Source of the DNA: Salipiger sp. H15
Lineage (GTDB): Bacteria > Pseudomonadota > Alphaproteobacteria > Rhodobacterales > Rhodobacteraceae
DNA: 64,000 nucleotides
Reading direction: 5' to 3'
Assembly: GCF_040409955.1 (NCBI RefSeq)
Contig: NZ_CP123384.1
Coordinates: forward strand, 2,799,501-2,863,500
Part shown: in pieces, positions 1 to 64,000 of the stretch
Numbering within the stretch: the first letter of the stretch is position 1
How the letters are laid out: each line of letters opens with the position of its first letter
Position numbers and translations under genes: made by a program
Notes under the pieces: generated by a model
What the model was told of the DNA's origin: nothing
What the model saw: the letters and a program-made list of their open reading frames with translations, nothing else
The model's database searches: none

Positions 1-344
1 GTGTCGTGAATTCCGGACTGGAAGGTGACGGTGCTCGGCCCCTGCAGCAGCAGCGCCCAGTACTCGGCGTTGGAGCCGGGTGCGATGCCCTGCGACGGCT
101 GCAGCGCCTGCCAGAGCGAGCCGTTGTGCGCGCGCGTCTCGGACATGGCGATGAAATCCCCGGCCAGCCACGCCGGGCTCTCCGGATTGTCCCTCGGGAA
201 GTATTTCCCGGTGTTCCACATCGCGAGCCAATCGGCCTTGGAGAGCGGCGACTCCCCGGCGCCGGTGACGATCTCGACATAGGCCTGGTAGCCCCGGTCG
301 GGCGGCGCCACCGCGCCGCCGCCGATCAGATCAACGAGCGCCAT
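1..344 (-). CDS. Tail or fibre protein, 5' part only
   Basis: An open frame begins at ATG 344 and runs off the left edge, giving 114 codons. It has an excellent ribosome binding site, AAGGAGG followed six bases later by the ATG. The N-terminal part is unremarkable. Residues around 60-100 contain the pattern WLAGDF..., SLWQAL... and EYWALL, which resembles a carbohydrate-binding CBM5/12 module (two aromatic residues flanking a GxxV/I-LW core). It is the last gene seen of the prophage late operon, following fibre genes with short gaps, so a virion surface role such as receptor binding or fibre assembly is likely. The rest of the protein is outside the window, so the family is not established. 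Confidence 0.6.
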   Translation of the reverse strand, partial: MALVDLIGGGAVAPPDRGYQAYVEIVTGAGESPLSKADWLAMWNTGKYFPRDNPESPAWLAGDFIAMSETRAHNGSLWQALQPSQGIAPGSNAEYWALLLQGPSTVTFQSGIHD

Positions 345-379
345 GCTCCACCTCCTTCTGCGTGGTCATGTCGGGCCCC

Positions 380-1192
380 TCAGACGAACTTGTTCATGCA
401 GGCGCGCCAGTCCTGCGCGACGATCTCGGCGACCGGGCGGTCATAGGCACCACCGAGCTTGCAGGCGGCAGTCTTGTAGATCGTCGCCACGTGGTTGCCG
501 GCGAGCTTGGTGCTGACCGGCCCCGAGGCCTGCAGCGAGGCTGGGCCATTGGGGTTCACATCCATCAGCACGCCGTTGACGAAGAGGCTGAGCTTCGTGC
601 CCTCGCGCGCGAAGGCGATCTGCCGCGGCGAGCCCTGCCCCACGCCTTCGGTCCCGAGGACCGACTGGCCGGCGCTGCCGGTTCCCACGGCCCCGCGCGG
701 GACGGTGCCGCCGAGCCCGAGGTCCATCCAGAGCGAGGCCGCGTTGGCATTGCTGATGCTGTCCCAGAGGATCGGCGCGTAGTTGGCGGTGTTGAACCCG
801 GTGAGCGTCTGCTTGTCCCAGACCACAGCGAGGAAGTCGTCGTTATCGAGGTAGAAGTCCTGCGAGCCGTAGGTGAACTCGACGAAGTCCGTCACGTTGT
901 GGGTGCCCGCGGGGAACACGAGGCCGCCGCGGCCGGCCACCTGCGTGATCGTCGCGCCGGCGTTGCGCAGCGTGCCGCCCCGGCCCTGCAGGGTCGGATC
1001 GCCCGGATCGCGCGCGAGGCTGACGAACTTCGTGCCGGTTGCCGGGATCGGCGCCTCGGTCGGGTTGCAGAACGGGTTGGTGAAGTCGAGGCACCAGACC
1101 CAGTCCTCGAGGCCAAGGATCGGGTCGCGCTCGATGCGCTGGCGGGAGGGGTCGGTGATCCGGTTGTCCGAGCGGAGGATGGTGGAGTTCAT
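380..1192 (-). CDS. Phage tail surface protein, LamG/concanavalin-like
   Basis: The 270-residue product starts at ATG 1192, 11 bases after the stop of the fibre gene upstream; the longer open frame extending over that gene is not credible. The sequence is rich in beta-strand-type segments (FVEFTYGSQDFY, DDFLAVVWDKQTL, REGTKLSLFVNGVLMD), the last being the sort of strand seen in laminin-G or concanavalin-like jelly-roll domains that bind glycans. No catalytic motif is visible. Its place after the SGNH fibre and before another probable binding protein suggests a distal tail component contacting the host surface. The fold assignment is inferred from pattern only. Confidence 0.6.
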   Translation of the reverse strand: MNSTILRSDNRITDPSRQRIERDPILGLEDWVWCLDFTNPFCNPTEAPIPATGTKFVSLARDPGDPTLQGRGGTLRNAGATITQVAGRGGLVFPAGTHNVTDFVEFTYGSQDFYLDNDDFLAVVWDKQTLTGFNTANYAPILWDSISNANAASLWMDLGLGGTVPRGAVGTGSAGQSVLGTEGVGQGSPRQIAFAREGTKLSLFVNGVLMDVNPNGPASLQASGPVSTKLAGNHVATIYKTAACKLGGAYDRPVAEIVAQDWRACMNKFV

Positions 1193-1203
1193 GGCATGCC
1201 CTT

Positions 1204-2925
1204 TCAGAGAACCCAGCCGCGCGCGCGCAGCTGCTCGGCGACGATTTCCGCGACGACCTGGTAGCCCGCGGCGTTGAGGTGGAGGTTGTCCGTCCGGAGG
1301 CTGGACGGCGGGACGTCGTTGGCGATGTCGGTCAGGTCCTGCGCGGTGGGCGCGATCCAGGCCCGGGTCAGCCCCTCGCTGATCAGCAGGCGGCGGATGT
1401 CGACGAACTCGCCCGGATAGGTGGCCTCGAGGTCGGCGTTCAGCCCGGTGATCGTGGCGTAGCGCGCGCCGCCAACATGCTCCTCGGCATCGTAGTCGCC
1501 GTTCAGCACCGACAGCACGAGGAAGCGGCGGTTCCCCCGGTCGAGCTGGGACACGCAAAGGGCGATATGCGCCTTGATCGTGTCCGGGTCGGCGTTGTTG
1601 TTCCGGCCGAGCCAGAGGATGTCGATGCCGCCCTGCTTCAGCGCCTCGGTAAAGCGCATCGGCGATTGCGCCGGGCAGGTCACCGGAAGGTTGGTGCTGC
1701 CCGTCGGGGTGAAGGTGTAGACTTCGGCCGTCGAGGGCGGCCCGCCCGTCGCCGTGCGCCTGAGCACGCCCTCGACGCCCTGGATCGTCACGATGGCCTT
1801 GCGCTCGAGATTGCCGGACTGGGACGAGAGCGGGAATGGCTGATCCTTGTCCGGCGCCATGCCGCCCGAGGTCGCGAGCGTCACGCCCTCGATGGCGGTG
1901 ATCGTGTTGGCCCCGTTCACGATCTGGTTGCCGGCGAGCGTCACGCGCGGCACCTTCCCGCCCTGGCGCATCGAGATCTGCGTCGAGGTCTGCGCGCCGA
2001 TCCCGTTGTTGAAGACCGGGATACCGAGGATGTCCGAGAGCGCTGCCGGGTAGTCGACGGTGAACCCGCCCTGGCGGCCGTAGGTCAGGCTGTCGCCCCA
2101 GGCGTTGATGCGCGCCCCCGCGACGACATCCGCCGCCGGCGCGATGAAGCTGCCGTCGGCGAGCATCGCGTACCAGGCGCGGCCGTCCGCATCGACCATC
2201 GCGTCACTGACCAGCTTGCCGGCAAAGTAGAAGGCCGCGCCGGTCTCGACGGTGAGGCCGCCGCCGAGGGTCGCACCTTTCTCGGTCTGGACGTAGGACG
2301 GGCGGTCATCCGTTCCCACGGCAGCGGTGACCACCTTCTCGCCCCGGTAGAACCACTCGCTTGCGAAGTCGACCGGCGCCCCGTCACGCCCGACCCGGGC
2401 ATCGAGCGCGGCGGTGTAGTCCGCGGCAAGCGCATCGTCGGCGGCAAGCCGGGTCGCTGCCTCGCTGGCGACATCCCCCGAGAGCGCCTCGTCCGCGACC
2501 TGGCGGTTGGCGATCTCGGCAGCGGGCGCGAAGACCCCGTCAAGGCCGAGCTTGGTCTTCAGGGTTCCGTAGGAGAACTTGAACATCCCCGCGCCGGTCG
2601 TGCCGTCGATCGCGGTCAGCACGTCGCCGTTCTCGGGATACCGGCCCTCCAGCCCATAGCCGAGCGTCGAGAACTTGGTCAGCATGTTGGCATTGAGCCA
2701 GGCGACGATCGCCTGCCTGACGCGCTCCGCCGTCCAGGCGCGTCGCGTCGTCGCGGCCCCGGCCTCCGCCTCGCCCTGCGGGACCGTGAGCAGGTCCGCC
2801 TTCTGCACCACGTCGTTGTAGACATAGGTGAACGCGCCGTTGACCTGTGCCTCGAGGTTTTCCTTGGTCGCAACCTTGGGATCGCTCCCGGTGGTCGAGA
2901 GCGAGATGGTAGGCGGTAGAGCCAT
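1204..2925 (-). CDS. Tail fibre with C-terminal SGNH/GDSL esterase domain
   Basis: The protein has 573 residues. The first 270 look like a fibre shaft and attachment region, with Ala/Asp-rich heptad-like stretches near 140-175. The second half is an SGNH hydrolase: block I is WGDSL with Ser279 as probable nucleophile, block II is FNNGIG near 305-310, block III is LGRNNN, and block V is DNLH near the C-terminus, giving Asp546 and His549. All four blocks are present, so an active O-deacetylase or esterase is expected. Such domains on tail fibres strip acyl groups from capsule or O-antigen during adsorption. The gene lies between the tip protein and two further surface proteins, in one operon. 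The substrate cannot be read from sequence. Confidence 0.8.
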   Translation of the reverse strand: MALPPTISLSTTGSDPKVATKENLEAQVNGAFTYVYNDVVQKADLLTVPQGEAEAGAATTRRAWTAERVRQAIVAWLNANMLTKFSTLGYGLEGRYPENGDVLTAIDGTTGAGMFKFSYGTLKTKLGLDGVFAPAAEIANRQVADEALSGDVASEAATRLAADDALAADYTAALDARVGRDGAPVDFASEWFYRGEKVVTAAVGTDDRPSYVQTEKGATLGGGLTVETGAAFYFAGKLVSDAMVDADGRAWYAMLADGSFIAPAADVVAGARINAWGDSLTYGRQGGFTVDYPAALSDILGIPVFNNGIGAQTSTQISMRQGGKVPRVTLAGNQIVNGANTITAIEGVTLATSGGMAPDKDQPFPLSSQSGNLERKAIVTIQGVEGVLRRTATGGPPSTAEVYTFTPTGSTNLPVTCPAQSPMRFTEALKQGGIDILWLGRNNNADPDTIKAHIALCVSQLDRGNRRFLVLSVLNGDYDAEEHVGGARYATITGLNADLEATYPGEFVDIRRLLISEGLTRAWIAPTAQDLTDIANDVPPSSLRTDNLHLNAAGYQVVAEIVAEQLRARGWVL

Positions 2926-2936
2926 GATGGAGCCTC

Positions 2937-5597
2937 TCAGGTGATCGTGAAGGTGCCGAGCGCGGTCGGCGTGCCGTTGGCGCCGCTCGCGGTGTAGGGA
3001 ACCAGCCAGAACCGCGCCTCGCCGCCCGGCAGGGCGTCGGGGGTCTGCGCTACCACCGAGAAGCTGTTGACGCTCAGGAGCTGGTTCGTCGCCGCGACGA
3101 GGCGCAGCGTGGCCGGGCTGGTCGGCGCGGTGACGGTCGAGACCTTCCTGCCGGTGCTGGTGAAGAGATCGCCGGAAACCACCGTGTCGCCGACGAGCTG
3201 GCAGGCCGCCGCGCCCGCCCCGGAGATCGCCGTGACATGCGCCGAGAGCCGGTACTGCGCCCCGGCGACCAGCGCGCCGGACGCCTGCCCGAGCGTGCCG
3301 CCCGAGGAGGCGCCATCATGCGTGGCAATGCCGCCCGAGATGCTCCAGCCGCCCCCGAGCGTCCAGCCCGAGCTGTCCGCGAAGTCGCCGTTGCTGACGA
3401 GATCGACCGCCTCCGGATCGCCGAAGACGATCGAGAAGGCCGCGTCCGGCGCAACCGGGATGTCCTCGCCCACCTGCACCGCATCGTTGAACACCCCGCC
3501 GACCGGGGCCCGGTAGAGCCGCATCCCGGCTAGGTAGCCCTCCGAGGAGGCCGTGCCGGCGACCTCGAGCCGCGCCGGGCCCGCCGTTGCCGTCACGCCC
3601 GCGACGCCGACCCCGGCGATGATGCCGAGCACGTAGGACCAGAGACCCTCGCTCGTGGGGCCCACGCCGCGCACGCGCAGGTCGTAGGAGGTGCCGAACC
3701 CGACCGGTCCGAAGCGCCCGGACACCTTGCCGGAATCGCCGATGGCCGAGCCCGGGATGTCGGGCAAGGGCGTGAACTCGGTGCTCGAGCTCGCGCGCCA
3801 CGCGACCTCGTACTCGTCGATCGCGTAGCCCGTCACCGGGTCGAACTCGAAGGCGACCATGAGGATCACCGCGCCGCCCGAGTTCACCTCGACCGTCTGC
3901 GCCGCAAGGCCGGTCACCGTCCCGAGAAAGACGTTCTCCTCGGTCAGGCTCTGGGTCTGGATCTCGAGCTCGTCCGCCGCAGGGTCCCAGGCGTAGATCG
4001 CGGGCGCGTCCTCCCTCAGGGTGACCGGCACGCGGAACGCCACGCGGCCCTCCTCGCCGTCCTGCAGCCAGACGCCCGGCTGCGCCTCCTGCACCTGCCA
4101 GGTCCCATTCAGCCGGGTGAAGGGCGCAGGCAGTGCCGCCGCGACCCCCGATCCGGGGATCAGCCTCACCGCCGAGGGCGGCAGAATGCAGGTGAGGCGT
4201 TTCTGCGCCGCGCGGCGCAGGGCGTTGATCTTGACCACGCGCTGGCACTGCGTGCCGCTCGGGACCATCGGCAGCGCCAGGTCCTCGACCTCGTCGCTGC
4301 GCGTCGATCCGCCCGGAACGAGCCAAGGCTCGAGCTCGGCCGTCCCGTACTCCTGTTCCTCCGAGGTCCAAGCGCCCTTGAGCGCGAAAGGCACCTCGCG
4401 GCGCGAGCCGAGGCGCTGGAACTCCACCCCGCTGTCGCCGAGGATGTCGGTCATCGTGTAGACCGGCGCCTGGTAGCTGCCGGGGATGTAGGAGAGCTTG
4501 CCGCCCACGACGGCGAGTTGCCCTGCCCCGGCATCCGCCAGCGGCTGGATGAGATCGAGGAGCTCGCCCTTGGACCAGTCGATGACGCCGGCCACGCGGT
4601 AGCGCTGCTCGAAGACGTCCGAGCCGGCCGCCTGCGTGTCGAACCAGCGCAGCACCGCCTCGTCCGCCAGCGGCACCGCGTCGAGGAAGGTTTCCTCGAG
4701 CAGCTGCGCGCTGGTGTAGGCGCGCAGCGGGTTCTGCCGCACGGCATCGAGCAGGCAGCGCGCCTGGTTGTCGGAATAGGTCCAGCTCTCCGGATCATCC
4801 TTGTCCTGCACGGAGTCTTGCGGGTCCCAAACCTTCGACCAGTCCATCTCGAGCTCGACCATCGGCTCGGGATTGGGCCAGCGCTTCACCCTCTTCTCGA
4901 GGTTGCCCCCGGCCTGCATCCGGACCCAGAGCACCGTCTGGCCCTTCCAGGCGTCGGAGGCCTGGAAGAACTCCGGCACCTCCGAGACGATCCGGGCCGG
5001 CGGCGCGTCCTGGTCGCCGAGGCCGAGCCAGCAGACGAACTGCTCCTCGTCCCTGTCCCAGTCCGGGAACTTCTCCTTGATCTTGACCAGCTGCCCGGCG
5101 CTCCCGAAGTCGAAGAGCTCGGCCCAGTCCGCCGGGTCGGTGAGCTCGGTGCCCGAGCCGTGGTTCACGAAGGCGCAGTCCCGGCCGTCGAGCGTGAGCG
5201 ACAGGTTCCCGCCATCCGAGGGTCGCGAGTTGAAGAGGATGCAGCCGTAGAGCACCCTGCCCCGGACCCGCCACGGAACCGGCGTGCCGGTCAGGCGGGT
5301 GTGACCATAGGCATAGCGTTTGCCGGGCAGAGAGGTGCGCACCGGGAACTCGCGCTTCAGCTCGGGCGTGCTCGGCATCTGCCGCGTGAGCGCCGCCCCG
5401 ACCGAACTCAGCACCACCGAGGTGCCGACCTGCAGGGCCGCGGTTGCGAAGGCGCCGTAGGTCGCGGTGATCGCGCTCCAGAAGCCGACGCCATTCGCCA
5501 TCAGCGCCGCCACGGTGGTGATCGGCTCGGCAGAGGCCCCTCGGGGCGCCCCGGCCAGGCCGATCACCGCAACACTCAGCAGCAGCCACTTACGCAT
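2937..5597 (-). CDS. Tail tip / host-specificity protein (gpJ-like), FN3 domain
   Basis: A large 886-residue product in the place held by gpJ of lambda or gp15 of the gene transfer agent, directly after a small peptidase-like gene with which it overlaps by 8 bases. The N-terminus (MRKWLLLSVAVIGLAG, then ASA) looks like a cleavable signal or a membrane-active helix; many tip proteins of this class have a hydrophobic start and another hydrophobic, Gly/Ala-rich segment at 45-75. Residues 90-500 are the probable baseplate hub. A fibronectin type III-like unit covers about 590-670 (FEFDPVTGYAIDEYEVAWR... SYDLRVRGV). The C-terminus is a jelly-roll-like beta domain starting near VSNGDFADSSGW. It probably sets host range. 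Confidence 0.75.
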   Translation of the reverse strand: MRKWLLLSVAVIGLAGAPRGASAEPITTVAALMANGVGFWSAITATYGAFATAALQVGTSVVLSSVGAALTRQMPSTPELKREFPVRTSLPGKRYAYGHTRLTGTPVPWRVRGRVLYGCILFNSRPSDGGNLSLTLDGRDCAFVNHGSGTELTDPADWAELFDFGSAGQLVKIKEKFPDWDRDEEQFVCWLGLGDQDAPPARIVSEVPEFFQASDAWKGQTVLWVRMQAGGNLEKRVKRWPNPEPMVELEMDWSKVWDPQDSVQDKDDPESWTYSDNQARCLLDAVRQNPLRAYTSAQLLEETFLDAVPLADEAVLRWFDTQAAGSDVFEQRYRVAGVIDWSKGELLDLIQPLADAGAGQLAVVGGKLSYIPGSYQAPVYTMTDILGDSGVEFQRLGSRREVPFALKGAWTSEEQEYGTAELEPWLVPGGSTRSDEVEDLALPMVPSGTQCQRVVKINALRRAAQKRLTCILPPSAVRLIPGSGVAAALPAPFTRLNGTWQVQEAQPGVWLQDGEEGRVAFRVPVTLREDAPAIYAWDPAADELEIQTQSLTEENVFLGTVTGLAAQTVEVNSGGAVILMVAFEFDPVTGYAIDEYEVAWRASSSTEFTPLPDIPGSAIGDSGKVSGRFGPVGFGTSYDLRVRGVGPTSEGLWSYVLGIIAGVGVAGVTATAGPARLEVAGTASSEGYLAGMRLYRAPVGGVFNDAVQVGEDIPVAPDAAFSIVFGDPEAVDLVSNGDFADSSGWTLGGGWSISGGIATHDGASSGGTLGQASGALVAGAQYRLSAHVTAISGAGAAACQLVGDTVVSGDLFTSTGRKVSTVTAPTSPATLRLVAATNQLLSVNSFSVVAQTPDALPGGEARFWLVPYTASGANGTPTALGTFTIT

Positions 5598-6000
5598 TCC
5601 AGCATCGCTCCATGATTGCGGGGGTCAGCGCCGCCCCCTTCGGTGACTTTGCCGCCCAGAGACCCGGGCGGACGCAGAGGCCGAGCGCGCGCCCGGCCAT
5701 GGTCTCGGTACGAATGACGCCGATGGCGCCGGTTTCGGGCGCCCCCGCTGCGAGCCCGCAGAGCGCGGCCTGCGCGCTCCAGAGGGCGAGGAACCCGCCC
5801 CGCGCCCGGATCAGCGCCAGCGCCTCGGCCTGCGTGCCGTAAGCGCCCCTCAGGCCGCGCATGAGGTCGAGGCCGGTCAGCGTCTCGAAGGCCGCGCAGG
5901 CGGTGGCCGAGCAGTCGCTCGCGCCGTCCCATCCGAAGGGACCCGCCATCGCGTCGAAGGCGGCCGCGACCACCTCCTCCGCCGTGATCACTCGGGCCAA
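5590..6000 (-). CDS. Small tail-tip protein, DUF6950 / P60-like
   Basis: The 136-residue product lies in the slot where tailed phages and gene transfer agents carry the NlpC/P60-type peptidase that accompanies the tip protein. The segment around residues 24-40 (FGWDGASDCSATACAAFETL) has the Cys in a helix-start position typical of that fold, which matches the DUF6950 group as I know it. No convincing catalytic His or third polar residue is seen, so the enzyme may be degenerate. It overlaps the preceding gene by 13 bases and the following tip gene by 8, so it is co-translated with both. A role in assembly or in opening the peptidoglycan during injection is inferred from position. Confidence 0.6.
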   Translation of the reverse strand: MARVITAEEVVAAAFDAMAGPFGWDGASDCSATACAAFETLTGLDLMRGLRGAYGTQAEALALIRARGGFLALWSAQAALCGLAAGAPETGAIGVIRTETMAGRALGLCVRPGLWAAKSPKGAALTPAIMERCWNA

Positions 6001-6572
6001 CGGTGCCGCAGCCCCTCGCGCTCGGAATTGATCAGCAGCCGCCCCGCGGTGTCGCCGAGGAAGCGCGATGACTGGTCCTGGAAGCTGTGACAGACCCCCG
6101 CCGTGGCGCGTTGCGACGGCCCCGAGGAGAGCGGCACCTGCACGCCGCGCGCACGCCCCATGTCCGAGGGATCGGTGAGATCGCGAAGCCCGTTGATCGT
6201 GCCCGAGAAGACCTCGAAGGGCGCGCCGATCAGGGTCGCACCGTCCCGCGAGGAGACCGCGCCGAAGTAGACCCGCGCGTCTCGGTCGCGCGCATCGACG
6301 TCGAGATAGGCGTCGAGCTCGTCGCCGAACCCCAGGAGCGCGAGCGAGGCTTCCTGCGCCGCCATGCCCGGCAGATCACCCGGCAGGCTCACCTGCCCCA
6401 CCCGTCCGACCCCGGCCCAGCTTTTCCCGTCCCAGGAGACGGTGCCGAGGTTGGTGTGCGCGTAGAGCGGCGCGCCCGGCCAGTCGACGAAGAAGAGCAC
6501 GATCGGGAAGAAGCCCGCGGGGTTGCCGATCGCCGCGAGCGTGGCGCTGTCGATCGCCCGCTCTAGTGCCAT
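5988..6572 (-). CDS. Tail-tip hub protein, GTA gp13-like position
   Basis: The product has 194 residues and no signal peptide or membrane segment. It contains FFPIVLFFVDW, WDGKSWAGVGRVGQVSLPGD and a C-terminal CHSFQDQSSRFLGD. The pattern of a short N-terminal domain followed by beta-rich hub-like repeats, and the position between a 255-residue tail protein and the small P60-like gene, correspond to the DUF2163 hub protein (gp13) of gene transfer agents. I cannot confirm the family by eye. Start ATG 6572 overlaps the stop of the upstream gene by 10 bases, so translation is coupled. Expected location: the distal end of the virion tail. Confidence 0.55.
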   Translation of the reverse strand: MALERAIDSATLAAIGNPAGFFPIVLFFVDWPGAPLYAHTNLGTVSWDGKSWAGVGRVGQVSLPGDLPGMAAQEASLALLGFGDELDAYLDVDARDRDARVYFGAVSSRDGATLIGAPFEVFSGTINGLRDLTDPSDMGRARGVQVPLSSGPSQRATAGVCHSFQDQSSRFLGDTAGRLLINSEREGLRHRWPE

Positions 6573-7330
6573 GGGTCGATCTCCACGAAGCCGCCCACCT
6601 CGTCCGCGAAGACCTCGCGGAACTCCCAGGTGTAGGACCAGTCACCGGCGAGCGGCTGCACCGCCCGCGGACAGGACCCCACGGGCCTGAAGACTCCGGT
6701 GTCGCTGGTGCCGATGTTCACCCGGGCAGCGGTGAAGCTCCCGGGTGCGCTCACCAGCCGGACCACGGCCGCGCCGCTCCCGTCCGAGGTCGCGGGCCGC
6801 GCGATCATCACGCGAGCAACTTCGGTCAGGCGGTCCGGGCCGAAGACGGTGACGAACTCGCCCGGACGCGCCACCGGCGTGTTGGCGGGCAGACCGTCGA
6901 TCGTGATGATCGGGAAGCCCGCCGCATCCGTGCCGGTGGTGCCGCTCAGCACCGCGCCAGCGAACCAGATCATCTCGGTTCCGCCCGCCGTCCAGTCGAG
7001 GCCGGCGCTGCCCGCGGTCCAGTCGAGGAGCGCGGCGGCGCGCGTCTCCTCCTCGCCGAGCCCGGCCAGCCACCAGTTGATCGGATAGCTGTGCAGCTGG
7101 ACGGCATGGATCCCGGCCAGGTACTTCTTCAGCACCTCCATGTAGCCGGCGCCGTTCATGTCCTTGCCGATGCCGCGCGCCTCGATCGTGGCAAAGCGCC
7201 GGGTGCGCTGCGCCGCCGAGCGGTACTCGGCGCCGGTGATGATCGAGCGGCTGACCTGGACCGGCGCCACCTCGGTCCATTCAGACCCGATGGCATGGAC
7301 CGGCGGCCACGCGTAGACGTTGATGCTCAT
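6563..7330 (-). CDS. Minor (distal) tail protein, GTA gp12-like position
   Basis: The 255-residue protein directly follows the tape measure gene, with ATG 7330 overlapping its stop by four bases. This is the place of the distal tail protein in siphoviruses and of DUF2460 in gene transfer agents. The N-terminus MSINVYAWPPVHAIGSEW and the motif YSYTWEF-like WSYTWEFREVFA near the C-terminus suggest a beta-sandwich tail protein. An internal short duplication, LDWTAGSAG then LDWTAGG, occurs at about residues 103-120. No enzymatic motif. Function is inferred from gene order rather than from a recognised family. Confidence 0.6.
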   Translation of the reverse strand: MSINVYAWPPVHAIGSEWTEVAPVQVSRSIITGAEYRSAAQRTRRFATIEARGIGKDMNGAGYMEVLKKYLAGIHAVQLHSYPINWWLAGLGEEETRAAALLDWTAGSAGLDWTAGGTEMIWFAGAVLSGTTGTDAAGFPIITIDGLPANTPVARPGEFVTVFGPDRLTEVARVMIARPATSDGSGAAVVRLVSAPGSFTAARVNIGTSDTGVFRPVGSCPRAVQPLAGDWSYTWEFREVFADEVGGFVEIDPWH

Positions 7331-9336
7331 CGGATACGCTGCTCCTGGTTCCGCGCGTAGACGCCCGCGACCGATTTCTGCACGATGCTCTGCTCGCGCT
7401 GCGCGACCACGTTCCCGGCCTCGTCCCGGATCACCGCGCGCAATCCGCCCGTGTCCCCGAACGACAGCTCGACGCCGAGCCGCGATGGGCCGTATCCGTC
7501 CATCGTGCTGCCGAGCTCGTGATTGGGGATGACCTGCGCGCCGCGCGGCAGGTTCACCAGCTCGCGCCCCCGCTCGCCCACCCAGGCGAGCCCGCCGGGG
7601 TGATTGTCCGTCCCGTTCGCATAGGCGGGGATGCCCCCGGCGAAGACCGACCCGAGCGAGAGCGACAGCCGGCCGAAGATCGCGTTGCCGGCGTTCTCGA
7701 GCAGCATGTCGCCGAGCTTGCCGAGGACGCGCCCGACCGCCGCGCCCATGGTTTCCGCGCCGGTCACCACGCTCTTGAACGCATCGGTGAGGCTGCCCCG
7801 GATCGTGTCGGCCGCCGCCTCGGCGCGCTTCTGGACCTCGGTCAGCTCTTCCTTGACGGTCTTGTCGGGCATCTCCTTGCCATCTGCGCCGGTGCCGGCA
7901 CCGTTCAGCGCCTCGGCGATCCGCCGCGCCGCACCGGCCGCGTCATCGGCATCCTCCTCGGCCACCTTGAAGACCTCGCGCAGCGCGGCAACGCTCTCGA
8001 ACGGCGCCGTCATGCTCTTCTTCAACGCGAACTGGCTGTCGAGCAGTGTGCCGTAGGCATCGTTGATCTGGCCGAGCGAGGCGTTGAGCGACGCGACGGC
8101 CGCCGCCTCGTTCCCGCTCTTGACCCCCAAAGCCTCGCCGATCGACGTGCCGGACACCATGTCGAGGAACTGGCCCCACTTCACGCCCATGTTCCCGACC
8201 ATGCTCGTCCACTGGAAGGCGATGTCGTTGAACACGACCTGCAGGGAGACGACAAGCCAGTCGCCGCCGATCTTGATCCGCTCCCAGACCTCGAGCGCCA
8301 CGTCCTTCAGCAGGTCCATGGCCGCGCCGAACCCGCCGGCCGCCGAGACGAGGCGCCCGAACTGGTAGACCAGCTCCCCCGCCGCGACGATGAGCGCACC
8401 GATGCCGGTGCGGATCAGCGCGCCGCGCAGGAAGGTCAGGGCCCCCGTAAGGGTCAGCGTCGCAAGTTTCGCGGCGACCAGGCCGCCCACCAGGTGCACG
8501 CCGAAGGCCGCGGCCGCCGTGGCGCTGTAGCTCGCCAGCCGCGCAAGGTTGTCGAGGATGGCGGTGAAGGCCGTGCGCAGCGGCTGGCCCTCGGTCGCGA
8601 GCGCGGTGAAGGCCGTGGCCAGGCTCTCGAGGACCGGCGTCAGGCTCCGCGCGATGTCATAGGCGAAGCCCTTGAACACCAGCCCGATCTCGGAGATCGC
8701 CACCTGCGCCCGGCGCATGGTCATGATCGTGTCCGCGTCTAGCACTGCCCCGAGCGCCTCGGCCCGGTCGCCGAGCCGGTCCATCTCGGCGGCGCCGTCC
8801 TGCAGCAGCGGCAGCATCATCGTCAGGTCCGAGGCCATCGCCTCGAGATAGAAGGTCATCTCGCCCTGACTGACCCCGGCCTTCTGCAGGCTGTCCACGT
8901 AGAGCTGCAGCGCCTGCGGCCCCGAGAGGTTGCGGAACTGCTCGGCCGTCACCCCGACCTTGGGCGCGATGGTCTCGAAGAAGTCCGCCATCGGCCCGCC
9001 GCCGGTGGTGAGGAAGTCCCCGACCCGGTCGTTCACGTCCTTGAGGATGTCGGCGAGCTTGTCCTGCTCGATGCCGACACTCGCGCTCGCCGCCGCCATC
9101 TTCTGGAACTCTTCCGGCGCGGCGTTGGCGACCTGCGCGAACTGCTGAAGCTCGTTCGCGCCGGCGATGACCTGCCGCGTGATGCCGAGCATGGCGGTCC
9201 CGACGGCCACGCCGGTCGCCGCGACCGCCGCGCTGATCGCCCGGAACTCCGCCCGGGCCTTCGAGAGACCGCGGTCGAGCTCCGAGGAATCCGCGCCGAG
9301 AATGACGCGCAGCCGGCCGATGGTGGTGTTTGCCAT
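7327..9336 (-). CDS. Tail tape measure protein
   Basis: The protein has 669 residues from ATG 9336 (MANTTIGRLRV), which sits two bases past the stop of the T frame; an upstream in-frame start would overlap that frame and is less likely. It begins with the typical tape-measure opening, a beta strand followed by LGADSSELDRGLSKARAEF, then long helical, Ala-rich regions with hydrophobic transmembrane-like segments near 265-335 (AAAFGVHLVGGLVAAKLATLT and following). The C-terminal part has GGIPAYANGTDNHPGGLAWVGERGRELV, the conserved tape-measure end motif. It sets tail length and helps DNA pass the envelope. At this length a tail of roughly 100 nm would be expected by the usual residue-to-length rule. 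Confidence 0.9.
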   Translation of the reverse strand: MANTTIGRLRVILGADSSELDRGLSKARAEFRAISAAVAATGVAVGTAMLGITRQVIAGANELQQFAQVANAAPEEFQKMAAASASVGIEQDKLADILKDVNDRVGDFLTTGGGPMADFFETIAPKVGVTAEQFRNLSGPQALQLYVDSLQKAGVSQGEMTFYLEAMASDLTMMLPLLQDGAAEMDRLGDRAEALGAVLDADTIMTMRRAQVAISEIGLVFKGFAYDIARSLTPVLESLATAFTALATEGQPLRTAFTAILDNLARLASYSATAAAAFGVHLVGGLVAAKLATLTLTGALTFLRGALIRTGIGALIVAAGELVYQFGRLVSAAGGFGAAMDLLKDVALEVWERIKIGGDWLVVSLQVVFNDIAFQWTSMVGNMGVKWGQFLDMVSGTSIGEALGVKSGNEAAAVASLNASLGQINDAYGTLLDSQFALKKSMTAPFESVAALREVFKVAEEDADDAAGAARRIAEALNGAGTGADGKEMPDKTVKEELTEVQKRAEAAADTIRGSLTDAFKSVVTGAETMGAAVGRVLGKLGDMLLENAGNAIFGRLSLSLGSVFAGGIPAYANGTDNHPGGLAWVGERGRELVNLPRGAQVIPNHELGSTMDGYGPSRLGVELSFGDTGGLRAVIRDEAGNVVAQREQSIVQKSVAGVYARNQEQRIR

Positions 9337-9337
9337 G

Positions 9338-9643
9338 TCACTTCCCCTGGCGCGCTTGCCAGTCCGCAAGCGAGACCTTCGGCAGGGCCGAGGACATCGC
9401 CGCGAGCTTGGCCTTGAACTCTTCGCGGCTCTCGGCGGGACTTCTCCGCCGGAGCAGCTTCTTCAGGTCCGGGATCTTCTTCGCCCGCATCAGCGTGGCG
9501 GTCAGCCAGGCCTGCTGGACCGAGAGCATTTCCTCGGCCTCCAGGCGGCGGCGGGCGCCGCGCATCTGGGCAAGGTAGAGCCGGGGTGTCAGCGACCAGA
9601 ACGCCGCGGGATCGAACCCCGCGGCGACATGGTCCTCGAGCAT
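9338..9643 (-). CDS. Tail assembly chaperone T frame, made as GT fusion
   Basis: This open frame has no convincing ribosome binding site. Codons are in frame -1 relative to the G gene, and the frame is open upstream through the end of G, back past a GGGAAAC heptamer at 9679-9685. The simplest reading is that it is expressed as the C-terminal half of a G-GT frameshift product, as in lambda, and that the internal ATG 9643 is not the main start. The protein sequence after the junction contains MLEDHVAAGFDPAAFWSLTPRLYLAQ, a helical domain reminiscent of gene transfer agent-type chaperones, and a basic stretch KKLLRRR. It would hold the tape measure and recruit tail tube subunits. Confidence 0.7.
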   Translation of the reverse strand: MLEDHVAAGFDPAAFWSLTPRLYLAQMRGARRRLEAEEMLSVQQAWLTATLMRAKKIPDLKKLLRRRSPAESREEFKAKLAAMSSALPKVSLADWQARQGK

Positions 9644-9654
9644 GTCGAGGTAGC

Positions 9655-10011
9655 TCAGGCCGCCGTCCCCGGCGCGGCGTTTCCCTCCGCACCCCCCTGA
9701 TCGGTGCCCGGCCCATCGCCCGCCGCGGGCGCGGCGGCGCGCATCACCTTCATCACCGCGCTGAGGTCGTGGCTGATCAGGTCGCCCGCCTCCTGCAGCG
9801 TGGCCTCCGGATGGTGGCGGAGCATGCAGGCCAGCGTGAGCAGACGCAGGTCGCGGATCCCGATCTTCCCCGCCTCCACCGCCTCGAAGGCCTGCATCGC
9901 ATCCTTGCCGCTGTGGTCCTCGAACTCGCACATGGCGTTGAAGTCGAAGCGCAGCTTGTAGGCCTTGCCGTCGACCGTGACGTCGACCTCGCCCAGGAAC
10001 CGGTTCGACAT
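9655..10011 (-). CDS. Tail assembly chaperone G
   Basis: The 118-residue protein starts at ATG 10011, overlapping the stop of the tail tube gene by one base. It begins with VDVTVDGKAYKLRFDFNAMCEFED, which is the hallmark of the gene transfer agent gp10 / tail chaperone family, followed by helices and a low-complexity Ala/Gly tail (residues 90-118). Near its 3' end is a slippery heptamer GGGAAAC that places ribosomes in the -1 frame of the T region, giving a GT fusion of about 210 residues. This pairing is conserved in long-tailed phages even where sequence is not. The ratio of G to GT is usually important for tail length control. Confidence 0.8.
   Translation of the reverse strand: MSNRFLGEVDVTVDGKAYKLRFDFNAMCEFEDHSGKDAMQAFEAVEAGKIGIRDLRLLTLACMLRHHPEATLQEAGDLISHDLSAVMKVMRAAAPAAGDGPGTDQGGAEGNAAPGTAA
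9679..9685 (-). promoter_or_regulatory. -1 frameshift slippery site GGGAAAC (G to GT)
   Basis: On the minus strand the G frame reads GAG GGA AAC, so the heptamer fits X XXY YYZ exactly and differs only at the last base from the lambda G-GT site GGGAAAG. Slippage by one base backwards joins G to the T frame, which is open across this point, 24 bases before the G stop. A second heptamer of the same pattern, GGGGGGT at 9691-9697, lies just upstream in the same phase and is a possible alternative. Confidence 0.75.
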
Positions 10012-10430
10012 CAGGCCACCACCTGCGCGCTGAGCCGGAAGGTCGCGACCGCCGTCATCTTGTCACCGATCGGCGCGGTGCGGCTGTAGCCCTTGAGAAA
10101 GCCCGAGTAGGTTTCCGGCGTGGCATCCTCGTCGTCGGTGAGTGTGATCTCGACGAGCACCTCCTCGCGGCTCGCGCGCAGCGAGATCAGCAGGATGTCG
10201 CTGGCGCTGCCGGGGATATAGTTCATCGGCACCGCCAACTCGCCGCTGTCGACGAGACCCGCGATGAACTGCTTGCGCCGCCCGGGCGATTTCATGTGCG
10301 TGACGTCGACCTCGTCGACCTGCTCGTCGGGCATTTCGAGATCGCCGACGAGGTCGAGGGGTGTCCAGGTCGGCGTTGCACCAACACCGATGCGGACGAG
10401 GCTTCCGTAGCCGATCTTTCCATCGGGCAT
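10011..10430 (-). CDS. Major tail tube protein
   Basis: The 139-residue protein starts at ATG 10430 behind a GGAGAG ribosome binding site. The sequence opens with GYGSLVRIG, has DEVDVTHMKSPGRRKQFIAGLVDSGELAVPMNYIPGS in its centre, and closes with SRTAPIGDKMTAVATFRLSAQ. This is the pattern of the lambda gpV-like N-terminal tube domain: a central loop with KSPGR, then an alternating beta barrel. Subunits stack as hexameric rings to make the tail shaft. It precedes the G/GT chaperone genes, as is standard. About 70 bases without a gene separate it from the tail terminator gene upstream. Confidence 0.85.
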   Translation of the reverse strand: MPDGKIGYGSLVRIGVGATPTWTPLDLVGDLEMPDEQVDEVDVTHMKSPGRRKQFIAGLVDSGELAVPMNYIPGSASDILLISLRASREEVLVEITLTDDEDATPETYSGFLKGYSRTAPIGDKMTAVATFRLSAQVVA

Positions 10431-10505
10431 CTTCTCTCTCCATGTTCAAGAGGTGTGGGGACCGGCGGCGGAGGCCGCGCGAAGGGAGGGGCCGGGATCG
10501 GCCCC

Positions 10506-10967
10506 TCAGGGGGTCACGGACGGGTCGTGACGGGGAAGGATGAGCGTGGCCTCGTAGCTCACGCGGCGGGCGGCGAAGACCACCTCGCCGCGCTGCACGT
10601 TCACCTCGGAGCCGACGGGCCGGATCATCATGACCAGCCCGCCGAGGTTGCCGCTCGCGGCGAGCGCACGCTCGACCTCGAGGTGCATGTCGTCGACCTG
10701 GTCGAGTGCGGTCTGTTCGAAGCCCTGCGCCTGCAGGACGAAGTCGATCAGCACCTGCCGCTTGTCGGTGCGCATGCTGTCGGGCTCGATCCGCTCCGAC
10801 CGGCAGTAGCAGTAGATCGCCGGAAGCAGCTCTTCGGGCACCGCCGCGTCCGCGGGCGGATGCTCGAGCACGGTGACCTCGCGGGTCTCGCCGCCGACGA
10901 TGACGGAAAGGCCCGCCGTCGAAAGGATCTCGGCCGAGGCGATGCGGAGGGCTTTAAGAGGATGCAC
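10506..10967 (-). CDS. Tail terminator / tail completion protein (gpU-like)
   Basis: The 153-residue protein uses a GTG start at 10967 and overlaps the upstream gene by 14 bases. It opens with a helix MHPLKALRIASAEIL and then has a beta-sandwich-like pattern with VTVLEHPP, PAIYCYCRSERIEP, DKRQVLIDFVLQAQG and RRVSYEATLIL, in the size range of tail terminators (gpU of lambda, gp-like proteins of HK97). It sits between a head-tail joining gene and the tube gene, the usual place of such proteins. It would cap the tail tube and contact the head connector. The assignment is by position and general pattern. Confidence 0.6.
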   Translation of the reverse strand: MHPLKALRIASAEILSTAGLSVIVGGETREVTVLEHPPADAAVPEELLPAIYCYCRSERIEPDSMRTDKRQVLIDFVLQAQGFEQTALDQVDDMHLEVERALAASGNLGGLVMMIRPVGSEVNVQRGEVVFAARRVSYEATLILPRHDPSVTP

Positions 10968-11286
10968 CGATCATCTCCAACTCGAGGGTGAGCCGCGAGT
11001 CCTCCGCGGGGCTGCCCGAGGGCAGGCTCGAGAGGACGCGGTAGGTCTTGCCATTGCCCGGCGCCACCCTGCTGCCGCGCACCAGGTCCGCGAGGGCCCG
11101 GCGATCTCCCGAGAGCGTGGGCAGGACCGTGGGGACCTCCTGGCCATTCTGGCCAAGGACGAGAACGGGCCCTTCCCGGAAGACGGCCCGCTCCGTCCGC
11201 TCCGCGCCGCCCTTCGGCTGCACGGTCACGGCATCCCCGAGCACGGCGTCGAGGATCCCGGTCATGCCCGCGAAGACGCTGGGCAT
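10954..11286 (-). CDS. Head-tail joining protein (gpFII-like)
   Basis: The product has 110 residues when started at ATG 11286, four bases after the stop of the DUF2190 gene; the longer open frame upstream overlaps that gene and is ignored. It contains an N-terminal helix MPSVFAGMTGILDAVLG, the segment AVFREGPVLVLG, and RTYRV-like KTYRVLSSLPSG followed by LTLELEM at the C-terminus. This is the beta-barrel pattern of the lambda FII / stopper family found between decoration and tail terminator genes. It would form the ring joining the filled head to the tail. Family identification is tentative but the position is standard. Confidence 0.6.
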   Translation of the reverse strand: MPSVFAGMTGILDAVLGDAVTVQPKGGAERTERAVFREGPVLVLGQNGQEVPTVLPTLSGDRRALADLVRGSRVAPGNGKTYRVLSSLPSGSPAEDSRLTLELEMIGASS

Positions 11287-11290
11287 GGGC

Positions 11291-11623
11291 TCAGCGGATC
11301 GCGCCGTCGAGCAGCACCGTGCCCGTCTCGGACGGGTTCGCCGCCGCGGCAAGCGCCACGCCGCAGAGCGTGTTGCTGGTCGCCGTGGTGGTGAAGAGCT
11401 TGTTGGTGTCGTCCCAGTAGATTTTGGCACCAATGGTCCAGGCCTGCGCCGAGGTCTTGGCGACCTCGAAGACCCCGCCGCGCACCATCACGACGTCGCC
11501 GCCCGAGGCCGCGGCATCCTGCGCGATGCCGAAGAGCGCGCCGACCAGCAGCCCTGCCCCGGCGGACACGTCGTAGGGCGCCGCGACCGTCAGGTTCGCG
11601 CCCGGCTGAATGAAGTTCTTCAT
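11291..11623 (-). CDS. DUF2190 capsid decoration-like protein
   Basis: The 110-residue protein begins MKNFIQPGANLTVAAPYDVSAG, which is the typical start of DUF2190 proteins, and continues with GLLVGALFGIA, GVFEVAKTSAQAWTIGAKIYWDD and CGVALAAAANPSETGTVLLDG. In Mu-like and lambda-like phages these are encoded directly after the major capsid gene and are thought to be head decoration or stabilising proteins, sometimes mis-named RecA/RadA recombinase. It follows the protease-capsid fusion gene by about 90 bases. No enzyme motif is seen. The virion location is inferred from the family. Confidence 0.8.
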   Translation of the reverse strand: MKNFIQPGANLTVAAPYDVSAGAGLLVGALFGIAQDAAASGGDVVMVRGGVFEVAKTSAQAWTIGAKIYWDDTNKLFTTTATSNTLCGVALAAAANPSETGTVLLDGAIR

Positions 11624-11712
11624 CTGTCATCCCTTTCGGATTGGCCGTGTTCCAGGCCGCCATGAAAGACGGGCGGCGGTGCCGCCCGCCACAAACTCGG
11701 ATCGGCGCCCGA

Positions 11713-13830
11713 TCAGGCGCCGGCGTTCTTGTAGGCGCCGCGGAACTCGCTCGCCGCCGCGCCGAAGATGTGGCGGGCGTTCATCGTGACCTTGTCGGGG
11801 TTCATGCCCTCGATCGTCTGCACGGTCGGCGCCTCGTAGCCCTCGAGGTAGGCCACCGAGATCGGCGGCAGGTCCTCGGAGACCAGGTACCAGGCGGTGT
11901 CCGAGCCACCCGCCGCCGCGCCGATGTTCGGCACGGTGATCGGGCGCAGCGTGCCTTTGTAGGGGTTGATGTCGCCGTCCCTGGCCGGAGTGGTCGCGGT
12001 GGCGAACTGCAGCGCATCAACCTCGAGAGCGGGCGGGACGATCAGCAGGTTCGGCTCGACCTGCAGGAAGTCATCCTTATCCTTGCTGCCGAAGGCGGTC
12101 TGTTCCCAGAGCGCCTTGCGGCCCGCGCCCACGGTCGTGACCGAGATCGCGCCGGCGCTTCCCGCGAGGTTCTTGTGAGTCGCGTGGAAGAGCGCCACGT
12201 TGTCGGACTTCAGCACGGCGTTGGTGCGGATCAGCGACCACACCATGCTCGACTCCATCACCCGCGCCGCCATCGCGAACTCGCGCGGGATGCGGTCGAA
12301 GGCGCCCATGTCGTCGTTCACCACCGCCTCGAAGGTGAGGTTGATGGTGCGCCCGCGGCGCTCGACCTTCAGCCCCTCAGCCTGGTCGTTCAGCGTGGCT
12401 TCCTGGTACTCGCCGTTTTCCTTCACGGTCTTGAGCTGGAAGTCCCCGCCGAACCGCACCGCGTGCAGCTCGCGGAAGTCGGCAGCCGTCATCGGCGCGC
12501 CGGTGACCACCTGCCAGTTCGCGCCGCGCCGGGCGTACTCGGCGATCAGCGAGCGGTTCATCACCTCGGTGGTGATGTAGGCGAAGTCGCTGACGCCGAG
12601 GGCGCCGCCGAGCATCGTGGTCGCGCGCATGCCGAGGCGGATCGACTCGGTGTCCGAGTAGGACCGGCCGGCCCCGGAGAGCTCCATCGCAAGGCCGCGC
12701 AGGCGCATGCCGCGGAACTGCGCGCCCGGGCCCTCGTAGTTGCGCATCATCGCCTGCACGAGGCCCTCGCGGCGGGCCTCGGTCTCGTCGCGGGTGATCT
12801 GCGCGGTCGGCGAGCTGCTGCGCCCCACCGGCTCGGCCGCAGCCATGATCGACATGAAGCGGGCCGAGGCATCGGCGACCGAGGTGCCGTCGTCGATCAG
12901 CGTATCGACGTCGGCCTGGGCAAGACGGCCCGAGGCGACGAAGGCCGCGGACATCTCGCGGATGCCGCGGGCGCGCGCACGCTCGGCCGCGACGACATCG
13001 GGCGCGGTCATGACCGGCGCCGGCTCGACGGCCGGGGTGGTCGGGGTGACGGCGTGTGCCGCCGGGTTCGGCTTGGTCATGATGATCTCCATTTCAGAGG
13101 GATTGGCCGAGATGGCCGAGGTGCCGCCATCCGGCTCGGAGCGTGCGGCGGTGGAATTGTTCGGAGGCAGGTAGCCTTCGCGCTTACGGACGTGCATAGC
13201 CCGGAAGGATTTCGCCGAGAGCGTATAGGCCTCGAGCGCGGCCTCCATCGTTGCGTACGCGGCGACCGGCACCCGATCGTCCGTCGAAGCGCCGTCGATG
13301 GAGTCGGCAAATCCTTCGGCAACCGCCTCTTCGGGCGAATACCAGGTCTCCGCCTTCATAATCTCGCGCACCTCTTCCGGGCTCTTTCCGGAGGCGGAGG
13401 CGTAGACGGATGCGTAGAGGTTCGCGGCGCGATCGAGATCGTCGGCGGCCTTGCGCAGCTCTTTCTCCGTGCCCCAAGCGTAGCCCGAGGGATCGTGGAT
13501 CATCAGCTGTGAACCACTCGACATGCGCCGCGAGGTGCCGGCCATGAAGATCAGCGAGGCAGATGACGCCGCCAGACCCTCGACCACGATGTCGGTGCCG
13601 CCCGGATGTCCGGCGAGGATGGCGCGAACTTGCTCGCCGCCCCAGACATGGCCACCATCAGAGTTGAGGCGCACCGTCACGCGGCCCTCGCCCAATTCCT
13701 GCAGCGCCTCGCGCACCATGCGCGGGCAGAAGAACACTTCCTCTTCGTACATCCACGAGGCGTATTCGTCCAAAAGGACGGGGCCGCTGAGGATGAGTTC
13801 CCCCGCGACAATGAGGTCACTGGCCTTCAT
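11713..13830 (-). CDS. ClpP-type prohead protease fused to major capsid protein
   Basis: One uninterrupted frame of 705 residues joins two functions. Residues 1-205 are a ClpP-like serine protease: the nucleophile region is GLAASSAS (Ser89 or Ser90), the His region is LMIHDPS (His112), and ETWYSPEEAVAEGFAD is the usual C-terminal helix. A linker rich in Pro, Ala and Thr at about 215-280 could be a scaffold or delta domain. From about 290 on is a Mu-gpT/HK97-type capsid protein, with MNRSLIAEYARRGANWQ, LHAVRFGGDFQL and LFHATHKNLAGS. The protease would cleave itself and the linker during head maturation. The start overlaps the portal gene end by 14 bases. Such protease-capsid fusions are known in this phage type. 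Confidence 0.85.
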   Translation of the reverse strand: MKASDLIVAGELILSGPVLLDEYASWMYEEEVFFCPRMVREALQELGEGRVTVRLNSDGGHVWGGEQVRAILAGHPGGTDIVVEGLAASSASLIFMAGTSRRMSSGSQLMIHDPSGYAWGTEKELRKAADDLDRAANLYASVYASASGKSPEEVREIMKAETWYSPEEAVAEGFADSIDGASTDDRVPVAAYATMEAALEAYTLSAKSFRAMHVRKREGYLPPNNSTAARSEPDGGTSAISANPSEMEIIMTKPNPAAHAVTPTTPAVEPAPVMTAPDVVAAERARARGIREMSAAFVASGRLAQADVDTLIDDGTSVADASARFMSIMAAAEPVGRSSSPTAQITRDETEARREGLVQAMMRNYEGPGAQFRGMRLRGLAMELSGAGRSYSDTESIRLGMRATTMLGGALGVSDFAYITTEVMNRSLIAEYARRGANWQVVTGAPMTAADFRELHAVRFGGDFQLKTVKENGEYQEATLNDQAEGLKVERRGRTINLTFEAVVNDDMGAFDRIPREFAMAARVMESSMVWSLIRTNAVLKSDNVALFHATHKNLAGSAGAISVTTVGAGRKALWEQTAFGSKDKDDFLQVEPNLLIVPPALEVDALQFATATTPARDGDINPYKGTLRPITVPNIGAAAGGSDTAWYLVSEDLPPISVAYLEGYEAPTVQTIEGMNPDKVTMNARHIFGAAASEFRGAYKNAGA

Positions 13831-15259
13831 CGGTCTCTCCTTGGTCGGTGGTCGGTGCCGCCTTGGGCTTCGGCGAGGTCTTCAGACCCGACGCCTTGTC
13901 AGCCTCGGCGTCCTGTGCGCGCTCCTGGCGGATGGTGTCGGGGTCGCGGCCCAGCTCGCGCTGCGTGCGCTGCCGGCTGTTGAGGCCCGCGCCGATCTCC
14001 TCGATCATCGCGGGGATTTCCTTGGTCGGATCGACGAGGATCCGGCGCGGCGGCGTCCAGTCCATCTCGAAGGTGAGACCGCGGTGCCCCGCCAGCGCCA
14101 GCCCCTCGCGGAACCAGCGCTCCATGCCGAGGCAGAACTGCCCGATCATCAGGTTGCGCTGCCACATGCGCACCAGCCGGTCCATCTCCATGCGGCCCAT
14201 CCGGCCCGAGGAGAAATTGACGCTGCGCAGGTCCCCCGCGAGGCTCTCGTAGGTGATGCCGAGCCCCACCGCGACGGTGGCAAGCCCGCGGCGCATGAAA
14301 TCGTCGTAGCCGTCGACCGTCGGCGGCTCGGTGAAATGCGGCTTGGCGCCAACCGGCAGGTCGACCACCGCGCCCGGCGCCAGTTCCTCGAGGCCCTGCC
14401 CCGCGTTTGCCGGCCTCTGCGCGCCGTCTTCCCATTCGACCACCACCGCCATCAGCGCCGCCATGCGCTGCTTGAGGATCTGCGCCTCCTGGTAGTCCGA
14501 GAGCTCGCCCAGGGTCATCATGACCGGCGCAAGCCAGGGCACGCCGCGCAGCTGGCCGGGCCGGTCGAAGCGGCGCACGTGGATCACGTCCGACCAGTGG
14601 ACCCGGGTCGAGGTCAAAGCCTTGCGGGTCTGCACCGCGCCGGGGTGCTCGTTGAAGAGGTGGTAGGCCTCGATCGCGCCCGTGGGCCCGTACTCGACGC
14701 CCTCGACCACGAGGTTGTCACCCCAGCTCTGGATCGTGGTGTCCAGCAGGTCCGCCTCGATCAACTCGACCTGGTAGGGCAGCCTCAGGTTTCGGCTGAA
14801 GCGCGTGTTGCGCATCCGCCGGCGCACCAGCACCTCGCCGTCGGTGAAGACCGTGGACATGACGATGCCCTGCATCTCCGAGAGGTCGTATTCGCCGAGC
14901 GCGTCGATGTCGGTGCTGGTCAGGTGCGCCAGCAACTCCGCCACCGTCCCCTTGGCGTTCTCGCCCGCGCGGATGCTCGGGGTGATCCCCTCACCCACGA
15001 CGTTCGCGACGATCACGTCCTTGCCCCGGGCGGCATAGGCGCGGTTGCGCACGAAGTCGCGGCTCATGTTCCGCAGGCGCACCCGCGAGCCGTAGGCGGC
15101 GGCATCCGCCGAGGAGCCGGGTGCCTTCCAACCGTAGGTCCGCCGCCCGCGCGAGGCGGCGTCGTAGTTCATCAGCACCTTGGTCTGCGCCCGGGCCCGC
15201 GCCCGGCGCAGGCCGGCGCCCGGGTTGAAGAACCCGATCATGCTGTCGAGCGGGTTCAT
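13817..15259 (-). CDS. Phage portal protein, lambda gpB family
   Basis: The 480-residue protein starts at ATG 15259 with MNPLDSMIGFFNPGAGLRRARARAQ. The early segment YDAASRGRRTYGWKAPGSSADAA is the signature of lambda-family portals, followed by RLRNMSRDFVRNRAYAARG and the central HVRRFDRPGQLRGVPWLAPV. The length is usual for the family. Twelve copies form the ring at the head vertex through which DNA enters. The last residues are low-complexity and charged. It lies between the gpW-type connector and the protease-capsid fusion, which is the lambda order W-B-C. Confidence 0.9.
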   Translation of the reverse strand: MNPLDSMIGFFNPGAGLRRARARAQTKVLMNYDAASRGRRTYGWKAPGSSADAAAYGSRVRLRNMSRDFVRNRAYAARGKDVIVANVVGEGITPSIRAGENAKGTVAELLAHLTSTDIDALGEYDLSEMQGIVMSTVFTDGEVLVRRRMRNTRFSRNLRLPYQVELIEADLLDTTIQSWGDNLVVEGVEYGPTGAIEAYHLFNEHPGAVQTRKALTSTRVHWSDVIHVRRFDRPGQLRGVPWLAPVMMTLGELSDYQEAQILKQRMAALMAVVVEWEDGAQRPANAGQGLEELAPGAVVDLPVGAKPHFTEPPTVDGYDDFMRRGLATVAVGLGITYESLAGDLRSVNFSSGRMGRMEMDRLVRMWQRNLMIGQFCLGMERWFREGLALAGHRGLTFEMDWTPPRRILVDPTKEIPAMIEEIGAGLNSRQRTQRELGRDPDTIRQERAQDAEADKASGLKTSPKPKAAPTTDQGETDEGQ

Positions 15260-15260
15260 C

Positions 15261-15464
15261 TCAGAGCCCCCGCGACGCGCGCGGATAGGAGACGCGAAAG
15301 GCGCCCGTCGCCCGGCCCGAGACCTCGTCCTCCATCATGCGCAGCGTGGACTTCATCTCCTCGAGCGTGCGGTACTGCACCTCCTCGCCATTGAGGCGTA
15401 CCCGCGTCACGCCCCTGGCGATTGCGGCCTTGATCGTGTCCACATCGGCCTGCGTCCATGCCAT
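15261..15464 (-). CDS. Head-tail connector, gpW family
   Basis: A 67-residue protein starting MAWTQADVDTIKAAIARGV, then RVRLNGEEVQYRTLEEMKSTL and a basic C-terminus. The arrangement of a helix, a beta hairpin with VRLNGEEVQYRT, and a second helix is exactly that of lambda gpW, which joins the packaged head to the tail. The gene stands directly before the portal gene (two bases between stop and start) and 20 bases after the terminase, again the lambda order. Length is normal for the family. Confidence 0.85.
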   Translation of the reverse strand: MAWTQADVDTIKAAIARGVTRVRLNGEEVQYRTLEEMKSTLRMMEDEVSGRATGAFRVSYPRASRGL

Positions 15465-15484
15465 CGGGTCTATCTCCTCTTGAG

Positions 15485-17647
15485 TCAGCCGATGCTGCGG
15501 CGGGGCGCAGGCGGCGGCGTGTCTGGCCGCGCGGGCGCGGTCTCTGGTGCGGCTTGCTCGGGCGCCCCGGCGTCCTGCGCCACGGCGAAGGCGTTGCCGG
15601 GCCCGAGCACCGCCCAGTCCGGTGGCGCTTCGGGGTTGATCCGGTTGAGCCCTTTATGCTCGGCCGTCGCGAGCGCCTGGACCGAGAGGTCCAGCGTCTC
15701 GTTGCGCGTGACGCCCTGCTTCTTCTCGTAGCCCTTGGCGGTGCGCTGCTCGGCGAGCAGTTCGGCCAGCGCCTCGGTCTCCATCCAGTCCGGCACGTGC
15801 TGCGCGCCGATCCCGCGCTCGAGACGGCCGAGCGCCGACAGGACGCTGTCCTTCAGTCGGTCGACCGCCATGTTGAGCAGCTTGATGCCGCGCGCCTTCT
15901 TGCCCTTCGAGCCGCGCTCCGGGGCCTCGAGCCAGACGCGGTCGCGCTGGTGAAACCCGCCGCGCCCGATCGACAGGAACCAAAGGTGCCCCTGCCCGGC
16001 CCGGCGCCGCCCGCGCCAGAACTTCTCGGCATTGTCCGACCAGCCGGCCGGGCCGTTGAAGTCGATGGTCAGCGCGCAGGGCTTCAGCGCCCAGCTCTCG
16101 CCCTCGACCGGGAAGGCCCGATCGGCGAGTTCGAGCAGCACGTCCGCGTCCTCGGCGTAGCGGCCCGGATCGATCAGCCGGTAGCGGCCATCCTCATTCT
16201 TTGCCCGCGGCGCGTGGTCGGGCGGCTGCGAGATCGCGAAGCGGTCGATCACCGCCCGCTCGCCCTGCTCGCCCCAGCCCATCGCCAGGACCTCGAAGCG
16301 GTTGCCCTGCACGTCGATCGAAACCGTGACGAACCGGCACCAGTTCGGCGCCACGCCCTTCGGTAGCGTCACCGCCGCCTCGCGCAGCTTCGTCGTGGTC
16401 AGCTCGTCCTCGTCACCCTGCGCCGGCCGCTTGAAGGGCTCGGCCCGCTCGGTGAAGAACACCCGCGAGAGCTCGGTGTAGTCGCCGAACTGCTCGGCCT
16501 GGCGCATCGCCGCGAGGTAGGAGCTGACCAGCCCCTCCCAGCTCGCGAAGGCCGCCGCCGCGCCGTTGAGGCTGTAGCTCGCGATGTCCGTCGCGCGCAG
16601 GTCAGGATCATCGATCCGCACCAGCGCCCGCTTGCCGTCCTCGAGGCGCGAGCTTTCGTGCAGCCAGCCGCCGTGCCCGGCGAGAGCGCGGCGGTTGAGT
16701 TCGAGCTTGTGCCGGTGCGCGTAGAGCTCGCCGCAGTCCGGGCACTCCATCTGCGCCCTGGCACCGGCCTCGGCGGGCTCGAGCGCGTCGTCGTAGACCA
16801 GGCGCTCGAAGTGCGGCTCGAAGAGCTCGCCGCAGTTGCGGCATTCCCAGTACCAGCGCCCGCGCGTGCCCTCGTTGTAGATGCGCACGATCCCGCCAGA
16901 GACCGGCGGCAGCTCGTGCGGGTTCATCGGCCCCGCCTTCCAGTCTTCCTCGATCACCGGGAAGGCGGGCGAGCTTTCGAGCAGCACCCCGCCCCGGCTC
17001 ATGAAGGTCCGGATTCGCTGGCGCGCCATGCCGTAGGGACTGCCCTCGGGCGCGTCCTTCGGACCCAGCACTTGCTTCATGTGGTCGTAGTCGGTCATCA
17101 GCACGAGCCGCTGGCTGCGCGACGAGAGCTGGTTCGCCACCGGGTAGCCGATGCTGAGCCGCATGCCGCGGAAGCGCTTGCGGCTGAAAGTGTCGTCATC
17201 GCGGCCCCGACCAAGCCGGTCGAAGACCTCCGGGCTGTGCCGGATCGCCGGGTTCAGCTTCTCCTCGACCCAGGCGTCGGCGTCGGTCTTGGTCATGTGG
17301 ATCACCTGCACCGGGTCCGGCGCCGAGGTGATCGCGTGGAAGGCCACCGTCATCAGCAACTGTGTCTTGCCGGACTGCGACGGGCCCACGAAGCAGACCG
17401 TCTTGAACCGGCGCGACTGCGAGGTGTCGGCGGGCTCGACCGTGTAGGGCGTGACCATCCGGTCGAACGGCCGCCAGTCGCCCGCGACCGGCACCCGCAT
17501 GTAGCGCTCGGCCGCATCCGTCACCGTGATCCGCGAGGGCGGATCGAGCAGCGGCAGGCAGTCGCCGAGGATCTCCGACGGCTGCCGCCAGGACGGCAGC
17601 GGCGGGATGTGCCGGACCGAGCTGGTCCGGTCGGACATGACCACCAT
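15485..17647 (-). CDS. Terminase large subunit, lambda gpA / GPA family
   Basis: The product has 720 residues from ATG 17647, whose first base is the last base of the small-subunit stop (TGATG). A start three codons in, at ATG 17638, is also possible; the longer frame upstream only overlaps the small subunit. The ATPase domain has a Walker A GPSQSGKT at residues 88-95. A zinc-knuckle-like CRNCGELF and CPDCGELY pair is in the middle. The nuclease domain follows, with VSIDVQGNRFE as the first acidic strand. It cuts and pumps DNA into proheads through the portal. The C-terminal 40 residues are Pro/Ala-rich. Cohesive-end packaging is suggested by the family. Confidence 0.92.
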   Translation of the reverse strand: MVVMSDRTSSVRHIPPLPSWRQPSEILGDCLPLLDPPSRITVTDAAERYMRVPVAGDWRPFDRMVTPYTVEPADTSQSRRFKTVCFVGPSQSGKTQLLMTVAFHAITSAPDPVQVIHMTKTDADAWVEEKLNPAIRHSPEVFDRLGRGRDDDTFSRKRFRGMRLSIGYPVANQLSSRSQRLVLMTDYDHMKQVLGPKDAPEGSPYGMARQRIRTFMSRGGVLLESSPAFPVIEEDWKAGPMNPHELPPVSGGIVRIYNEGTRGRWYWECRNCGELFEPHFERLVYDDALEPAEAGARAQMECPDCGELYAHRHKLELNRRALAGHGGWLHESSRLEDGKRALVRIDDPDLRATDIASYSLNGAAAAFASWEGLVSSYLAAMRQAEQFGDYTELSRVFFTERAEPFKRPAQGDEDELTTTKLREAAVTLPKGVAPNWCRFVTVSIDVQGNRFEVLAMGWGEQGERAVIDRFAISQPPDHAPRAKNEDGRYRLIDPGRYAEDADVLLELADRAFPVEGESWALKPCALTIDFNGPAGWSDNAEKFWRGRRRAGQGHLWFLSIGRGGFHQRDRVWLEAPERGSKGKKARGIKLLNMAVDRLKDSVLSALGRLERGIGAQHVPDWMETEALAELLAEQRTAKGYEKKQGVTRNETLDLSVQALATAEHKGLNRINPEAPPDWAVLGPGNAFAVAQDAGAPEQAAPETAPARPDTPPPAPRRSIG

Positions 17648-18315
17648 CAGAGCAGCCCGGCCCGATCGCCGCGGCCGGGCAGCTGCGCGACCTGCGCGCC
17701 GCCCAGCATGTCGGTCTCGATGCGCTCTCGCATCTTCAGCAGCAGCGCGTCGCAGTGGCGCTGCACCATGGTCACCTCGCCCGCGTTGAGCCCGAGTTCG
17801 CGCTCGAGGTGGTCGGGCAGCGTGCTGAGCGAGGTGCGCGTGACGCCGATCAGGTCCTCGAGCAGTTCCTGAACCCGGCTGGCGCGCACCAGGTCGCCGC
17901 GCTGCTCGGCCACGCGGTTGCGGTGGTACTCGGCCTCGGACCACTCGCGCAGTTCCTTGGCGGTGAGGCCGGATTCCTCCGCCTCCTGCCCGTCGTCGAG
18001 GTTGCGGAAGAGCAGCGCGTTCTGCGCGTTGCGCTCGTCGCGGCGCAGCCGGGTGTTGCGATCCTCGCTTTCCCGGTGCTGGCGCCAGGCCCAGCACTCG
18101 GTGAGGCTGAGCTCGTAGGCGACGCCGTTGCGGCCGCCGGCGAGCACCGGCATGCCCTTGCCGATCCAGTCGGTGATCGTGTTCTCCGACACGCCGAAGA
18201 CGCGGGAGAGGTCAGCGCGGTTGAGCGGCTCGCCGTCGTCGACCACGCCGTCCGGAAGCGGGTAGCGCGCGACGTCGAGCACGCTCCCGTCCGGAAGCGT
18301 GAGCCGGTCCTGCAT
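17647..18315 (-). CDS. Terminase small subunit, Nu1-like
   Basis: The 222-residue protein starts at ATG 18315 behind GAGGAC. It contains a winged-helix DNA-binding N-terminus, LNRADLSRVFGVSENTITDWIGKGMPV (residues about 30-57), which is the Nu1 pattern used to bind the cos site, followed by a long charged helical region (DRNTRLRRDERNAQNALLFRNL and AEYHRNRVAEQRGD) for oligomerisation. It overlaps the large-subunit gene by one base. A DUF1441-type annotation would be equally fitting. The cos site is not located; by analogy it would lie close upstream. Confidence 0.85.
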   Translation of the reverse strand: MQDRLTLPDGSVLDVARYPLPDGVVDDGEPLNRADLSRVFGVSENTITDWIGKGMPVLAGGRNGVAYELSLTECWAWRQHRESEDRNTRLRRDERNAQNALLFRNLDDGQEAEESGLTAKELREWSEAEYHRNRVAEQRGDLVRASRVQELLEDLIGVTRTSLSTLPDHLERELGLNAGEVTMVQRHCDALLLKMRERIETDMLGGAQVAQLPGRGDRAGLL

Positions 18316-18436
18316 CTCGATGTCCTCTGCAACAACAACAGGAACCCCAACAATCAGGGCTCGCCGAATTTGGCCTCTTGGATGTAACGGGGTGCGAATA
18401 ACCCCTGTGCGGGGGCATGGGGGGAAGGACCCACGC

Positions 18437-19147
18437 CTAGATTTTTGCCTTCAGCACCCGCCAGAGCGCCCGCTCGTAGGCCGCCGGCGCCGCAGCGGTC
18501 GCGACCTGCCGGCCGTGCTCCTCCATCGGGAACCGCGCCGAGTAGCTCGGCACCGTGTCCGAGAAGGCGAGCACCTTGCGGACCGTCTCGCCCCGCCGCT
18601 CGTAGACCCCCGGCGACAGCGCGCTCTCGGCCTGCGGCACGAAGTAGCCCGCGCGCCGCCTGCCCGCCCGGCGCCGCGCGGCCGCCGTCGTGTTCTGGTG
18701 GGCGTCGCCCTGCGCCCTGACCGCCGAGAGCACCTGCTGGATCAGCCCGGGCGAGAGGTTGCCGTAGCGGTTCCGCCGGGCCGCCGCCGTCGGCAGCACC
18801 GACTGGATGATCCCCTCGTACTTCATCCGCCGCGACAGCAGCTTCTCGAAGCCGGTCTGCGGGCGCCGCCCACCGGCCTCCTGCACCTCGAGGTAGTGCC
18901 TGCCGACCGGCTTGTCCTTGCGCTGGACCGTCGCCACCTGCGTCTGCGGCGAGGCCTTGCGCACGAAGAAGGCGTTCCGCGTGTAGGGCACCGGGCTGTC
19001 GAAGACCCGCGCCATCAGCTTCCTGTTCTCGCCGAAGACCGCGAAGGCCATGTCGTTCAGCGCCCAGGCGTTGAGCTTGGGAAGATCGGTGCGCAGGTTG
19101 TCGAGGTTGCGGTTCAGGCTGCGAAGCTCGGAGGCGTCGATCCGCAT
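18437..19147 (-). CDS. Minor tail protein Z-like protein
   Basis: A 236-residue basic protein with a good ribosome binding site (GGAGG, five bases before ATG 19147). The N-terminal half reads ASELRSLNRNLDNLRTDLPKLNAWALNDMAF and later YTRNAFFVRKASPQ, a pattern I associate with the lambda gpZ / HK97 gp10 group of tail completion proteins: a first helix, then a conversion segment of R/K-rich strands. It carries a very basic patch ARRRAGRRRAGYF near residue 160. It is unusual for such a gene to stand before the terminase genes. Assignment is tentative. Confidence 0.45.
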   Translation of the reverse strand: MRIDASELRSLNRNLDNLRTDLPKLNAWALNDMAFAVFGENRKLMARVFDSPVPYTRNAFFVRKASPQTQVATVQRKDKPVGRHYLEVQEAGGRRPQTGFEKLLSRRMKYEGIIQSVLPTAAARRNRYGNLSPGLIQQVLSAVRAQGDAHQNTTAAARRRAGRRRAGYFVPQAESALSPGVYERRGETVRKVLAFSDTVPSYSARFPMEEHGRQVATAAAPAAYERALWRVLKAKI

Positions 19148-19266
19148 GCTGACCTCCAGACATGGAAACGCCCGGCAGCGGATATGCCGCTCCGGGGGAA
19201 TCTCTTGAGCCGAGGACGCCGGTCTATAGGTCGATCAAAGCGCCTTCCGAAAAGAAAGGTTGATTA

Positions 19267-19722
19267 CTACGCGCGTCGGTGAAGAAGGAAGCGTAGCGCG
19301 GCACGAATAGGAAAGAAGATCGCGATTGCGGCGATCAGAACTCCGAAAAGGCCTGCGTACTGTACATCGAACGAACTCGGGTTTCTCAGGAACGCGACCA
19401 ATTCGAAAGTGACGCCACCGAAACCACCAATGACGCCCCCAGCCAACACGCCCAAGCCAACAACCGCGAAGGCTGGGACTGCGAAGGCGGTGCCCATTGC
19501 AGCGACGCCGATACCACCCACAGTAGCCGCCCAACCGCCGCCAATGATCGCTCCGCTAAAGAACCCCGCTACCGGAGCAATTAGGCGGGAAAGGAAGCTC
19601 TTTTGTTCAATGAAGAACCCTGCCACCAAGAAAACAAAGAGCATCGATAGAAACGTTGCGAAGACAGTGGGCAGGTGTTGCCAAGACCAACTCAAGACCT
19701 TTTGCCACAGACCAGAGAACAT
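19267..19722 (-). CDS. Small multi-pass membrane protein of unknown function
   Basis: The 151-residue product starts at ATG 19722 behind GAGGTGA; the longer frame lacks a binding site. Four or five hydrophobic segments are visible: about 17-36 (FATFLSMLFVFLVAGFF), 47-65, 70-90, 92-110 and 122-145, with Gly-zipper patterns such as GFFSGAIIGGGWAA and GLGVLAGGVIGGFGG. Its GC content is visibly lower than that of the late genes around it. It lies between early and late operons, where holins or superinfection-exclusion proteins are often found, but no holin family is recognised and no endolysin is next to it. An accessory gene picked up late is also possible. Confidence 0.55.
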   Translation of the reverse strand: MFSGLWQKVLSWSWQHLPTVFATFLSMLFVFLVAGFFIEQKSFLSRLIAPVAGFFSGAIIGGGWAATVGGIGVAAMGTAFAVPAFAVVGLGVLAGGVIGGFGGVTFELVAFLRNPSSFDVQYAGLFGVLIAAIAIFFPIRAALRFLLHRRA

Positions 19723-19992
19723 TTTCACCTCGCCACCTAACCAAGCCAATGATCTTGGTAACTTTAAAGGACTCCGCGATCCTGCCAGCAAGTCCCAAAA
19801 GCTGTTTCGCGAGAGATTTCTTTATCGTGTCCACCGCCCACAACAAAGCATAGGTAACCGCGTCAGTTTGTGCTCGTGTACGTCGACTTTTGACCTACTA
19901 CGGTACCCATGAAGACATCGCGGCCGTCTCCCGATCAATCCGGGCGCAATTGGTGATGATGACATAGTGCTACGGCCCGGTGAGGCTAAGGG
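19723..19992. other. Non-coding gap, lower GC
   Basis: About 270 bases between the membrane protein gene and the early gene ending at 19993. No open frame with a binding site, tRNA or strong hairpin was found. The low-GC composition continues from the membrane protein gene, which suggests both came in together. A late promoter for the terminase operon could be here or at 18316-18436 but no consensus is evident. Confidence 0.4.
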
Positions 19993-20856
19993 TCAAGCGC
20001 CCCTTTCACATGCCATCTCATATCCCTGCATACGGTTGAGTGCGGCCCGCAGCGCCGCGCGCAGGGCATCCCGGCTCTTTGCATCGACCTTCCAGCCGTG
20101 GGCCTGGAGCACTTGGGTCAACGAGAGGCCGCCGAGACAGACCTGGTCGACGAGTGTCCTCGACCGGACCGCCATGCGCTTGACGCCGCCGGGGCGAACA
20201 CGGCGCACCTCTTTCGCGAGTCCGTCGCCGATCCGGCGATGGAATTGGTGCAGGCGCTCCATGTCGCGAAGCACCGCTACCTCGCGTTCTCCGCCGCCGG
20301 AGCTCGAGGTCCGCGTTGTCTCGAGGCTCGAGCACTTGAGCCCGCTGGCGTTGCAGCGCTCGGTCAGCGCCGCATAGTCGCGCGCCGCCGCGATCTGGCC
20401 CGAGGTGAAGGGCGGAACGTAGCGCGGCTCCTGCCAGGTCGGCTCGCGCCATCCTCCTGCCGATGCCTCGGCGCAGCGCTCGAGATGCGTGCGCCGCGCC
20501 TGCGCCACAACGCCCCTGTGACGCCGCCGCGCCTGGTCATCCATCAGGTCGAAGGCATCGCCGAGCCGCGCCCGATCGCCAAGGCCCTCATCGTCGCGGA
20601 CCACACGCGGGCCGCTTTCGGTCATCACGGCCTTTCGCGGCACCTCGGCGATCACGGTCTTCCGTGCCGGCGCAACGGGGATCGCCGGGCTGCATCGACG
20701 CGGCGGCGTGGCCGTGGCGATGATCTCGCGGCATGCCGCATCCGACATGGAGAGCCGATCAAGCGCGGCCGAGAGCGCCGAGCGACCGGCACTCACCATG
20801 TGAAACGCCCGCCCGACCCATGCCGCTCCGCGACTGTTCACGTAAACCACCGTCAT
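19993..20856 (-). CDS. Early phage protein of unknown function, basic C-terminus
   Basis: The 287-residue protein overlaps the gene before it by ATGA (20853-20856). It is rich in Arg and Ala. The C-terminal third, from about 225 (RSRTLVDQVCLGGLSLTQVLQAHGWKVD) resembles a helix-turn-helix segment, with the final helix ALRAALRAALNRMQGYE. It is the last gene of the early leftward operon, where lambda carries the late antiterminator Q, so a late-gene activator role can be considered on position alone. I do not recognise the family, and the N-terminal 200 residues show no motif. Confidence 0.55.
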   Translation of the reverse strand: MTVVYVNSRGAAWVGRAFHMVSAGRSALSAALDRLSMSDAACREIIATATPPRRCSPAIPVAPARKTVIAEVPRKAVMTESGPRVVRDDEGLGDRARLGDAFDLMDDQARRRHRGVVAQARRTHLERCAEASAGGWREPTWQEPRYVPPFTSGQIAAARDYAALTERCNASGLKCSSLETTRTSSSGGGEREVAVLRDMERLHQFHRRIGDGLAKEVRRVRPGGVKRMAVRSRTLVDQVCLGGLSLTQVLQAHGWKVDAKSRDALRAALRAALNRMQGYEMACERGA

Positions 20857-21431
20857 GCTCTTACCTCCGGCAGCAGGGCCATTGCCCGCCGCTCCATGCC
20901 ATCAAACCAGCGTAGCCATTGCGCATCGCCGTCCCGCGCCATGCCGCGCCGTCCCCGATCGAGCATCAACTCGCGCTGCCGCGCCCATTCCTCCGAGCGC
21001 TCACGGATTGCCCGCCGGTCACCGTCGGTGAGTGGCGGGCGCTTGCGCCTTTCGAGAAAGGCGAACTCGGCAACGAGCACCCCTTCCTCGAGAGCCTTCG
21101 GCCCACGCGCGGAGCCGAACCAGCTGAGGATGGTCGGGTGCTCCTCGACCGGACGCGGCGCCACCGCCTCGGCCAGCGCCGAGATCGTCGCCATCGACGG
21201 CCAGGCATCTCGTGCCTTGCCCTCGCCCCGGTAGCGAAGCATGTCGCGCAGCGTCCCGAGCTGCGTGTCGCTCATGTAGGCCAGCGCGTCGGCGAGCTTC
21301 ACCAGGAAGCCCTCGTGCTGATCGAGCTTCACGTTGCCCGGTTTTCGGAAGCCGTGCTCGGCCAGTGGCTCGATCAGGAGGCGCCGCACCCTGCCCCGCT
21401 TGGTTTCGGTGGTGATCTGCTCTTCGGTCAT
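20853..21431 (-). CDS. Early phage protein of unknown function
   Basis: The 192-residue product is soluble, basic and mostly helical. It opens with MTEEQITTETKRGRVRRLLIEPLAEHGFRK and contains ALAYMSDTQLGTLRDMLRYRG and several Arg/Glu-rich helices. Its ATG at 21431 overlaps the stop of a 28-codon microORF, and its own stop overlaps the next gene, both as ATGA, so all are probably translated as a coupled chain. No family is recognised; a DNA-related early function is likely only by place. Confidence 0.55.
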   Translation of the reverse strand: MTEEQITTETKRGRVRRLLIEPLAEHGFRKPGNVKLDQHEGFLVKLADALAYMSDTQLGTLRDMLRYRGEGKARDAWPSMATISALAEAVAPRPVEEHPTILSWFGSARGPKALEEGVLVAEFAFLERRKRPPLTDGDRRAIRERSEEWARQRELMLDRGRRGMARDGDAQWLRWFDGMERRAMALLPEVRA

Positions 21432-21514
21432 GGCCAGCTCCTCTTCTCGGCCAATCCTGGGTTATCCACAGGTGGGGTCGGCGGGATCGGAGCGAACCGG
21501 AAGTATTCTTTCAT
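21428..21514 (-). CDS. MicroORF of 28 residues in ATGA chain
   Basis: The frame reads MKEYFRFAPIPPTPP then VDNPGLAEKRSWP and is bounded on both sides by ATGA overlaps: its ATG shares bases with the stop of the 35-codon microORF, and its TGA shares bases with the start of the 192-residue gene. A purine-rich stretch GGAGATGAGAAAAAA precedes it. The central Pro-rich segment is unlike random translation. It may be a real peptide or simply keep ribosomes coupled. Too short for family assignment. Confidence 0.4.
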   Translation of the reverse strand: MKEYFRFAPIPPTPPVDNPGLAEKRSWP

Positions 21515-21618
21515 TTTTTTCTCATCTCCTTTCCTCTCTGGTGACGACAGAACTTCGCAAGTTCTGTCACGCGTCTGATCGGTTCTGTCACACGTGACAA
21601 AACCGGTTGTTTGCTCAT
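21511..21618 (-). CDS. MicroORF of 35 residues in ATGA chain
   Basis: The frame begins at ATG 21618, overlapping the stop of the 209-residue gene as ATGA, and ends at 21511, overlapping the next microORF in the same manner. The peptide is basic, with near-repeat RVTEPIR and RVTELAKF and a C-terminus KEMRKK. The repeat comes from DNA direct repeats TGACAGAAC. It holds a perfect 23-bp palindrome (separate entry), so the DNA may have a second job. Unknown function. Confidence 0.4.
   Translation of the reverse strand: MSKQPVLSRVTEPIRRVTELAKFCRHQRGKEMRKK
21546..21568. repeat. Perfect palindrome, 10-bp arms and 3-bp centre
   Basis: The arms are GACAGAACTT and AAGTTCTGTC around CGC. It lies within the 35-codon microORF. 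Together with a second nearby copy of TGACAGAAC (minus strand, near 21583-21591) it forms a small cluster of one inverted and one direct repeat. It may be a protein binding site, an origin-type iteron cluster, or an RNA hairpin; no T-run follows, so it is not a standard terminator. Confidence 0.65.
21586..21599. repeat. Palindrome TGTCACACGTGACA
   Basis: A 14-bp site with six-base arms TGTCAC and GTGACA around AC, 17 bases right of the 23-bp palindrome and sharing the TGTCA element with it. Part of the same cluster of repeats in the early region. Confidence 0.5.
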
Positions 21619-22244
21619 CTTCTGAAATCGGTGGTTCCGAGGTACTCCATTCCCTCGAGGATGCGCCCGGCCGTGCGGTTGCCGTGCGGATAGGTGTCTT
21701 CGAGCCAACGATGCAGTCGGACGACGTAGCGCTGGTCGGAGGCGAGCCGCTCCGAGCCGATCTCAGCGACGGCCTTGCGCAGCCGGCTGATCGCCTGCCG
21801 CTCGCGATCCGCGTCCGCCCGATCCTTCGCCTTCTGCTTCCAGTCGAGCGCATCGACGGCAACCTCGGTGACGGTCCGGTGCATCAGCCGGATTTCCCCC
21901 GAGCCGATGATGCGGCAGCGCACCCAGCCGTAGAGCGGGCTGGGATCGCGGCGCAGGTAGCCCTCCCATGTCTCGATCGGCATGCCGAGGATCCACGCCT
22001 GGCGCTTGGGCTCGACGGGCAGCGTGCCGACAGGGTCCTGCAACTGCGCCTTGCACCAAAGCGCCATGGCGAGCCCCAGCACGTCCCAGTCACCACGGCT
22101 CTTGCTGGCGAGGAAGAAGTCGCTCTCCAGGAGGCTCTGGTGATGCATCTTGAAATAGCTGTGCGCCTCCAGGCGCTCGCCGGCCGGGATCGGGTATTGC
22201 GGCAGGTCGGTCACGTCCGACACGCGGGTCAGGCTCAATGTCAT
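21615..22244 (-). CDS. Early phage protein, possibly replication-related
   Basis: The 209-residue protein starts at ATG 22244, overlapping the HTH gene upstream by ATGA. The region YFKMHHQSLLESDFF, WDVLGLAMALWCKAQLQDPVGTLP and LYGWVRCRII resembles the layout of DUF1376-type proteins, which accompany phage replication functions, with a first hydrophobic strand, a middle GLAMALWC segment and a C-terminal charged helix (DWKQKAKDRADADRERQAI). The resemblance is not strong enough to assign a family. Its position among regulators and before the repeat cluster is compatible with a replication initiator or primosome role. Confidence 0.5.
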   Translation of the reverse strand: MTLSLTRVSDVTDLPQYPIPAGERLEAHSYFKMHHQSLLESDFFLASKSRGDWDVLGLAMALWCKAQLQDPVGTLPVEPKRQAWILGMPIETWEGYLRRDPSPLYGWVRCRIIGSGEIRLMHRTVTEVAVDALDWKQKAKDRADADRERQAISRLRKAVAEIGSERLASDQRYVVRLHRWLEDTYPHGNRTAGRILEGMEYLGTTDFRR

Positions 22245-22858
22245 GCGAGCGCCCTCCGCATTTCCTCAGCGACGAAGGGCTCGAGCATCGTGAGCACGCG
22301 CGGGTCTGCCGGGGTCATCGCGAAGGCACGGCGGGCAGCCTCGCGCAGCATGCACGTGCGCGGATCGTCCCCACCGTCCTCGAGGGTCATCTCCGCGCGC
22401 GCGTTCAGTGCCAGGCCGAAGCGCAGCCGCCAGCGCTGCACCGTGTAGGCGGACACGTTGAGGCACGCGGCGATTTCGGCGTCCTTGAGTCCCTCGGAGT
22501 GCTTCGCGCGGAGCTCGTCCTCAGAAAAGGCGATCGGGCCCTTGGGACGTCCGACGCTGCCCTCGGTCAGGTTCGCGGCCAGCCCGAGCGCCCTGCGCCG
22601 CCTTGCGATGGTCGACAGGGCGACCCCTAGCGCATGAGCGAGATCGGCGTCCGAGCGCCCTTCGGCATGGAGCGACTGAAGCTGAGCATCGTCGAACCTC
22701 TGGGCCGTGGCCACCGCCGGCAACGCGAGTTCGAGCCGCAACTTCCTGACGAGGCTCCGACCGCACCCGAGCTTCCCTGCGATCGCGCCATCGGACAGGC
22801 CGGCTCGCCAGTGCTTCCGCAACTTGCGTTTCATCGCCGCGTGGTCCGACCTATCCAT
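22241..22858 (-). CDS. DNA-binding protein with tandem helix-turn-helix units
   Basis: The 205-residue protein starts most likely at ATG 22858, which has GAGG at the right distance; a GTG four codons upstream is in frame. Three homeodomain-like HTH units follow one another: GLSDGAIAGKLGCGRSLVRKLR (about 21-42), GRSDADLAHALGVALSTIARRR (about 67-88), and GLKDAEIAACLNVSAYTVQRWR (about 122-143). Each has the AxxLGVS/TxxR-type turn of Hin-like resolvase domains. The repeats suggest binding to a long, modular operator. It sits right after the CII-like gene in the early operon. It may control replication or late genes. No catalytic domain is present. Confidence 0.7.
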   Translation of the reverse strand: MDRSDHAAMKRKLRKHWRAGLSDGAIAGKLGCGRSLVRKLRLELALPAVATAQRFDDAQLQSLHAEGRSDADLAHALGVALSTIARRRRALGLAANLTEGSVGRPKGPIAFSEDELRAKHSEGLKDAEIAACLNVSAYTVQRWRLRFGLALNARAEMTLEDGGDDPRTCMLREAARRAFAMTPADPRVLTMLEPFVAEEMRRALA

Positions 22859-22942
22859 GACAAACCTCACAAGAGATCATGCGCGGTGCCTGCGGACGGC
22901 GATCTCCGAACATTACAACACACAAAGAAGACGGAAGGCCGG

Positions 22943-23404
22943 TCATGCCGCGCACCTGTTGGCCAGAATGGCCGCCTTGGCGCGGAGCAGCGCCGCGACC
23001 GCCTCGTCGATCTCGCGCTCTGCGTCTGCGATTGACCGGCTCGAAGCCTTTTCTGCCGCCCGGATCGCCGCCGCCTGCGCCTCGCCGCACTCCCGCGCGA
23101 TCTCGCCGCAATGCGCATAGAGCGAGGTGACATTTGTTGCGCTCACGACCGGCTGGAACACTCCGCCGGCCAGCCCGGCGAAGTGCCGAGCCAAGGGCAC
23201 CGCGGCCGCAGGGCAGTCCATCGCCAAGCGGTGCAGATAATTGACGCCGATCCCGCCTGGGCGGTCCTCGTTGTCCTCCATCCCGTAGGACAGGGTTGAA
23301 CCGCGGATGCCGAGGAAGGCCGCAACGTCCTGATGGCGCTTGCCGGTCGCCTCGACCGCCTCGCAGACCGCGTTCTGGATCGTCGCGTAACGCTGGGGTC
23401 TCAT
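22943..23404 (-). CDS. CII/CP76-like phage regulatory protein
   Basis: The 153-residue protein starts at ATG 23404 with GAGG upstream. The N-terminal part (NAVCEAVEATGKRHQDVAAFLGIRGSTLSYGM) is a helix-turn-helix of the lambda-repressor type, and the following LHRLAMDCPAAAVPLARHFAGLAGGVF is typical of the CP76/CII family of P2- and lambda-like phages. The C-terminal region is helical, with conserved Ala-Glu repeats. It comes right after cro in the rightward-equivalent operon, the position of cII in lambda, so control of the lysis-lysogeny choice is likely. Family identification is by pattern. Confidence 0.55.
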   Translation of the reverse strand: MRPQRYATIQNAVCEAVEATGKRHQDVAAFLGIRGSTLSYGMEDNEDRPGGIGVNYLHRLAMDCPAAAVPLARHFAGLAGGVFQPVVSATNVTSLYAHCGEIARECGEAQAAAIRAAEKASSRSIADAEREIDEAVAALLRAKAAILANRCAA

Positions 23405-23479
23405 GTGAAGAGCCTCGTTTCGTTTAGCTGGAGAAATTTGCGGTGCTGACCCATGGTCACAACAAATGTCAGCACGGGT

Positions 23480-23710
23480 TCAGGCAGCGGTTTCAGTGGG
23501 TGGGATGAAGTCAGTGGGCTCAAGTTCGACCCCTTTCTTCCTGGCCAGCGCCACGAGTCTCGGCACGTGCCGATAAGGAATGAGTCCGTTGGTACCGCCC
23601 TTCGAGCGAGGTGCTTGCCACATCGAGACGCGTGTTCGGTGGATGCCAATCGCCTCGGCTACTGCGGTCGGGCCACCGAGGGCGGCGATTATTCGGCTTG
23701 CGGGTTCCAT
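23480..23710 (-). CDS. Cro-like repressor, YdaS-type HTH
   Basis: The 76-residue protein reads ASRIIAALGGPTAVAEAIGIHRTRVSMWQ, an HTH with the YdaS/Cro family turn, followed by GLIPYRHVPRLVALARKKGVEL. It is divergent from the S24 repressor gene, with 62 bases between, as cro is to cI. There is no ribosome binding site. A promoter TTGCGA-17-TACGTT places the transcript start on the A of the ATG, so the mRNA is probably leaderless. It would repress the same operators as the CI-like protein and drive lytic growth. Good confidence in the regulatory role. Confidence 0.85.
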   Translation of the reverse strand: MEPASRIIAALGGPTAVAEAIGIHRTRVSMWQAPRSKGGTNGLIPYRHVPRLVALARKKGVELEPTDFIPPTETAA

Positions 23711-23716
23711 GTCGCA

Positions 23717-23745
23717 AACGTAGCGTTTTTAGCTACACCTCGCAA
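23717..23745 (-). promoter_or_regulatory. Leftward early promoter (PR-like) for cro
   Basis: On the minus strand the -35 element is TTGCGA (23740-23745) and the -10 element is TACGTT (23717-23722), with a 17-bp spacer. Operator copy 1 fills most of the spacer, so a bound repressor would block the polymerase. Seven bases past the -10 lies the first base of the cro ATG. The same architecture recurs at 29214-29242. Confidence 0.7.
23719..23737. promoter_or_regulatory. Operator copy 1, CGTAGCGTTTTTAGCTACA
   Basis: A 19-bp near-palindrome with arms GTAGC and GCTAC, in the spacer of the cro promoter. It matches three other sites in the window (23753, 29189, 29222), all 19 bp long and with the consensus TGTAGCKnnnnnMGYTACA. 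Centre-to-centre distance to copy 2 is 34 bp. Confidence 0.8.
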
Positions 23746-23752
23746 CATGCTT

Positions 23753-23771
23753 TGTAGCGAATTTCGTTACA
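23753..23771. promoter_or_regulatory. Operator copy 2, TGTAGCGAATTTCGTTACA
   Basis: A 19-bp near-palindrome that ends one base before the start codon of the repressor gene. Occupancy would affect repressor transcription itself, as in autoregulation of cI. The match to the other three copies is close (TGTARCG arms). Confidence 0.8.
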
Positions 23772-23772
23772 G

Positions 23773-24459
23773 ATGAGCGCTGCGCGCACCGATAAACTGC
23801 GCTGGAACATGCTTTCGCGAACACCCATATCAACGCCACTTCACGCGTGGCTCAACAAAGCTCTGGAATTCTCAGGGCTTAGCCAAACTGCGCTCGCAGA
23901 AAAACTCGACGCGGTGGTCCCCAAGAAAGTTGATCGATCGACCATCAACAAGATGGTCCTCGGGAAGCGCGCAATTTCGGCCGAGGAGCTCCTCCGCATT
24001 TCGGAGATTACGGGCTTTGCGGTGCCCGGCGAAACGCCCATGACACCGACCATTGCCATCGCAGGAAGGGTTGGTGCTGGCGCTCAGGTACCAGTTTTCG
24101 ATGCCTACTCGAAAGGTGCTGGACCCCAAGTGGAATGCCCGCCGGGCCTATCGCCACATGGAGTGGTCGCAGTTGAGGTCGAAGGTGACAGCATGGAGCC
24201 CGTGTATAGCGCCGGGGATCTTTTGTTCTACACTCGCGAGGCGCACGATGGCGTACCAGCCCAAGTGATCGGCCACAGATGCGTGGTGGAAGACGAAAAT
24301 GGTATGGGCTGGGTCAAACAAGTGAAGCCAGGAGACGAGCCAGGTCTGTTTCACTTGATCTCATTGAACCCTGGCGCCAACACAATGTGGAACAAGCGCT
24401 TGAAATGGGCCGCGCGCGTTCGTCTTCACTGGCCGGCGGAGCTTGCCAGAAGGGTCTAA
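23773..24459 (+). CDS. CI-type repressor, LexA-like S24 autoprotease
   Basis: The 228-residue protein has an N-terminal HTH (AWLNKALEFSGLSQTALAEKLDAV... INKMVLGKRAISAEELLRI, about 25-80) and a C-terminal S24 peptidase domain. The cleavage site is Ala97-Gly98 in IAIAGRVGAG. The nucleophile is Ser140 in EGDSMEP, and the partner Lys is in WVKQVKPG, so RecA-stimulated self-cleavage and induction by DNA damage are expected. No ribosome binding site precedes ATG 23773, so the maintenance transcript may be leaderless, as in lambda. An internal ATG ahead of SRTPIS is an alternative start. It keeps the prophage silent through the four operators. Confidence 0.92.
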   Translation: MSAARTDKLRWNMLSRTPISTPLHAWLNKALEFSGLSQTALAEKLDAVVPKKVDRSTINKMVLGKRAISAEELLRISEITGFAVPGETPMTPTIAIAGRVGAGAQVPVFDAYSKGAGPQVECPPGLSPHGVVAVEVEGDSMEPVYSAGDLLFYTREAHDGVPAQVIGHRCVVEDENGMGWVKQVKPGDEPGLFHLISLNPGANTMWNKRLKWAARVRLHWPAELARRV

Positions 24460-24792
24460 CGATTGGCTTAGGGAGCGCTCTTCACAGCGAGGTTCGGCCT
24501 TCCACGCGGACGCGACATCGGCCTTAAGTTGCCGTTCAGGCTCTGTGAAGCAGATGACCGAAGGCAGCCCAAAGTTGCCGGTCGTGTCAGACGCGGAATG
24601 CGCCTAGTGACAGCCCAAATCTGCCGTCCATAATGGGCGCGGAGGAGTTCCACTACAAATTCAATGTCGGCGCTTGCTCGAGGAAGCCCGTATAGCTCGT
24701 CGGAGCGCATGCATGCCACAGTCAGAGTCCTGGAGCCGTCGCCAGCTTTGTGCCACCTTTCGGAAGGCACCGGTACTGCTTAGTGTTGGTAT
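24460..24792. repeat. Non-coding stretch with three degenerate CCnAAnTTGCCG units
   Basis: No gene is seen in the 333 bases between the repressor and the HNH gene. Three related units occur: CCTTAAGTTGCCGTTC (from 24522), CCCAAAGTTGCCGGTC (from 24568) and CCCAAATCTGCCGTCC (from 24613), spaced about 45 bp. Such units look like decayed intergenic repeats of the host family rather than phage sequence. A promoter for the HNH gene would be expected here but none with good -35 and -10 is evident. Confidence 0.4.
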
Positions 24793-25878
24793 ATGGAACT
24801 CATCATTTCTGACGATCATGGCCTTGGCTTGGATGCAACTGTGGAAGTTGAGCCGGGCATCATCATACTCCACAGTCGAGGGGGAGCAATTGGCTCTTCC
24901 AATGCGAGAAATCGTGATTACAGTGTCGGCCTACGCCTCATCCTCAAGCGCATTCTTACGAGTCACATCCAAATAGTCGGTGCGTGGGTAGATAGCAGTC
25001 GCGTCCAGATATTGCCTCTCACCGAGCGAGCGATATTGCATCCCAGTGATCTTCCAGAAAACCCTGATAACCTCTTCACACTTGTGAGTCGGCGCATGCA
25101 GGCTGTGGGCCGCTCGCCTCACACCGGTCGACGATACGGAAATTCCAACCGACGCATCAAGATATCGGTCGAGGTCCAGTCAATAGCCGAAATCGTTAAG
25201 GTAATCGGAGCGATAGAGAAGACCGATACCTTTAAGATGACGACACGACTTCCCACGGAACAGCTCAGAAAAATTACGCCTGAGCACATCTGGCAAGCCA
25301 TTACGGAGACGGAAGAGTTCGACCCGAGTGGCGTATTCGGACCGTCCACCGATTATGATCTACTTTCTGAAACGGGAAGTCGTTTGCCGCCTAAGGCAGT
25401 TTTCGGCCGCGCAGCCAGCTTGGCTCTCGGAATTTCGGTTGGACCTCAACAATTTTCGGCTGGGAAAGGAACGCCTTGTTTCAAAATTCTGGAAGAAGCC
25501 GGCTATCGTATCGTTAGAAAAAGTGATCCAGTAGTTCTGACCGAGCTTCTCTCTGAAGAAGACAGAGTATGGGCGGAGGGAAAACCTCGTCTCGTCAGTC
25601 ATCTGCGGCGCGAACGAGGGCACGGCTTGGCAAAGGCAAAGAAGGCAGAGTTCCTGCGCCTGCATGGCCGCCTATTCTGTGAGAAATGCGAAATGGACCC
25701 TATTGAGGTCTTCGGGAGCGAAGACGGGGAAGCATGTATTGAAGTCCATCACCATTCGACAGCCGTATCCGAAATGAGGGACGGGCACAAAACGCGACTC
25801 GAAGATCTGCAATGCTTGTGTGCAAACTGTCATCGATACATCCACAGAGTGATGAAAAAAAATGGCCTTAGCGAATGA
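24793..25878 (+). CDS. HNH endonuclease with ScoMcrA-like head domain
   Basis: The 361-residue protein has three parts. Residues 1-125 are of unknown type, with beta strands and one basic stretch GRRYGNSNRRIKIS. Residues about 160-232 (EHIWQAITETEEF... RLPPKAVFGRAASLALG... GPQQFSAGKGTPCFKILEEAGY) match the head domain found at the N-terminus of ScoMcrA-like modified-DNA restriction enzymes. The C-terminal 291-355 is an HNH nuclease: CEKC (296-299), the HHH run (319-321), Asn345 and the CLCANCH run (341-347) complete a zinc-ribbon betabeta-alpha-Me fold. It is low-GC, follows the repressor in the same direction, and lies inside the immunity region where lambda has rexA and rexB. A role in restricting incoming phage DNA is a reasonable inference. 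Confidence 0.75.
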   Translation: MELIISDDHGLGLDATVEVEPGIIILHSRGGAIGSSNARNRDYSVGLRLILKRILTSHIQIVGAWVDSSRVQILPLTERAILHPSDLPENPDNLFTLVSRRMQAVGRSPHTGRRYGNSNRRIKISVEVQSIAEIVKVIGAIEKTDTFKMTTRLPTEQLRKITPEHIWQAITETEEFDPSGVFGPSTDYDLLSETGSRLPPKAVFGRAASLALGISVGPQQFSAGKGTPCFKILEEAGYRIVRKSDPVVLTELLSEEDRVWAEGKPRLVSHLRRERGHGLAKAKKAEFLRLHGRLFCEKCEMDPIEVFGSEDGEACIEVHHHSTAVSEMRDGHKTRLEDLQCLCANCHRYIHRVMKKNGLSE

Positions 25879-26465
25879 TGGCCTGGGAAGAGAAATAAGA
25901 GCAAGAAACTGTCTCGTTTTTTATCTACCGCGTCGCCAGAGCATGTCTGCAGTATATTGGCTGGTGACGCGGCAGCTGTCTGAATTCTGATTAGCAAGGG
26001 ATTGGCGGTACGGTTCGACTGCCGAACTATGAAATGCCCGAGCTTAGCTAGGCCTTGGCGCGGATGGATAAGAAGTGAACATTCGCCGGGGGAAGTGTTG
26101 CACTATACCAGCAAATTATGCTGCTTCCGCATCTCTAATGGCTCAAGTCCGAAGGTAGCTAAAGCGGCCTGTCGCAACTGAGGCGCCGATCGGCTCGAAC
26201 GCCGGAATGAGGACTCTTGCTGCGGGTTCGTAAATATTCCCGTCTCAAGGCGTAGTCGGACTGTCGGGTAGGCATACGGAGTCGGTGCCAGAAGAAGCAA
26301 CGCGCAGGGTGGAAGAGTAAGAATTCGCCACTCTATTGGATGACAGCCTAACCAGCAAACGCCAGAAGGTCGCGCTCGCGATAGTAATGCGCAAGTAGAC
26401 CAACTGGAAGACGCCGTGATCGCGGGCACCCGAATCTACGATCCATCGTGGGTAAATCGTATCGA
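25879..26465. other. Low-GC non-coding stretch
   Basis: About 590 bases between the HNH gene and the convergent 500-residue gene. Frames exist on both strands but none has a binding site or recognisable protein pattern. It may hold remnants of a decayed gene. Composition matches the two flanking cargo genes. Confidence 0.4.
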
Positions 26466-26498
26466 CTGTCGGGGCCGGAATGCATCCGGCCCCGACAG
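26466..26498. terminator. Strong hairpin terminator between convergent cargo genes
   Basis: A perfect 13-bp stem (arms CTGTCGGGGCCGG and CCGGCCCCGACAG) with a seven-base loop. It starts nine bases past the stop of the minus-strand gene. On the plus side it is followed by CCCGTTTTCT, a short T-run. It can serve both directions. Confidence 0.8.
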
Positions 26499-26506
26499 CC
26501 CGTTTT

Positions 26507-28009
26507 CTACAGATCGAGCGCAACCCCGAAGGTCGCGTTTCCGGTGGCGGGATCGGATTGCCCTACCATGCCCGGCAGAAGGTCGGCCACATCCGCCAAC
26601 AAACCCAGTTCTGCAATCGGAATCCGTGTCGTCTTGACTACTTGGCGCGACAGGATCGGCAGTAGCTTTTTAACCACTTGTTCGAGAATCCAGCCGGCGA
26701 CCGAAGAAATCGGCCATGGCAGGCTGTTGGTGAAATGGAAGTCGTGGGCCTTTGCGTGCTCCACGCGTGAAACGAAGACAATGTCTCTGCGGCGATGGTC
26801 GTAAGATATCGAGAATTTCACATCCAGATGCACACGCCCGTCGAACTGTACGCCGATCGCCTCGTGCCATATGCTGCCAATCTTGATCCCGGCCCCGGCC
26901 TGACCAGCGGCAAAGACACCGGTGGTCAGCCGGAAGACGATGGGCCACGGCTTCACCAGATTAAGGTCTAGTTGCCCATCCAGCGCGGCGGTCAGTGAAT
27001 AATGGGTGAAGAATGGCCCATTGCGACTGCGGTCATTGGTATTGACGGCAGGCTTCAAGACTCCATCAAAATTAGCCCTCAACAGGTTTACGGGAGTGAA
27101 CAAGAAAACGTGGCCCACATTGCTCGGTTCCTCGTTGGGCAGGGGGACCGGCCATTGGTAATCAGGATGGCCTTCGGAGATTTGCCCGGACACGTTCAGA
27201 GCTTCGGGCAAGGCTTCAAGAGCTTCGACGTTGCTTGCCGACAGGGGTTCGACGACGGCGCCGTCGAATGTAGTCCACGTCTGCACGGCACCGCTAAAGG
27301 CGGGCTTGTGGGACGGGCAATTACCGAAATTCAACGATGTCGTGGCCGTGAACATCAGAAGATTGTCTTTTGCCGCAAAACGCGAATCATTGCCGAAGGT
27401 GATGCCGACGAACATTTCAAGGAAATCCGGGAACTCGAGAGCTTCGACGACCGAACGGGCCATCGCCGGTGCGGCATTGAGAATGGCCGCACGCACCAAC
27501 AGCTTCAGATCATCCCAATCGGCGTCTGAAAATTCGTAAGGATTAGATTCCAACTGAGTTTTGAGTGCATCGTCAGTTTCCCAAAGATGCTCGACGCGAT
27601 CGGTGGCATGGGTTTCGCTTTGCGGCGTGATCACGATCCGACGGTCGAGGAATCCGAACAGTCCGATAACTTCGGAATAGTTCAGGCGGACCTTGGCGAC
27701 GGCTTTGGCGTCGACCTTCAGTGTAAATGAGATGAACAGATTTCCAAGCGTCAGACCGGGCCGGTCCGCGCCCTGCGGTTCCTGGATATCGATAAAGGCT
27801 AGCGTGATCGCGCTCATATCGACTTCAGCATCGAATGTGACGCGGTATTTCGACTTAAACAACTCGCTGGACGGCATGTCCTGGACAGCGCTGCTGGATT
27901 GAGAGATCTGGCGCAGCAGAACGCGCCGAATGACGTCTATTGAAATACCGATCCCGGCGTTATCTTTGCAGAACGGTTCGAGGTTTGCGTGGGCGTCTTT
28001 AGGATGCAT
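26507..28009 (-). CDS. Unknown 500-residue protein, immunity-region cargo
   Basis: A long, well-formed gene with ribosome binding site AAGGAG eight bases from ATG 28009 and a terminator right after its stop. I do not recognise the family. No signal peptide or membrane helix is present. Alternating beta-strand segments dominate (KYRVTFDAEVDMSAITLAFIDI, LTLGNLFISFTLKVDAKAVAKVRLNYSEV, VHLDVKFSISYDH), with a more helical region at about 165-200. The C-terminal part has SLPWPISSVAGWILEQVVKKLLPILSRQ, an amphipathic helix. It looks like a lipid- or ligand-binding scaffold rather than an enzyme. The lower GC and place between OL and OR mark it as accessory cargo. Toxin-antitoxin, exclusion or lysogenic conversion are all open. 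Confidence 0.6.
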   Translation of the reverse strand: MHPKDAHANLEPFCKDNAGIGISIDVIRRVLLRQISQSSSAVQDMPSSELFKSKYRVTFDAEVDMSAITLAFIDIQEPQGADRPGLTLGNLFISFTLKVDAKAVAKVRLNYSEVIGLFGFLDRRIVITPQSETHATDRVEHLWETDDALKTQLESNPYEFSDADWDDLKLLVRAAILNAAPAMARSVVEALEFPDFLEMFVGITFGNDSRFAAKDNLLMFTATTSLNFGNCPSHKPAFSGAVQTWTTFDGAVVEPLSASNVEALEALPEALNVSGQISEGHPDYQWPVPLPNEEPSNVGHVFLFTPVNLLRANFDGVLKPAVNTNDRSRNGPFFTHYSLTAALDGQLDLNLVKPWPIVFRLTTGVFAAGQAGAGIKIGSIWHEAIGVQFDGRVHLDVKFSISYDHRRRDIVFVSRVEHAKAHDFHFTNSLPWPISSVAGWILEQVVKKLLPILSRQVVKTTRIPIAELGLLADVADLLPGMVGQSDPATGNATFGVALDL

Positions 28010-28044
28010 GCATCAAACTCCTTAAAAGAAACAGGCCGACATAC

Positions 28045-28270
28045 TTAAAACGGCGTATGGCCCGAAATTAGCTTTGCTTGCATTTGCCCGTTGAACAAGT
28101 TTTTTCCGCTTCCAGGGCTGTCTACGGTCACCCAGACGGCTGCGGCCGGCCGGATGAAACTGCGAAGTGGCCTCCTCGTGGCGTTGCGGCGTCTTTTCAC
28201 AGCGCGGTGGTGGTGGATTTCAATGCCAGTGAATAGATTTCTGATCGGAGTAGCCGATATTCTCTTACTG
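28045..28270 (-). pseudogene. Truncated ORF cut by the IS element
   Basis: On the minus strand the frame ending at 28045 reads RPAAAVWVTVDSPGSGKNLF then NGQMQAKLISGHTPF, which looks like a genuine C-terminus. Going upstream it runs without stop into the left end of the IS at 28271. The gene that the IS interrupted was therefore probably in the same operon as the 500-residue gene, 35 bases ahead of it. Its 5' part is not present in the window on the other side of the IS in recognisable form. Function unknown. Confidence 0.45.
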
Positions 28271-28280
28271 GGCTCAGGAC

Positions 28281-29038
28281 TCATAGCCAGAAGGTCACAG
28301 TAGCGGCGAGAGCGACGGCTGACAGGAAGATCTTCGGGCATCGGTCATAGCGAGTGGCAACGCGGCGCCAGTCCTTGAGCCTGCCGAACATGATCTCGAT
28401 CCGGTTTCGGCGTTTGTAGCGGCGCTTGTCATACTTCACCGTCGCCTTGCGCTGTTTCCGTCCGGAGATGCAGGCGCGTATCCGTTTGTCTTTCAAAGCT
28501 TCCCGAAACCAGTCGGCGTCGTAGCCGCGATCCCCGAGCAGCCAGTCGACATCCGGCAGACTGTCGCGAAGCGCCCGCGCGCCGACGTAGTCGCTCACCT
28601 GGCCTGCTGTGACGAACAGGTTGAGGGGACGCCCTTGGCTGTCGCAAATGGCAGGCAGTTTCGCGTTCATGCCGCCCTTGGTCCGTCCGATCAGGCGGCC
28701 AGGCCCCCCTTTTTGGCGGCCGAACTGGACGCCGTTCGGTGAGCCTTCAGGTAGGTTGCGTCAATCATCACGGTCTTTTTCTCGCCGTGCCCGGCAGCCA
28801 GTCCCGCCATCATCCTCGCGAAGATGCCCTTGTCGCTCCAACGCTTCCAGCGGTTGTAGAGCGCCTTGTGGTGGCCGTATTCCCTTGGCGCGTATCTCCA
28901 GCGCAACCCATTGCGATTGATCAAGATAATCCCGCTGAGAACGCGCCGATCATCAACGCGAGGTTTGCCGTGGGACTTCGGGAAGTAGGGCTCCAGACGC
29001 GTCATCTGCGCATCGCTCAGCCAGAAGAGATCAGACAT
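28281..29038 (-). CDS. IS5-family transposase, two frames joined by -1 shift
   Basis: Frame A (29038 to 28691) gives 115 residues with MSDLFWLSDAQMTRLEPYFP, the typical IS427 start, and the first catalytic Asp in MIDATYLKAHR. Frame B (stop at 28281) provides the second Asp in LLGDRGYDADWF and the Glu in RRNRIEIMFGRLKDW. All three DDE residues are intact. The frames are joined in -1 phase at a run of A5G6: the codons AAG GGG GGC give the slippery heptamer GGGGGGC at 28703-28709, after which the sequence reads GRLIGRTKGGMNAKLP, matching the family. The element therefore looks capable of movement. Confidence 0.88.
28703..28709 (-). promoter_or_regulatory. -1 slippery heptamer GGGGGGC in the transposase
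   Basis: Frame A reads AAG GGG GGC CTG; a one-base slip back at this X XXY YYZ heptamer brings ribosomes into frame B, 17 bases before the frame A stop. Programmed -1 shifting at A/G runs is the usual expression mode of two-frame IS427 transposases. Confidence 0.65.
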
Positions 29039-29188
29039 ATCACCGCTCTGTTCTCGCGCGGTGCATCATGCCCCCCGGCACAATCAATGGGTCTTGAGCC
29101 TAGTCCCTCATTCTTAGTTCAGCCGAAGTGGTCCGCACCCCGCTGCCCGCAAGCCGAAAACCTCGTATTAACAGAGATTTACGCAATT

Positions 29189-29207
29189 TGTAGCTAAATA
29201 AGTTACA
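29189..29207. promoter_or_regulatory. Operator copy 3, TGTAGCTAAATAAGTTACA
   Basis: A 19-bp near-palindrome of the same family as the two sites next to the repressor gene. It lies just upstream of the -35 element of the rightward promoter, with a centre-to-centre distance of 33 bp to copy 4. Confidence 0.8.
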
Positions 29208-29213
29208 CGGTGG

Positions 29214-29242
29214 TTGCTTTGTGTAGCGTTTTTCGCTACATT
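29214..29242 (+). promoter_or_regulatory. Rightward early promoter (PL-like)
   Basis: The -35 is TTGCTT (29214-29219) and the -10 is TACATT (29237-29242) with a 17-bp spacer. Operator copy 4 occupies the spacer, exactly as copy 1 does in the cro promoter. It would drive the operon from 29303 to the integrase. The predicted transcript starts near 29249. Confidence 0.75.
29222..29240. promoter_or_regulatory. Operator copy 4, TGTAGCGTTTTTCGCTACA
   Basis: The best palindrome of the four: perfect seven-base arms TGTAGCG and CGCTACA around five T. It is probably the strongest site for the CI-like repressor. Confidence 0.85.
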
Positions 29243-29302
29243 GTGCACATCCCGCATGTTAGCCTAATGTTCCGCGGGTTCTACTTTTAGGGAGACAGCC
29301 CA

Positions 29303-29647
29303 GTGCCAGCTCGCACACCTGACCGCGCGCATAATAGATTTGCCCTGCATCTCACTAACCCCGGCCTTGCAGTCGATTTCCCAGATATCTGCCAGGAATC
29401 TTGGCTCGATGCCAAAGAGGCCCAAGGTAAGCCAATCATCAGTGAGCGCCTCGCACGGCTCGAGGCGATGACCTCGCACTATCCGGCCCCACCGGTGGTG
29501 GCCGATCGCGAGGATGATCTCGCTGCCGTGCTCGAGCGGGCCCGCCCCGCCATCACCGCCGCATGCGAGCGGGTGAAGGGCGAGCGGGCCGCCAGGCGCG
29601 CTCGCCTCATCCAGCGGCTGCTCGGCCAGCCCGAAGGCGCGGCCTAA
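29303..29647 (+). CDS. First early protein of the integrase-side operon, unknown
   Basis: The 114-residue protein uses a GTG start at 29303 with AGGGAG upstream. It is soluble and basic at the C-terminus (KGERAARRARLIQRLLGQ), with a central helical region EDDLAAVLERARPAITAACERV. It is the first gene behind the PL-like promoter, where lambda has N; no antitermination motif such as an Arg-rich N-terminus is visible. Family not recognised. Confidence 0.55.
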   Translation: MPARTPDRAHNRFALHLTNPGLAVDFPDICQESWLDAKEAQGKPIISERLARLEAMTSHYPAPPVVADREDDLAAVLERARPAITAACERVKGERAARRARLIQRLLGQPEGAA

Positions 29648-29921
29648 CCCATCCCCGTCGGTCCCATGCCCGGCGCCATCCAGCCACGGGCGCTGCCAGC
29701 CGTCCGGCGCGAAGAGACGACGACCAAGAAGAAGCCACCACTCACGCGGTCGCCGGACTCTCTACAGGCCCGCGCCCGCTGGATGCCGCCCAACATGGAA
29801 CCGATCACACCGAATGCCGGGCATGAGGCCCGCATCCCCTCGCCGCGCCCAACCATGGAATCTGCGTATGCCCCGCGAATGAACGCGGCGAGGGGGCCAG
29901 TTTCTTCAACGAGGACCGAGC
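29648..29921. other. Leader region with long inverted repeat before the GapR-type gene
   Basis: No gene is supported here. A perfect 12-bp inverted repeat, CCCCTCGCCGCG at 29836-29847 and CGCGGCGAGGGG at 29884-29895, has a 36-base loop and ends 26 bases before the next start codon. It could be a transcription terminator subject to antitermination, or an RNA structure controlling the downstream genes. The transcript start is at least 600 bases upstream. Confidence 0.5.
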
Positions 29922-30281
29922 ATGTTGATGCCTCACGAGAACGACTTTCAGCCCGACGACGTCGGCGCCGACATGGCCCGATCAGCGTCGAAGAAGCACA
30001 CCCCGATGAAGGAAACCGCCGAGGACATCGAGGTGAAGAACGACGCGTATGGCGTCGCCGCGGGCGAACTGAAGCAGTTCATCGAGCGCTTCGAGCGCCT
30101 CGACCTCGAGAAGAAGGAGATCGCCGACCAGCAGAAGGCGGTGATGGCCGAGGCCAAGGGCCGAGGCTACAACACCAAAGTCCTGCGCAAGGTCATCGCC
30201 CTACGCAAGCGCGACAAGGCCGACATCGCCGAGGAAGAGGCGGTGCTCGCGATGTACAAAGCCGCGCTGGGGATGGATTGA
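29922..30281 (+). CDS. GapR-family DNA-binding protein (DUF2312)
   Basis: The 119-residue protein matches GapR/DUF2312 from about residue 48 on: ELKQFIERFERLDLEKKEIA, then the conserved helix DQQKAVMAEAKGRGYNTKVL and KVIALRKRDKADIAEEEAVL. GapR is an alphaproteobacterial nucleoid protein that encircles overtwisted DNA ahead of replication and transcription forks. The first 45 residues are an acidic, phage-specific extension. It has GAGG before the ATG and overlaps the next gene as TGATG. A phage copy may aid replication or alter host DNA topology; chromosomal copies are essential in the group. Confidence 0.85.
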   Translation: MLMPHENDFQPDDVGADMARSASKKHTPMKETAEDIEVKNDAYGVAAGELKQFIERFERLDLEKKEIADQQKAVMAEAKGRGYNTKVLRKVIALRKRDKADIAEEEAVLAMYKAALGMD

Positions 30282-30526
30282 TGCAGGACGTCCTTTCAGC
30301 ACCTATCGCGCCGCCGCCATCCATGGGCGAGCACGCTCATCGCAAGTCGGCCGACCTGCCCCCGCTCAAACCCCAAAGCACCGTGCGCCGCGAGCCGCTG
30401 CTGCCCGAGGGATGGTGGGTCGGCGTCCTGGTCTTCGCGATCATCGTCATCGGCGGCGTCTCCCTGCTCAGCTTTGTCCTTTCACTGCTCGCATCGGCGA
30501 TCCGCTCCTTTTCGGAGGTCTACTGA
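30281..30526 (+). CDS. Single-pass membrane protein, early phage gene
   Basis: The 81-residue product starts at ATG 30281, sharing a base with the upstream stop, and its own stop overlaps the methyltransferase start in the same way. The first 45 residues are polar and Pro-rich; a hydrophobic helix WWVGVLVFAIIVIGGVSLLS spans about 46-70. There is no signal cleavage site. The N-terminus would be cytoplasmic if the positive-inside rule is followed (RREPLLPEG before the helix). Function unknown; the position next to defence-related genes makes exclusion or anti-defence possible. Confidence 0.6.
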   Translation: MQDVLSAPIAPPPSMGEHAHRKSADLPPLKPQSTVRREPLLPEGWWVGVLVFAIIVIGGVSLLSFVLSLLASAIRSFSEVY

Positions 30527-32634
30527 TGCGCGACACCTTCGACTTCCCCGAGCTGCCCGACCGCGCCCTCAACGGCCTGCCGCTGATCGTCGACAGCTTC
30601 GCCGGCGGCGGCGGGGCGAGCACCGGCATCGAGCAGGCGCTCGGCCGCGGGCCCGACATCGCGATCAACCACAACCCGGCGGCGCTGGCGCTGCACGCAG
30701 CGAACCACCCCGAGACGCTGCACCTCTCCGAGAACGTCTATCGCGTCGATCCGCTCGACCATCTCGCGGGCAAGCACATCGGCCTCATGTGGTTCAGCCC
30801 GGACTGCAAGCACTTCAGCAAGGCCAAGGGCGGCAAGCCTGTGGCGCGCAACATCCGCGATCTCGCGTGGATCATCCCCGGCTGGATCGAGCGCATCCAG
30901 AAGAGCGGCGGGCGCGTCGACGTCGTGCTGATGGAGAACGTCGAGGAGTTCGCCGGCTGGGGCCCGCTGATCGAGACCGAGCGCGGCCTGATGCCCTGCC
31001 CCGACCGCAAGGGCGAGACCTTCGCCACCTGGTGCAAGGCTATCCGCAAGCTCGGCGGCAAGATCGAGCGCCGCGAGCTGCGCGCCTGCGACTACGGCGC
31101 GCCGACCATCCGCAAGCGGCTCTTCGTCGCCATCCGCTTCGACGGCCAGCGGATCGTCTGGCCCGCGCCCACGCATAGCGCGCCGGATTCCCCCGAGGTG
31201 AAGGCGGGCAAGCTGCTGCCGTGGCGCACAGCGGCGGAATGCATCGACTGGTCGCTGCCTTGTCCGTCGATCTTCGACAGCAAGGCCGAAGTCATGGAAA
31301 AGCACGGGCTGCGCGCCGTGCGCCCGCTGGCCGACAACACGCTCGCCCGTGTCGCCAAGGGGCTGCGCCGCTACGTGCTGGACGCCGGGCACCCCTACCT
31401 CGTGAGCATCGCCCACGGCGACAGCGGCGGCCGCCGGGAATACCCGCTCACCGAGCCGCATGGCGTCGTGACCGCAGGAGGCATCTCGCACGCGGTGGTC
31501 GCGCCCACGCTAATGCGGCAGTTCAAGTGCTCGAGCGCCGCCGACATCGACATGCCTTCGCCCACCATCACCGCCGGCGGCGGCGGGAAGACCGCGCTCA
31601 TCGCTCCGTCGATCGCGAAGTTCATGACCGGCGCCACTGGCAGCGACATCGCCGCCCCGCTCCCCACGGTCACCGCCAACAGCTACCTCAAGCGCCCCGG
31701 CGGCGCGGCACCGCTCGGCATCCTCGCGCCGCTGCTGGCCAGCCTGAAGGGCACCACGCGCCGTATGGACCCCGTGGCGCAGCCTCACCCCACCGTCTGC
31801 GCCGAAGGCAACCACGGCGCCGTCGTTGCGCCGGTGCTGACCTACGCGCAGCAGGGCGGCCGCTGCCGGTCGATCGAGGATCCGCACCACACCATCTGCG
31901 CGAGCAAGAAAGACCAGAACAGCATGATCGCCGCGACCATGGTGCATGTCGGGAACGGCGAGCGGAAAGGCCAGGCGCCCCGCGCGCTCGACATCACCGC
32001 GCCGCTCAACACCGTCGTGGCGGGCGGCGTGAAGCAGTACCCGGTCGCGGCCTTCCTCGCCCAGCAGAACAAGGACGGGCGCGGCGTTCACCCGGGCCGC
32101 CCCGCTGGTGAGCCGATCTCGACCGTCACCAGCTCGGGCAGCCACCAGACGCCGGTCGCCGCATGGCTTGCGAAATACTACGGCACCGGCGATGGCGCGC
32201 CCGCCACCGAACCGATGCACACGATCACCACCAAGGATCGGATCGTGCCGATGCAAGCCGCGCTCGCGGCCCCACCCTTCGACGATAGCCACGCGCCACG
32301 CGCCCGCCAGGTGGCGGAGTTGCTGCGCGAGCACGGCCTCTGGGATGACCGCGAGTTCGTCACCGTCGAGATCGGCGGTACGTCCTTCGTCATCGTCGAT
32401 GTCGGCATGCGGATGCTCACCCCGCGCGAACTCTTCAACGCGCAGGGCTTCCCGTCCGACTACGTGATCGAGGGTGTCTGGCACGAGCGCGGCGGCGAGT
32501 GGGACTTCGAGGCCTTCCCGAAGGACGTGCAGGTGTCCTGCGTCGGGAACAGCGTCTGCCCGCCGTTGGCCGAGGCGCTGGTGCGGTCGAACTGCGCGCA
32601 CCTGGTGACCGCGATGAAGGAGCAAGCCGCATGA
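30526..32634 (+). CDS. C5-cytosine DNA methyltransferase with repeat-rich recognition domain
   Basis: The 702-residue enzyme starts at ATG 30526 (TGATG overlap). Motif I is DSFAGGGGASTG (about 23-34) for S-adenosylmethionine binding. Motif IV is SPDCKHFS with catalytic Cys94, a PDC variant of the usual PCQ. Motif VI is ENV at 137-139, motif VIII is YGAPTIRKRLF, and motif X is CVGNSVCPPLAEAL near 672. Between VIII and X lie about 300 residues with eight copies of an (E/A/D)P-x-x-T-(I/V)-x-(A/S) unit, near 310, 344, 378, 419, 452, 492, 529 and 562. Usual enzymes have one or two. It probably protects phage DNA against host restriction. No matching endonuclease is adjacent. Confidence 0.88.
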   Translation: MRDTFDFPELPDRALNGLPLIVDSFAGGGGASTGIEQALGRGPDIAINHNPAALALHAANHPETLHLSENVYRVDPLDHLAGKHIGLMWFSPDCKHFSKAKGGKPVARNIRDLAWIIPGWIERIQKSGGRVDVVLMENVEEFAGWGPLIETERGLMPCPDRKGETFATWCKAIRKLGGKIERRELRACDYGAPTIRKRLFVAIRFDGQRIVWPAPTHSAPDSPEVKAGKLLPWRTAAECIDWSLPCPSIFDSKAEVMEKHGLRAVRPLADNTLARVAKGLRRYVLDAGHPYLVSIAHGDSGGRREYPLTEPHGVVTAGGISHAVVAPTLMRQFKCSSAADIDMPSPTITAGGGGKTALIAPSIAKFMTGATGSDIAAPLPTVTANSYLKRPGGAAPLGILAPLLASLKGTTRRMDPVAQPHPTVCAEGNHGAVVAPVLTYAQQGGRCRSIEDPHHTICASKKDQNSMIAATMVHVGNGERKGQAPRALDITAPLNTVVAGGVKQYPVAAFLAQQNKDGRGVHPGRPAGEPISTVTSSGSHQTPVAAWLAKYYGTGDGAPATEPMHTITTKDRIVPMQAALAAPPFDDSHAPRARQVAELLREHGLWDDREFVTVEIGGTSFVIVDVGMRMLTPRELFNAQGFPSDYVIEGVWHERGGEWDFEAFPKDVQVSCVGNSVCPPLAEALVRSNCAHLVTAMKEQAA

Positions 32635-32957
32635 GTGAGTTCGCCACACCAAATGCCCCGGAAAGGGACGAGGCCCTCACCGAGGCAGATGCTAATCAAG
32701 AAATAAAGCTTGAAATACCTACACTCCCAAGGACCCAGTCAAATGGACCGGCGAATTCCATGGAGCACTCGGACCAACGCGTCCACTCACAGACAGCACC
32801 CATGCTGTCGGCCAAAACCGAGTCTGTCGATACTAAGGGATTAGCCCATGCGGGTAGGCCTCTATCCTTTTGGGTAGGTCGGGACCCTATAGCAGCAGCC
32901 GAGATCGAGCGGCTGGGGGCGGCAGTTCGACGGGAGGCAACATGTTCGGAGGCATAG
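32631..32957 (+). CDS. Small hydrophilic protein of unknown function
   Basis: The 108-residue frame starts at ATG 32631 (ATGA overlap with the methyltransferase) behind AAGGAG. It is hydrophilic, with no motif beyond short EADANQEIKLEIP. The composition is less GC-rich than neighbouring genes, and codon use is looser in the middle. The good start signal supports a real gene but the sequence looks little constrained. Its end overlaps the next gene by 16 bases. Confidence 0.45.
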   Translation: MSEFATPNAPERDEALTEADANQEIKLEIPTLPRTQSNGPANSMEHSDQRVHSQTAPMLSAKTESVDTKGLAHAGRPLSFWVGRDPIAAAEIERLGAAVRREATCSEA

Positions 32958-33118
32958 AGATCATCGCCGTAGAGCCGGGCACCGAGATCGAGCACGAGGG
33001 CGAGAAGCTCACCGTGACCGAGACCAGTGCCGTGCATCTCGGGAACCGCATGTACATGACCGAGAAGCAGGTGGCGGCGCTCAAGGCCCACCCCTCGGTG
33101 AAGACGGAGGCACCATGA
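32942..33118 (+). CDS. Small phage protein, 58 residues
   Basis: The frame starts at ATG 32942 behind GGGAGGCA and ends by ATGA overlap with the excisionase-like gene. The sequence opens with a beta-rich IEIIAVEPGTEIEHEGEKLTV and then AVHLGNRMYMTEKQVAALKAH, a small domain with a strand pair and a C-terminal helix. No family is known to me. Its tight coupling to xis and int suggests a recombination or control accessory. Confidence 0.6.
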   Translation: MFGGIEIIAVEPGTEIEHEGEKLTVTETSAVHLGNRMYMTEKQVAALKAHPSVKTEAP

Positions 33119-33321
33119 CTCACAGCCAGCCCCTCGCCGTCCGCGAGTCCCGCGCCGCCCAGCTGCTCGACATGCCACCGGCCTGCTTCCGCGCTCTCGT
33201 CGCCCAAGGCGCGCTCCCGCCGCCGGTGATGATCGGCGACCAGAAGCGGTGGAGCGTGGCGCAGATCGAGGCCATCCTGTCCGGCAAGAACGCCATCCCG
33301 AAAGAGGACTTTGAACTTTGA
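33115..33321 (+). CDS. Excisionase-like HTH protein
   Basis: The 68-residue protein is a MerR/AlpA-type winged helix: VRESRAAQLLDMPPACFRALVAQGALPPPV, then IGDQKRWSVAQIEAILSG. The pattern of HTH followed by RWxVxxIEAxL is that of phage excisionases and AlpA-like regulators. It overlaps the preceding gene as ATGA and the integrase start by four bases. It likely binds att arm sites and directs excision. Confidence 0.8.
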   Translation: MTHSQPLAVRESRAAQLLDMPPACFRALVAQGALPPPVMIGDQKRWSVAQIEAILSGKNAIPKEDFEL

Positions 33322-34355
33322 AGCCCCCGAAGCCCCGCATCCAGCGCAAAGGACTCATATGGCGCTGGGAGCGCGGAGCGTGGCAACCCTACCATCGGTC
33401 GTACTGGACCGAAGACGGCAAGCCGCGCCAGAAGGAAGTCTTCCTCGCGTGGGGCGGTGACGAGGTGGAGCTCGACCGGATGTACTGGCTCGCGCGGAGC
33501 GGCAAGCACGCGACGCAGGTACGGCCAGCAACGCACACCTGGCGCGAGTGCATCGTCGAATGGCGGTCTGACCTGACCATCCAGGGCGAGCTCGCCCCGA
33601 GCACCAAGAAGAGCTACCGCCGGGCGATGGACACCATCCTCGAGAAGAACGGCGGCAAGGATATGCGCGACCTCACGCGCAAGCAGATGCGCGCCGCTCT
33701 GAGCAACCTTGCCGCCACCCCGCGGAAGGCCAGCCGCTACGCGCAAACCATTTCCATCCTCTGGAACTACGCCGCGAAGGAACTGGACTGGCCGCTCGGG
33801 CCCAACCCGGCCTCAGGGCTCGCGAAGTACAAGCCCGCGCGCGAGTATGAGCCGTGGCCAGACTGGATGATCGCCAAGCTCAATACGGCCCCCGAGCGCG
33901 TGCAGATCGCCGCCGAGCTTATCCGGGGCACCGGCCAGCGCCCGAGCGCGGCCATCACCATGCGGCGGGACCAGTTCGCCGGGGAATGGATGACCGTGGT
34001 CGACGAGAAGAGCGACGAGATGTTCCCGGTCTACTGCCCAGACCGGCTGCGCGTCTTCGTCGACGGCCTGCCGAAGCGCGGGGCCCACATGCTGGCGAAG
34101 AACCTGACCGAGCCCGTGGGCTATTCATCGATCGAGCACGCGTTCCGCACTTGGCGCAAAGACCTCGGGGAGCGCGCAAAGCCGTTCACGCTGCATGGGC
34201 TGCGGAAGCTTGCGATCGTCGAGTTGGCCGAGGCCGGCGCGTCTGACGCCGAAATCCAAGCCGTCACCGGGCAGAGCGCGCAGATGGTGGCGTTCTACCG
34301 GAAGAAGGCGAACCGCAAGGCGCTTTCGAAGGCGGCGCAGAAGCGGCGCGAGTGA
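33318..34355 (+). CDS. int: Tyrosine-type phage integrase
   Basis: The 345-residue recombinase uses a TTG start at 33318 that overlaps the excisionase stop. The N-terminal arm- and core-binding domain (HTWRECIVEWRSDL... STKKSYRRAMDTIL) is followed by the catalytic domain with Arg208 (GTGQRPS), His293 and Arg296 (TLHGLRKL) and the nucleophile Tyr327 (VAFYRKK). The fourth active-site His is replaced (VTGQSAQM). It sits about 110 bases from the tRNA-Leu gene, pointing at its 3' end, so it surely mediates integration there. Confidence 0.92.
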   Translation: MKPPKPRIQRKGLIWRWERGAWQPYHRSYWTEDGKPRQKEVFLAWGGDEVELDRMYWLARSGKHATQVRPATHTWRECIVEWRSDLTIQGELAPSTKKSYRRAMDTILEKNGGKDMRDLTRKQMRAALSNLAATPRKASRYAQTISILWNYAAKELDWPLGPNPASGLAKYKPAREYEPWPDWMIAKLNTAPERVQIAAELIRGTGQRPSAAITMRRDQFAGEWMTVVDEKSDEMFPVYCPDRLRVFVDGLPKRGAHMLAKNLTEPVGYSSIEHAFRTWRKDLGERAKPFTLHGLRKLAIVELAEAGASDAEIQAVTGQSAQMVAFYRKKANRKALSKAAQKRRE

Positions 34356-34449
34356 CGGAGAACGAACAGGGGGTGAACAGGGAAACCGTGAGTTCACACC
34401 GTGAGTGTGTGAATTTCAGGGGTTTCTGCGAAGGTTGTGAAATCGCGGA

Positions 34450-34468
34450 AAGCTGAATGATTTCAGCT
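34450..34468. terminator. Hairpin abutting the tRNA 3' end
   Basis: Arms AAGCTGAA and TTCAGCTT around TGAT (the last arm base is shared with the encoded CCA end). On the tRNA strand it follows the gene immediately and could be its terminator, although no T-run follows. It could equally be an integrase core or arm site, since it lies in the attachment region between int and the tRNA. Confidence 0.45.
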
Positions 34469-34552
34469 TGGTACCCAAGGCCGGACTCGAACCGGCACGC
34501 CTTGCGGCGGGGGATTTTGAATCCCCTGCGTCTACCATTCCGCCACTTGGGC
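34469..34552 (-). tRNA. tRNA-Leu(CAA), prophage attachment site
   Basis: On the minus strand the 84-base gene begins GCCCAAGTGG and ends with an encoded CCA. The anticodon stem GGGGA/TCCCC encloses TTCAAAA, giving anticodon CAA. The variable arm, CGCCGCAAGGCGTG, is of the long class expected for leucine, and the T arm reads CCGGTTCGAGTCCGG. The acceptor stem pairs GCCCAAG with CTTGGGT, with a G-U at the first pair. Its 3' end faces the integrase, the classical attB for this recombinase type. A second copy of the 3' end (attL) is not in the window. Confidence 0.95.
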
Positions 34553-34717
34553 ACGGGCACCGATTTAGCCGCAGCACCGCGCCGCGTAAAGCGGCAATCG
34601 TCACGGCCCGGCGTCACACTGACGGAACTGTCAGGGCAAAAGCCCGGTCAATGGCTTGCACCCTGCCGCCGCCCGTGCTTCCTGCGGGAGACACAACCGC
34701 CGGAGACCGACCTGCCG

Positions 34718-35296
34718 ATGCTGCGCCGCCTCTACGACTGGACCATGTCGCTTGCCGATCACCCCAAGGCGCTCTGGGCGCTGGCAGCGGTCTCCTTCAT
34801 CGAAGCCTCGGTCTTCCCGATCCCGCCCGACGTGCTGATGATCCCGATGATCCTCGCGGCGCCGCGCCGGGCCTGGCTGATCGCGCTGGTGGCCACCGCC
34901 GCCTCGGTGATCGGCGGGCTCTTCGGCTACGCGATCGGGCATTTCTTCTTCGACAGCATCGGCCGCCCGATCCTCGAGACGCTCGGCAAGGCCGACGCGA
35001 TGGAGAGCTTCAACGCCCGCTTCAACGGGGTGGGCTTCTGGGCCGTGCTGATCGCCGGGATCACCCCCTTCCCGTTCAAGGTGATCACCATCATGTCGGG
35101 CTGGACCTCGATGTCGCTCGGCATCTTCGTCACCACCGCCATCATCGCCCGCGCCTTCCGCTTCTTCATCGTCGCGGCGCTGCTGCGCGCCTTCGGGGCG
35201 CCGATCCGGGATTTCATCGAAAACCGGCTCGGCCTGGTGTTTACTGTCTTCGTGCTGCTGCTCGCCGGCGGCTTCTTCCTGGTGAAATACCTCTGA
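34718..35296 (+). CDS. DedA/VTT-domain membrane protein (YqaA type)
   Basis: The 192-residue protein starts at ATG 34718 behind GGAGA. It has the VTT/SNARE-associated Golgi pattern: FIEASVFPIPPDVLMIPMILAAP (entry helix with PxPPD), VIGGLFGYAIGHFFFD, and AGITPFPFKVITIMSGW, then two C-terminal membrane helices. Members act as lipid scramblases or export-associated proteins in the inner membrane. It is the first chromosomal gene next to the tRNA and is followed four bases later by dsbB. Exact role unknown. Confidence 0.82.
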   Translation: MLRRLYDWTMSLADHPKALWALAAVSFIEASVFPIPPDVLMIPMILAAPRRAWLIALVATAASVIGGLFGYAIGHFFFDSIGRPILETLGKADAMESFNARFNGVGFWAVLIAGITPFPFKVITIMSGWTSMSLGIFVTTAIIARAFRFFIVAALLRAFGAPIRDFIENRLGLVFTVFVLLLAGGFFLVKYL

Positions 35297-35300
35297 GACC

Positions 35301-35774
35301 ATGACTGACCTGCGCAAGTTCCTCATCCTGATCGCCGCCGGCGGATCGGCCGCCGTGCTGCTCGGCGCGATCGGCTCGCAATACATCGGCGGGCTCGCAC
35401 CCTGCCACCTGTGCATCCTGCAGCGCTGGCCGCATGCCGCGGCCGTGTTGATCGGCGCGCTGGCGCTGGCATTCCGGGCGCGGATCCTGCCGCTGCTCGG
35501 CGCGGCCGCGGCGCTGACCACCTCGGGCATCGGCCTCTACCACACCGGCGTCGAGCGCGGCTGGTGGGAAGGCCCGACCACCTGCACCTCGGGTCCGGTC
35601 GGCGGCATGTCCACCGACGATCTGCTCAACCAGATCATGAACGCGCCGCTGGTGCGCTGCGACGAGGTCGCCTGGCAGTTCCTCGGCCTCTCGATGGCCA
35701 GCTGGAACGCCTTGATTTCGCTGGGACTTGCGCTGGTCTGGATCGCCGCATGGCGGCACACGACCCGGGCCTGA
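35301..35774 (+). CDS. dsbB: Disulfide bond formation protein DsbB
   Basis: The 157-residue inner-membrane protein has four helices and two cysteine pairs. The first is PCHLC in the loop after helix 1, the quinone-linked pair of the family (CxxC). The second is Cys-TSG... to VRCDEV in the long periplasmic loop (TTCTSGPVGG and LVRCDE). It reoxidises DsbA using quinone. It follows the DedA-type gene by four bases and is probably in one transcript with it. The length is typical. Confidence 0.85.
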   Translation: MTDLRKFLILIAAGGSAAVLLGAIGSQYIGGLAPCHLCILQRWPHAAAVLIGALALAFRARILPLLGAAAALTTSGIGLYHTGVERGWWEGPTTCTSGPVGGMSTDDLLNQIMNAPLVRCDEVAWQFLGLSMASWNALISLGLALVWIAAWRHTTRA

Positions 35775-35913
35775 GGGCGCGGAAAACCGCTCTCAACCAA
35801 AGTTGCAGGGGGCGGTATCTGCCCCCCGCGGTGCATGGCGAGCCCGCCGGCGCCACGTCAGATCGGTCCTCGTGGCACGGATGTCCCGTGCCGCTCATAC
35901 AGGAGACCGATCG

Positions 35914-36162
35914 ATGACCTACCGCCTTCTGACCACCGGCCTTGCGGCCGCCCTGCTCTCCGCCACCGCCGCGCTGGCCTCCCCCTCCGTCCCCGTAGCA
36001 ACCCAGGCCCAGGTGCGCGAGAAGCTCACGGCCGAGGGCTACGAGGTGCGCCGCATCGACAGCGAGGACGGGATGATCGAGGTCTATGCGCTGAAGGATG
36101 GCAAGAAGTTCGAGCTCTACCTCGACGAAAGCCTGAAGATCGTCCGCAGCAAGTCCGAGTGA
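35914..36162 (+). CDS. Small periplasmic PepSY-domain protein
   Basis: The 82-residue protein starts at ATG 35914 behind AGGAG. A signal peptide covers about 1-22 (LLTTGLAAALLSATAALA|S). The remainder is one PepSY-type unit: QVREKLTAEGYEVRRIDSED and GMIEVYALKDGKKFELYLDE. Such units bind or inhibit proteins in the periplasm and often stand beside b-type cytochromes, as here (cytochrome b561 gene follows). Function in detail not known. Confidence 0.8.
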   Translation: MTYRLLTTGLAAALLSATAALASPSVPVATQAQVREKLTAEGYEVRRIDSEDGMIEVYALKDGKKFELYLDESLKIVRSKSE

Positions 36163-36167
36163 TGCCT

Positions 36168-36194
36168 GCCGGCCCCGCCTCGCGCGGGGCCGGC
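36168..36194 (+). terminator. GC-rich hairpin after the PepSY gene
   Basis: Arms GCCGGCCCCGC and GCGGGGCCGGC around a five-base loop, starting six bases past the stop. No T-run follows, so it may be a processing or attenuation hairpin rather than a full terminator. Confidence 0.45.
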
Positions 36195-36227
36195 GCATCC
36201 CTGCTCCCCTGAGAGAGGACCACGCCG

Positions 36228-36779
36228 ATGCCCGACCGCATGTCCCGCCATTTCATCTGGGATCCCTTGCTGCGGATCTTCCACTGGAGCCTGGTGAGCT
36301 TTTTCGCCGCCAACGCGCTCTTCGACAATCCCGAATCCCGGCTGCACCGCTGGATCGGCTACGCCATCGGCGCGCTGATCCTGCTGCGGCTGGTCTGGGG
36401 CTTCACCGGCCCCTATTCGGCGCGCTTCGCCAGCTTCATGCCGACCCGCGCCGGGCTCGCCGAGCAGATCACCGACATGGCCACCGGCCGCCGCCGCGTG
36501 CACCTGCTGCACACCCCGCTCGGCGCGCTGATGATCTTCAACCTGCTGCTGACGCTCTGCGCGATCATCGCCACCGGCGTGATGATGACCACCGACACCT
36601 ACTGGGGCGTGGGCTGGGTCAAGGAGCTGCACGAGGCGCTGGTCAGCTGGGCCGAGGTCTCGGTCGTGCTGCACGTCGGCGCGGTGCTGTGGGAAAGCCG
36701 CCGCACCGGGGTAAATCTGCCGAAGGCCATGGTTACGGGTGTCAAATGCGTCCCGGATGACGCAAAGATCGAGGCATGA
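36228..36779 (+). CDS. Cytochrome b561 family protein
   Basis: The 183-residue protein has four membrane helices: FHWSLVSFFAANALF (about 18-32), RWIGYAIGALILLRLVWGF (45-63), PLGALMIFNLLLTLCAIIATG (95-115) and a C-terminal one with VLHVGAVLWES. Histidines in IFHWS, LHRW, LLHTPLG and VLHVG lie in helix positions that bind two hemes. Members move electrons in the inner membrane, often to a small periplasmic partner; the PepSY gene 65 bases upstream could encode one. It overlaps the LuxR gene by ATGA. Confidence 0.85.
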   Translation: MPDRMSRHFIWDPLLRIFHWSLVSFFAANALFDNPESRLHRWIGYAIGALILLRLVWGFTGPYSARFASFMPTRAGLAEQITDMATGRRRVHLLHTPLGALMIFNLLLTLCAIIATGVMMTTDTYWGVGWVKELHEALVSWAEVSVVLHVGAVLWESRRTGVNLPKAMVTGVKCVPDDAKIEA

Positions 36780-37312
36780 CGCCGCAAAGCCCCGACAGAC
36801 CCCTCGTCCTCACCCTCCTGATCGCCGTGCAGCTGCTCTGCACGGCCTTCTTCGTGGTCGACGTCGTGTTCGACGCGACCGAGGCGGGCTGGAACCCGAT
36901 GACCGACCCCGAGGCCTTTCTCGAGGGCAGCATGGTGCTCTGCCTCGCCGCGGCGATCTGGGTCGAGCTGCGCTTCCTCTTCAAGCTGCTGCGGCACAAC
37001 GCCCATCTCGAGCAGCAGGTCTCGCTCGCCACCGGCGCCTTCCACGAGATCGTCGAGACGCAGTTCTCGGCCTGGGGGCTGACCGGGTCCGAGCGCGACG
37101 TGGCGATGTTCACCCTCAAGGGCATGACCATCCCCGAGATCGCCGCGCTGCGCGGATCGGCCGAGGGCACGGTGAAATCGCACCTCAACGCCATCTACCG
37201 CAAGGCGGGGGTGGCGGGGCGCGGCGCATTGTTGAGCCTCTTCATCGAGGAGCTGATGACCGGCGCAGCCCCCGCGCCACAGCCCGTCCCCGTTGCCGCA
37301 GAAGACAGGTGA
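36776..37312 (+). CDS. Membrane-anchored LuxR-type regulator
   Basis: The 178-residue protein has two membrane helices (about 9-29 and 48-66) and a C-terminal LuxR/GerE HTH: LTGSERDVAMFTLKGMTIPEIAALRGSAEGTVKSHLNAIYRKAGV (about 102-146). Linking segment LRHNAHLEQQVSLATGAF may be a short coiled coil. The DNA-binding part is on the inside face. It is coupled to the cytochrome gene by ATGA overlap, so it may sense a membrane or redox signal from that gene. The target is unknown. Confidence 0.75.
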   Translation: MTPQSPDRPLVLTLLIAVQLLCTAFFVVDVVFDATEAGWNPMTDPEAFLEGSMVLCLAAAIWVELRFLFKLLRHNAHLEQQVSLATGAFHEIVETQFSAWGLTGSERDVAMFTLKGMTIPEIAALRGSAEGTVKSHLNAIYRKAGVAGRGALLSLFIEELMTGAAPAPQPVPVAAEDR

Positions 37313-37343
37313 CAGCGGCGCAAGGCTCTGGCATCACGACAAA

Positions 37344-37487
37344 ATGACCAATCGCATCGCCCTCTGGATCGGAGCCCTGCTGATCATCGCCGTCGCGGTG
37401 GATCTGACGCTGTTCGACAGCCGGCACCTGCTCTACCTCGGGCGCAAGTTCTTCATTCTGCTCGATTGGATGGCATTCTGGCGGTGA
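37344..37487 (+). CDS. Small membrane protein upstream of gap
   Basis: A 47-residue protein, MTNRIALWIGALLIIAVAVD followed by LTLFDSRHLLYLGRKFFILL and DWMAFWR. One membrane helix (about 6-24) is followed by an amphipathic one. No strong ribosome binding site is seen. I have the impression that short genes of this kind often stand before gap in Roseobacter-group genomes, which supports it being real. Function unknown. Confidence 0.6.
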   Translation: MTNRIALWIGALLIIAVAVDLTLFDSRHLLYLGRKFFILLDWMAFWR

Positions 37488-37572
37488 GCGCTAACAGTCC
37501 CAGTATTGACTTGCCCCGCGTATCCTGTTGACCTCTGGACAACCCAAGACTCTCGGACAGCGAGGAGACATC

Positions 37573-38574
37573 ATGACCGTCAAGGTAGCGATCAACGGCT
37601 TCGGCCGCATCGGGCGCAACGTGCTGCGCGCAATCATCGAATCCGGCCGCACCGACATCGAGGTCGTGGCGATCAACGATCTCGGCCCGGTCGAGACCAA
37701 CGCGCACCTGCTGCAGTTCGACAGCGTCCACGGCCGCTTCCCGCACCGCGTCTCGGTCTCGGGCGACACGATCGACGCCGGCCGCGGCCCGATCAAGGTG
37801 ACCGCCGAGCGCAACCCCGCCGACCTGCCCTGGGCGCATGTCGACGTGGTGATGGAATGCACCGGCATCTTCACCGACCGCGAGAAGGCCGCCGCGCACC
37901 TCGCCAACGGCGCGAGCCGCGTGCTGGTCTCCGCCCCCTCGGCGGGCGCGGACAAGACCATCGTCTACGGGGTGAACGACAACACGCTGACCAAGGACGA
38001 CCTCATCGTCTCGAACGCGTCCTGCACCACCAACTGCCTGTCGCCCGTCGCCAAGGTGCTGAACGACACCGTCGGCATCAAGAAGGGCTTCATGACCACG
38101 ATCCACAGCTACACCGGCGACCAGCCGACGCTGGACACGATGCACAAGGATCTCTACCGCGCCCGCGCCGCGGCCATGTCGATGATCCCGACCTCGACCG
38201 GCGCGGCCAAGGCCGTCGGCCTCGTGTTGCCCGAGCTCAACGGCAAGCTCGACGGCGTGGCGATCCGCGTGCCCACGCCGAACGTCTCGGTCGTCGACCT
38301 GGTGTTCGAGGCCGAGCGCGAGACCACCGTCGAAGAGATCAACGACGCGGTCCGCGTCGCGGCCAACGGCAAGCTGAACGGCATCCTCGGCTACACCGAC
38401 AAGAAGAACGTCTCGATCGACTTCAACCACGACCCGCACAGCTCGATCTTCCACACCGACCAGACCAAGGTCATGGACGGCACCATGGTGCGCATCCTGT
38501 CCTGGTACGACAACGAGTGGGGCTTCTCGAACCGCATGTCCGACACCGCCGTGGCGATGGGCAAGCTGATCTGA
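37573..38574 (+). CDS. gap: Glyceraldehyde-3-phosphate dehydrogenase
   Basis: The 333-residue enzyme starts at ATG 37573 behind GAGGAGA; the longer frame is upstream noise. The Rossmann start is [14 protein letters not shown]. The active-site Cys151 is in [10 protein letters not shown]. Binding residues for phosphate and NAD are in place ([27 protein letters not shown]). It converts glyceraldehyde-3-phosphate to 1,3-bisphosphoglycerate in the central pathway. A strong terminator follows. Confidence 0.97.
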
Positions 38575-38601
38575 TCCGCCGCAGGATCGGAGCGATACCG
38601 G

Positions 38602-38630
38602 AAGGCGGGGCCAGCGTGCCCCGCCTTTTT
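38602..38630 (+). terminator. Rho-independent terminator of gap
   Basis: Arms AAGGCGGGG and CCCCGCCTT with an eight-base loop, followed by TTT, 27 bases past the gap stop. Confidence 0.85.
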
Positions 38631-38657
38631 CCTTGCGGTCGGCCCCGTCGCCAAAGC

Positions 38658-38903
38658 TCAGTCGCGCACGATCCCCAGCGCCGCGCCATAGCCCTCCTGC
38701 GCGACGAGCCCGGCGGGACGCTCCTGCGGCCGGACCTGGGACAGGAGGGCGAGCGGCAGCATCTGGGTGGTGACCGGCACCGGGGGCGGCAGCGGCCCGG
38801 TCGGCGGCGTGCCCGCCGCCTCCGCCGGGGCCGGGCCCCGGGATGCCACCTGCCGCGGGCGGCCGGGCCGGGCGAAACCGGTCATGTCGCGCGGAATTTC
38901 CAT
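38658..38903 (-). CDS. Small Pro/Ala-rich protein of unknown function
   Basis: The 81-residue protein starts at ATG 38903 behind AAGGGAG, a good site. It opens with MEIPRDMTGFARPGRPRQVA, continues with a Pro/Ala/Gly linker and ends with a more structured LALLSQVRPQERPAGLVAQE. Short proteins with this order look familiar from the family but carry no assigned role. It is convergent with gap. Confidence 0.65.
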   Translation of the reverse strand: MEIPRDMTGFARPGRPRQVASRGPAPAEAAGTPPTGPLPPPVPVTTQMLPLALLSQVRPQERPAGLVAQEGYGAALGIVRD

Positions 38904-39223
38904 CGCCTGTCTCCCTTCTGGCACTGACTTCAGGCATCGAGTCGGTCACGCTTCTGCAGCGGCCGGGAGGGGCGCGCGCCGCGCCGCCGTCCGGCAACAG
39001 GGTTAATCGACAATGGTTTACAAAGACTTGCCGCCACTGCCCCGAAAGGCCGCCGCTGCCATGCACCGTGTGCAAGGCGGGTGTGGAATTCCGTCAATTG
39101 TTCTGCGCTGCAGCAAGGCCTAGGTTAGCGCCAACGGCAGGGTGACCTTCGCATCGCCCCGACCCGGAATTTCGACCAGACCGACCCGCAGATGCGGCGC
39201 CTTCCCGATGGAGGCGTCCGCCG
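38904..39223. other. Intergenic region without a gene
   Basis: Some 320 bases between divergent small genes. It holds start signals of both (AAGGGAG on the minus side, GGAGG on the plus side). The sequence GGTTAATCGACAATGGTTTACAAAG (given here only as a location, near 39000) is the AT-richest part and may contain promoters. No other structure was found. Confidence 0.4.
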
Positions 39224-39403
39224 ATGAAATGGAACAGAGCCATGACCAAAGCCATCAATGCCGTCCGTGACAGCTTCGCCCGCCGTTTCGCCTATCGCCG
39301 CACCCGCCAGGCGCTGATGTCCCTGCCGCTGCGCACCCGCATCGACTGCGACATCGCCGGCCGCGAGGCCGAGACCGCGCGCATCGCCGTCTACGGCCAC
39401 TGA
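39224..39403 (+). CDS. DUF1127-like small basic protein
   Basis: The 59-residue protein starts at ATG 39224, which has GGAGG nine bases upstream; the internal ATG 39242 lacks one. It is strongly basic, with AINAVRDSFARRFAYRRTRQ and ALMSLPLRTRIDCDIAGRE. The pattern of Arg-rich helix then a segment L-x-x-L-x-x-R-x-L-x-D-I is that of DUF1127 (YjiS) proteins, RNA-binding regulators in alphaproteobacteria. Assignment is tentative because of length. Confidence 0.6.
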   Translation: MKWNRAMTKAINAVRDSFARRFAYRRTRQALMSLPLRTRIDCDIAGREAETARIAVYGH

Positions 39404-39431
39404 GAATCGAAGGCTGGTCCGCCGCCGCGGA

Positions 39432-39929
39432 TCAGCCCTTTGCGAAGCGCGCCTTCAGCGCTTCGTTGACGGTCGGCGTGACGAACTTGCTCACGTCGCC
39501 GTTCAGCCGGGCGATCTCCTTCACCAGCTTGGACGCGATCGCCTGGTGCCGGGCCTCGGCCATCAGGAAGACCGTCTCGATGCTGGTGTCGAGCGCGCGG
39601 TTCATCCCGACCATCTGGAATTCGTATTCGAAATCGGCCACGGCGCGCAGCCCGCGGATGATGATCTGCGCCCCCACGTCGCGGGCGCAGTCGATCAGCA
39701 GGTTCTCGAACGGATGCGCGACGATCTCGGTGCCGGTCTGCTCGGAGAGCCCGGCGCATTCGGTCTCGATCATCGCGACGCGCTCCTCGAGGTTGAACAG
39801 CGGGCCCTTGTCGCGGTTGATCGCGACCCCGATCACGAGCCGGTCCACCAGCGCCGAGGCGCGGCGGATGATGTCCATATGGCCCAGCGTGATCGGATCG
39901 AAGGTTCCGGGATAAAGGCCGATGCGCAT
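39432..39929 (-). CDS. coaD: Phosphopantetheine adenylyltransferase
   Basis: The 165-residue enzyme starts at ATG 39929 behind GGAGG. The nucleotidyltransferase signature is GLYPGTFDPITLGHMDII, with the TxGH motif, and the second motif is FLMAEARHQAIASKLVKEIA (ISSxxVR/K-type). It makes dephospho-CoA from 4'-phosphopantetheine and ATP. IIRGLRAVADFEYEFQMVGMN is the central conserved strand. The CBS gene lies upstream on the same strand with about 100 bases between. Confidence 0.95.
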   Translation of the reverse strand: MRIGLYPGTFDPITLGHMDIIRRASALVDRLVIGVAINRDKGPLFNLEERVAMIETECAGLSEQTGTEIVAHPFENLLIDCARDVGAQIIIRGLRAVADFEYEFQMVGMNRALDTSIETVFLMAEARHQAIASKLVKEIARLNGDVSKFVTPTVNEALKARFAKG

Positions 39930-40032
39930 GTGGTCCTCCAGGGTCGCCAGCGGGGGCATGTCCGGCGCACGCAACGATATTGCGTCCGGGAATGCAACCC
40001 CGAAACCGGCCTTCCCTGTGTGGAGCCCCGGC

Positions 40033-40467
40033 TCAGAACCCCATGATCATGCCCTGGAGCGCGTCCTTCTCCATGGCCAGCTCGGCGATCTGCGCCTTCA
40101 CCACGTCGCCGATCGAGATGATGCCGACCAGCATCCCGTCCTCGACCACCGGCATGTGGCGGAATCGCCCCTCGGTCATGCGGGCCAGCACGACGTTGGT
40201 GTCCTCGTCACGGGTGCAGACCTGCAGCTTGCGCGTCATCAGCTCCTCGCAGGCCATGCTCAGGACGCTGGCGCCCTGCGCGGCAAGCGCGCGCACGATG
40301 TCGCGCTCCGAAAGGATCCCCACCGGCCTCTGCCCGTCTTCCGAGATCACCACGCCACCGATCCGCCGTTCGGAAAGAACCTGCGCGGCGTCGCCGACGC
40401 TGCTGCCGGGGGTGACGGTGACCACGCCGTCGTCGGACTTGTCCTTGAGAATCTGTTGTACCTGCAT
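40033..40467 (-). CDS. Two-CBS-domain protein
   Basis: The 144-residue protein consists of a CBS pair. The first is about 15-65 (VTVTPGSSVGDAAQVLSERR ... GILSERDIVRALA), the second about 78-130 (VCTRDEDTNVVLARMTEGRFRHMPVVEDG ... GIISIGDVVKAQIAELA). Such stand-alone proteins bind adenine nucleotides and modulate enzymes or channels. It precedes coaD in the same direction, a neighbourhood compatible with an adenylate-sensing role. Confidence 0.85.
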   Translation of the reverse strand: MQVQQILKDKSDDGVVTVTPGSSVGDAAQVLSERRIGGVVISEDGQRPVGILSERDIVRALAAQGASVLSMACEELMTRKLQVCTRDEDTNVVLARMTEGRFRHMPVVEDGMLVGIISIGDVVKAQIAELAMEKDALQGMIMGF

Positions 40468-40582
40468 GCGGCTTTCCTCCTAAGCGCTGCTGACACCTTC
40501 CAGCGTCCGCCCGCCGCGGAGTTCTGTCAACCGCGACGTCCGGTTTATGCGTCGGGCTGGCACGCCCGCGCCTTCCGCAGGG

Positions 40583-41482
40583 TCAGGACGCGGCCGCCTC
40601 GAGCGCCGCCAGCTCGCGGCGCATAGCCTCCGCCAGAAGCGCTGCGAATCCGTTAAGGCGGGCGTGGCGGCGGTCGTCGGCGTGGCGCACGAGGTAGAAG
40701 CTGCGGGTGAGAGAGACCTCGCCGGGCAGCACCTTGCGCAGCCCCGGCGCGGCGGGCAGCGCGAAATCGTGCACGATCCCCAGCCCTGCCCCCAGCCGCA
40801 GCCAGTGGAACTGCACCGCCACCGAGTTCGAGGCGAGCCGCACCCGCTCGAGCCCGAGATCGCTGAGGTAGTCGAGCTCGCGGTCGAAGATCATGTCGGG
40901 GATGTAACCGACGATCCGGTGCCCCTGCAGGTCGGCGCGGCTGCGGATCGGGGCGTGCCGGGCGAGGTAATCCTCCGAGGCCGCGAGGTGCAGCCGGTAG
41001 TCCGAGATCTTCTGCACCACCAGCCGCCCCGCCGTGGGGGCCGAGACGGCGATCGCCATGTCCGCCTCGCGCCGCGACAGGTTCACCACGCGCGGCAGCG
41101 AGACGATCTGCAGGTCGAGCCCGGGGTTGGCCTCGGCGATCTTCGCGCAGACCTGCGGCAGCAGGAAGTTGGCGCAGCCGTCGGGGGCGCCGATGCGAAT
41201 CTGCCCGGCAAAGCCCTCGGACGCGCCCATCAGCGCCTGCGCGCCCTGCCCCAGCGCCGCCTCGGCGCTTTCCGCATGGACCAGCAGCCGCGCCCCGGCC
41301 TCGGTCAGCGTGTAGCCCTGCGGCGACTTGGCAAAGAGCGGATGCCCCAGCGCCTGCTCGAGCCGCGCGACGCGCCGCCCCACCGTCGCCGGGTCCATGC
41401 GCAGCACCCGCCCCGCCGCCGACAGGCTCTCGCCCCGCGCCACGGCAAGGAAAATCCGCAAATCATCCCAGTTCTCCCGCAT
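40583..41482 (-). CDS. LysR-family transcription regulator
   Basis: The 299-residue protein starts most likely at ATG 41482 (MRENWDDLRIFLAVARGESL). The HTH is LSAAGRVLRMDPATVGRRVARLEQALGHPLFAK (about 19-50). The effector domain follows with IRIGAPDGCANFLLPQV. It is divergent from mmsA with 96 bases between, the classical LysR layout, so it likely controls mmsA and itself. Effector probably an intermediate of valine or propionate-type degradation, by inference. Confidence 0.85.
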   Translation of the reverse strand: MRENWDDLRIFLAVARGESLSAAGRVLRMDPATVGRRVARLEQALGHPLFAKSPQGYTLTEAGARLLVHAESAEAALGQGAQALMGASEGFAGQIRIGAPDGCANFLLPQVCAKIAEANPGLDLQIVSLPRVVNLSRREADMAIAVSAPTAGRLVVQKISDYRLHLAASEDYLARHAPIRSRADLQGHRIVGYIPDMIFDRELDYLSDLGLERVRLASNSVAVQFHWLRLGAGLGIVHDFALPAAPGLRKVLPGEVSLTRSFYLVRHADDRRHARLNGFAALLAEAMRRELAALEAAAS

Positions 41483-41578
41483 GGCGCACCTGAATTTTTG
41501 CAAAACCTTTTTGCCGGATTACCCCTGTCCGCTGCATTTCCGCAAGGCTAGAGTGCCGGCCAACAGAAGGAGGCTGCA

Positions 41579-43078
41579 ATGCAGGAACTTACCCATTTCA
41601 TCAACGGCGCGCATGTGAAGGGCACCTCGGGCCGTTTCAGCGACGTCTTCAACCCCGCCACCGGCGAGGTGCAGGCCCGCGTCCCGCTGGCGACCGTGGA
41701 AGAGCTGAACGACGCCGTGGCCAAGGCCGCCGAGGCGCAGAAGGGCTGGGCCGCGACCAACCCGCAGCGCCGCGCCCGCGTCATGATGAAGTTCGGCCAG
41801 CTCATCAACGAGCACATGGACGAGCTCGCGGAGCTGGTCTCGCGCGAGCATGGCAAGACCCTGCCCGACGGGCGCGGCGACGTGCAGCGCGGTCTCGAGG
41901 TGGTCGAGGTCTGCATGGGCGCGCCGCACATGCTGAAGGGCGACTTCACCGATGACGGCGGCCCGGGCATCGACCTTTACTCCATGCGCCAGCCGCTCGG
42001 CGTGGTCGCCGGCATAACCCCGTTCAACTTCCCGGCGATGATCCCGCTCTGGAAGATGGCCCCGGCGCTGGTCTGCGGCAACGCGATGATCCTCAAGCCC
42101 TCCGAGCGCTGCCCCTCGACCTCGCTGCGGCTTGCCGAGCTGCTGATCGAGGCCGGCCTGCCCGAGGGCGTGCTGCAGGTGGTCAACGGTGACAAGGAAG
42201 TGGTCGACGCGATCCTCGACAACGAGACGATCCAGGCCGTGGGCTTCGTCGGCTCGACGCCGATCGCGCAGTACATCTATGGCCGCGCCGCCACCAACGG
42301 CAAGCGCGCGCAGTGCTTCGGCGGTGCCAAGAACCACATGATCATCATGCCCGACGCCGACCTCGACAAGGCCGCCGACGCGCTGGTCGGTGCCGGCTTC
42401 GGCGCGGCGGGCGAACGTTGCATGGCGATCTCGGTGGCCGTGCCGGTGGGCGCAGAGACCGCCGATGCGCTGATCGAGAAACTGGTGCCGCGCATCGAGA
42501 AGCTGAAGGTCGGCCCCTACACCGCGGGCGAGGACGTCGACTACGGCCCGGTCATCACCGCCGCCGCCAAGGCCCGGATCGACGGTCTCGTCAGCTCGGG
42601 TGTCGAGCAGGGCGCGAGTCTCGTGATCGACGGCCGCGACTTCTCGCTGCAGGGCTATGAGGACGGCTTCTTCGTCGGCCCGTCGCTCTTCGACAACGTG
42701 ACGCCCGACATGGACATCTACAAGGAAGAGATCTTCGGCCCGGTGCTGAGCACGGTCCGCGCCGGCTCCTACGAGGAAGCGCTCGAGCTGGTGATCGACA
42801 ACCCCTACGGCAACGGCACGGCGATCTACACCGCCGATGGCGACACCGCGCGCGACTTTGCGCACCGGGTGAACGTGGGCATGGTCGGCATCAACTTCCC
42901 GATCCCGGTGCCGCTCTCGTACCACACCTTCGGCGGCTGGAAGAAATCGGCCTTCGGCGATCTCAACCAGTACGGCCCCGACGCCTTCCGCTTCTACACC
43001 AAGACCAAGACCGTCACGGCGCGCTGGTTCTCGGGCATCAAGGACGGCGCGGCGTTCAACTTCAAGGCGATGGACTGA
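41579..43078 (+). CDS. mmsA: Methylmalonate-semialdehyde dehydrogenase (CoA-acylating)
   Basis: The 499-residue enzyme starts at ATG 41579 behind a perfect AAGGAGG. It is an aldehyde dehydrogenase with the CoA-acylating features of the MmsA group: GVVAGITPFNFPAMIPLWK, KPSERCP, FVGSTPIAQYIY and the catalytic Cys in GERCMAISVAV. It converts methylmalonate semialdehyde to propionyl-CoA in valine and thymine breakdown, and also malonate semialdehyde to acetyl-CoA (inositol route). A LysR gene is divergent. Confidence 0.93.
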   Translation: MQELTHFINGAHVKGTSGRFSDVFNPATGEVQARVPLATVEELNDAVAKAAEAQKGWAATNPQRRARVMMKFGQLINEHMDELAELVSREHGKTLPDGRGDVQRGLEVVEVCMGAPHMLKGDFTDDGGPGIDLYSMRQPLGVVAGITPFNFPAMIPLWKMAPALVCGNAMILKPSERCPSTSLRLAELLIEAGLPEGVLQVVNGDKEVVDAILDNETIQAVGFVGSTPIAQYIYGRAATNGKRAQCFGGAKNHMIIMPDADLDKAADALVGAGFGAAGERCMAISVAVPVGAETADALIEKLVPRIEKLKVGPYTAGEDVDYGPVITAAAKARIDGLVSSGVEQGASLVIDGRDFSLQGYEDGFFVGPSLFDNVTPDMDIYKEEIFGPVLSTVRAGSYEEALELVIDNPYGNGTAIYTADGDTARDFAHRVNVGMVGINFPIPVPLSYHTFGGWKKSAFGDLNQYGPDAFRFYTKTKTVTARWFSGIKDGAAFNFKAMD

Positions 43079-43136
43079 CCTTCTTCCTGCCGGTGCGTGG
43101 CCCCGAGGCCACGCCGGCAGGATTTCCGCAGCCTTC

Positions 43137-43168
43137 AGGGCCGTCCCCATATGCGGGGCGGCCCTTTT
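43137..43168 (+). terminator. Terminator of mmsA
   Basis: Arms AGGGCCG-CCCC and GGGG-CGGCCCT (one unpaired T) around ATATGC, followed by TTTT. It ends 90 bases past the stop. Confidence 0.8.
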
Positions 43169-43277
43169 CCATTGCTGGACGCCGGGCGCGCAGAAAAAGA
43201 TGTAAATGAGAGTCATCGTTGACGCTGACAGGTGAAATAGACAACGCTCTGACGAAACAAGAAAAAAACTTGGGAAT

Positions 43278-43697
43278 ATGACAGTCAGCTTTCGCATCCT
43301 GCAAAAACACGGTCTCGTCTTCGTGCGATACGAGGGGCGCGCCCGGCTTGCGGAGACGATGGCGGCCTTCGGCGAATATGCCACCCATCCGGATTTCCGC
43401 CCCGGCCAGAAGCAGCTCGTCGACCTTTCCGGCCTGACCGGCTGGGATGGCGATTTCCTCGAGCTGATGAAGATACAGGCCCGCAAGGCCGAGGCGCTCA
43501 CCTCGGTCGAGAGCCAGACCCTGCTGGTCTATTACGCCCCCACCCCGATCAGCTTCAAACTCAGCAAGCTGGTGCTCAATTCCTGGGACGGTCTCGACGG
43601 GATCGTGACGCTGGTGCAGCAAAGCGAGATGGGCTGCCTGACGCTGCTGGGGGTGGCGGAGCGGAGCTTCGCGCAATTGCTGGAAAACGCCGGGTAG
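43278..43697 (+). CDS. 139-residue protein of unknown function, paralogue A
   Basis: The product reads FRILQKHGLVFVRYEGRARL at its start and has the same length and the same strand-helix order as the gene at 43824: FRILx(4)xxVyxxyxG, then a P-x(4)-G segment, a VxLSGxT or IDNSGIT strand, and a VxYYxPxxxGF-type centre (LLVYYAPTPISFKLSKLVL). The fold resembles STAS or SpoIIAA-like domains, but the identity cannot be fixed. No signal peptide or membrane segment. It stands alone between terminator-bounded units. Confidence 0.65.
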   Translation: MTVSFRILQKHGLVFVRYEGRARLAETMAAFGEYATHPDFRPGQKQLVDLSGLTGWDGDFLELMKIQARKAEALTSVESQTLLVYYAPTPISFKLSKLVLNSWDGLDGIVTLVQQSEMGCLTLLGVAERSFAQLLENAG

Positions 43698-43823
43698 ACC
43701 CGCTGCCGCGGGGTCAGCCACGGGCCGAAAGTCGCCAAGGCGACATATCGTTTGACAGATCCGCCGGGACGTAGCACATGACTCCAAGGCGCGTCAGCAC
43801 ATTTGTCCTTCGGGGAGAGCGAT

Positions 43824-44243
43824 ATGTCGGGGGATTTCAGGATTCTTGCAGACCGCAATATGGTCTACCTGAAGTTTTTCGGTGACACCTGCATCGACGA
43901 ATGCAACCGGACCGTCGCCAGCCTCATCTCCGACCCGGAATGGCGGAGCGGTCTGGGACTGCTGATCGACAATTCCGGGATTACCTCCTACCGGGGAGGT
44001 TTTTCGAAATTGCAGTGGCTCTGCGCGCAGATCGAGGAATCCGGCGCATTCGACGACTGCGCCGCTCCGGTGGCCTATTACTCGCCCTCCGATCTTGGAT
44101 TCGGCGTCGCGCGCATGGCCCAGCAGGTGCTGTCCTCGCGCCTGCCGCTCGAGATCCACGTCTTCCGCGACGAGGCCCAGGCGCTCGCCCGGCTCGGCCA
44201 GCGCGAGACCCGGCTTGCCGATCTCTTCGCCGCCACCGCCTGA
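43824..44243 (+). CDS. 139-residue protein of unknown function, paralogue B
   Basis: The product starts at ATG 43824 behind GGGGAG. FRILADRNMVYLKFFGDTCI matches the start of the paralogue upstream. Then follow the PEWRSGLGLLIDNSGITSYRG segment and CAAPVAYYSPSDLGFGVARM. Both have exactly 139 residues. Tandem duplication, followed by strong divergence, best explains the pair. STAS-like switch proteins are one possibility; cytosolic location is likely. Confidence 0.65.
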   Translation: MSGDFRILADRNMVYLKFFGDTCIDECNRTVASLISDPEWRSGLGLLIDNSGITSYRGGFSKLQWLCAQIEESGAFDDCAAPVAYYSPSDLGFGVARMAQQVLSSRLPLEIHVFRDEAQALARLGQRETRLADLFAATA

Positions 44244-44310
44244 GGCAGGCCCTGCGCGCCGCGCGCAGATCTCCCATTGAAAGCCCCGCGCCGCCGTCCT
44301 ATATGTTGGA

Positions 44311-44612
44311 TGTCCCGCAAGGGACTATGGGCATAAACGCGCATGGAATAAACGGATCGGACCCGGGGGCGGTACCCGGCGGCTCCACCAAAAAACCCGT
44401 CGTTGGGGTTCATGGGGCCGAAATAGGATCGACGAACGCGTAAAGATGTAGCTTTGTCCCGGTGAGATACCACCGTTATCGGTTCATTAAGCATAATTGC
44501 CAACGACAATCGTGCTCCGGTTGCTCTGGCTGCGTAAGCAGTCCGAAAAACCGAACTTTAAGCCCTTGGGCCTAGCAGCTTAAGGCGGGGTTCGCAGGTA
44601 CCTGGCAACAGA
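44311..44612 (+). ncRNA. ssrA: Permuted two-piece tmRNA
   Basis: The order is permuted as in alphaproteobacteria: the 3' acceptor part comes first and ends in TCCACCA (44384-44390), then an intervening loop, then the coding part beginning at GGGGCCG (44414). GGGGCCG and CGGCTCC pair as a seven-base acceptor stem. The tag frame at 44499 encodes ANDNRAPVALAA then TAA. Outer ends are approximate. tmRNA frees stalled ribosomes and adds the degradation tag, recognised with SspB (gene at 46807) by ClpXP. Confidence 0.93.
44499..44537 (+). CDS. tmRNA proteolysis tag ANDNRAPVALAA
   Basis: Thirteen codons within ssrA, from GCC (Ala, the resume codon) to TAA. The Ala-Leu-Ala-Ala end is the ClpX recognition signal. 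This is not a free gene but the tag-coding part of the tmRNA. Confidence 0.93.
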   Translation, partial: ANDNRAPVALAA

Positions 44613-44693
44613 AACCTGCACTTCCTCCCCCCCCAGAATTCCCCCAGAATTCCCCCACCATCCCCCGACGATCAGCGGGATTGACCCCGCGTA

Positions 44694-45380
44694 ATGCGGC
44701 TGTCAGCATCGCGCATGGCCCCTGTTCACGTCGCAAGTCTTGCCCTGCTCACGGCGCTCTGCGCCGCCCAGGCCCGCGCCTGCGAAACCGCGCTGCTGCT
44801 GGCCATGGACGTGTCGAACTCGGTCGATCCCGCCGAATATGCCATCCAGGCCGAGGGGCTTGCGCTTGCCCTGCGCGATCCGCAGATCGCCGAGATCATG
44901 GTCGAGGACCGCGTGGCGCTGGCGGTGATGCAATGGTCGGGCCCCGGGCACCAGGCGCTGGTGCTGGGCTGGACCGAGATCGCCGAGCCCGCCGATCTTG
45001 CCGCCTTTGCCGAGGCCGCGCTTCGCATGGAGCGGGTCTTCGTCCTCTCGGACACGGCGCCCGGCGCGGCACTGCACGCGGCGCTCGACGCGATCGAGAT
45101 CGCCCCCGCCTGCGAGCGGCTGGTGATCGACGTCTCGGGCGACGGCACGCCCAATTCCGGCCCGCCCGCCTCTGCCGCGCGGGTCCGCGCCGAGCGCATG
45201 GGCGTGACGGTCAACGGGCTTGCCATCGAGGGACCGGGCCATGGCCTGCCGGTCACCAACTACTACCGGCAGGTGCTGGTCACCCGCGACGGCTTCGTGA
45301 TGACCGCCCGCAGCCACCAGGGCTACGCCGAGACGCTGCGCCGCAAGATCCTGCGCGAGATCGCGCGCGTGCTGGGCTGA
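44694..45380 (+). CDS. DUF1194 secreted VWA-like protein
   Basis: The 228-residue protein starts at ATG 44694 or at 44715. A signal peptide (VASLALLTALCAAQARA|C) is followed by a von Willebrand type A-like domain: LLLAMDVSNSVDP has a DxSxS metal-binding MIDAS start, and VIDVSGDGTPN is the second acidic loop. DUF1194 proteins are periplasmic with no assigned function. The preceding tandem repeat CAGAATTCCCCC (two copies, 44634-44657) is non-coding. Convergent or divergent partners are not evident. Confidence 0.85.
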   Translation: MRLSASRMAPVHVASLALLTALCAAQARACETALLLAMDVSNSVDPAEYAIQAEGLALALRDPQIAEIMVEDRVALAVMQWSGPGHQALVLGWTEIAEPADLAAFAEAALRMERVFVLSDTAPGAALHAALDAIEIAPACERLVIDVSGDGTPNSGPPASAARVRAERMGVTVNGLAIEGPGHGLPVTNYYRQVLVTRDGFVMTARSHQGYAETLRRKILREIARVLG

Positions 45381-45423
45381 GAACGTCGTGAAACCGTCAC
45401 GGGAGCCAAGCCAAATACCTGCC

Positions 45424-46698
45424 ATGACGCCGTTTTCCCAGCTCTTCCTCACCTTCCTGCGCATCGGCCTGCTCAGCTTCGGCGGCCCCGCGGCGCAGAT
45501 CGCCCTGCTGCACCGCGAGATCGTCGAGGAGCGCGGCTGGCTGACCGAACGCCAGTACCTGCAGGCGCTCTCCTTCTGCATGCTGCTGCCCGGACCCGAG
45601 GCGATGCAGCTTGCCACCTGGGCCGGCTGGCGCCTGCGCGGCGTGGCGGGAGGGCTGCTCGCCGGCGGGCTCTTCGTGCTGCCCGGGGCGCTGGTGATCG
45701 CGGTGCTGGCGCTGCTCTACTCGAGCTACGGCACGCGCCCCGAGATCGCGGGGCTGATGCTCGGGGTCAAGGCGACGGTGATCGCGCTGGTGGCGCAGGC
45801 GCTGCTGAAGCTCGCGCGCAAGGTGCTGACCAGCCGAAGCGCGCTGCTCATCGCGGTCTCGGCCTTTGCCGCGCTCTACGTGCTGCACGCCCCCTTCCCG
45901 CTGGTCATCGCCTGCGCCGCGCTGGTCGGCTGGCTCGGCACCGACCGGGCCGCCCCCGCCGAGGTCCAGCCGGTGCCCGCCCCGGTGACCGAGCGGATCT
46001 GGGTCTGGCCACTCTGGGTGACGCTCTGGTTCGCGCCCATGGTGATCGCGGGTCTTGCCGGGCAGACGCTGCTCTACGAGATCGGCATGCTCTTCTCGAA
46101 GCTCGCGGTGTTCTCCTTCGGCGGCGCCTACGCGGTGCTCGCATGGCTCGCGCAGGAGGCGGTGACCGCGCGCGGCTGGCTAGCGCCCGCGCAGATGGCC
46201 GATGCGCTGGGGCTGGCCGAGACCACGCCCGGTCCGCTGATCCTCGTCACCCAGTTCGTCGGCATGATCACCGGCTTTGCCGCCGGCGGCTGGCCGATGG
46301 CGCTGGCGGCCGGGGCGATGGTGCTCTGGGTCACCTTCATCCCCTGTTTCCTGTGGATCTTCGCCTTCGCGCCGCATCTCGAGCGGCTGCTCGCCCGGCC
46401 CCGCCTGCAGGGCGCGCTCGGCGCGATCACCGCCGCGGTGCTGGGCGTCATCGCCAATCTCACCCTGTGGTTCGCCCTGCACGTGCTCTTCGCCGAGACC
46501 CGGATCCCCGCCTTCGGCCCCCTTGCCCCGGAACTGCCGGTGCCCGCCAGCCTGCGCCCGGGCGCGCTCGCGCTGACCCTGCTTGCCGCCGTGCTGCTTG
46601 GTCCGCTGCGCCGCTCGGTGCCGCTCACCCTTGCCGTTACGGCAGGCGCGGCTTTTGCGCTGATCCATTCCTCGGCTTATTCGATAAGCTTTTATTAA
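45424..46698 (+). CDS. chrA: Chromate transporter, ChrA family
   Basis: The 424-residue inner-membrane protein starts at ATG 45424; a GTG upstream at 45388 is a weaker option. It has two homologous halves. The first begins FLRIGLLSFGGPAAQIALLHREIV and contains QALSFCMLLPGPEAMQLATW; the second begins FSKLAVFSFGGAYAVLAWLAQEAV and contains LGLAETTPGPLILVTQFVG. Both carry the FGG and PGP signatures of CHR transporters. It exports chromate, probably with sulfate-related exchange. The two halves have opposite topology in this family. Confidence 0.9.
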   Translation: MTPFSQLFLTFLRIGLLSFGGPAAQIALLHREIVEERGWLTERQYLQALSFCMLLPGPEAMQLATWAGWRLRGVAGGLLAGGLFVLPGALVIAVLALLYSSYGTRPEIAGLMLGVKATVIALVAQALLKLARKVLTSRSALLIAVSAFAALYVLHAPFPLVIACAALVGWLGTDRAAPAEVQPVPAPVTERIWVWPLWVTLWFAPMVIAGLAGQTLLYEIGMLFSKLAVFSFGGAYAVLAWLAQEAVTARGWLAPAQMADALGLAETTPGPLILVTQFVGMITGFAAGGWPMALAAGAMVLWVTFIPCFLWIFAFAPHLERLLARPRLQGALGAITAAVLGVIANLTLWFALHVLFAETRIPAFGPLAPELPVPASLRPGALALTLLAAVLLGPLRRSVPLTLAVTAGAAFALIHSSAYSISFY

Positions 46699-46806
46699 TT
46701 AATGCATTACCCCGAAACGGACATACCCGGCGATTTTTCGCTCCATGTCCCCTTTTCCTCGCTGTCAAATCTAATATGGTGAAACGAAAGCGACGAGGAG
46801 CAGCAC

Positions 46807-47274
46807 ATGCCCGCCGGCATCGACTACGGCAATCTCATGCACCGCGCCATGCGCGGGCTCATCAATGACGTGCTCGCGGGGGTCCAGGAGACCGGCCTGC
46901 CGGGCGACCACCATTTCTTCATCACCTTCGACACCCAGCACCCGGACGTGGAACTGGCCGACTGGCTGTCGGACCGCTACCCGGGCGAGATGACCGTGGT
47001 CATGCAGCACTGGTACGAGGACCTCGACGTCACCGAGGACGGCTTTGCCGTGACGCTCAATTTCGGCGACGCGCCCGAGCGGCTCTACATCCCCTACGAC
47101 GCGATCAAGACCTTCGTCGACCCGTCGGTCGAGTTCGGCCTGCGCTTCGAGACCCACGAGGAAGAGGATGACGACGACGAGCCGACCCCGCCCGATGGCG
47201 GCTCGGACGAGTCCTCGCGCGAGCCGGTCAAGCACGACGCCGAGGTTGTCCGCCTCGATTCCTTCCGTAAATGA
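46807..47274 (+). CDS. sspB: ClpXP adaptor SspB, alphaproteobacterial type
   Basis: The 155-residue protein opens MPAGIDYGNLMHRAMRGLIND and has the SspB core FFITFDTQHPDVELADWLSDRYPGEMTVVMQ followed by VTLNFGDAPERLYIPYDAIKTFVDPSVEFGL. The C-terminus has an acidic run and then the ClpX-binding tail VVRLDSFRK. It binds tmRNA-tagged proteins and delivers them to ClpXP. It lies only 2.2 kb from ssrA. A GGAGG-like site (CGAGGAGCAGCAC) precedes the ATG. Confidence 0.9.
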   Translation: MPAGIDYGNLMHRAMRGLINDVLAGVQETGLPGDHHFFITFDTQHPDVELADWLSDRYPGEMTVVMQHWYEDLDVTEDGFAVTLNFGDAPERLYIPYDAIKTFVDPSVEFGLRFETHEEEDDDDEPTPPDGGSDESSREPVKHDAEVVRLDSFRK

Positions 47275-47278
47275 GCCC

Positions 47279-47296
47279 GCGGGGCGCCCGCCCCGC
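47279..47296. terminator. Hairpin after sspB
   Basis: Arms GCGGGGCG and CGCCCCGC with a CC centre, starting four bases past the stop. No T-run, so a moderate or rho-assisted end. Confidence 0.4.
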
Positions 47297-47478
47297 AGAG
47301 CCATGTCCGACGCGCCGGTGCCCGACAGCCCCGGCGCGTTCGCGTTTCTCGCGGTCATGCACCCGGAAAAGCCGCGTTTTCCCGGCGCTAACACCCGGTC
47401 TGCCCGCCGCTTGCCCGTTGCTCCCGGACCGCGACGCGGCTAAACGGCACACAATGGTATGCTTTGCAGGAGGCACAG

Positions 47479-48873
47479 ATGGCCAACACCCGCACCGAGA
47501 CCGATAGCTTCGGCCCGCTCGAGGTTCCCGCCGACAAGTACTGGGGCGCACAGACCCAGCGGTCGATCATGAACTTCCCGATCGGCTGGGAGAAGCAGCC
47601 GGTTCCGATCATCCGCGCGCTCGGCGTGGTGAAGAAGGCCTGCGCGATGGCCAACAAGGAACTCGGGGACATGGACGCCGGCACCGCCGACGCGATCATC
47701 GCCGCCGCCTCCGAGGTCATCGAGGGCAAGTTCGACGACAACTTCCCGCTGGTGGTCTGGCAGACCGGCTCGGGCACCCAGTCGAACATGAACGCGAACG
47801 AGGTGATCTCGAACCGCGCCATCGAGATGCTGGGCGGCGTGATGGGCTCGAAGAAGCCGATCCACCCCAACGACCACTGCAACATGGGCCAGTCGTCCAA
47901 CGACACCTTCCCGACCGCCATGCACGTGGCCATCGCCATGCAGGCGCGTGACGTGCTGCTGCCCGGCCTGCGCAAGCTGCACGCCGCGCTCGAGGCGAAG
48001 TCCGAGGAATTCAAGGACATCATCAAGATCGGCCGGACCCACACGCAGGATGCCACCCCGCTGACGCTGGGCCAGGAGTTCGGCGGCTACACCCACCAGG
48101 TGAAGAAGGGCATCGAGCGCGTCGAGGCCTGCCTCGGCGACATCTACGAGCTGGCGCAGGGCGGCACCGCCGTCGGCACCGGCCTCAACACCAAGGCCGG
48201 CTGGGCCGAGATGGTCGCCCGCAACATGGCGACGATCACCGACCTGCCCTTCGTCACCGCGCCCAACAAGTTCGAGGCGCTCGCCGCGCATGACGCGATG
48301 GTCATGTTCTCCGGCGCGCTGAAGACCGTGGCGGCCTCGCTCTTCAAGATCGCCAACGACATGCGCCTGCTCGGCTCCGGCCCGCGCTCGGGTCTCGGCG
48401 AGCTGATCCTGCCCGAGAACGAGCCCGGCTCGTCGATCATGCCCGGCAAGGTCAACCCGACCCAGGCCGAGGCGCTGACCATGGTCTGCGCGCATGTGAT
48501 GGGCAACGACGCCGCCGTCGGCTTCGCCGGCAGCCAGGGCCACTTCGAGCTCAACGTCTACAACCCGATGATGAGCTACAACGTGCTGCAGTCGATGCAG
48601 CTGCTCGGCGACAGCGCCTCGGCCTTCACCGACAACATGGTGGTCGGCACGCAGGCGAACGTGGCGCGCATCGACAAGCTGATGAAGGAATCGCTGATGC
48701 TGGTGACGGCGCTGGCGCCGACCATCGGCTATGACAACGCCACCAAGGTCGCCAAGACCGCGCACAAGAACGGCACCACGCTGAAGGAAGAGGCGATCGC
48801 GCTCGGCTTCGTCGATGCCGAAACCTTCGACCGCATCGTGCGCCCCGAGGACATGATCGGCCCGAAGGGCTGA
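47479..48873 (+). CDS. fumC: Class II fumarase
   Basis: The 464-residue enzyme starts at ATG 47479 behind AGGAGG. The signature is [17 protein letters not shown]. Also present are [14 protein letters not shown] and the catalytic His-containing [17 protein letters not shown]. It converts fumarate to malate in the TCA cycle, in an iron-free form. Length is typical. A terminator follows the gene. Confidence 0.97.
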
Positions 48874-48906
48874 TCGCGACCTCACCGCGACCTGATCGAG
48901 ACAAGG

Positions 48907-48934
48907 ACGGGGCCCGCGCGGCCCCGTTCTCTTT
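48907..48934 (+). terminator. Terminator of fumC
   Basis: Arms ACGGGGCC and GGCCCCGT around CGCGC, then TCTCTTTT, 34 bases past the stop. Confidence 0.85.
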
Positions 48935-49017
48935 TCCGCCGACCGGCGCGCCTCCCCGCGGAAAACCCCGCGCTTTGCCCATTGCCCGGCCCGCGCGCCA
49001 CGCTATTCTCCGCTGCC

Positions 49018-49218
49018 ATGAGCAACGTCATCAACCTCAACCGCTTCCGCAAGGACCGCGCCCGCGCCGACAGGCGCGCGCAGGCCGACGAGAATGCCGC
49101 GCGCCACGGCCGCAGCAAGGCCGAGAAGCAGCGCGAGGCGGCCGAGGCCGCGAAGTCCGCGCGCGATCTCGACGGGCACAGGCGCGACGCCCCGGCAGAT
49201 CCCAAGCCCGAAACATGA
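49018..49218 (+). CDS. DUF4169 small charged protein
   Basis: The 66-residue protein starts at ATG 49018. MSNVINLNRFRKDRARADRR is the typical DUF4169 opening, followed by a long charged helix NAARHGRSKAEKQREAAEAAK and a polar tail. The family is restricted to Rhodobacteraceae-type organisms and has no known role. It overlaps the next gene as ATGA, and the pair is a conserved unit in my recollection. Confidence 0.8.
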   Translation: MSNVINLNRFRKDRARADRRAQADENAARHGRSKAEKQREAAEAAKSARDLDGHRRDAPADPKPET

Positions 49219-49448
49219 CGGGCCGCCCGGTCAAGCACTCGCTCACCATCCGCGGCCACCGCACCTCGGTGTCGCTCGAGGCGCCGTTCTGGGACGAGTT
49301 CCGCCGCATCGCCGAGACAGAGGGCAAGACGCTGAACGCGCTCGCCACCGAGATCGACGCCGGCCGCGGCACCGAGGCGGGGCTCGCCTCGGCGATCCGC
49401 GTGCACGTGCTCGGCCACCTGCGCGCCCGCCTCGACCGGCTGGGCTGA
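49215..49448 (+). CDS. Ribbon-helix-helix domain protein
   Basis: The 77-residue protein is one RHH_4-type domain: KHSLTIRGHRTSVSLEAPFWDEFRRIAETEG (strand then first helix) and LNALATEIDAGRG... ASAIRVHVLGHLR (second helix). The family name in databases is ribbon-helix-helix protein of unknown targets. The start overlaps the DUF4169 stop (ATGA), so the two are translated together. Likely DNA-binding dimers. Confidence 0.85.
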   Translation: MTGRPVKHSLTIRGHRTSVSLEAPFWDEFRRIAETEGKTLNALATEIDAGRGTEAGLASAIRVHVLGHLRARLDRLG

Positions 49449-49646
49449 GCGCCGCGCCCGCCCCTTCTTCTCTTTGAAAATACGCCGGGGGTGAATTCGC
49501 CGCAGGCGAAGAGGGGGCAGCGCCCCCTCGCTTCCGCCGCCGCTCCCGCGTCCCGCAGCCGGCGGCGAGGCTCAGCGCCCTTGCCGCCGCGCCACTTCCG
49601 CCCTATGACGCCCGCGTCTGCCCTGCATGAGACGGAAGGTTAGCCG

Positions 49647-50954
<1,308 letters not shown>

Positions 50955-51006
50955 TCCGCCGGGGATTTGGGGGCGCTGCCCCCGCCCGCGCTGCGCGCGG
51001 ACTCCC

Positions 51007-51082
51007 CCGGGATATTTGAGCCATGTGGAAGGGGCCGGCGCGGCGCTCGCGTGAACGTGAGCCGGGGCGCCGGCCCCTTTCC
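51007..51082 (+). terminator. Terminator of purB with host-type intergenic element
   Basis: Arms AAGGGGCCGGCGC (51029-51041) and GCGCCGGCCCCTT (51067-51079) are followed by TCCCTTT. Just before lies CGGGATATTTGAGCCATGTG, an element that recurs at 63778-63802 and, inverted and degenerate, at 49477-49495. Confidence 0.7.
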
Positions 51083-51140
51083 CTTTGGTGCGCGGGCGGC
51101 GTCGTGCTAGCCTTGCGGCATTCGACACGGAGGATGACGC

Positions 51141-51296
51141 ATGACGATCAAGACCCTGTTGACCGCCGCGGCGCTTCTGGCCGCGCCGCTTGCCGCCTGG
51201 GCGGAATGCGGCTCCCACAGCGAGGCCAAGATGACCTGCGCCGCCGGCTCGGAATACGATTCCGCCTCTGGCACCTGCAAGGTCGTTTCGGGCTGA
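51141..51296 (+). CDS. Small secreted Cys protein
   Basis: The 51-residue protein, too short for many gene finders, starts at ATG 51141 behind GGAGGATG. Signal peptide MTIKTLLTAAALLAAPLAAW then A|ECG. The mature part has three cysteines in a compact pattern: ECGSHSEAKMTCAAGSEYDS and SGTCKVVSG, reminiscent of small chitin-binding-like folds. It follows purB, and similar short genes appear at this place in relatives as far as I recall. Periplasmic, function unknown. Confidence 0.7.
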   Translation: MTIKTLLTAAALLAAPLAAWAECGSHSEAKMTCAAGSEYDSASGTCKVVSG

Positions 51297-51325
51297 CGAG
51301 GCGCGTCCGCGCGCCACATCACGCG

Positions 51326-51356
51326 AAGGGGCGGCCCGGCACGGCTGCCCTTTTTT
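51326..51356 (+). terminator. Terminator after the small secreted protein
   Basis: Stem AAGGGGCGGCC / GGCTGCCCTT (one mismatch) with loop CGGCAC, followed by six T, 30 bases past the stop. Confidence 0.8.
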
Positions 51357-51501
51357 CATGCCCGCGCCCCCGCGCCTGCCGGAATGGCGGGCAGAGGCGC
51401 GGAAGGGACCCGCGGCACGGGTCGGGTTTCGGGGCGCGGATGAGGGATCGTTAACCTCGCTGCGCTAGCTCTGGGACCTGCAAGAGCCCGGGCCAGCCAC
51501 C

Positions 51502-52551
51502 ATGTCGCACCTGCCGTCGCGTTCCAACCCTTCGCCCCCCGGCGGGCAGCCGCCGCTGTCGCGCCGCGCCAAGGCGGCGATCATCGTGCAGTTCCTGCTC
51601 AACGAGGGGGCGGACGTGCCGCTCGCCTCGCTGCCCGAGGAGCTTCAGGCGGAGCTGACGCTGCAGCTCGGGCGCATGCGCTACATCGACCGCGCCACGC
51701 TCAACGCCGTGGTCGAGGAATTCTCCGAGGAGCTGGACGGGGTCGGCCTCGCCTTTCCCGGAGACATGGCCGGGGCGCTCTCGGCGCTCGAGGGCAAGAT
51801 CAGCGCCCGCACCGCGGCGCGGCTGCGCAAGGAGGCGGGAGTGCGGCAGAGCGGCGATCCCTGGGAGCGCATCGGCGCCCTGCCCGAGGAGCGCGTCGCC
51901 GCCATCGCCGGGGCCGAGGCGACCGAGATCGCCGCGGTCATGCTCTCGAAGATCGCCACCGCCAAGGCCGCCGCGGTGCTGGCGCTGCTGCCCGGCGACC
52001 GGGCGCGGCGCATCGCCTACGCCGTGTCGATGACCGCGGGCGTCTCGCCCGAGGCGGTGGACCGGATCGGGCTCAGCCTTGCCGCGCAGCTCGACGCCGA
52101 GCCGCCGAGGGCCTTTGCCAAGCGCGCCGACGAGCGGGTGGGCGCGATCCTCAACTACGCCGCCTCGGCCAAGCGCGACGAGGTGCTCGAGGGGCTCGAG
52201 GAGACCGACAAGGCCTTTGCCGAGGCGGTGCGCCGGGCGATCTTCACCTTCGCCGACATCCCTGCCCGGCTGAAGAAGCAGGACGTGCCGAAGATCACCC
52301 GCGACGTGCCGCCCGAGCAGCTGACCCTCGCCATCGCCGCCGCCAGCGCCGCGGCCGACCTGCCCGCGGCCGAGTACCTGCTCGAGAACATGTCCAAGCG
52401 CATGGCCGCCGCGCTGCGCGAGGATGCGGCGGGGATGAGCGTCAAGGGCAAGCGCGGCGAGGCGGCGATGAACGCCGTGGTCAGCGCCATCCGCGAGCTT
52501 GTCGGCGTGGGCGAGATCGAGCTGAAGAGCGGCGAGGAGGAGGACGAGTAG
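51502..52551 (+). CDS. FliG-domain protein, separate from flagellar cluster
   Basis: The 349-residue protein begins with a Pro-rich leader, then LSRRAKAAIIVQFLLNEGADVPLASLPEELQAEL (FliG N-domain, about 20-55). The middle domain is PWERIGALPEERVAAIAGAEATEIAAVMLSK, and the C-domain is FTFADIPARLKKQDVPKITRDVPPEQLTLAIA with the charged helix used in torque generation. The C-terminus is acidic. No flagellar gene is near, so this may be the second FliG-like copy often found in alphaproteobacteria. Role in the motor is uncertain. Confidence 0.8.
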   Translation: MSHLPSRSNPSPPGGQPPLSRRAKAAIIVQFLLNEGADVPLASLPEELQAELTLQLGRMRYIDRATLNAVVEEFSEELDGVGLAFPGDMAGALSALEGKISARTAARLRKEAGVRQSGDPWERIGALPEERVAAIAGAEATEIAAVMLSKIATAKAAAVLALLPGDRARRIAYAVSMTAGVSPEAVDRIGLSLAAQLDAEPPRAFAKRADERVGAILNYAASAKRDEVLEGLEETDKAFAEAVRRAIFTFADIPARLKKQDVPKITRDVPPEQLTLAIAAASAAADLPAAEYLLENMSKRMAAALREDAAGMSVKGKRGEAAMNAVVSAIRELVGVGEIELKSGEEEDE

Positions 52552-52615
52552 ACCCGGAACTTGTGCTGCGCCCCGGGTGGGCCTAAATCTGCCCTTCAGG
52601 AAAGCGGAGCGGGTT

Positions 52616-53566
52616 TTGACCGAGGGCAAGAAGAACAGGGCCGGCAATGAGCGGCCGCGCGGCGGCGCCGGCGACTACCTGTCGGACAAGGCGCTGCGCG
52701 CGATGATCAAGGCGGCGCTGCTGCTGCCTCCCGCCGCGCGCGGCGGGATGATGGCGGCGCTGATCTCGAAGCTGGTCGCGCCGCTCGCGGGCTACCGCGA
52801 CCGTGCCATGGCGAACCTTGCCCATGTCTGGCCCGAGATGCCCGAGGCCGAGCGCCGCCGCATCGCCGATGAGGTGGCGCAGAACGCCGGGCGCACGATG
52901 ATCGAGAATTACGACGTGCCGGGGCTGCTGGCGCGGATGAAGGACACGCCGATCACCGGCGAGGGCGTCGCGGCGATCGAGGCGGCCCGCGCCGAGGGCC
53001 GGCCGATCCTCTTCGTCACCGGGCACTACGGGAATTTCGAGGCGCCGCGCGCCGCGCTGGTCGCCCGCGGCTGGCGCATCGGCGGGCTCTACCGGCCGAT
53101 GGCCAACCCGTTCTTCAACGAACATTACGCCGCCAACATGCATGCCCTGAGCGATCCGGTCTTCGAACAGGGGCGGCGCGGCACCATGGGGCTGCTCAAG
53201 CACATCCGGGGCGGCGGCATGGGCGTGCTGCTCTTCGACGTCTACGACAGCGCCGGCGTGCCCATCGACTTCCTCGGCCAGTCCGCGCCCACGCTGACCT
53301 CCGCCGCCGAGATCGCGGTGAAGACCGGCGCGCTCTTCGTGCCCTTCTTCGGCATCCGCAGGGCGGACGGGGTGAATTTCGACGCAGTCTTCGAGGCGCC
53401 GATCCCGCATGGCGACCCGGTCGAGATGATGCGCGAGGTCACCCGGCGGCTCGAGGCGCGGATCGAGGCGGACCCGGGTCAATGGTTCTGGATCCACCGG
53501 CGCTGGAAGCCCAAGCGCCAGCGCAAGCGGGCGGAGAAGCGCGCACGGCAGGAAGGCAAGGCCTGA
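52616..53566 (+). CDS. Lipid A lauroyl-type acyltransferase (LpxL/HtrB family)
   Basis: The best start is TTG 52616 with GGAGCG upstream; a GTG at 52577 would add 13 residues. The 316-residue protein has an N-terminal membrane-near helix, then LAGYRDRAMANLAHVWPEM, the active-site motif GHYGNFEAPR (H-x4-E), GGLYRPMANPFFNEHY, and QWFWIHRRWKPK at the end. It adds a secondary acyl chain to lipid A at the inner membrane. It follows the FliG gene by 65 bases on the same strand. Confidence 0.88.
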   Translation: MTEGKKNRAGNERPRGGAGDYLSDKALRAMIKAALLLPPAARGGMMAALISKLVAPLAGYRDRAMANLAHVWPEMPEAERRRIADEVAQNAGRTMIENYDVPGLLARMKDTPITGEGVAAIEAARAEGRPILFVTGHYGNFEAPRAALVARGWRIGGLYRPMANPFFNEHYAANMHALSDPVFEQGRRGTMGLLKHIRGGGMGVLLFDVYDSAGVPIDFLGQSAPTLTSAAEIAVKTGALFVPFFGIRRADGVNFDAVFEAPIPHGDPVEMMREVTRRLEARIEADPGQWFWIHRRWKPKRQRKRAEKRARQEGKA

Positions 53567-53653
53567 GCCGGCGGCAAGGCGCTTGATCCAGGGCGAGCCC
53601 CCGCCCTAGGCTCGGCGCATTGCCTTGGTTCATCAATTTCCGGGAAATCCCAC

Positions 53654-54001
53654 ATGCCCCTTCTCAGGACAGTCTCCGCCATCGCCGCGATCGTGATCGT
53701 CCCGGCCTGCGCCGAAACCGACATGGCGCCCTCGGGCGCGACCATGGCCGCCGCGCCGGACGGCCCGCCCTTCATCGAGACAATGGCCCCCGAGGTCAGC
53801 AATGCCGCGGTCGCCTCCTGCCAGTCGGCACTCGAGAGCCAGACCAGCGGCGGCGTGTCCGTGCTCGGCAGCGAGACCTCCGAGGCCGCGACGGCGATCT
53901 ACATGCGCGTCGGCGCGAACGGCGCGCCCTGGCGCTGCCTCGTGGCACCCGACGGCAGCGGGCCCGACCTGATGTTCATGGGATCCGAAGGCGCGGCCTG
54001 A
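53654..54001 (+). CDS. Small secreted or lipoprotein of unknown function
   Basis: The 115-residue protein starts at ATG 53654. The N-terminus VSAIAAIVIVPAC has a lipobox-like VPAC with Cys19. The mature part is low in charge, with SCQSALESQTSGG and APWRCLVAPDGSGPDLMFMG, i.e. two Cys likely paired. No family recognised. It is convergent with the DUF1223 gene. Confidence 0.65.
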   Translation: MPLLRTVSAIAAIVIVPACAETDMAPSGATMAAAPDGPPFIETMAPEVSNAAVASCQSALESQTSGGVSVLGSETSEAATAIYMRVGANGAPWRCLVAPDGSGPDLMFMGSEGAA

Positions 54002-54017
54002 CCGCCGCGCCGGGGGC

Positions 54018-54725
54018 TCACTCGCGCCAGCGCGCCGCCGCCAGCACCGGGCCGAAGGGCGGCTCCTGCAGCAGCACGACCGCCGGATCGTCGCCCTCGA
54101 GCGGCACCGAGGTCTCGAAGGCGCCCTGCCCGTCCCAGCTGCCGATCACGCGCCAGCCATGGGCGATGTTGGTATAGGTCATCTCGAGCCCGGCATTCTC
54201 GCCGTCCTCGATCGCCACGGTCTTCTGCGGCGCGTAGCGCACGAGATGCACCACCGTCTCGGGCGGCATGCTGGCGATCGGCTCGGCCCGGATCACCAGC
54301 TGGTCGCCGTCGCGGGCGAGCAGCAGCTTCACCGGCGAGGGCGTCTCGGCGGCGGCGCGGATCGCGTCGACCACCTTCATCGGGCGCGAGCCGACCACGT
54401 CGAAGCGCCCGGCGACGATCATCTGCGGCGTGTAGAGCGAGCGGCGCCCGGCGGCGCGGGCGTAGCCCTTCTGGCGCTTGGTGAAGGCGGGATCGGCGAA
54501 GTCGTCCTTCCAGCCGATGTAATCCCAGTAGTCCACGTGCAGCGCCAGCGGGATCACGTCGTCGCGCGAGCTGAGCTCGGAGAGGACGGCATCGGCGGGC
54601 GGACAGGCGGCGCAGCCCTGCGAGGTGAAGAGCTCGACCAGAACCGGAGTGTCCTGCTGTGCCTGGGCCACGCTGCCAGCCAGCAGCATGGCGATGGGTG
54701 CCATCCAAGTCGTGAGTCGGAACAT
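54018..54725 (-). CDS. DUF1223 secreted thioredoxin-like protein
   Basis: The 235-residue protein starts at ATG 54725. Signal peptide to about 22 (MLLAGSVAQA|Q). The domain begins VLVELFTSQGCAACPPADAV, a CxxC thioredoxin-like site (CAAC), followed by ALHVDYWDYIGWKDDFADPA and TPQMIVAGRF, all typical of DUF1223. Function is not established; redox or metal roles are proposed by fold. It is divergent from acnA with about 220 bases between. Confidence 0.88.
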   Translation of the reverse strand: MFRLTTWMAPIAMLLAGSVAQAQQDTPVLVELFTSQGCAACPPADAVLSELSSRDDVIPLALHVDYWDYIGWKDDFADPAFTKRQKGYARAAGRRSLYTPQMIVAGRFDVVGSRPMKVVDAIRAAAETPSPVKLLLARDGDQLVIRAEPIASMPPETVVHLVRYAPQKTVAIEDGENAGLEMTYTNIAHGWRVIGSWDGQGAFETSVPLEGDDPAVVLLQEPPFGPVLAAARWRE

Positions 54726-54768
54726 CTGGCCAGTTTTCCCCCTAGCTCTGCCATTCTTGGGGTACAAA

Positions 54769-54810
54769 ACCCGCTCTGAAATAACCAATCAAGGTTTTGC
54801 GAGAGCGGGT
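54769..54810. repeat. Inverted repeat in the acnA upstream region
   Basis: Arms ACCCGCTCT (54769-54777) and AGAGCGGGT (54802-54810), perfect nine base pairs with a 24-base gap, between the DUF1223 start and acnA. It could form a 5' structure for the minus-strand gene, or be a protein site. Confidence 0.45.
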
Positions 54811-54827
54811 GAAGCAAGTTTTTCGCG

Positions 54828-54851
54828 TTTTGTATACCGTAGAATACAAAA
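54828..54851. promoter_or_regulatory. Candidate operator TTTTGTAT-N8-ATACAAAA before acnA
   Basis: Perfect eight-base arms around an eight-base centre, AT-rich in an otherwise GC-rich setting, 92 bases before the acnA start. The core is similar to TTGTATACAA-type sites of GntR-family regulators of acyl-CoA or organic-acid pathways. It likely lies over the acnA promoter. Confidence 0.5.
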
Positions 54852-54942
54852 AGCGGCTCCCCCCTCTTGAACCAAGCCCTGCCATGGGGCAGATAGCCTG
54901 CGAGCGAACCCCTTTTCTCCAGCCTTTGATAGGGAGCCAGAT

Positions 54943-57714
<2,772 letters not shown>

Positions 57715-57783
57715 TCCGGCCGGGGCCCCTCGGGGCCCCTTCCACCAGGCAGGCGGCCCGCAAGGGTGCCGAGTTGATCAAGG

Positions 57784-57818
57784 AAAGCCGCCCGGAGCCT
57801 GCGCTCCGGGCGGCTTTT
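57784..57818 (+). terminator. Terminator of acnA
   Basis: Perfect 15-bp arms AAAGCCGCCCGGAGC and GCTCCGGGCGGCTTT with loop CTGC, then T, about 70 bases past the stop. Confidence 0.9.
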
Positions 57819-58043
57819 CGTTGCGGGCGCGCAACTTTGCGGCAGGTTTCGTGGCATGAATGCCACAGCGCGACGGAGAATCGCGGAGTTGGAGGGCATT
57901 TGAGCCAAACTCGCCGCTTGCGTCGCATTCCGGACACCTGGCTTGCCGCTACGTGATGTACTCTTGCTGCAAGCTCTCCATCCAAGGGGGCAGGACAGGA
58001 TGCGGGGCAACGACCCCGGACAAGCATCCGGACGAGGCAGAAG
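57819..58043. other. Intergenic region without a gene
   Basis: Some 225 bases between the acnA terminator and a small secreted gene. Nothing with a start signal or clear structure was found. It probably holds the promoter of the small gene. Confidence 0.4.
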
Positions 58044-58196
58044 ATGAAACGCATGACCCTGATACAGCTGGGCGCGCTGGTCGCCCTTGTCGTCTTTGGC
58101 GCCTATCACGGCGCGCGCGCGCAGCAACCGGCGCCGCAGCCGCCCTGCGCCGCCGGCGCAGACGCGTCCGCCGCGCAGGAGGGCTGCACCCTCTGA
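58044..58196 (+). CDS. Small secreted protein, 50 residues
   Basis: The frame starts at ATG 58044 with GAGGCAGAAG ahead. MKRMTLIQLGALVALVVFGA is a signal or anchor helix, then YHGARA|QQPAPQPP and a short Cys-containing tail CAAGADASAAQEGCTL. Two Cys may be paired. It resembles other tiny periplasmic proteins of the family but no name can be given. Confidence 0.5.
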   Translation: MKRMTLIQLGALVALVVFGAYHGARAQQPAPQPPCAAGADASAAQEGCTL

Positions 58197-58250
58197 CGCG
58201 CCGCCCCCCGGATCATTCCCGCGCGCAGGACTCCCCGGAAGCGCGACGTG

Positions 58251-58685
58251 TCAGGCGCTGGCGACCTGTCGGCGGGCCGGGATCGGGAAGACGAGGTCGT
58301 AGGCCCAGTTGAAGGCGAAGGCATAGACCAGGTAGAAACCGGCAAAGCCCAAGTCCATCACCAGCGCATGGCCAAGGCTCACGCCCAGTTCCCAGGCGAT
58401 GTAGGGCGCCAGCCCCAGCAGCAGGCCAAGCTCGAACAGCACCGCGTGGACCACGCGCTGGCGCAGGGTCTTCTGCGTATGGCCGTGGCGGCGCGTCATC
58501 CAGAGGTCGAACAGCAGGTTGTAGAGGTAGTTCCAGCCCGTCGCGACGGTGGCGCAGACCAGCGCGACAAGGCCGATCTCGTGCATGTCGCGGTCGAAGG
58601 CCCAGGCGCCGAGCGGGGTGACGAGGGCGAGGCCGATCAGCTCGAAGCTGAGGGCGTGACGGATACGATCGGACCGGGTGCGCAT
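58251..58685 (-). CDS. PACE-family (AceI-type) membrane efflux protein
   Basis: The 144-residue protein starts at ATG 58685 behind GGAGAG. It contains the two BTP domains of PACE transporters: RTRSDRIRHALSFELIGLAL then ATGWNYLYNLLFDLWMTRR, and TLRQRVVHAVLFELGLLLG then FNWAYDLVFP. Each repeat has the R-x-x-H-A-x-x-F-E and W-x-x-x-x-N/Y-x-x-F/D signatures, and four membrane helices result. Members export chlorhexidine, acriflavine or short diamines using the proton gradient. Natural substrate may be polyamine. Confidence 0.85.
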   Translation of the reverse strand: MRTRSDRIRHALSFELIGLALVTPLGAWAFDRDMHEIGLVALVCATVATGWNYLYNLLFDLWMTRRHGHTQKTLRQRVVHAVLFELGLLLGLAPYIAWELGVSLGHALVMDLGFAGFYLVYAFAFNWAYDLVFPIPARRQVASA

Positions 58686-58826
58686 GACACTCTCCATGGC
58701 ATCGGGCCGTCCCGTCTGATTTCCCGTCATGGGGGAGGTCGTCCTCTCTCGGACCCGCGATCTAGGCGCTCCGGCGCGGGAAATCAAGCGCGCCGGAGGC
58801 CATGGCGGCATTGCGCCGCGGGCAGG

Positions 58827-59855
58827 TCAGCCCGCCTTGCGCAGCTCGGGCGCGACCTTGGTGCCAAGCACCTCGATCGCCTTCAGCATCTCGCGGTGCT
58901 CGATGACACCGATCGCCATCTGGATCGTCACCCGGTCAAAGCCAAGATCCTCGCGCAGCCCGAGGATCTTGTCGACCACCTGCGCCGGGCTGCCGACGAA
59001 CATCGCGCCCTCGGGGCCCATGCCCGCGTCGTATTGCGCGCGGCTCTGCGGCGGCCAGCCGCGCTCGCGCCCGATCTGGTCCATCACCTGCTTCTGCGCC
59101 GGGAAGAAGAGGTCGGCCGCCGCCTTGGCGTCCTCGCCGACGAAGCCGTGCACGTTGAGCGAGACGCGCGCCTTGTCGGCATGACCGGACTGCGCCGCGG
59201 CCCGGCGGTAGAGATCGGCGAGCGGCGCGAAGCGGCGCGGCTGGCCGCCGATGATCGCCAGCGCCAGCGGCAGGCCGAGCGCCCCGGCGCGGACCATGCT
59301 CTGCGGCGTGCCGCCCGCGGCGATCCAGATCGGCAGCTTGTCCTGCGCGGCGCGCGGGTAGACCCCGGCGCCGTCCACCTTGGGCGTGTGCGCCGTGCCG
59401 GGCCAGCTCAGCCGCTCATGCTCATTGATCGCCAGCAGCATCGAGAGCTTTTCCTCGAAAAGCTCGTTGTAGTCGTCGAGATCGTAGCCGAAGAGCGGGA
59501 AGCTCTCGATGAAGCTGCCGCGGCCCACCATCAGCTCGGCGCGGCCGCCGGTCAGGTTGTCGAGCGTCGCGAACTGCTGGTAGACGCGGATCGGATCGTC
59601 CGAGCTGAGCACGGTCACCGCCGAGCTGAGCTTGATGTTTTTCGTCGTGCGTGCGGCACCGGCCAGCACCGTCGCGGGTGACGAGATGGCGTAGTTCGGC
59701 CGGTGATGCTCGCCGAGGCCGAAGACGTCGAGCCCGACCTGATCGGCCAGCTCGATCTCCTCCATCAGCTCCTGCAAGCGCTTGGCCGCATCGACCTTCT
59801 CGCCGGTGACCGGGTTCGTGCCGACATCGCCGAATGTGTAGAGTCCGAGTTCCAT
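58827..59855 (-). CDS. Luciferase-like flavin-dependent oxidoreductase
   Basis: The 342-residue enzyme starts at ATG 59855 (GGAG upstream on its strand); the longer open frame reaches into the kinase gene and is noise. MELGLYTFGDVGTNPVTGEK and GLDVFGLGEHHRPNYAISSPA are typical of LLM-class group 1 proteins. RAELMVGRGSFIESFPLFGY and LPIWIAAGGTPQSM continue the pattern. These are FMN- or F420-type monooxygenases; rhodobacteria lack F420, so FMN is more likely. The substrate is not known. Confidence 0.85.
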   Translation of the reverse strand: MELGLYTFGDVGTNPVTGEKVDAAKRLQELMEEIELADQVGLDVFGLGEHHRPNYAISSPATVLAGAARTTKNIKLSSAVTVLSSDDPIRVYQQFATLDNLTGGRAELMVGRGSFIESFPLFGYDLDDYNELFEEKLSMLLAINEHERLSWPGTAHTPKVDGAGVYPRAAQDKLPIWIAAGGTPQSMVRAGALGLPLALAIIGGQPRRFAPLADLYRRAAAQSGHADKARVSLNVHGFVGEDAKAAADLFFPAQKQVMDQIGRERGWPPQSRAQYDAGMGPEGAMFVGSPAQVVDKILGLREDLGFDRVTIQMAIGVIEHREMLKAIEVLGTKVAPELRKAG

Positions 59856-59971
59856 TGCACTCTCCTTGCGTTGGAGCGGAACGTAAGGCGCAAAGTCCCC
59901 GCGCGACAGTCCCCGCTGCGCCGGTCCGGCGCACAGCCGATGTGCAGGGATCCGGGGGCTGTGGTCCTGGG

Positions 59972-61300
59972 TCAGGCGGCAGGCAGGTGCAGCTCGGCGC
60001 GCTGGCCCGTCCCGTCGCTCGGCGGCAGCTCGATCCGCCCGCCGAGCCGCTCCATCGCCGCGCGCGCGATGGCCAGTCCCAGCCCGCTGCCGTCGCCGCC
60101 CTGCGTGCCGCGCACGAAGCGCTCGCAGGCGCGCGCGCGCAGCGCCTCGGGGATGCCCGGACCCGCGTCCTCGACCGCCAGCACCGCGCCCTCGAGGCGG
60201 ATGCGCACCGCGCCGCCCTCGGGCGAGGCCTGCACCGCGTTCTCGACGAGGTTGCGCAGCGCGGCGTGCAGCAGGAAGGCGCTCGAGCGCAGCGGCACAA
60301 GCGCGCCACCCGGCACCTCGGGCAGCAGGTCCACGCCCCGCGCCTCGGCGAGCGGCGCAAGATCGGCGCAGACCTCGGTACAGAGCGCGCCAAGGTCCAC
60401 CGGCTCGGCCGTGTCGCCCTCGCGCTCGACTGCGGAAAGCTCGAGCAGCTGGCGCACCAGCCGGTCGGTGCGGTCGACCGAGCGCTCGATATTGCGCAGC
60501 GCGCGGGCGCGGGTCGCCTCGTCGGGCGCGATGCGGGCGATCTGCGCCTGCGTGCGCAGCCCGGCCAGCGGCGTCTTCAGCTCGTGCGCGGCAAAGGCGG
60601 TGAAGTCGCGCTCGGCCTCGCGCGCCTGTGCCAGCCGCGCGAAGAGCCCGTCGAGCGCGCCGCGCATCGGGCGCATCTCGGACGGCACCGGCCCCGCGGG
60701 CAGCGGCCCGAGGTCGGACGGGCTGCGCAGACGCAGCGCCTCGGCCAGCCGGTGCATCGGCGCGAGCCCGCGCCCGACGCTGAGCCAGATCGCCGCCGCA
60801 AGCAGCGGCAGGATCACCGCGAGCGGCAGCAGCAGCCCCTCGATCACCCCCGAGACCAGCCGGTCGCGCACGCCGAGGCTGTCGCCGACCATCACCCGCA
60901 CGCCAAGCGCCGCGTTCTCGACCGTGTAGACCCGCCATGTCTCGCCGCCGACGGTGCTTTCGGAATAGCCCGTGCCCGCCGCGCCGGTGAGCCGTGTCTG
61001 CGGCGCGCCCTCGGACTGGCCCACCAGCGTGCCCTGCAGCGACCAGATCTGGCACGAGAGCTGGTGCGCGTAATCGTGGTGCGGATCGAGCGGGATGGCG
61101 ACCGGCGCGCCCTCTCCGGCCATGGCGATGCGCCGGTCCTCGAGCAGCGAGGAGACCATGCGCGCCGCCTCGGCAAGCCGGGCATCGAGCACCTTGGTCA
61201 CCTGCGCGCGGGTCGAATGCTCGATCCACATCACCGCCGAGAACCAGATCGCCCCGGTGGCCAGCGCAAGGATCAGGAAGAGGCGCAGGCGCAGCGACAC
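59972..61300 (-). CDS. Sensor histidine kinase (QseC/PmrB-like)
   Basis: From GTG 61300 the protein has 442 residues; an ATG 33 bases upstream would overlap the regulator gene. It has a first membrane helix (LRLFLILALATGAIWFSAV), a periplasmic sensor of about 120 residues, a second helix near 155 (LLLPLAVILPLLAAAIWLSV), HAMP-like linker, HisKA with FAAHELKTPLAGLRTQAQ (phospho-His), and HATPase with NLVENAVQ, VEDAGPGIP and GDGSGLGLAIA. It pairs with the regulator four bases upstream. Signal unknown. Confidence 0.9.
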   Translation of the reverse strand: MSLRLRLFLILALATGAIWFSAVMWIEHSTRAQVTKVLDARLAEAARMVSSLLEDRRIAMAGEGAPVAIPLDPHHDYAHQLSCQIWSLQGTLVGQSEGAPQTRLTGAAGTGYSESTVGGETWRVYTVENAALGVRVMVGDSLGVRDRLVSGVIEGLLLPLAVILPLLAAAIWLSVGRGLAPMHRLAEALRLRSPSDLGPLPAGPVPSEMRPMRGALDGLFARLAQAREAERDFTAFAAHELKTPLAGLRTQAQIARIAPDEATRARALRNIERSVDRTDRLVRQLLELSAVEREGDTAEPVDLGALCTEVCADLAPLAEARGVDLLPEVPGGALVPLRSSAFLLHAALRNLVENAVQASPEGGAVRIRLEGAVLAVEDAGPGIPEALRARACERFVRGTQGGDGSGLGLAIARAAMERLGGRIELPPSDGTGQRAELHLPAA

Positions 61301-61304
61301 CGGC

Positions 61305-61967
61305 TCAGCCCTCGGCCGCGACGCGGTAGCCAAGGCCCCGCACCGTCTCGATGAAGCCGCGGCCGAGCTTGGCGCGCAGGTGGTGAACGTGGACCTCGAC
61401 GGCGTTGCTCTCGATTTCCTCCTGCCAGCCGTAGAGCCGTTCCTCGAGCGCGGGTTTCGACAGGATCTGCCCGGGCCGCTCCATCAGCGCGTGCAGCACC
61501 GCGAACTCGCGGCGCGAGAAGGCCAGCGGCGCGCCGCGCAGTTCGCCGCGCATCCGCGCCGGGTCGAGCTCGAGCCCGTTCCAGCGCAGCACCGCGGCAG
61601 AGCGCCCCTCGGCGCGGCGCAGGATCGCGCGCAGCCGCGCCGCCAGTTCCTCGAGGTCGAAGGGCTTCCCGAGGTAGTCGTCGGCCCCGGCGTCGAGCCC
61701 GGAGATCCGGTCGCGCACCTGGTCGCGGGCGGTCAGCAGCAGCACCGGCAGGTCCGAGCCGCCGCGCCGGATCTCGGCCAGCAGGTCGAGCCCCGAGCCA
61801 TCGGGAAGCATCACGTCGAGCACCATGCCGGCAAAGCCCGGCCCGGCCAGCGCCGCGCGGGCGTCGGCAAGCGTCGCCACCGGATCGGCGGTGAAGCCCG
61901 ACAGGCCCAGGCCCACCGAGAGTCCCTCGGAGAGCACAGGATCATCCTCGACGATCAAGATGCGCAT
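61305..61967 (-). CDS. OmpR-family response regulator (QseB/PmrA-like)
   Basis: The 220-residue protein starts at ATG 61967 behind AAGGAGG. Receiver: MRILIVEDDPVLSEGLSVGL, phosphorylated Asp in GMVLDVMLPDGSG, Lys in DDYLGKPFDLEELAARL. C-terminal winged helix: FSRREFAVLHALMERPGQILSKPALEERLYGW and VEVHVHHLRAKLG. The proteins of the QseB/PmrA group bind YTTAA direct repeats, and such a repeat lies 36 bases before the start (62003-62019). It probably regulates its own operon and perhaps the divergent transpeptidase gene. Confidence 0.92.
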   Translation of the reverse strand: MRILIVEDDPVLSEGLSVGLGLSGFTADPVATLADARAALAGPGFAGMVLDVMLPDGSGLDLLAEIRRGGSDLPVLLLTARDQVRDRISGLDAGADDYLGKPFDLEELAARLRAILRRAEGRSAAVLRWNGLELDPARMRGELRGAPLAFSRREFAVLHALMERPGQILSKPALEERLYGWQEEIESNAVEVHVHHLRAKLGRGFIETVRGLGYRVAAEG

Positions 61968-62002
61968 GAAACCTCCTTGCGCGCGGGGCATTGCTGGTCA
62001 AC

Positions 62003-62019
62003 CTTAAGACTTACTTAAG
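62003..62019. promoter_or_regulatory. PmrA/QseB-type box CTTAAG-N5-CTTAAG
   Basis: CTTAAG at 62003-62008 and 62014-62019, separated by five bases (11-bp period, one helix turn). This is the spacing of PmrA and QseB half-sites (YTTAAK-N5-YTTAAK). It lies in the divergent region between the regulator gene and the lipoprotein transpeptidase. Confidence 0.65.
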
Positions 62020-62253
62020 TACCAATTCCTAGTCGCCCCAGATGACCCAGCACCGATTGCAGCGCCCTGCCGCCCCTCACGCCGGCCCAACGCCTGTTGC
62101 CCGGCGAACACACTCCCCGCTCCGGTGGCAGACAAGCGCCGATGACACGCTACCTCTGTCCCCGCGACGTGACTCCCGGCCCCAGCCGCGCCACACGCAT
62201 TCCCGCGCGCAGCCGTCCTGCGCCCCAACTCAAAAGAGCAACGGAAAAGCCAG

Positions 62254-63021
62254 ATGACCGATTTCCCCAGTCCCCGGCGCATGTCTCGCCGCCTTCCCCT
62301 CGCCGCGCTCTCCCTGACCCTCGCCGGCCTGCTTGCCGCCTGCGCCACCACCGCCGTTCCGCCCGACACGCCCGGCGCGATCTCGGACGAGACGCGGATG
62401 ATGTATGCCGAGGTGCAGGATGGCGACATCACCATCCCGGCGATCGAGGACAAGTACCTCACCGAAGAGAAGAAGCGCCAGGTCGTCAGCTATTATTCGG
62501 ACGAGAAGCCCGGCACGATCATCATCGACCCGGCCGCGCGCTGGCTCTACCAGGTGCTCGATAGCGGCAGCGCGATGCGCTACTCGGTCGCCGTGGGCGC
62601 CGAGGGGCTGGCCTTCTCCGGCAATGCCAGCATCGCGCAGAAGCGCGAATGGCCGCGCTGGACGCCGACCGCGAACATGATCCGCCGCGACCCCGAGACC
62701 TACCGCCCCGTCGCCAGCGGCCTGCCGGGCGGGCTCGAGAACCCGCTGGGGGCGCGCGCGATGTACCTCTACAAGGGCGGGCGGGACACGCTCTACCGCA
62801 TCCACGGCACGCCCTCGCCCTGGACCGTCGGCCACGCCACCTCGTCGGGCTGCATCCGAATGTTCAACCAGGATTCGCTCTACCTCTACGACCGCACGCC
62901 CAACGGCACCAAGGTCGTCGTGCTGCCGCCCGCGCGCTCGGGCGAAGGCACGCTCGCGCCGGCGCAGGACCTGCCGCTGACCTCCGAGGTCTCGGACGCG
63001 ACGGCGGGCGGCAACGCCTGA
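62254..63021 (+). CDS. L,D-transpeptidase lipoprotein (YkuD)
   Basis: The 255-residue protein starts at ATG 62254. Signal with lipobox LAAC (about Cys30). The YkuD domain includes IIIDPAARWLYQVLDSGSAMRYSVAVG, the catalytic His in YRIHGTPSPWTVGHATSSGCIRMFN with the catalytic Cys following SSG. It forms 3-3 cross-links in peptidoglycan or attaches proteins to it. It stands divergent from the two-component genes and 130 bases from a second YkuD gene. Confidence 0.9.
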   Translation: MTDFPSPRRMSRRLPLAALSLTLAGLLAACATTAVPPDTPGAISDETRMMYAEVQDGDITIPAIEDKYLTEEKKRQVVSYYSDEKPGTIIIDPAARWLYQVLDSGSAMRYSVAVGAEGLAFSGNASIAQKREWPRWTPTANMIRRDPETYRPVASGLPGGLENPLGARAMYLYKGGRDTLYRIHGTPSPWTVGHATSSGCIRMFNQDSLYLYDRTPNGTKVVVLPPARSGEGTLAPAQDLPLTSEVSDATAGGNA

Positions 63022-63149
63022 TCCCGGCCCACGCCGGATCGCGTTCGCGTGAGCCGCGGCGGGTGGGGGTGATTGCTTAAGCTCCGGTTAAGCCGGGGCC
63101 GGTCTCAAGCGGCGAGAACGGGGCGTACCCCCGCCGCAAAGGAGACCTC

Positions 63150-63719
63150 ATGAGCAAGACCTTCACCCGCCGCGCCGCGCTCGGCAGCGCCCTCGCCAGC
63201 GGTGCGCTGCTGTCCACCCCGGCGCTGCTGCACGCGCAGGAGATGCCGCGGGACATCACCCGCCGCAACACCTCGGGCTGGGTGCGGCAGGACTGGCGCG
63301 ACCATTTCGAGACGCTGGGCAAGGCCACGCTGGTCGCCGACACCGCCTCGCGCACGCTGCACTACTGGAATTCCGACGACACGGATTACCGCGCCTACCC
63401 GACCTCGGTGCCGCTGACCGACGAGCTGACCAAGCGCGGCTACACCTCGATCGTGCGCAAGAAGGTCGGCCCCTCCTGGACGCCCACCGCCTCGCAGATG
63501 GAGCGCTATCCCGACTGGAAGCCGATCGGCCCCGGCCCCGAGAACCCGCTCGGCACCCATGCCATGTACCTCGGCTGGCCCGCCTACATCATCCACGGCA
63601 CCCATGACACGCGCAAGATCGGCCGCCCCTCGTCGGACGGCTGCATCGGGCTCTACAACGAGAAGATCGCCGAGCTCTTCGAGCTCTGCCCGGTCGGCAC
63701 GCAGGTGCGGGTGATCTGA
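63150..63719 (+). CDS. L,D-transpeptidase (YkuD), Tat-type signal
   Basis: The 189-residue protein starts at ATG 63150 behind AAAGGAG. The signal peptide has a twin-arginine pattern, TFTRRAALGSALASG, ending at LHAQ. The YkuD domain has LVADTASRTLHYWNSDDTDY, HAMYLGWPAYIIHGTHDTRK and the catalytic Cys in PSSDGCIGLYN. It is a divergent paralogue of the gene before it. Export through Tat would be folded export. Confidence 0.9.
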   Translation: MSKTFTRRAALGSALASGALLSTPALLHAQEMPRDITRRNTSGWVRQDWRDHFETLGKATLVADTASRTLHYWNSDDTDYRAYPTSVPLTDELTKRGYTSIVRKKVGPSWTPTASQMERYPDWKPIGPGPENPLGTHAMYLGWPAYIIHGTHDTRKIGRPSSDGCIGLYNEKIAELFELCPVGTQVRVI

Positions 63720-63777
63720 GGCCCCGCCTCTGGTGAGGCCGCGCCCGTCCCCGCCGTACGGCTCCCTGCGCCTCCGG

Positions 63778-63802
63778 CGGGGATATTTTCGACATATGGA
63801 AG
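63778..63802. repeat. Host-type intergenic element
   Basis: The sequence CGGGGATATTTTCGACATAT followed by GGAAG resembles that at 51007-51030 (CGGGATATTTGAGCCATGTG then GAAGG). An inverted, degenerate copy is at 49477-49495. Such short elements after genes look like a dispersed intergenic family in this group. Confidence 0.5.
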
Positions 63803-63818
63803 CGGGTGGCGCGGCGCC

Positions 63819-64000
63819 TTACTGGATCTCGCGGATCGCGCGGTAGGCCGGGCCGAAGCGCTGGTAGGCCTCGTCATAGGCGGCGACGAGCTCGGCCACC
63901 GGCTCGATCACCTCGGCGGTGGCGGGCGGGGTGATCACCTCCTCGGGGGCGGCGTCGGTGGCGGCGAGCCGGCCGAGCCGGGCTGCGCCGAGCGCCGCGC
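63819..64000 (-). CDS. xylB: Xylulokinase, C-terminal part
   Basis: On the minus strand the frame enters from the right edge and ends at TAA 63821-63819, giving 60 codons: AALGAARLGRLAATDAAPEE and, after a Pro/Ala linker, ELVAAYDEAYQRFGPAYRAI. This is the typical end of FGGY-type xylulokinases (GAARLG and the final YDEAYxRF helix). The enzyme makes xylulose-5-phosphate. The rest lies outside the window. Confidence 0.65.
   Translation of the reverse strand, partial: AALGAARLGRLAATDAAPEEVITPPATAEVIEPVAELVAAYDEAYQRFGPAYRAIREIQ

What the first reader, a model, noticed from the sequence alone, without database searches (positions are those of the whole stretch)
23717..29242. OR/OL-type operator system: four 19-bp palindromes in two promoter-embedded pairs
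Sites at 23719, 23753, 29189 and 29222 are all 19 bp, fit TGTAGCKnnnnnMGYTACA, and are paired at 34 and 33 bp. In each pair one copy fills the 17-bp spacer of a promoter (TTGCGA/TACGTT for cro, TTGCTT/TACATT for the integrase-side operon). This reproduces the lambda immunity logic, with a new operator sequence, and defines what lies between as the immunity region.
Basis: partly seen in the sequence, partly recalled or inferred. Interest (0 to 1): 0.75.

Follow-up and report, generated by a model that had tools for sequence, protein, structure and literature searches.

The report
Lambda-type phage switch with new operators
A dormant virus in a marine bacterium carries four copies of a short mirror-image DNA word at its two main on-switches, and related viruses keep the same layout while changing the word together with the part of the protein that most likely reads it.

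Summary
Four 19-bp palindromes lie at 23719, 23753, 29189 and 29222, paired at 34 and 33 bp; eight strand-matches with at most one mismatch compare with 0.06 expected, and the host genome list shows no other such pair. They sit in a prophage of about 44.6 kb between 35-bp repeats at tRNA-Leu.

Relatives support the lambda-like reading. Seven of seven distinct loci with this repressor head (window included) keep an OR pair and an OL pair, one site of each filling a TTG-17-TAC promoter. Of 54 distinct viral loci found by Cro alone, 46 have the palindrome just upstream of cro, against 0 and 2 of 54 in two control stretches; OL-like pairs occur in 22 of 54, against 0 of 54 on the opposite side. 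The palindrome goes with the CI DNA-binding domain (43 of 46 against 1 of 8). Repressors sharing the S24 half but not that domain show other words in a like layout. Phage phiLM21, whose operators were reported unknown, carries this word.

A new immunity specificity of a known kind. Protein binding was not tested.

The parts
23719..23737 (.). operator OR-A, in the spacer of the cro promoter
   Evidence: kept in 8 of 8 OR regions
23753..23771 (.). operator OR-B, ending 1 bp before the cI ATG
   Evidence: GTTACA half kept in 8 of 8 OR regions
29189..29207 (.). operator OL-A, upstream of the OL promoter
   Evidence: pair kept in 7 of 7 OL regions
29222..29240 (.). operator OL-B, in the spacer of the OL promoter
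23717..23745 (-). cro (PR-like) promoter TTGCGA-17-TACGTT
   Evidence: TTG-17-TAC frame in 8 of 8 OR regions
29214..29242 (+). OL (PL-like) promoter TTGCTT-17-TACATT
   Evidence: TTG-17-TAC frame in 7 of 7 OL regions
23773..24459 (+). cI-like repressor, HTH_3 + Peptidase_S24, 228 aa (start at codon 1 or 13 uncertain)
   Evidence: PF00717 3.9e-8, PF01381 5e-7
23480..23710 (-). cro-like gene, 76 aa
   Evidence: weak P22_Cro and YdaS matches below cut-off; phrog_8008 DNA binding protein 7.3e-7; 53% identical to the annotated Cro-like protein of phiLM21
24793..25878 (+). cargo between cI and OL: HNH protein, type IV restriction-like
   Evidence: phrog_3106 3.7e-6; PADLOC mREase_IV 2.2e-7; no Pfam match
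26507..28009 (-). cargo between cI and OL: 500-aa protein of unknown family
   Evidence: no match in Pfam, PHROGs or PADLOC
28281..29038 (-). IS5-like transposase in two frames, beside OL
   Evidence: phrog_4716 6.8e-36 and phrog_33747 1.7e-11, transposase; 'IS5-like' is recalled
29303..34355 (+). operon facing away from OL: 114-aa gene, GapR-like, methyltransferase, excisionase-like, integrase
34468..34502 (.). att repeat, 35 bp, in the 3' part of tRNA-Leu

Best explanation
The four palindromes are the operators of a lambda-type lysis/lysogeny switch. The S24 repressor CI and the divergent Cro bind the word TGTAGCG-n5-CGCTACA and its variants (inferred). CI on OR-A and OL-B sits between the -35 and -10 hexamers of the two early promoters and shuts off cro and the integrase-side operon (inferred). 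OR-B overlaps the start of cI and would serve autoregulation and Cro's shut-off of cI, while CI on OR-A could stimulate the poor cI promoter (inferred). The 33-34 bp spacing suits side-by-side dimers, about one helical turn wider than the 23-24 bp recalled for lambda (inferred). Self-cleavage of CI through its S24 domain would induce the phage (inferred from the domain). Shown here: the sites, their pairing, the promoter nesting, their conservation in relatives, and their association with the CI DNA-binding domain and Cro.
For: Exact sites and spacing; own-genome list with no other pair; 7 of 7 distinct loci with this CI N-terminal domain have both pairs, all above every shuffle; TTG-17-TAC frame in 8 of 8 OR and 7 of 7 OL regions; 46 of 54 loci found by Cro alone have the word upstream of cro, controls 0 and 2 of 54; OL-like pairs in 22 of 54 on the cI side, 0 of 54 on the cro side, and TTG 7-9 bp from the promoter site in 44 of 46 and 19 of 22; word goes with the CI N-terminal domain, 43 of 46 against 1 of 8 (Fisher p 5e-6); other words with other N-terminal domains.
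Against: No binding data. OR has two sites, not three. 8 of 54 Cro-bearing loci lack the word, and 32 of 54 showed no OL-like pair under the criteria used (some contigs are short). In the four-site scan 14 of 50 loci did not beat all 25 shuffles. The S24 half is also somewhat more alike within operator groups than in label shuffles (0.79 against 0.73, 0 of 2000 reach it), so relatedness is not fully separated. Cro falls below the Pfam cut-offs. No clear cI promoter was identified.
Confidence: 0.88

Rival explanations
1. The sites are chiefly Cro's operators, and CI acts elsewhere or through other contacts.
For: Cro was the search key, and 46 of 54 such loci have the word.
Against: Among Cro-bearing loci the word goes with the CI N-terminal domain (43 of 46 against 1 of 8); loci with a related Cro but another CI domain show a different outer word.
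Confidence: 0.06
2. The sites belong to another regulator, for example a toxin-antitoxin autorepressor or a host factor.
For: L135 has two TGTAGCG-n5-CGCTACA palindromes 33 bp apart beside what looks like a HigBA pair (name recalled).
Against: Fixed position in the cro and OL promoters of many prophages and absence of such pairs elsewhere in the own-genome list.
Confidence: 0.05
3. Chance palindromes.
For: At 3 mismatches the pattern is near expectation (18 against 10.8).
Confidence: 0.01

Closest known systems
Phage lambda immunity region and heteroimmune coliphages such as 434
   Same: Divergent cI and cro, operators at OR and at a second early promoter beyond cI, operators inside promoters; heteroimmune relatives keep the circuit and change operator specificity (lambda/434 statement seen as a passage of PMC6550527; the rest recalled)
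   Different: Two OR sites, a new word, spacing about 10 bp wider than recalled for lambda, an alphaproteobacterial host, no antitermination gene looked for
Rhizobium phage 16-3
   Same: Two OL and two OR operators (oL1, oL2, oR1, oR2, named in a passage of PMC12429752); alphaproteobacterial
   Different: Operator sequences not compared here; that passage says they are absent from phiLM21-like prophages
N15, phiKO2 and PY54 immB
   Same: N15 has three operators between cB and cro and two OL, the layout of several relatives here; PY54 cI and cro mRNAs are leaderless (passages of PMC4488713), as positions suggest here
   Different: Enterobacterial linear plasmid prophages; other words
Sinorhizobium phage phiLM21
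   Same: Cro-like protein 53% identical, related CI N-terminal domain (L182), same word at cro and as an OL pair 35 bp apart
   Different: Different repressor C-terminal half; two weaker extra OR sites

Membership tests
lambda-type immunity region | Divergent repressor and cro genes with the operators between them | tested here: met
lambda-type immunity region | Repressor with HTH and S24 (LexA-like) domain | tested here: met
   PF01381 and PF00717 above cut-off; GDSM serine and VK lysine invariant in 7 of 7 (catalytic role recalled)
lambda-type immunity region | Second set of the same operators at an early promoter on the far side of cI | tested here: met
   7 of 7
lambda-type immunity region | Three operators at OR | tested here: not met
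   two sites in group A; three in several other groups
lambda-type immunity region | Heteroimmune relatives with swapped CI head, Cro and operators | tested here: met
lambda-type immunity region | CI and Cro bind the operators, cooperatively, with OR-OL looping | not testable with these tools
   needs footprints and reporters
lambda-type immunity region | N-like antiterminator downstream of OL | not tested
   the 114-aa gene at 29303 has no Pfam or PHROGs match
P22_Cro / YdaS protein family | Score above Pfam's curated cut-off | tested here: not met
   21.2 of 30.2 and 20.6 of 30 bits; weak matches (E up to 0.01) in 30 and 36 of 50 relatives

The most novel reading that the evidence does not exclude
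An undescribed family of alphaproteobacterial prophages shares one S24 repressor half and one OR/OL layout but has about ten exchangeable specificity cassettes (CI DNA-binding domain, Cro, operators). The TGTAGCG cassette occurs in both Rhodobacterales and Rhizobiales prophages with unrelated repressor C-terminal halves and is the unknown operator set of phiLM21. The stretch between cI and OL is a hotspot for variable, partly defence-like cargo, in the place where lambda carries rexAB (recalled).
Probability: 0.6. Interest if true: 0.55.

Novelty: new member of a known kind. Interest (0 to 1): 0.42.

Why it matters
It gives testable operator sequences for many marine and soil prophages whose immunity is uncharacterised, including phiLM21, for which a 2025 paper found neither lambda nor 16-3 operators and left the question open (PMC12429752, passages seen). 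Natural pairs with a nearly identical S24 half but a different reading head and operator word (L053 and L061: 96% and 12% identity) are a ready series for studying how repressor-operator specificity changes.

Tried and rejected
A first de novo palindrome scan was swamped by GC-rich chance palindromes; asking for a pair at OR and a pair downstream of cI was better. In one search, 36 of 50 loci beat all 25 shuffles and 14 did not; 53 further loci were dropped as duplicates or too short. I did not check every one of the 36 for a sensible motif (L036, L040, L063, L086 and L098 were not looked at further). I assigned the operator groups by reading the words; L011, L014, L025 and L026 rest on OR alone, L074 only, and L088 did not beat all shuffles. 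L082 (broken cI) was left out of the comparison, L027 out. In one search, 63 loci gave 54 tested (8 duplicates, 1 too short). Of the 46 positive loci L203 and L207 just pass the threshold but read as the TTGCGAT type. The column counts use 44 of the 46 sites (L190 and L207 left out, their nearest site not being in the promoter position). The ORF picker took wrong frames for some cro genes (L080, L049, L052, L054); L080 was set right by coordinates. L024 and L086 have one or two near-matches and were not pursued. A Cro search of 385 genomes of the class found matches in 18; I did not scan those loci for operators. Solved structures: none matched CI by sequence; the Cro profile's only cro match was P22 Cro at E 0.074, ranked below two SH3 chains. 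I found no earlier description of this operator in paper searches (listings) nor in the passages seen of PMC12429752, PMC5537653, PMC6536676 and PMC13345283; the library lacks most subscription journals.

Full report
Observation. Within one mismatch the window holds exactly the four palindromes reported, at the stated coordinates and spacings; only 23719 departs from the consensus, by its first base. In the own genome (6.1 Mb, 7 contigs) the slightly relaxed pattern TGTARCKNNNNNMGYTACA gives 43 places with at most 2 mismatches and 7 with at most 1, four of them these sites; read from that list, no other two lie 28-38 bp apart.

Setting. The window holds most of a prophage. A 35-bp exact repeat of the 3' part of tRNA-Leu lies at 34468-34502 and 10.1 kb left of the window, which makes the element about 44.6 kb. 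Portal and terminase genes lie at 13.8-18.3 kb. cI (23773-24459) has HTH_3 and Peptidase_S24 domains; cro (23480-23710) is divergent. The OL promoter faces an operon with a GapR-like gene, a methyltransferase, an excisionase-like gene and an integrase. Between cI and OL are an HNH gene, a 500-aa gene and a transposase in two frames.

Promoters. One site of each pair fills the 17-bp spacer of TTGCGA/TACGTT (cro) and TTGCTT/TACATT (OL), and the operator's terminal TAC is the start of the -10 hexamer. The TTG-17-TAC frame is kept in 8 of 8 OR regions and 7 of 7 OL regions listed, window included. The cro ATG begins 7 bases after the -10 and the cI ATG 2 bases after the last base of OR-B, so both mRNAs may be leaderless (inference); PY54 is a precedent (PMC4488713, passages seen). 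A second Met at codon 13 of cI is also invariant in 7 of 7, so the cI start is not certain.

Close relatives. Seven distinct loci with this CI N-terminal domain (window, L032, L033, L034, L035, L079, L080; hosts named are Salipiger marinus, Salipiger abyssi, Alloyangia mangrovi and an unnamed Rhodobacteraceae bacterium) all have the OR pair at 34 bp and an OL pair at 33-34 bp, each scoring above every shuffle. OR-B keeps the GTTACA half in 8 of 8 regions, the eighth being L082 with a broken cI; a lasting difference between sites is what one expects if they are read with different strength (inference). The gap from cI to OL runs from 1.1 to 6.6 kb and holds different genes.

Out-of-sample test. 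A profile of eight Cro proteins found 63 viral contigs, of which 54 were distinct and long enough. 46 of 54 have at least 11 of 14 arm bases of the word within 200 bp upstream of cro, against 0 and 2 of 54 in two stretches downstream (Fisher p 2e-19 for 46 against 2). Five of the 54 (L146, L147, L148, L152, L182) correspond to profile members; without them it is 41 of 49. The nearest site starts 26-31 bp before cro in 40 of 46, and TTG stands 7, 8 or 9 bp before the site in 17, 23 and 4 of 46. OL-like pairs 28-38 bp apart occur on the cI side in 22 of 54 and on the cro side in 0 of 54; TTG stands 7-9 bp from the promoter site in 19 of 22. In the listing 15 of the 22 OL spacings are 34 bp.

Who reads the word. 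43 of the 46 loci with the word and 1 of the 8 without it have a divergent gene matching the group-A CI N-terminal profile; only 23 of 54 match the S24 half (Fisher p 5e-6). The word therefore goes with the CI DNA-binding domain plus Cro rather than with the S24 half. Several loci with a related Cro but another CI head show TTGCGAT-n-ATCGCAA repeats at the same place (read by eye). Relatedness among the loci was not corrected for.

Heteroimmune series. Repressors with the same S24 half but other N-terminal domains have other words in a like layout: TTCACAT-n-ATGTGAA (OR 34, OL 35), GGGGTAT-nn-ATACCCC, TGGGTAA-nn-TTACCCA, TGTAGGA-n4-TCCTACA, GGGGTAA-n-TTACCCC and more; several have three OR sites 23-24 and 34-36 bp apart, the middle one often weak, with an OL pair mostly 27-31 bp apart. 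Grouped by word, 40 repressors are 0.78 identical in the N-terminal half against 0.24 in 2000 label shuffles; for the S24 half it is 0.79 against 0.73, a small difference that no shuffle reached either. L053 and L061 are 96% identical in the S24 half and 12% in the N-terminal half. The host itself carries a second prophage of the family with the word GCGGTAA-nn-TTACCGC, so the two would be heteroimmune (inference), although that cI looks frameshifted.

Known phages. phiLM21 carries TGTAGCGGTAATCGCTACG and TGTAGCGATAAAAGCTACG 35 bp apart on the far side of its repressor, upstream of a leftward run of genes that includes ERF and exonuclease, and TGGTGCGATAATCGCTACA at cro, with two weaker OR sites. 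PMC12429752 (passages seen) says operators identical to those of lambda or 16-3 are absent from phiLM21-like prophages and leaves theirs open. Paracoccus phage Pyei1 shows ATGGGGGAACTCCCCCAT upstream of its S24 repressor, resembling group H here.

Verdict. A lambda-type switch with a new operator word: same principle as lambda, 434, 16-3 and N15, with two OR sites and wider pairs. Binding, cooperativity, looping, autoregulation and leaderless starts are inferred.

Noticed in passing
L139 (own genome C2:862000-880000): A second prophage of the same family in the same host, with operators GCGGTAA-nn-TTACCGC at L139:9780, 9803, 11569 and 11599; its cI reads in two overlapping frames, so it looks frameshifted.
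   Followed up: partly
window 24460-29188; L106, L045, L033, L050, L034: The stretch between cI and OL holds different cargo in different relatives, some of it defence-like: 4 of 10 such proteins scanned match PADLOC at E up to 0.01 (window HNH as mREase_IV, L033 PDC-M24B, L106 DarT, L045 REase_MTase_IIG); Pfam adds RhuM, HSDR_N, HNH_2 and ADP-ribosylglycohydrolase.
   Followed up: partly
L049:8683-10095, L052:8557-9892, L062:8647-10042: Two-gene pairs of about 282-306 aa and 160-164 aa between cI and OL, the smaller looking membrane-bound by eye; position and sizes recall lambda rexAB (recalled), but no Pfam match above cut-off.
   Followed up: partly
L135:828-879: Two TGTAGCG-n5-CGCTACA palindromes 33 bp apart beside genes that look like a HigBA toxin-antitoxin pair (name recalled, no family search), apparently unrelated to the phage switch.
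   Followed up: no
L144 (Paracoccus phage Pben1), L203, L204, L206, L207: Related Cro but another CI head; the OR repeats read TTGCGAT-n-ATCGCAA or TGGTGCGATAATCGCATCA, sharing an inner GCGAT-n-ATCGC core.
   Followed up: partly
window 30412-32634: A 740-aa DNA methyltransferase-like gene (phrog_116) in the OL operon; relatives of 52-86% identity lie in several other loci, among them L079.
   Followed up: no
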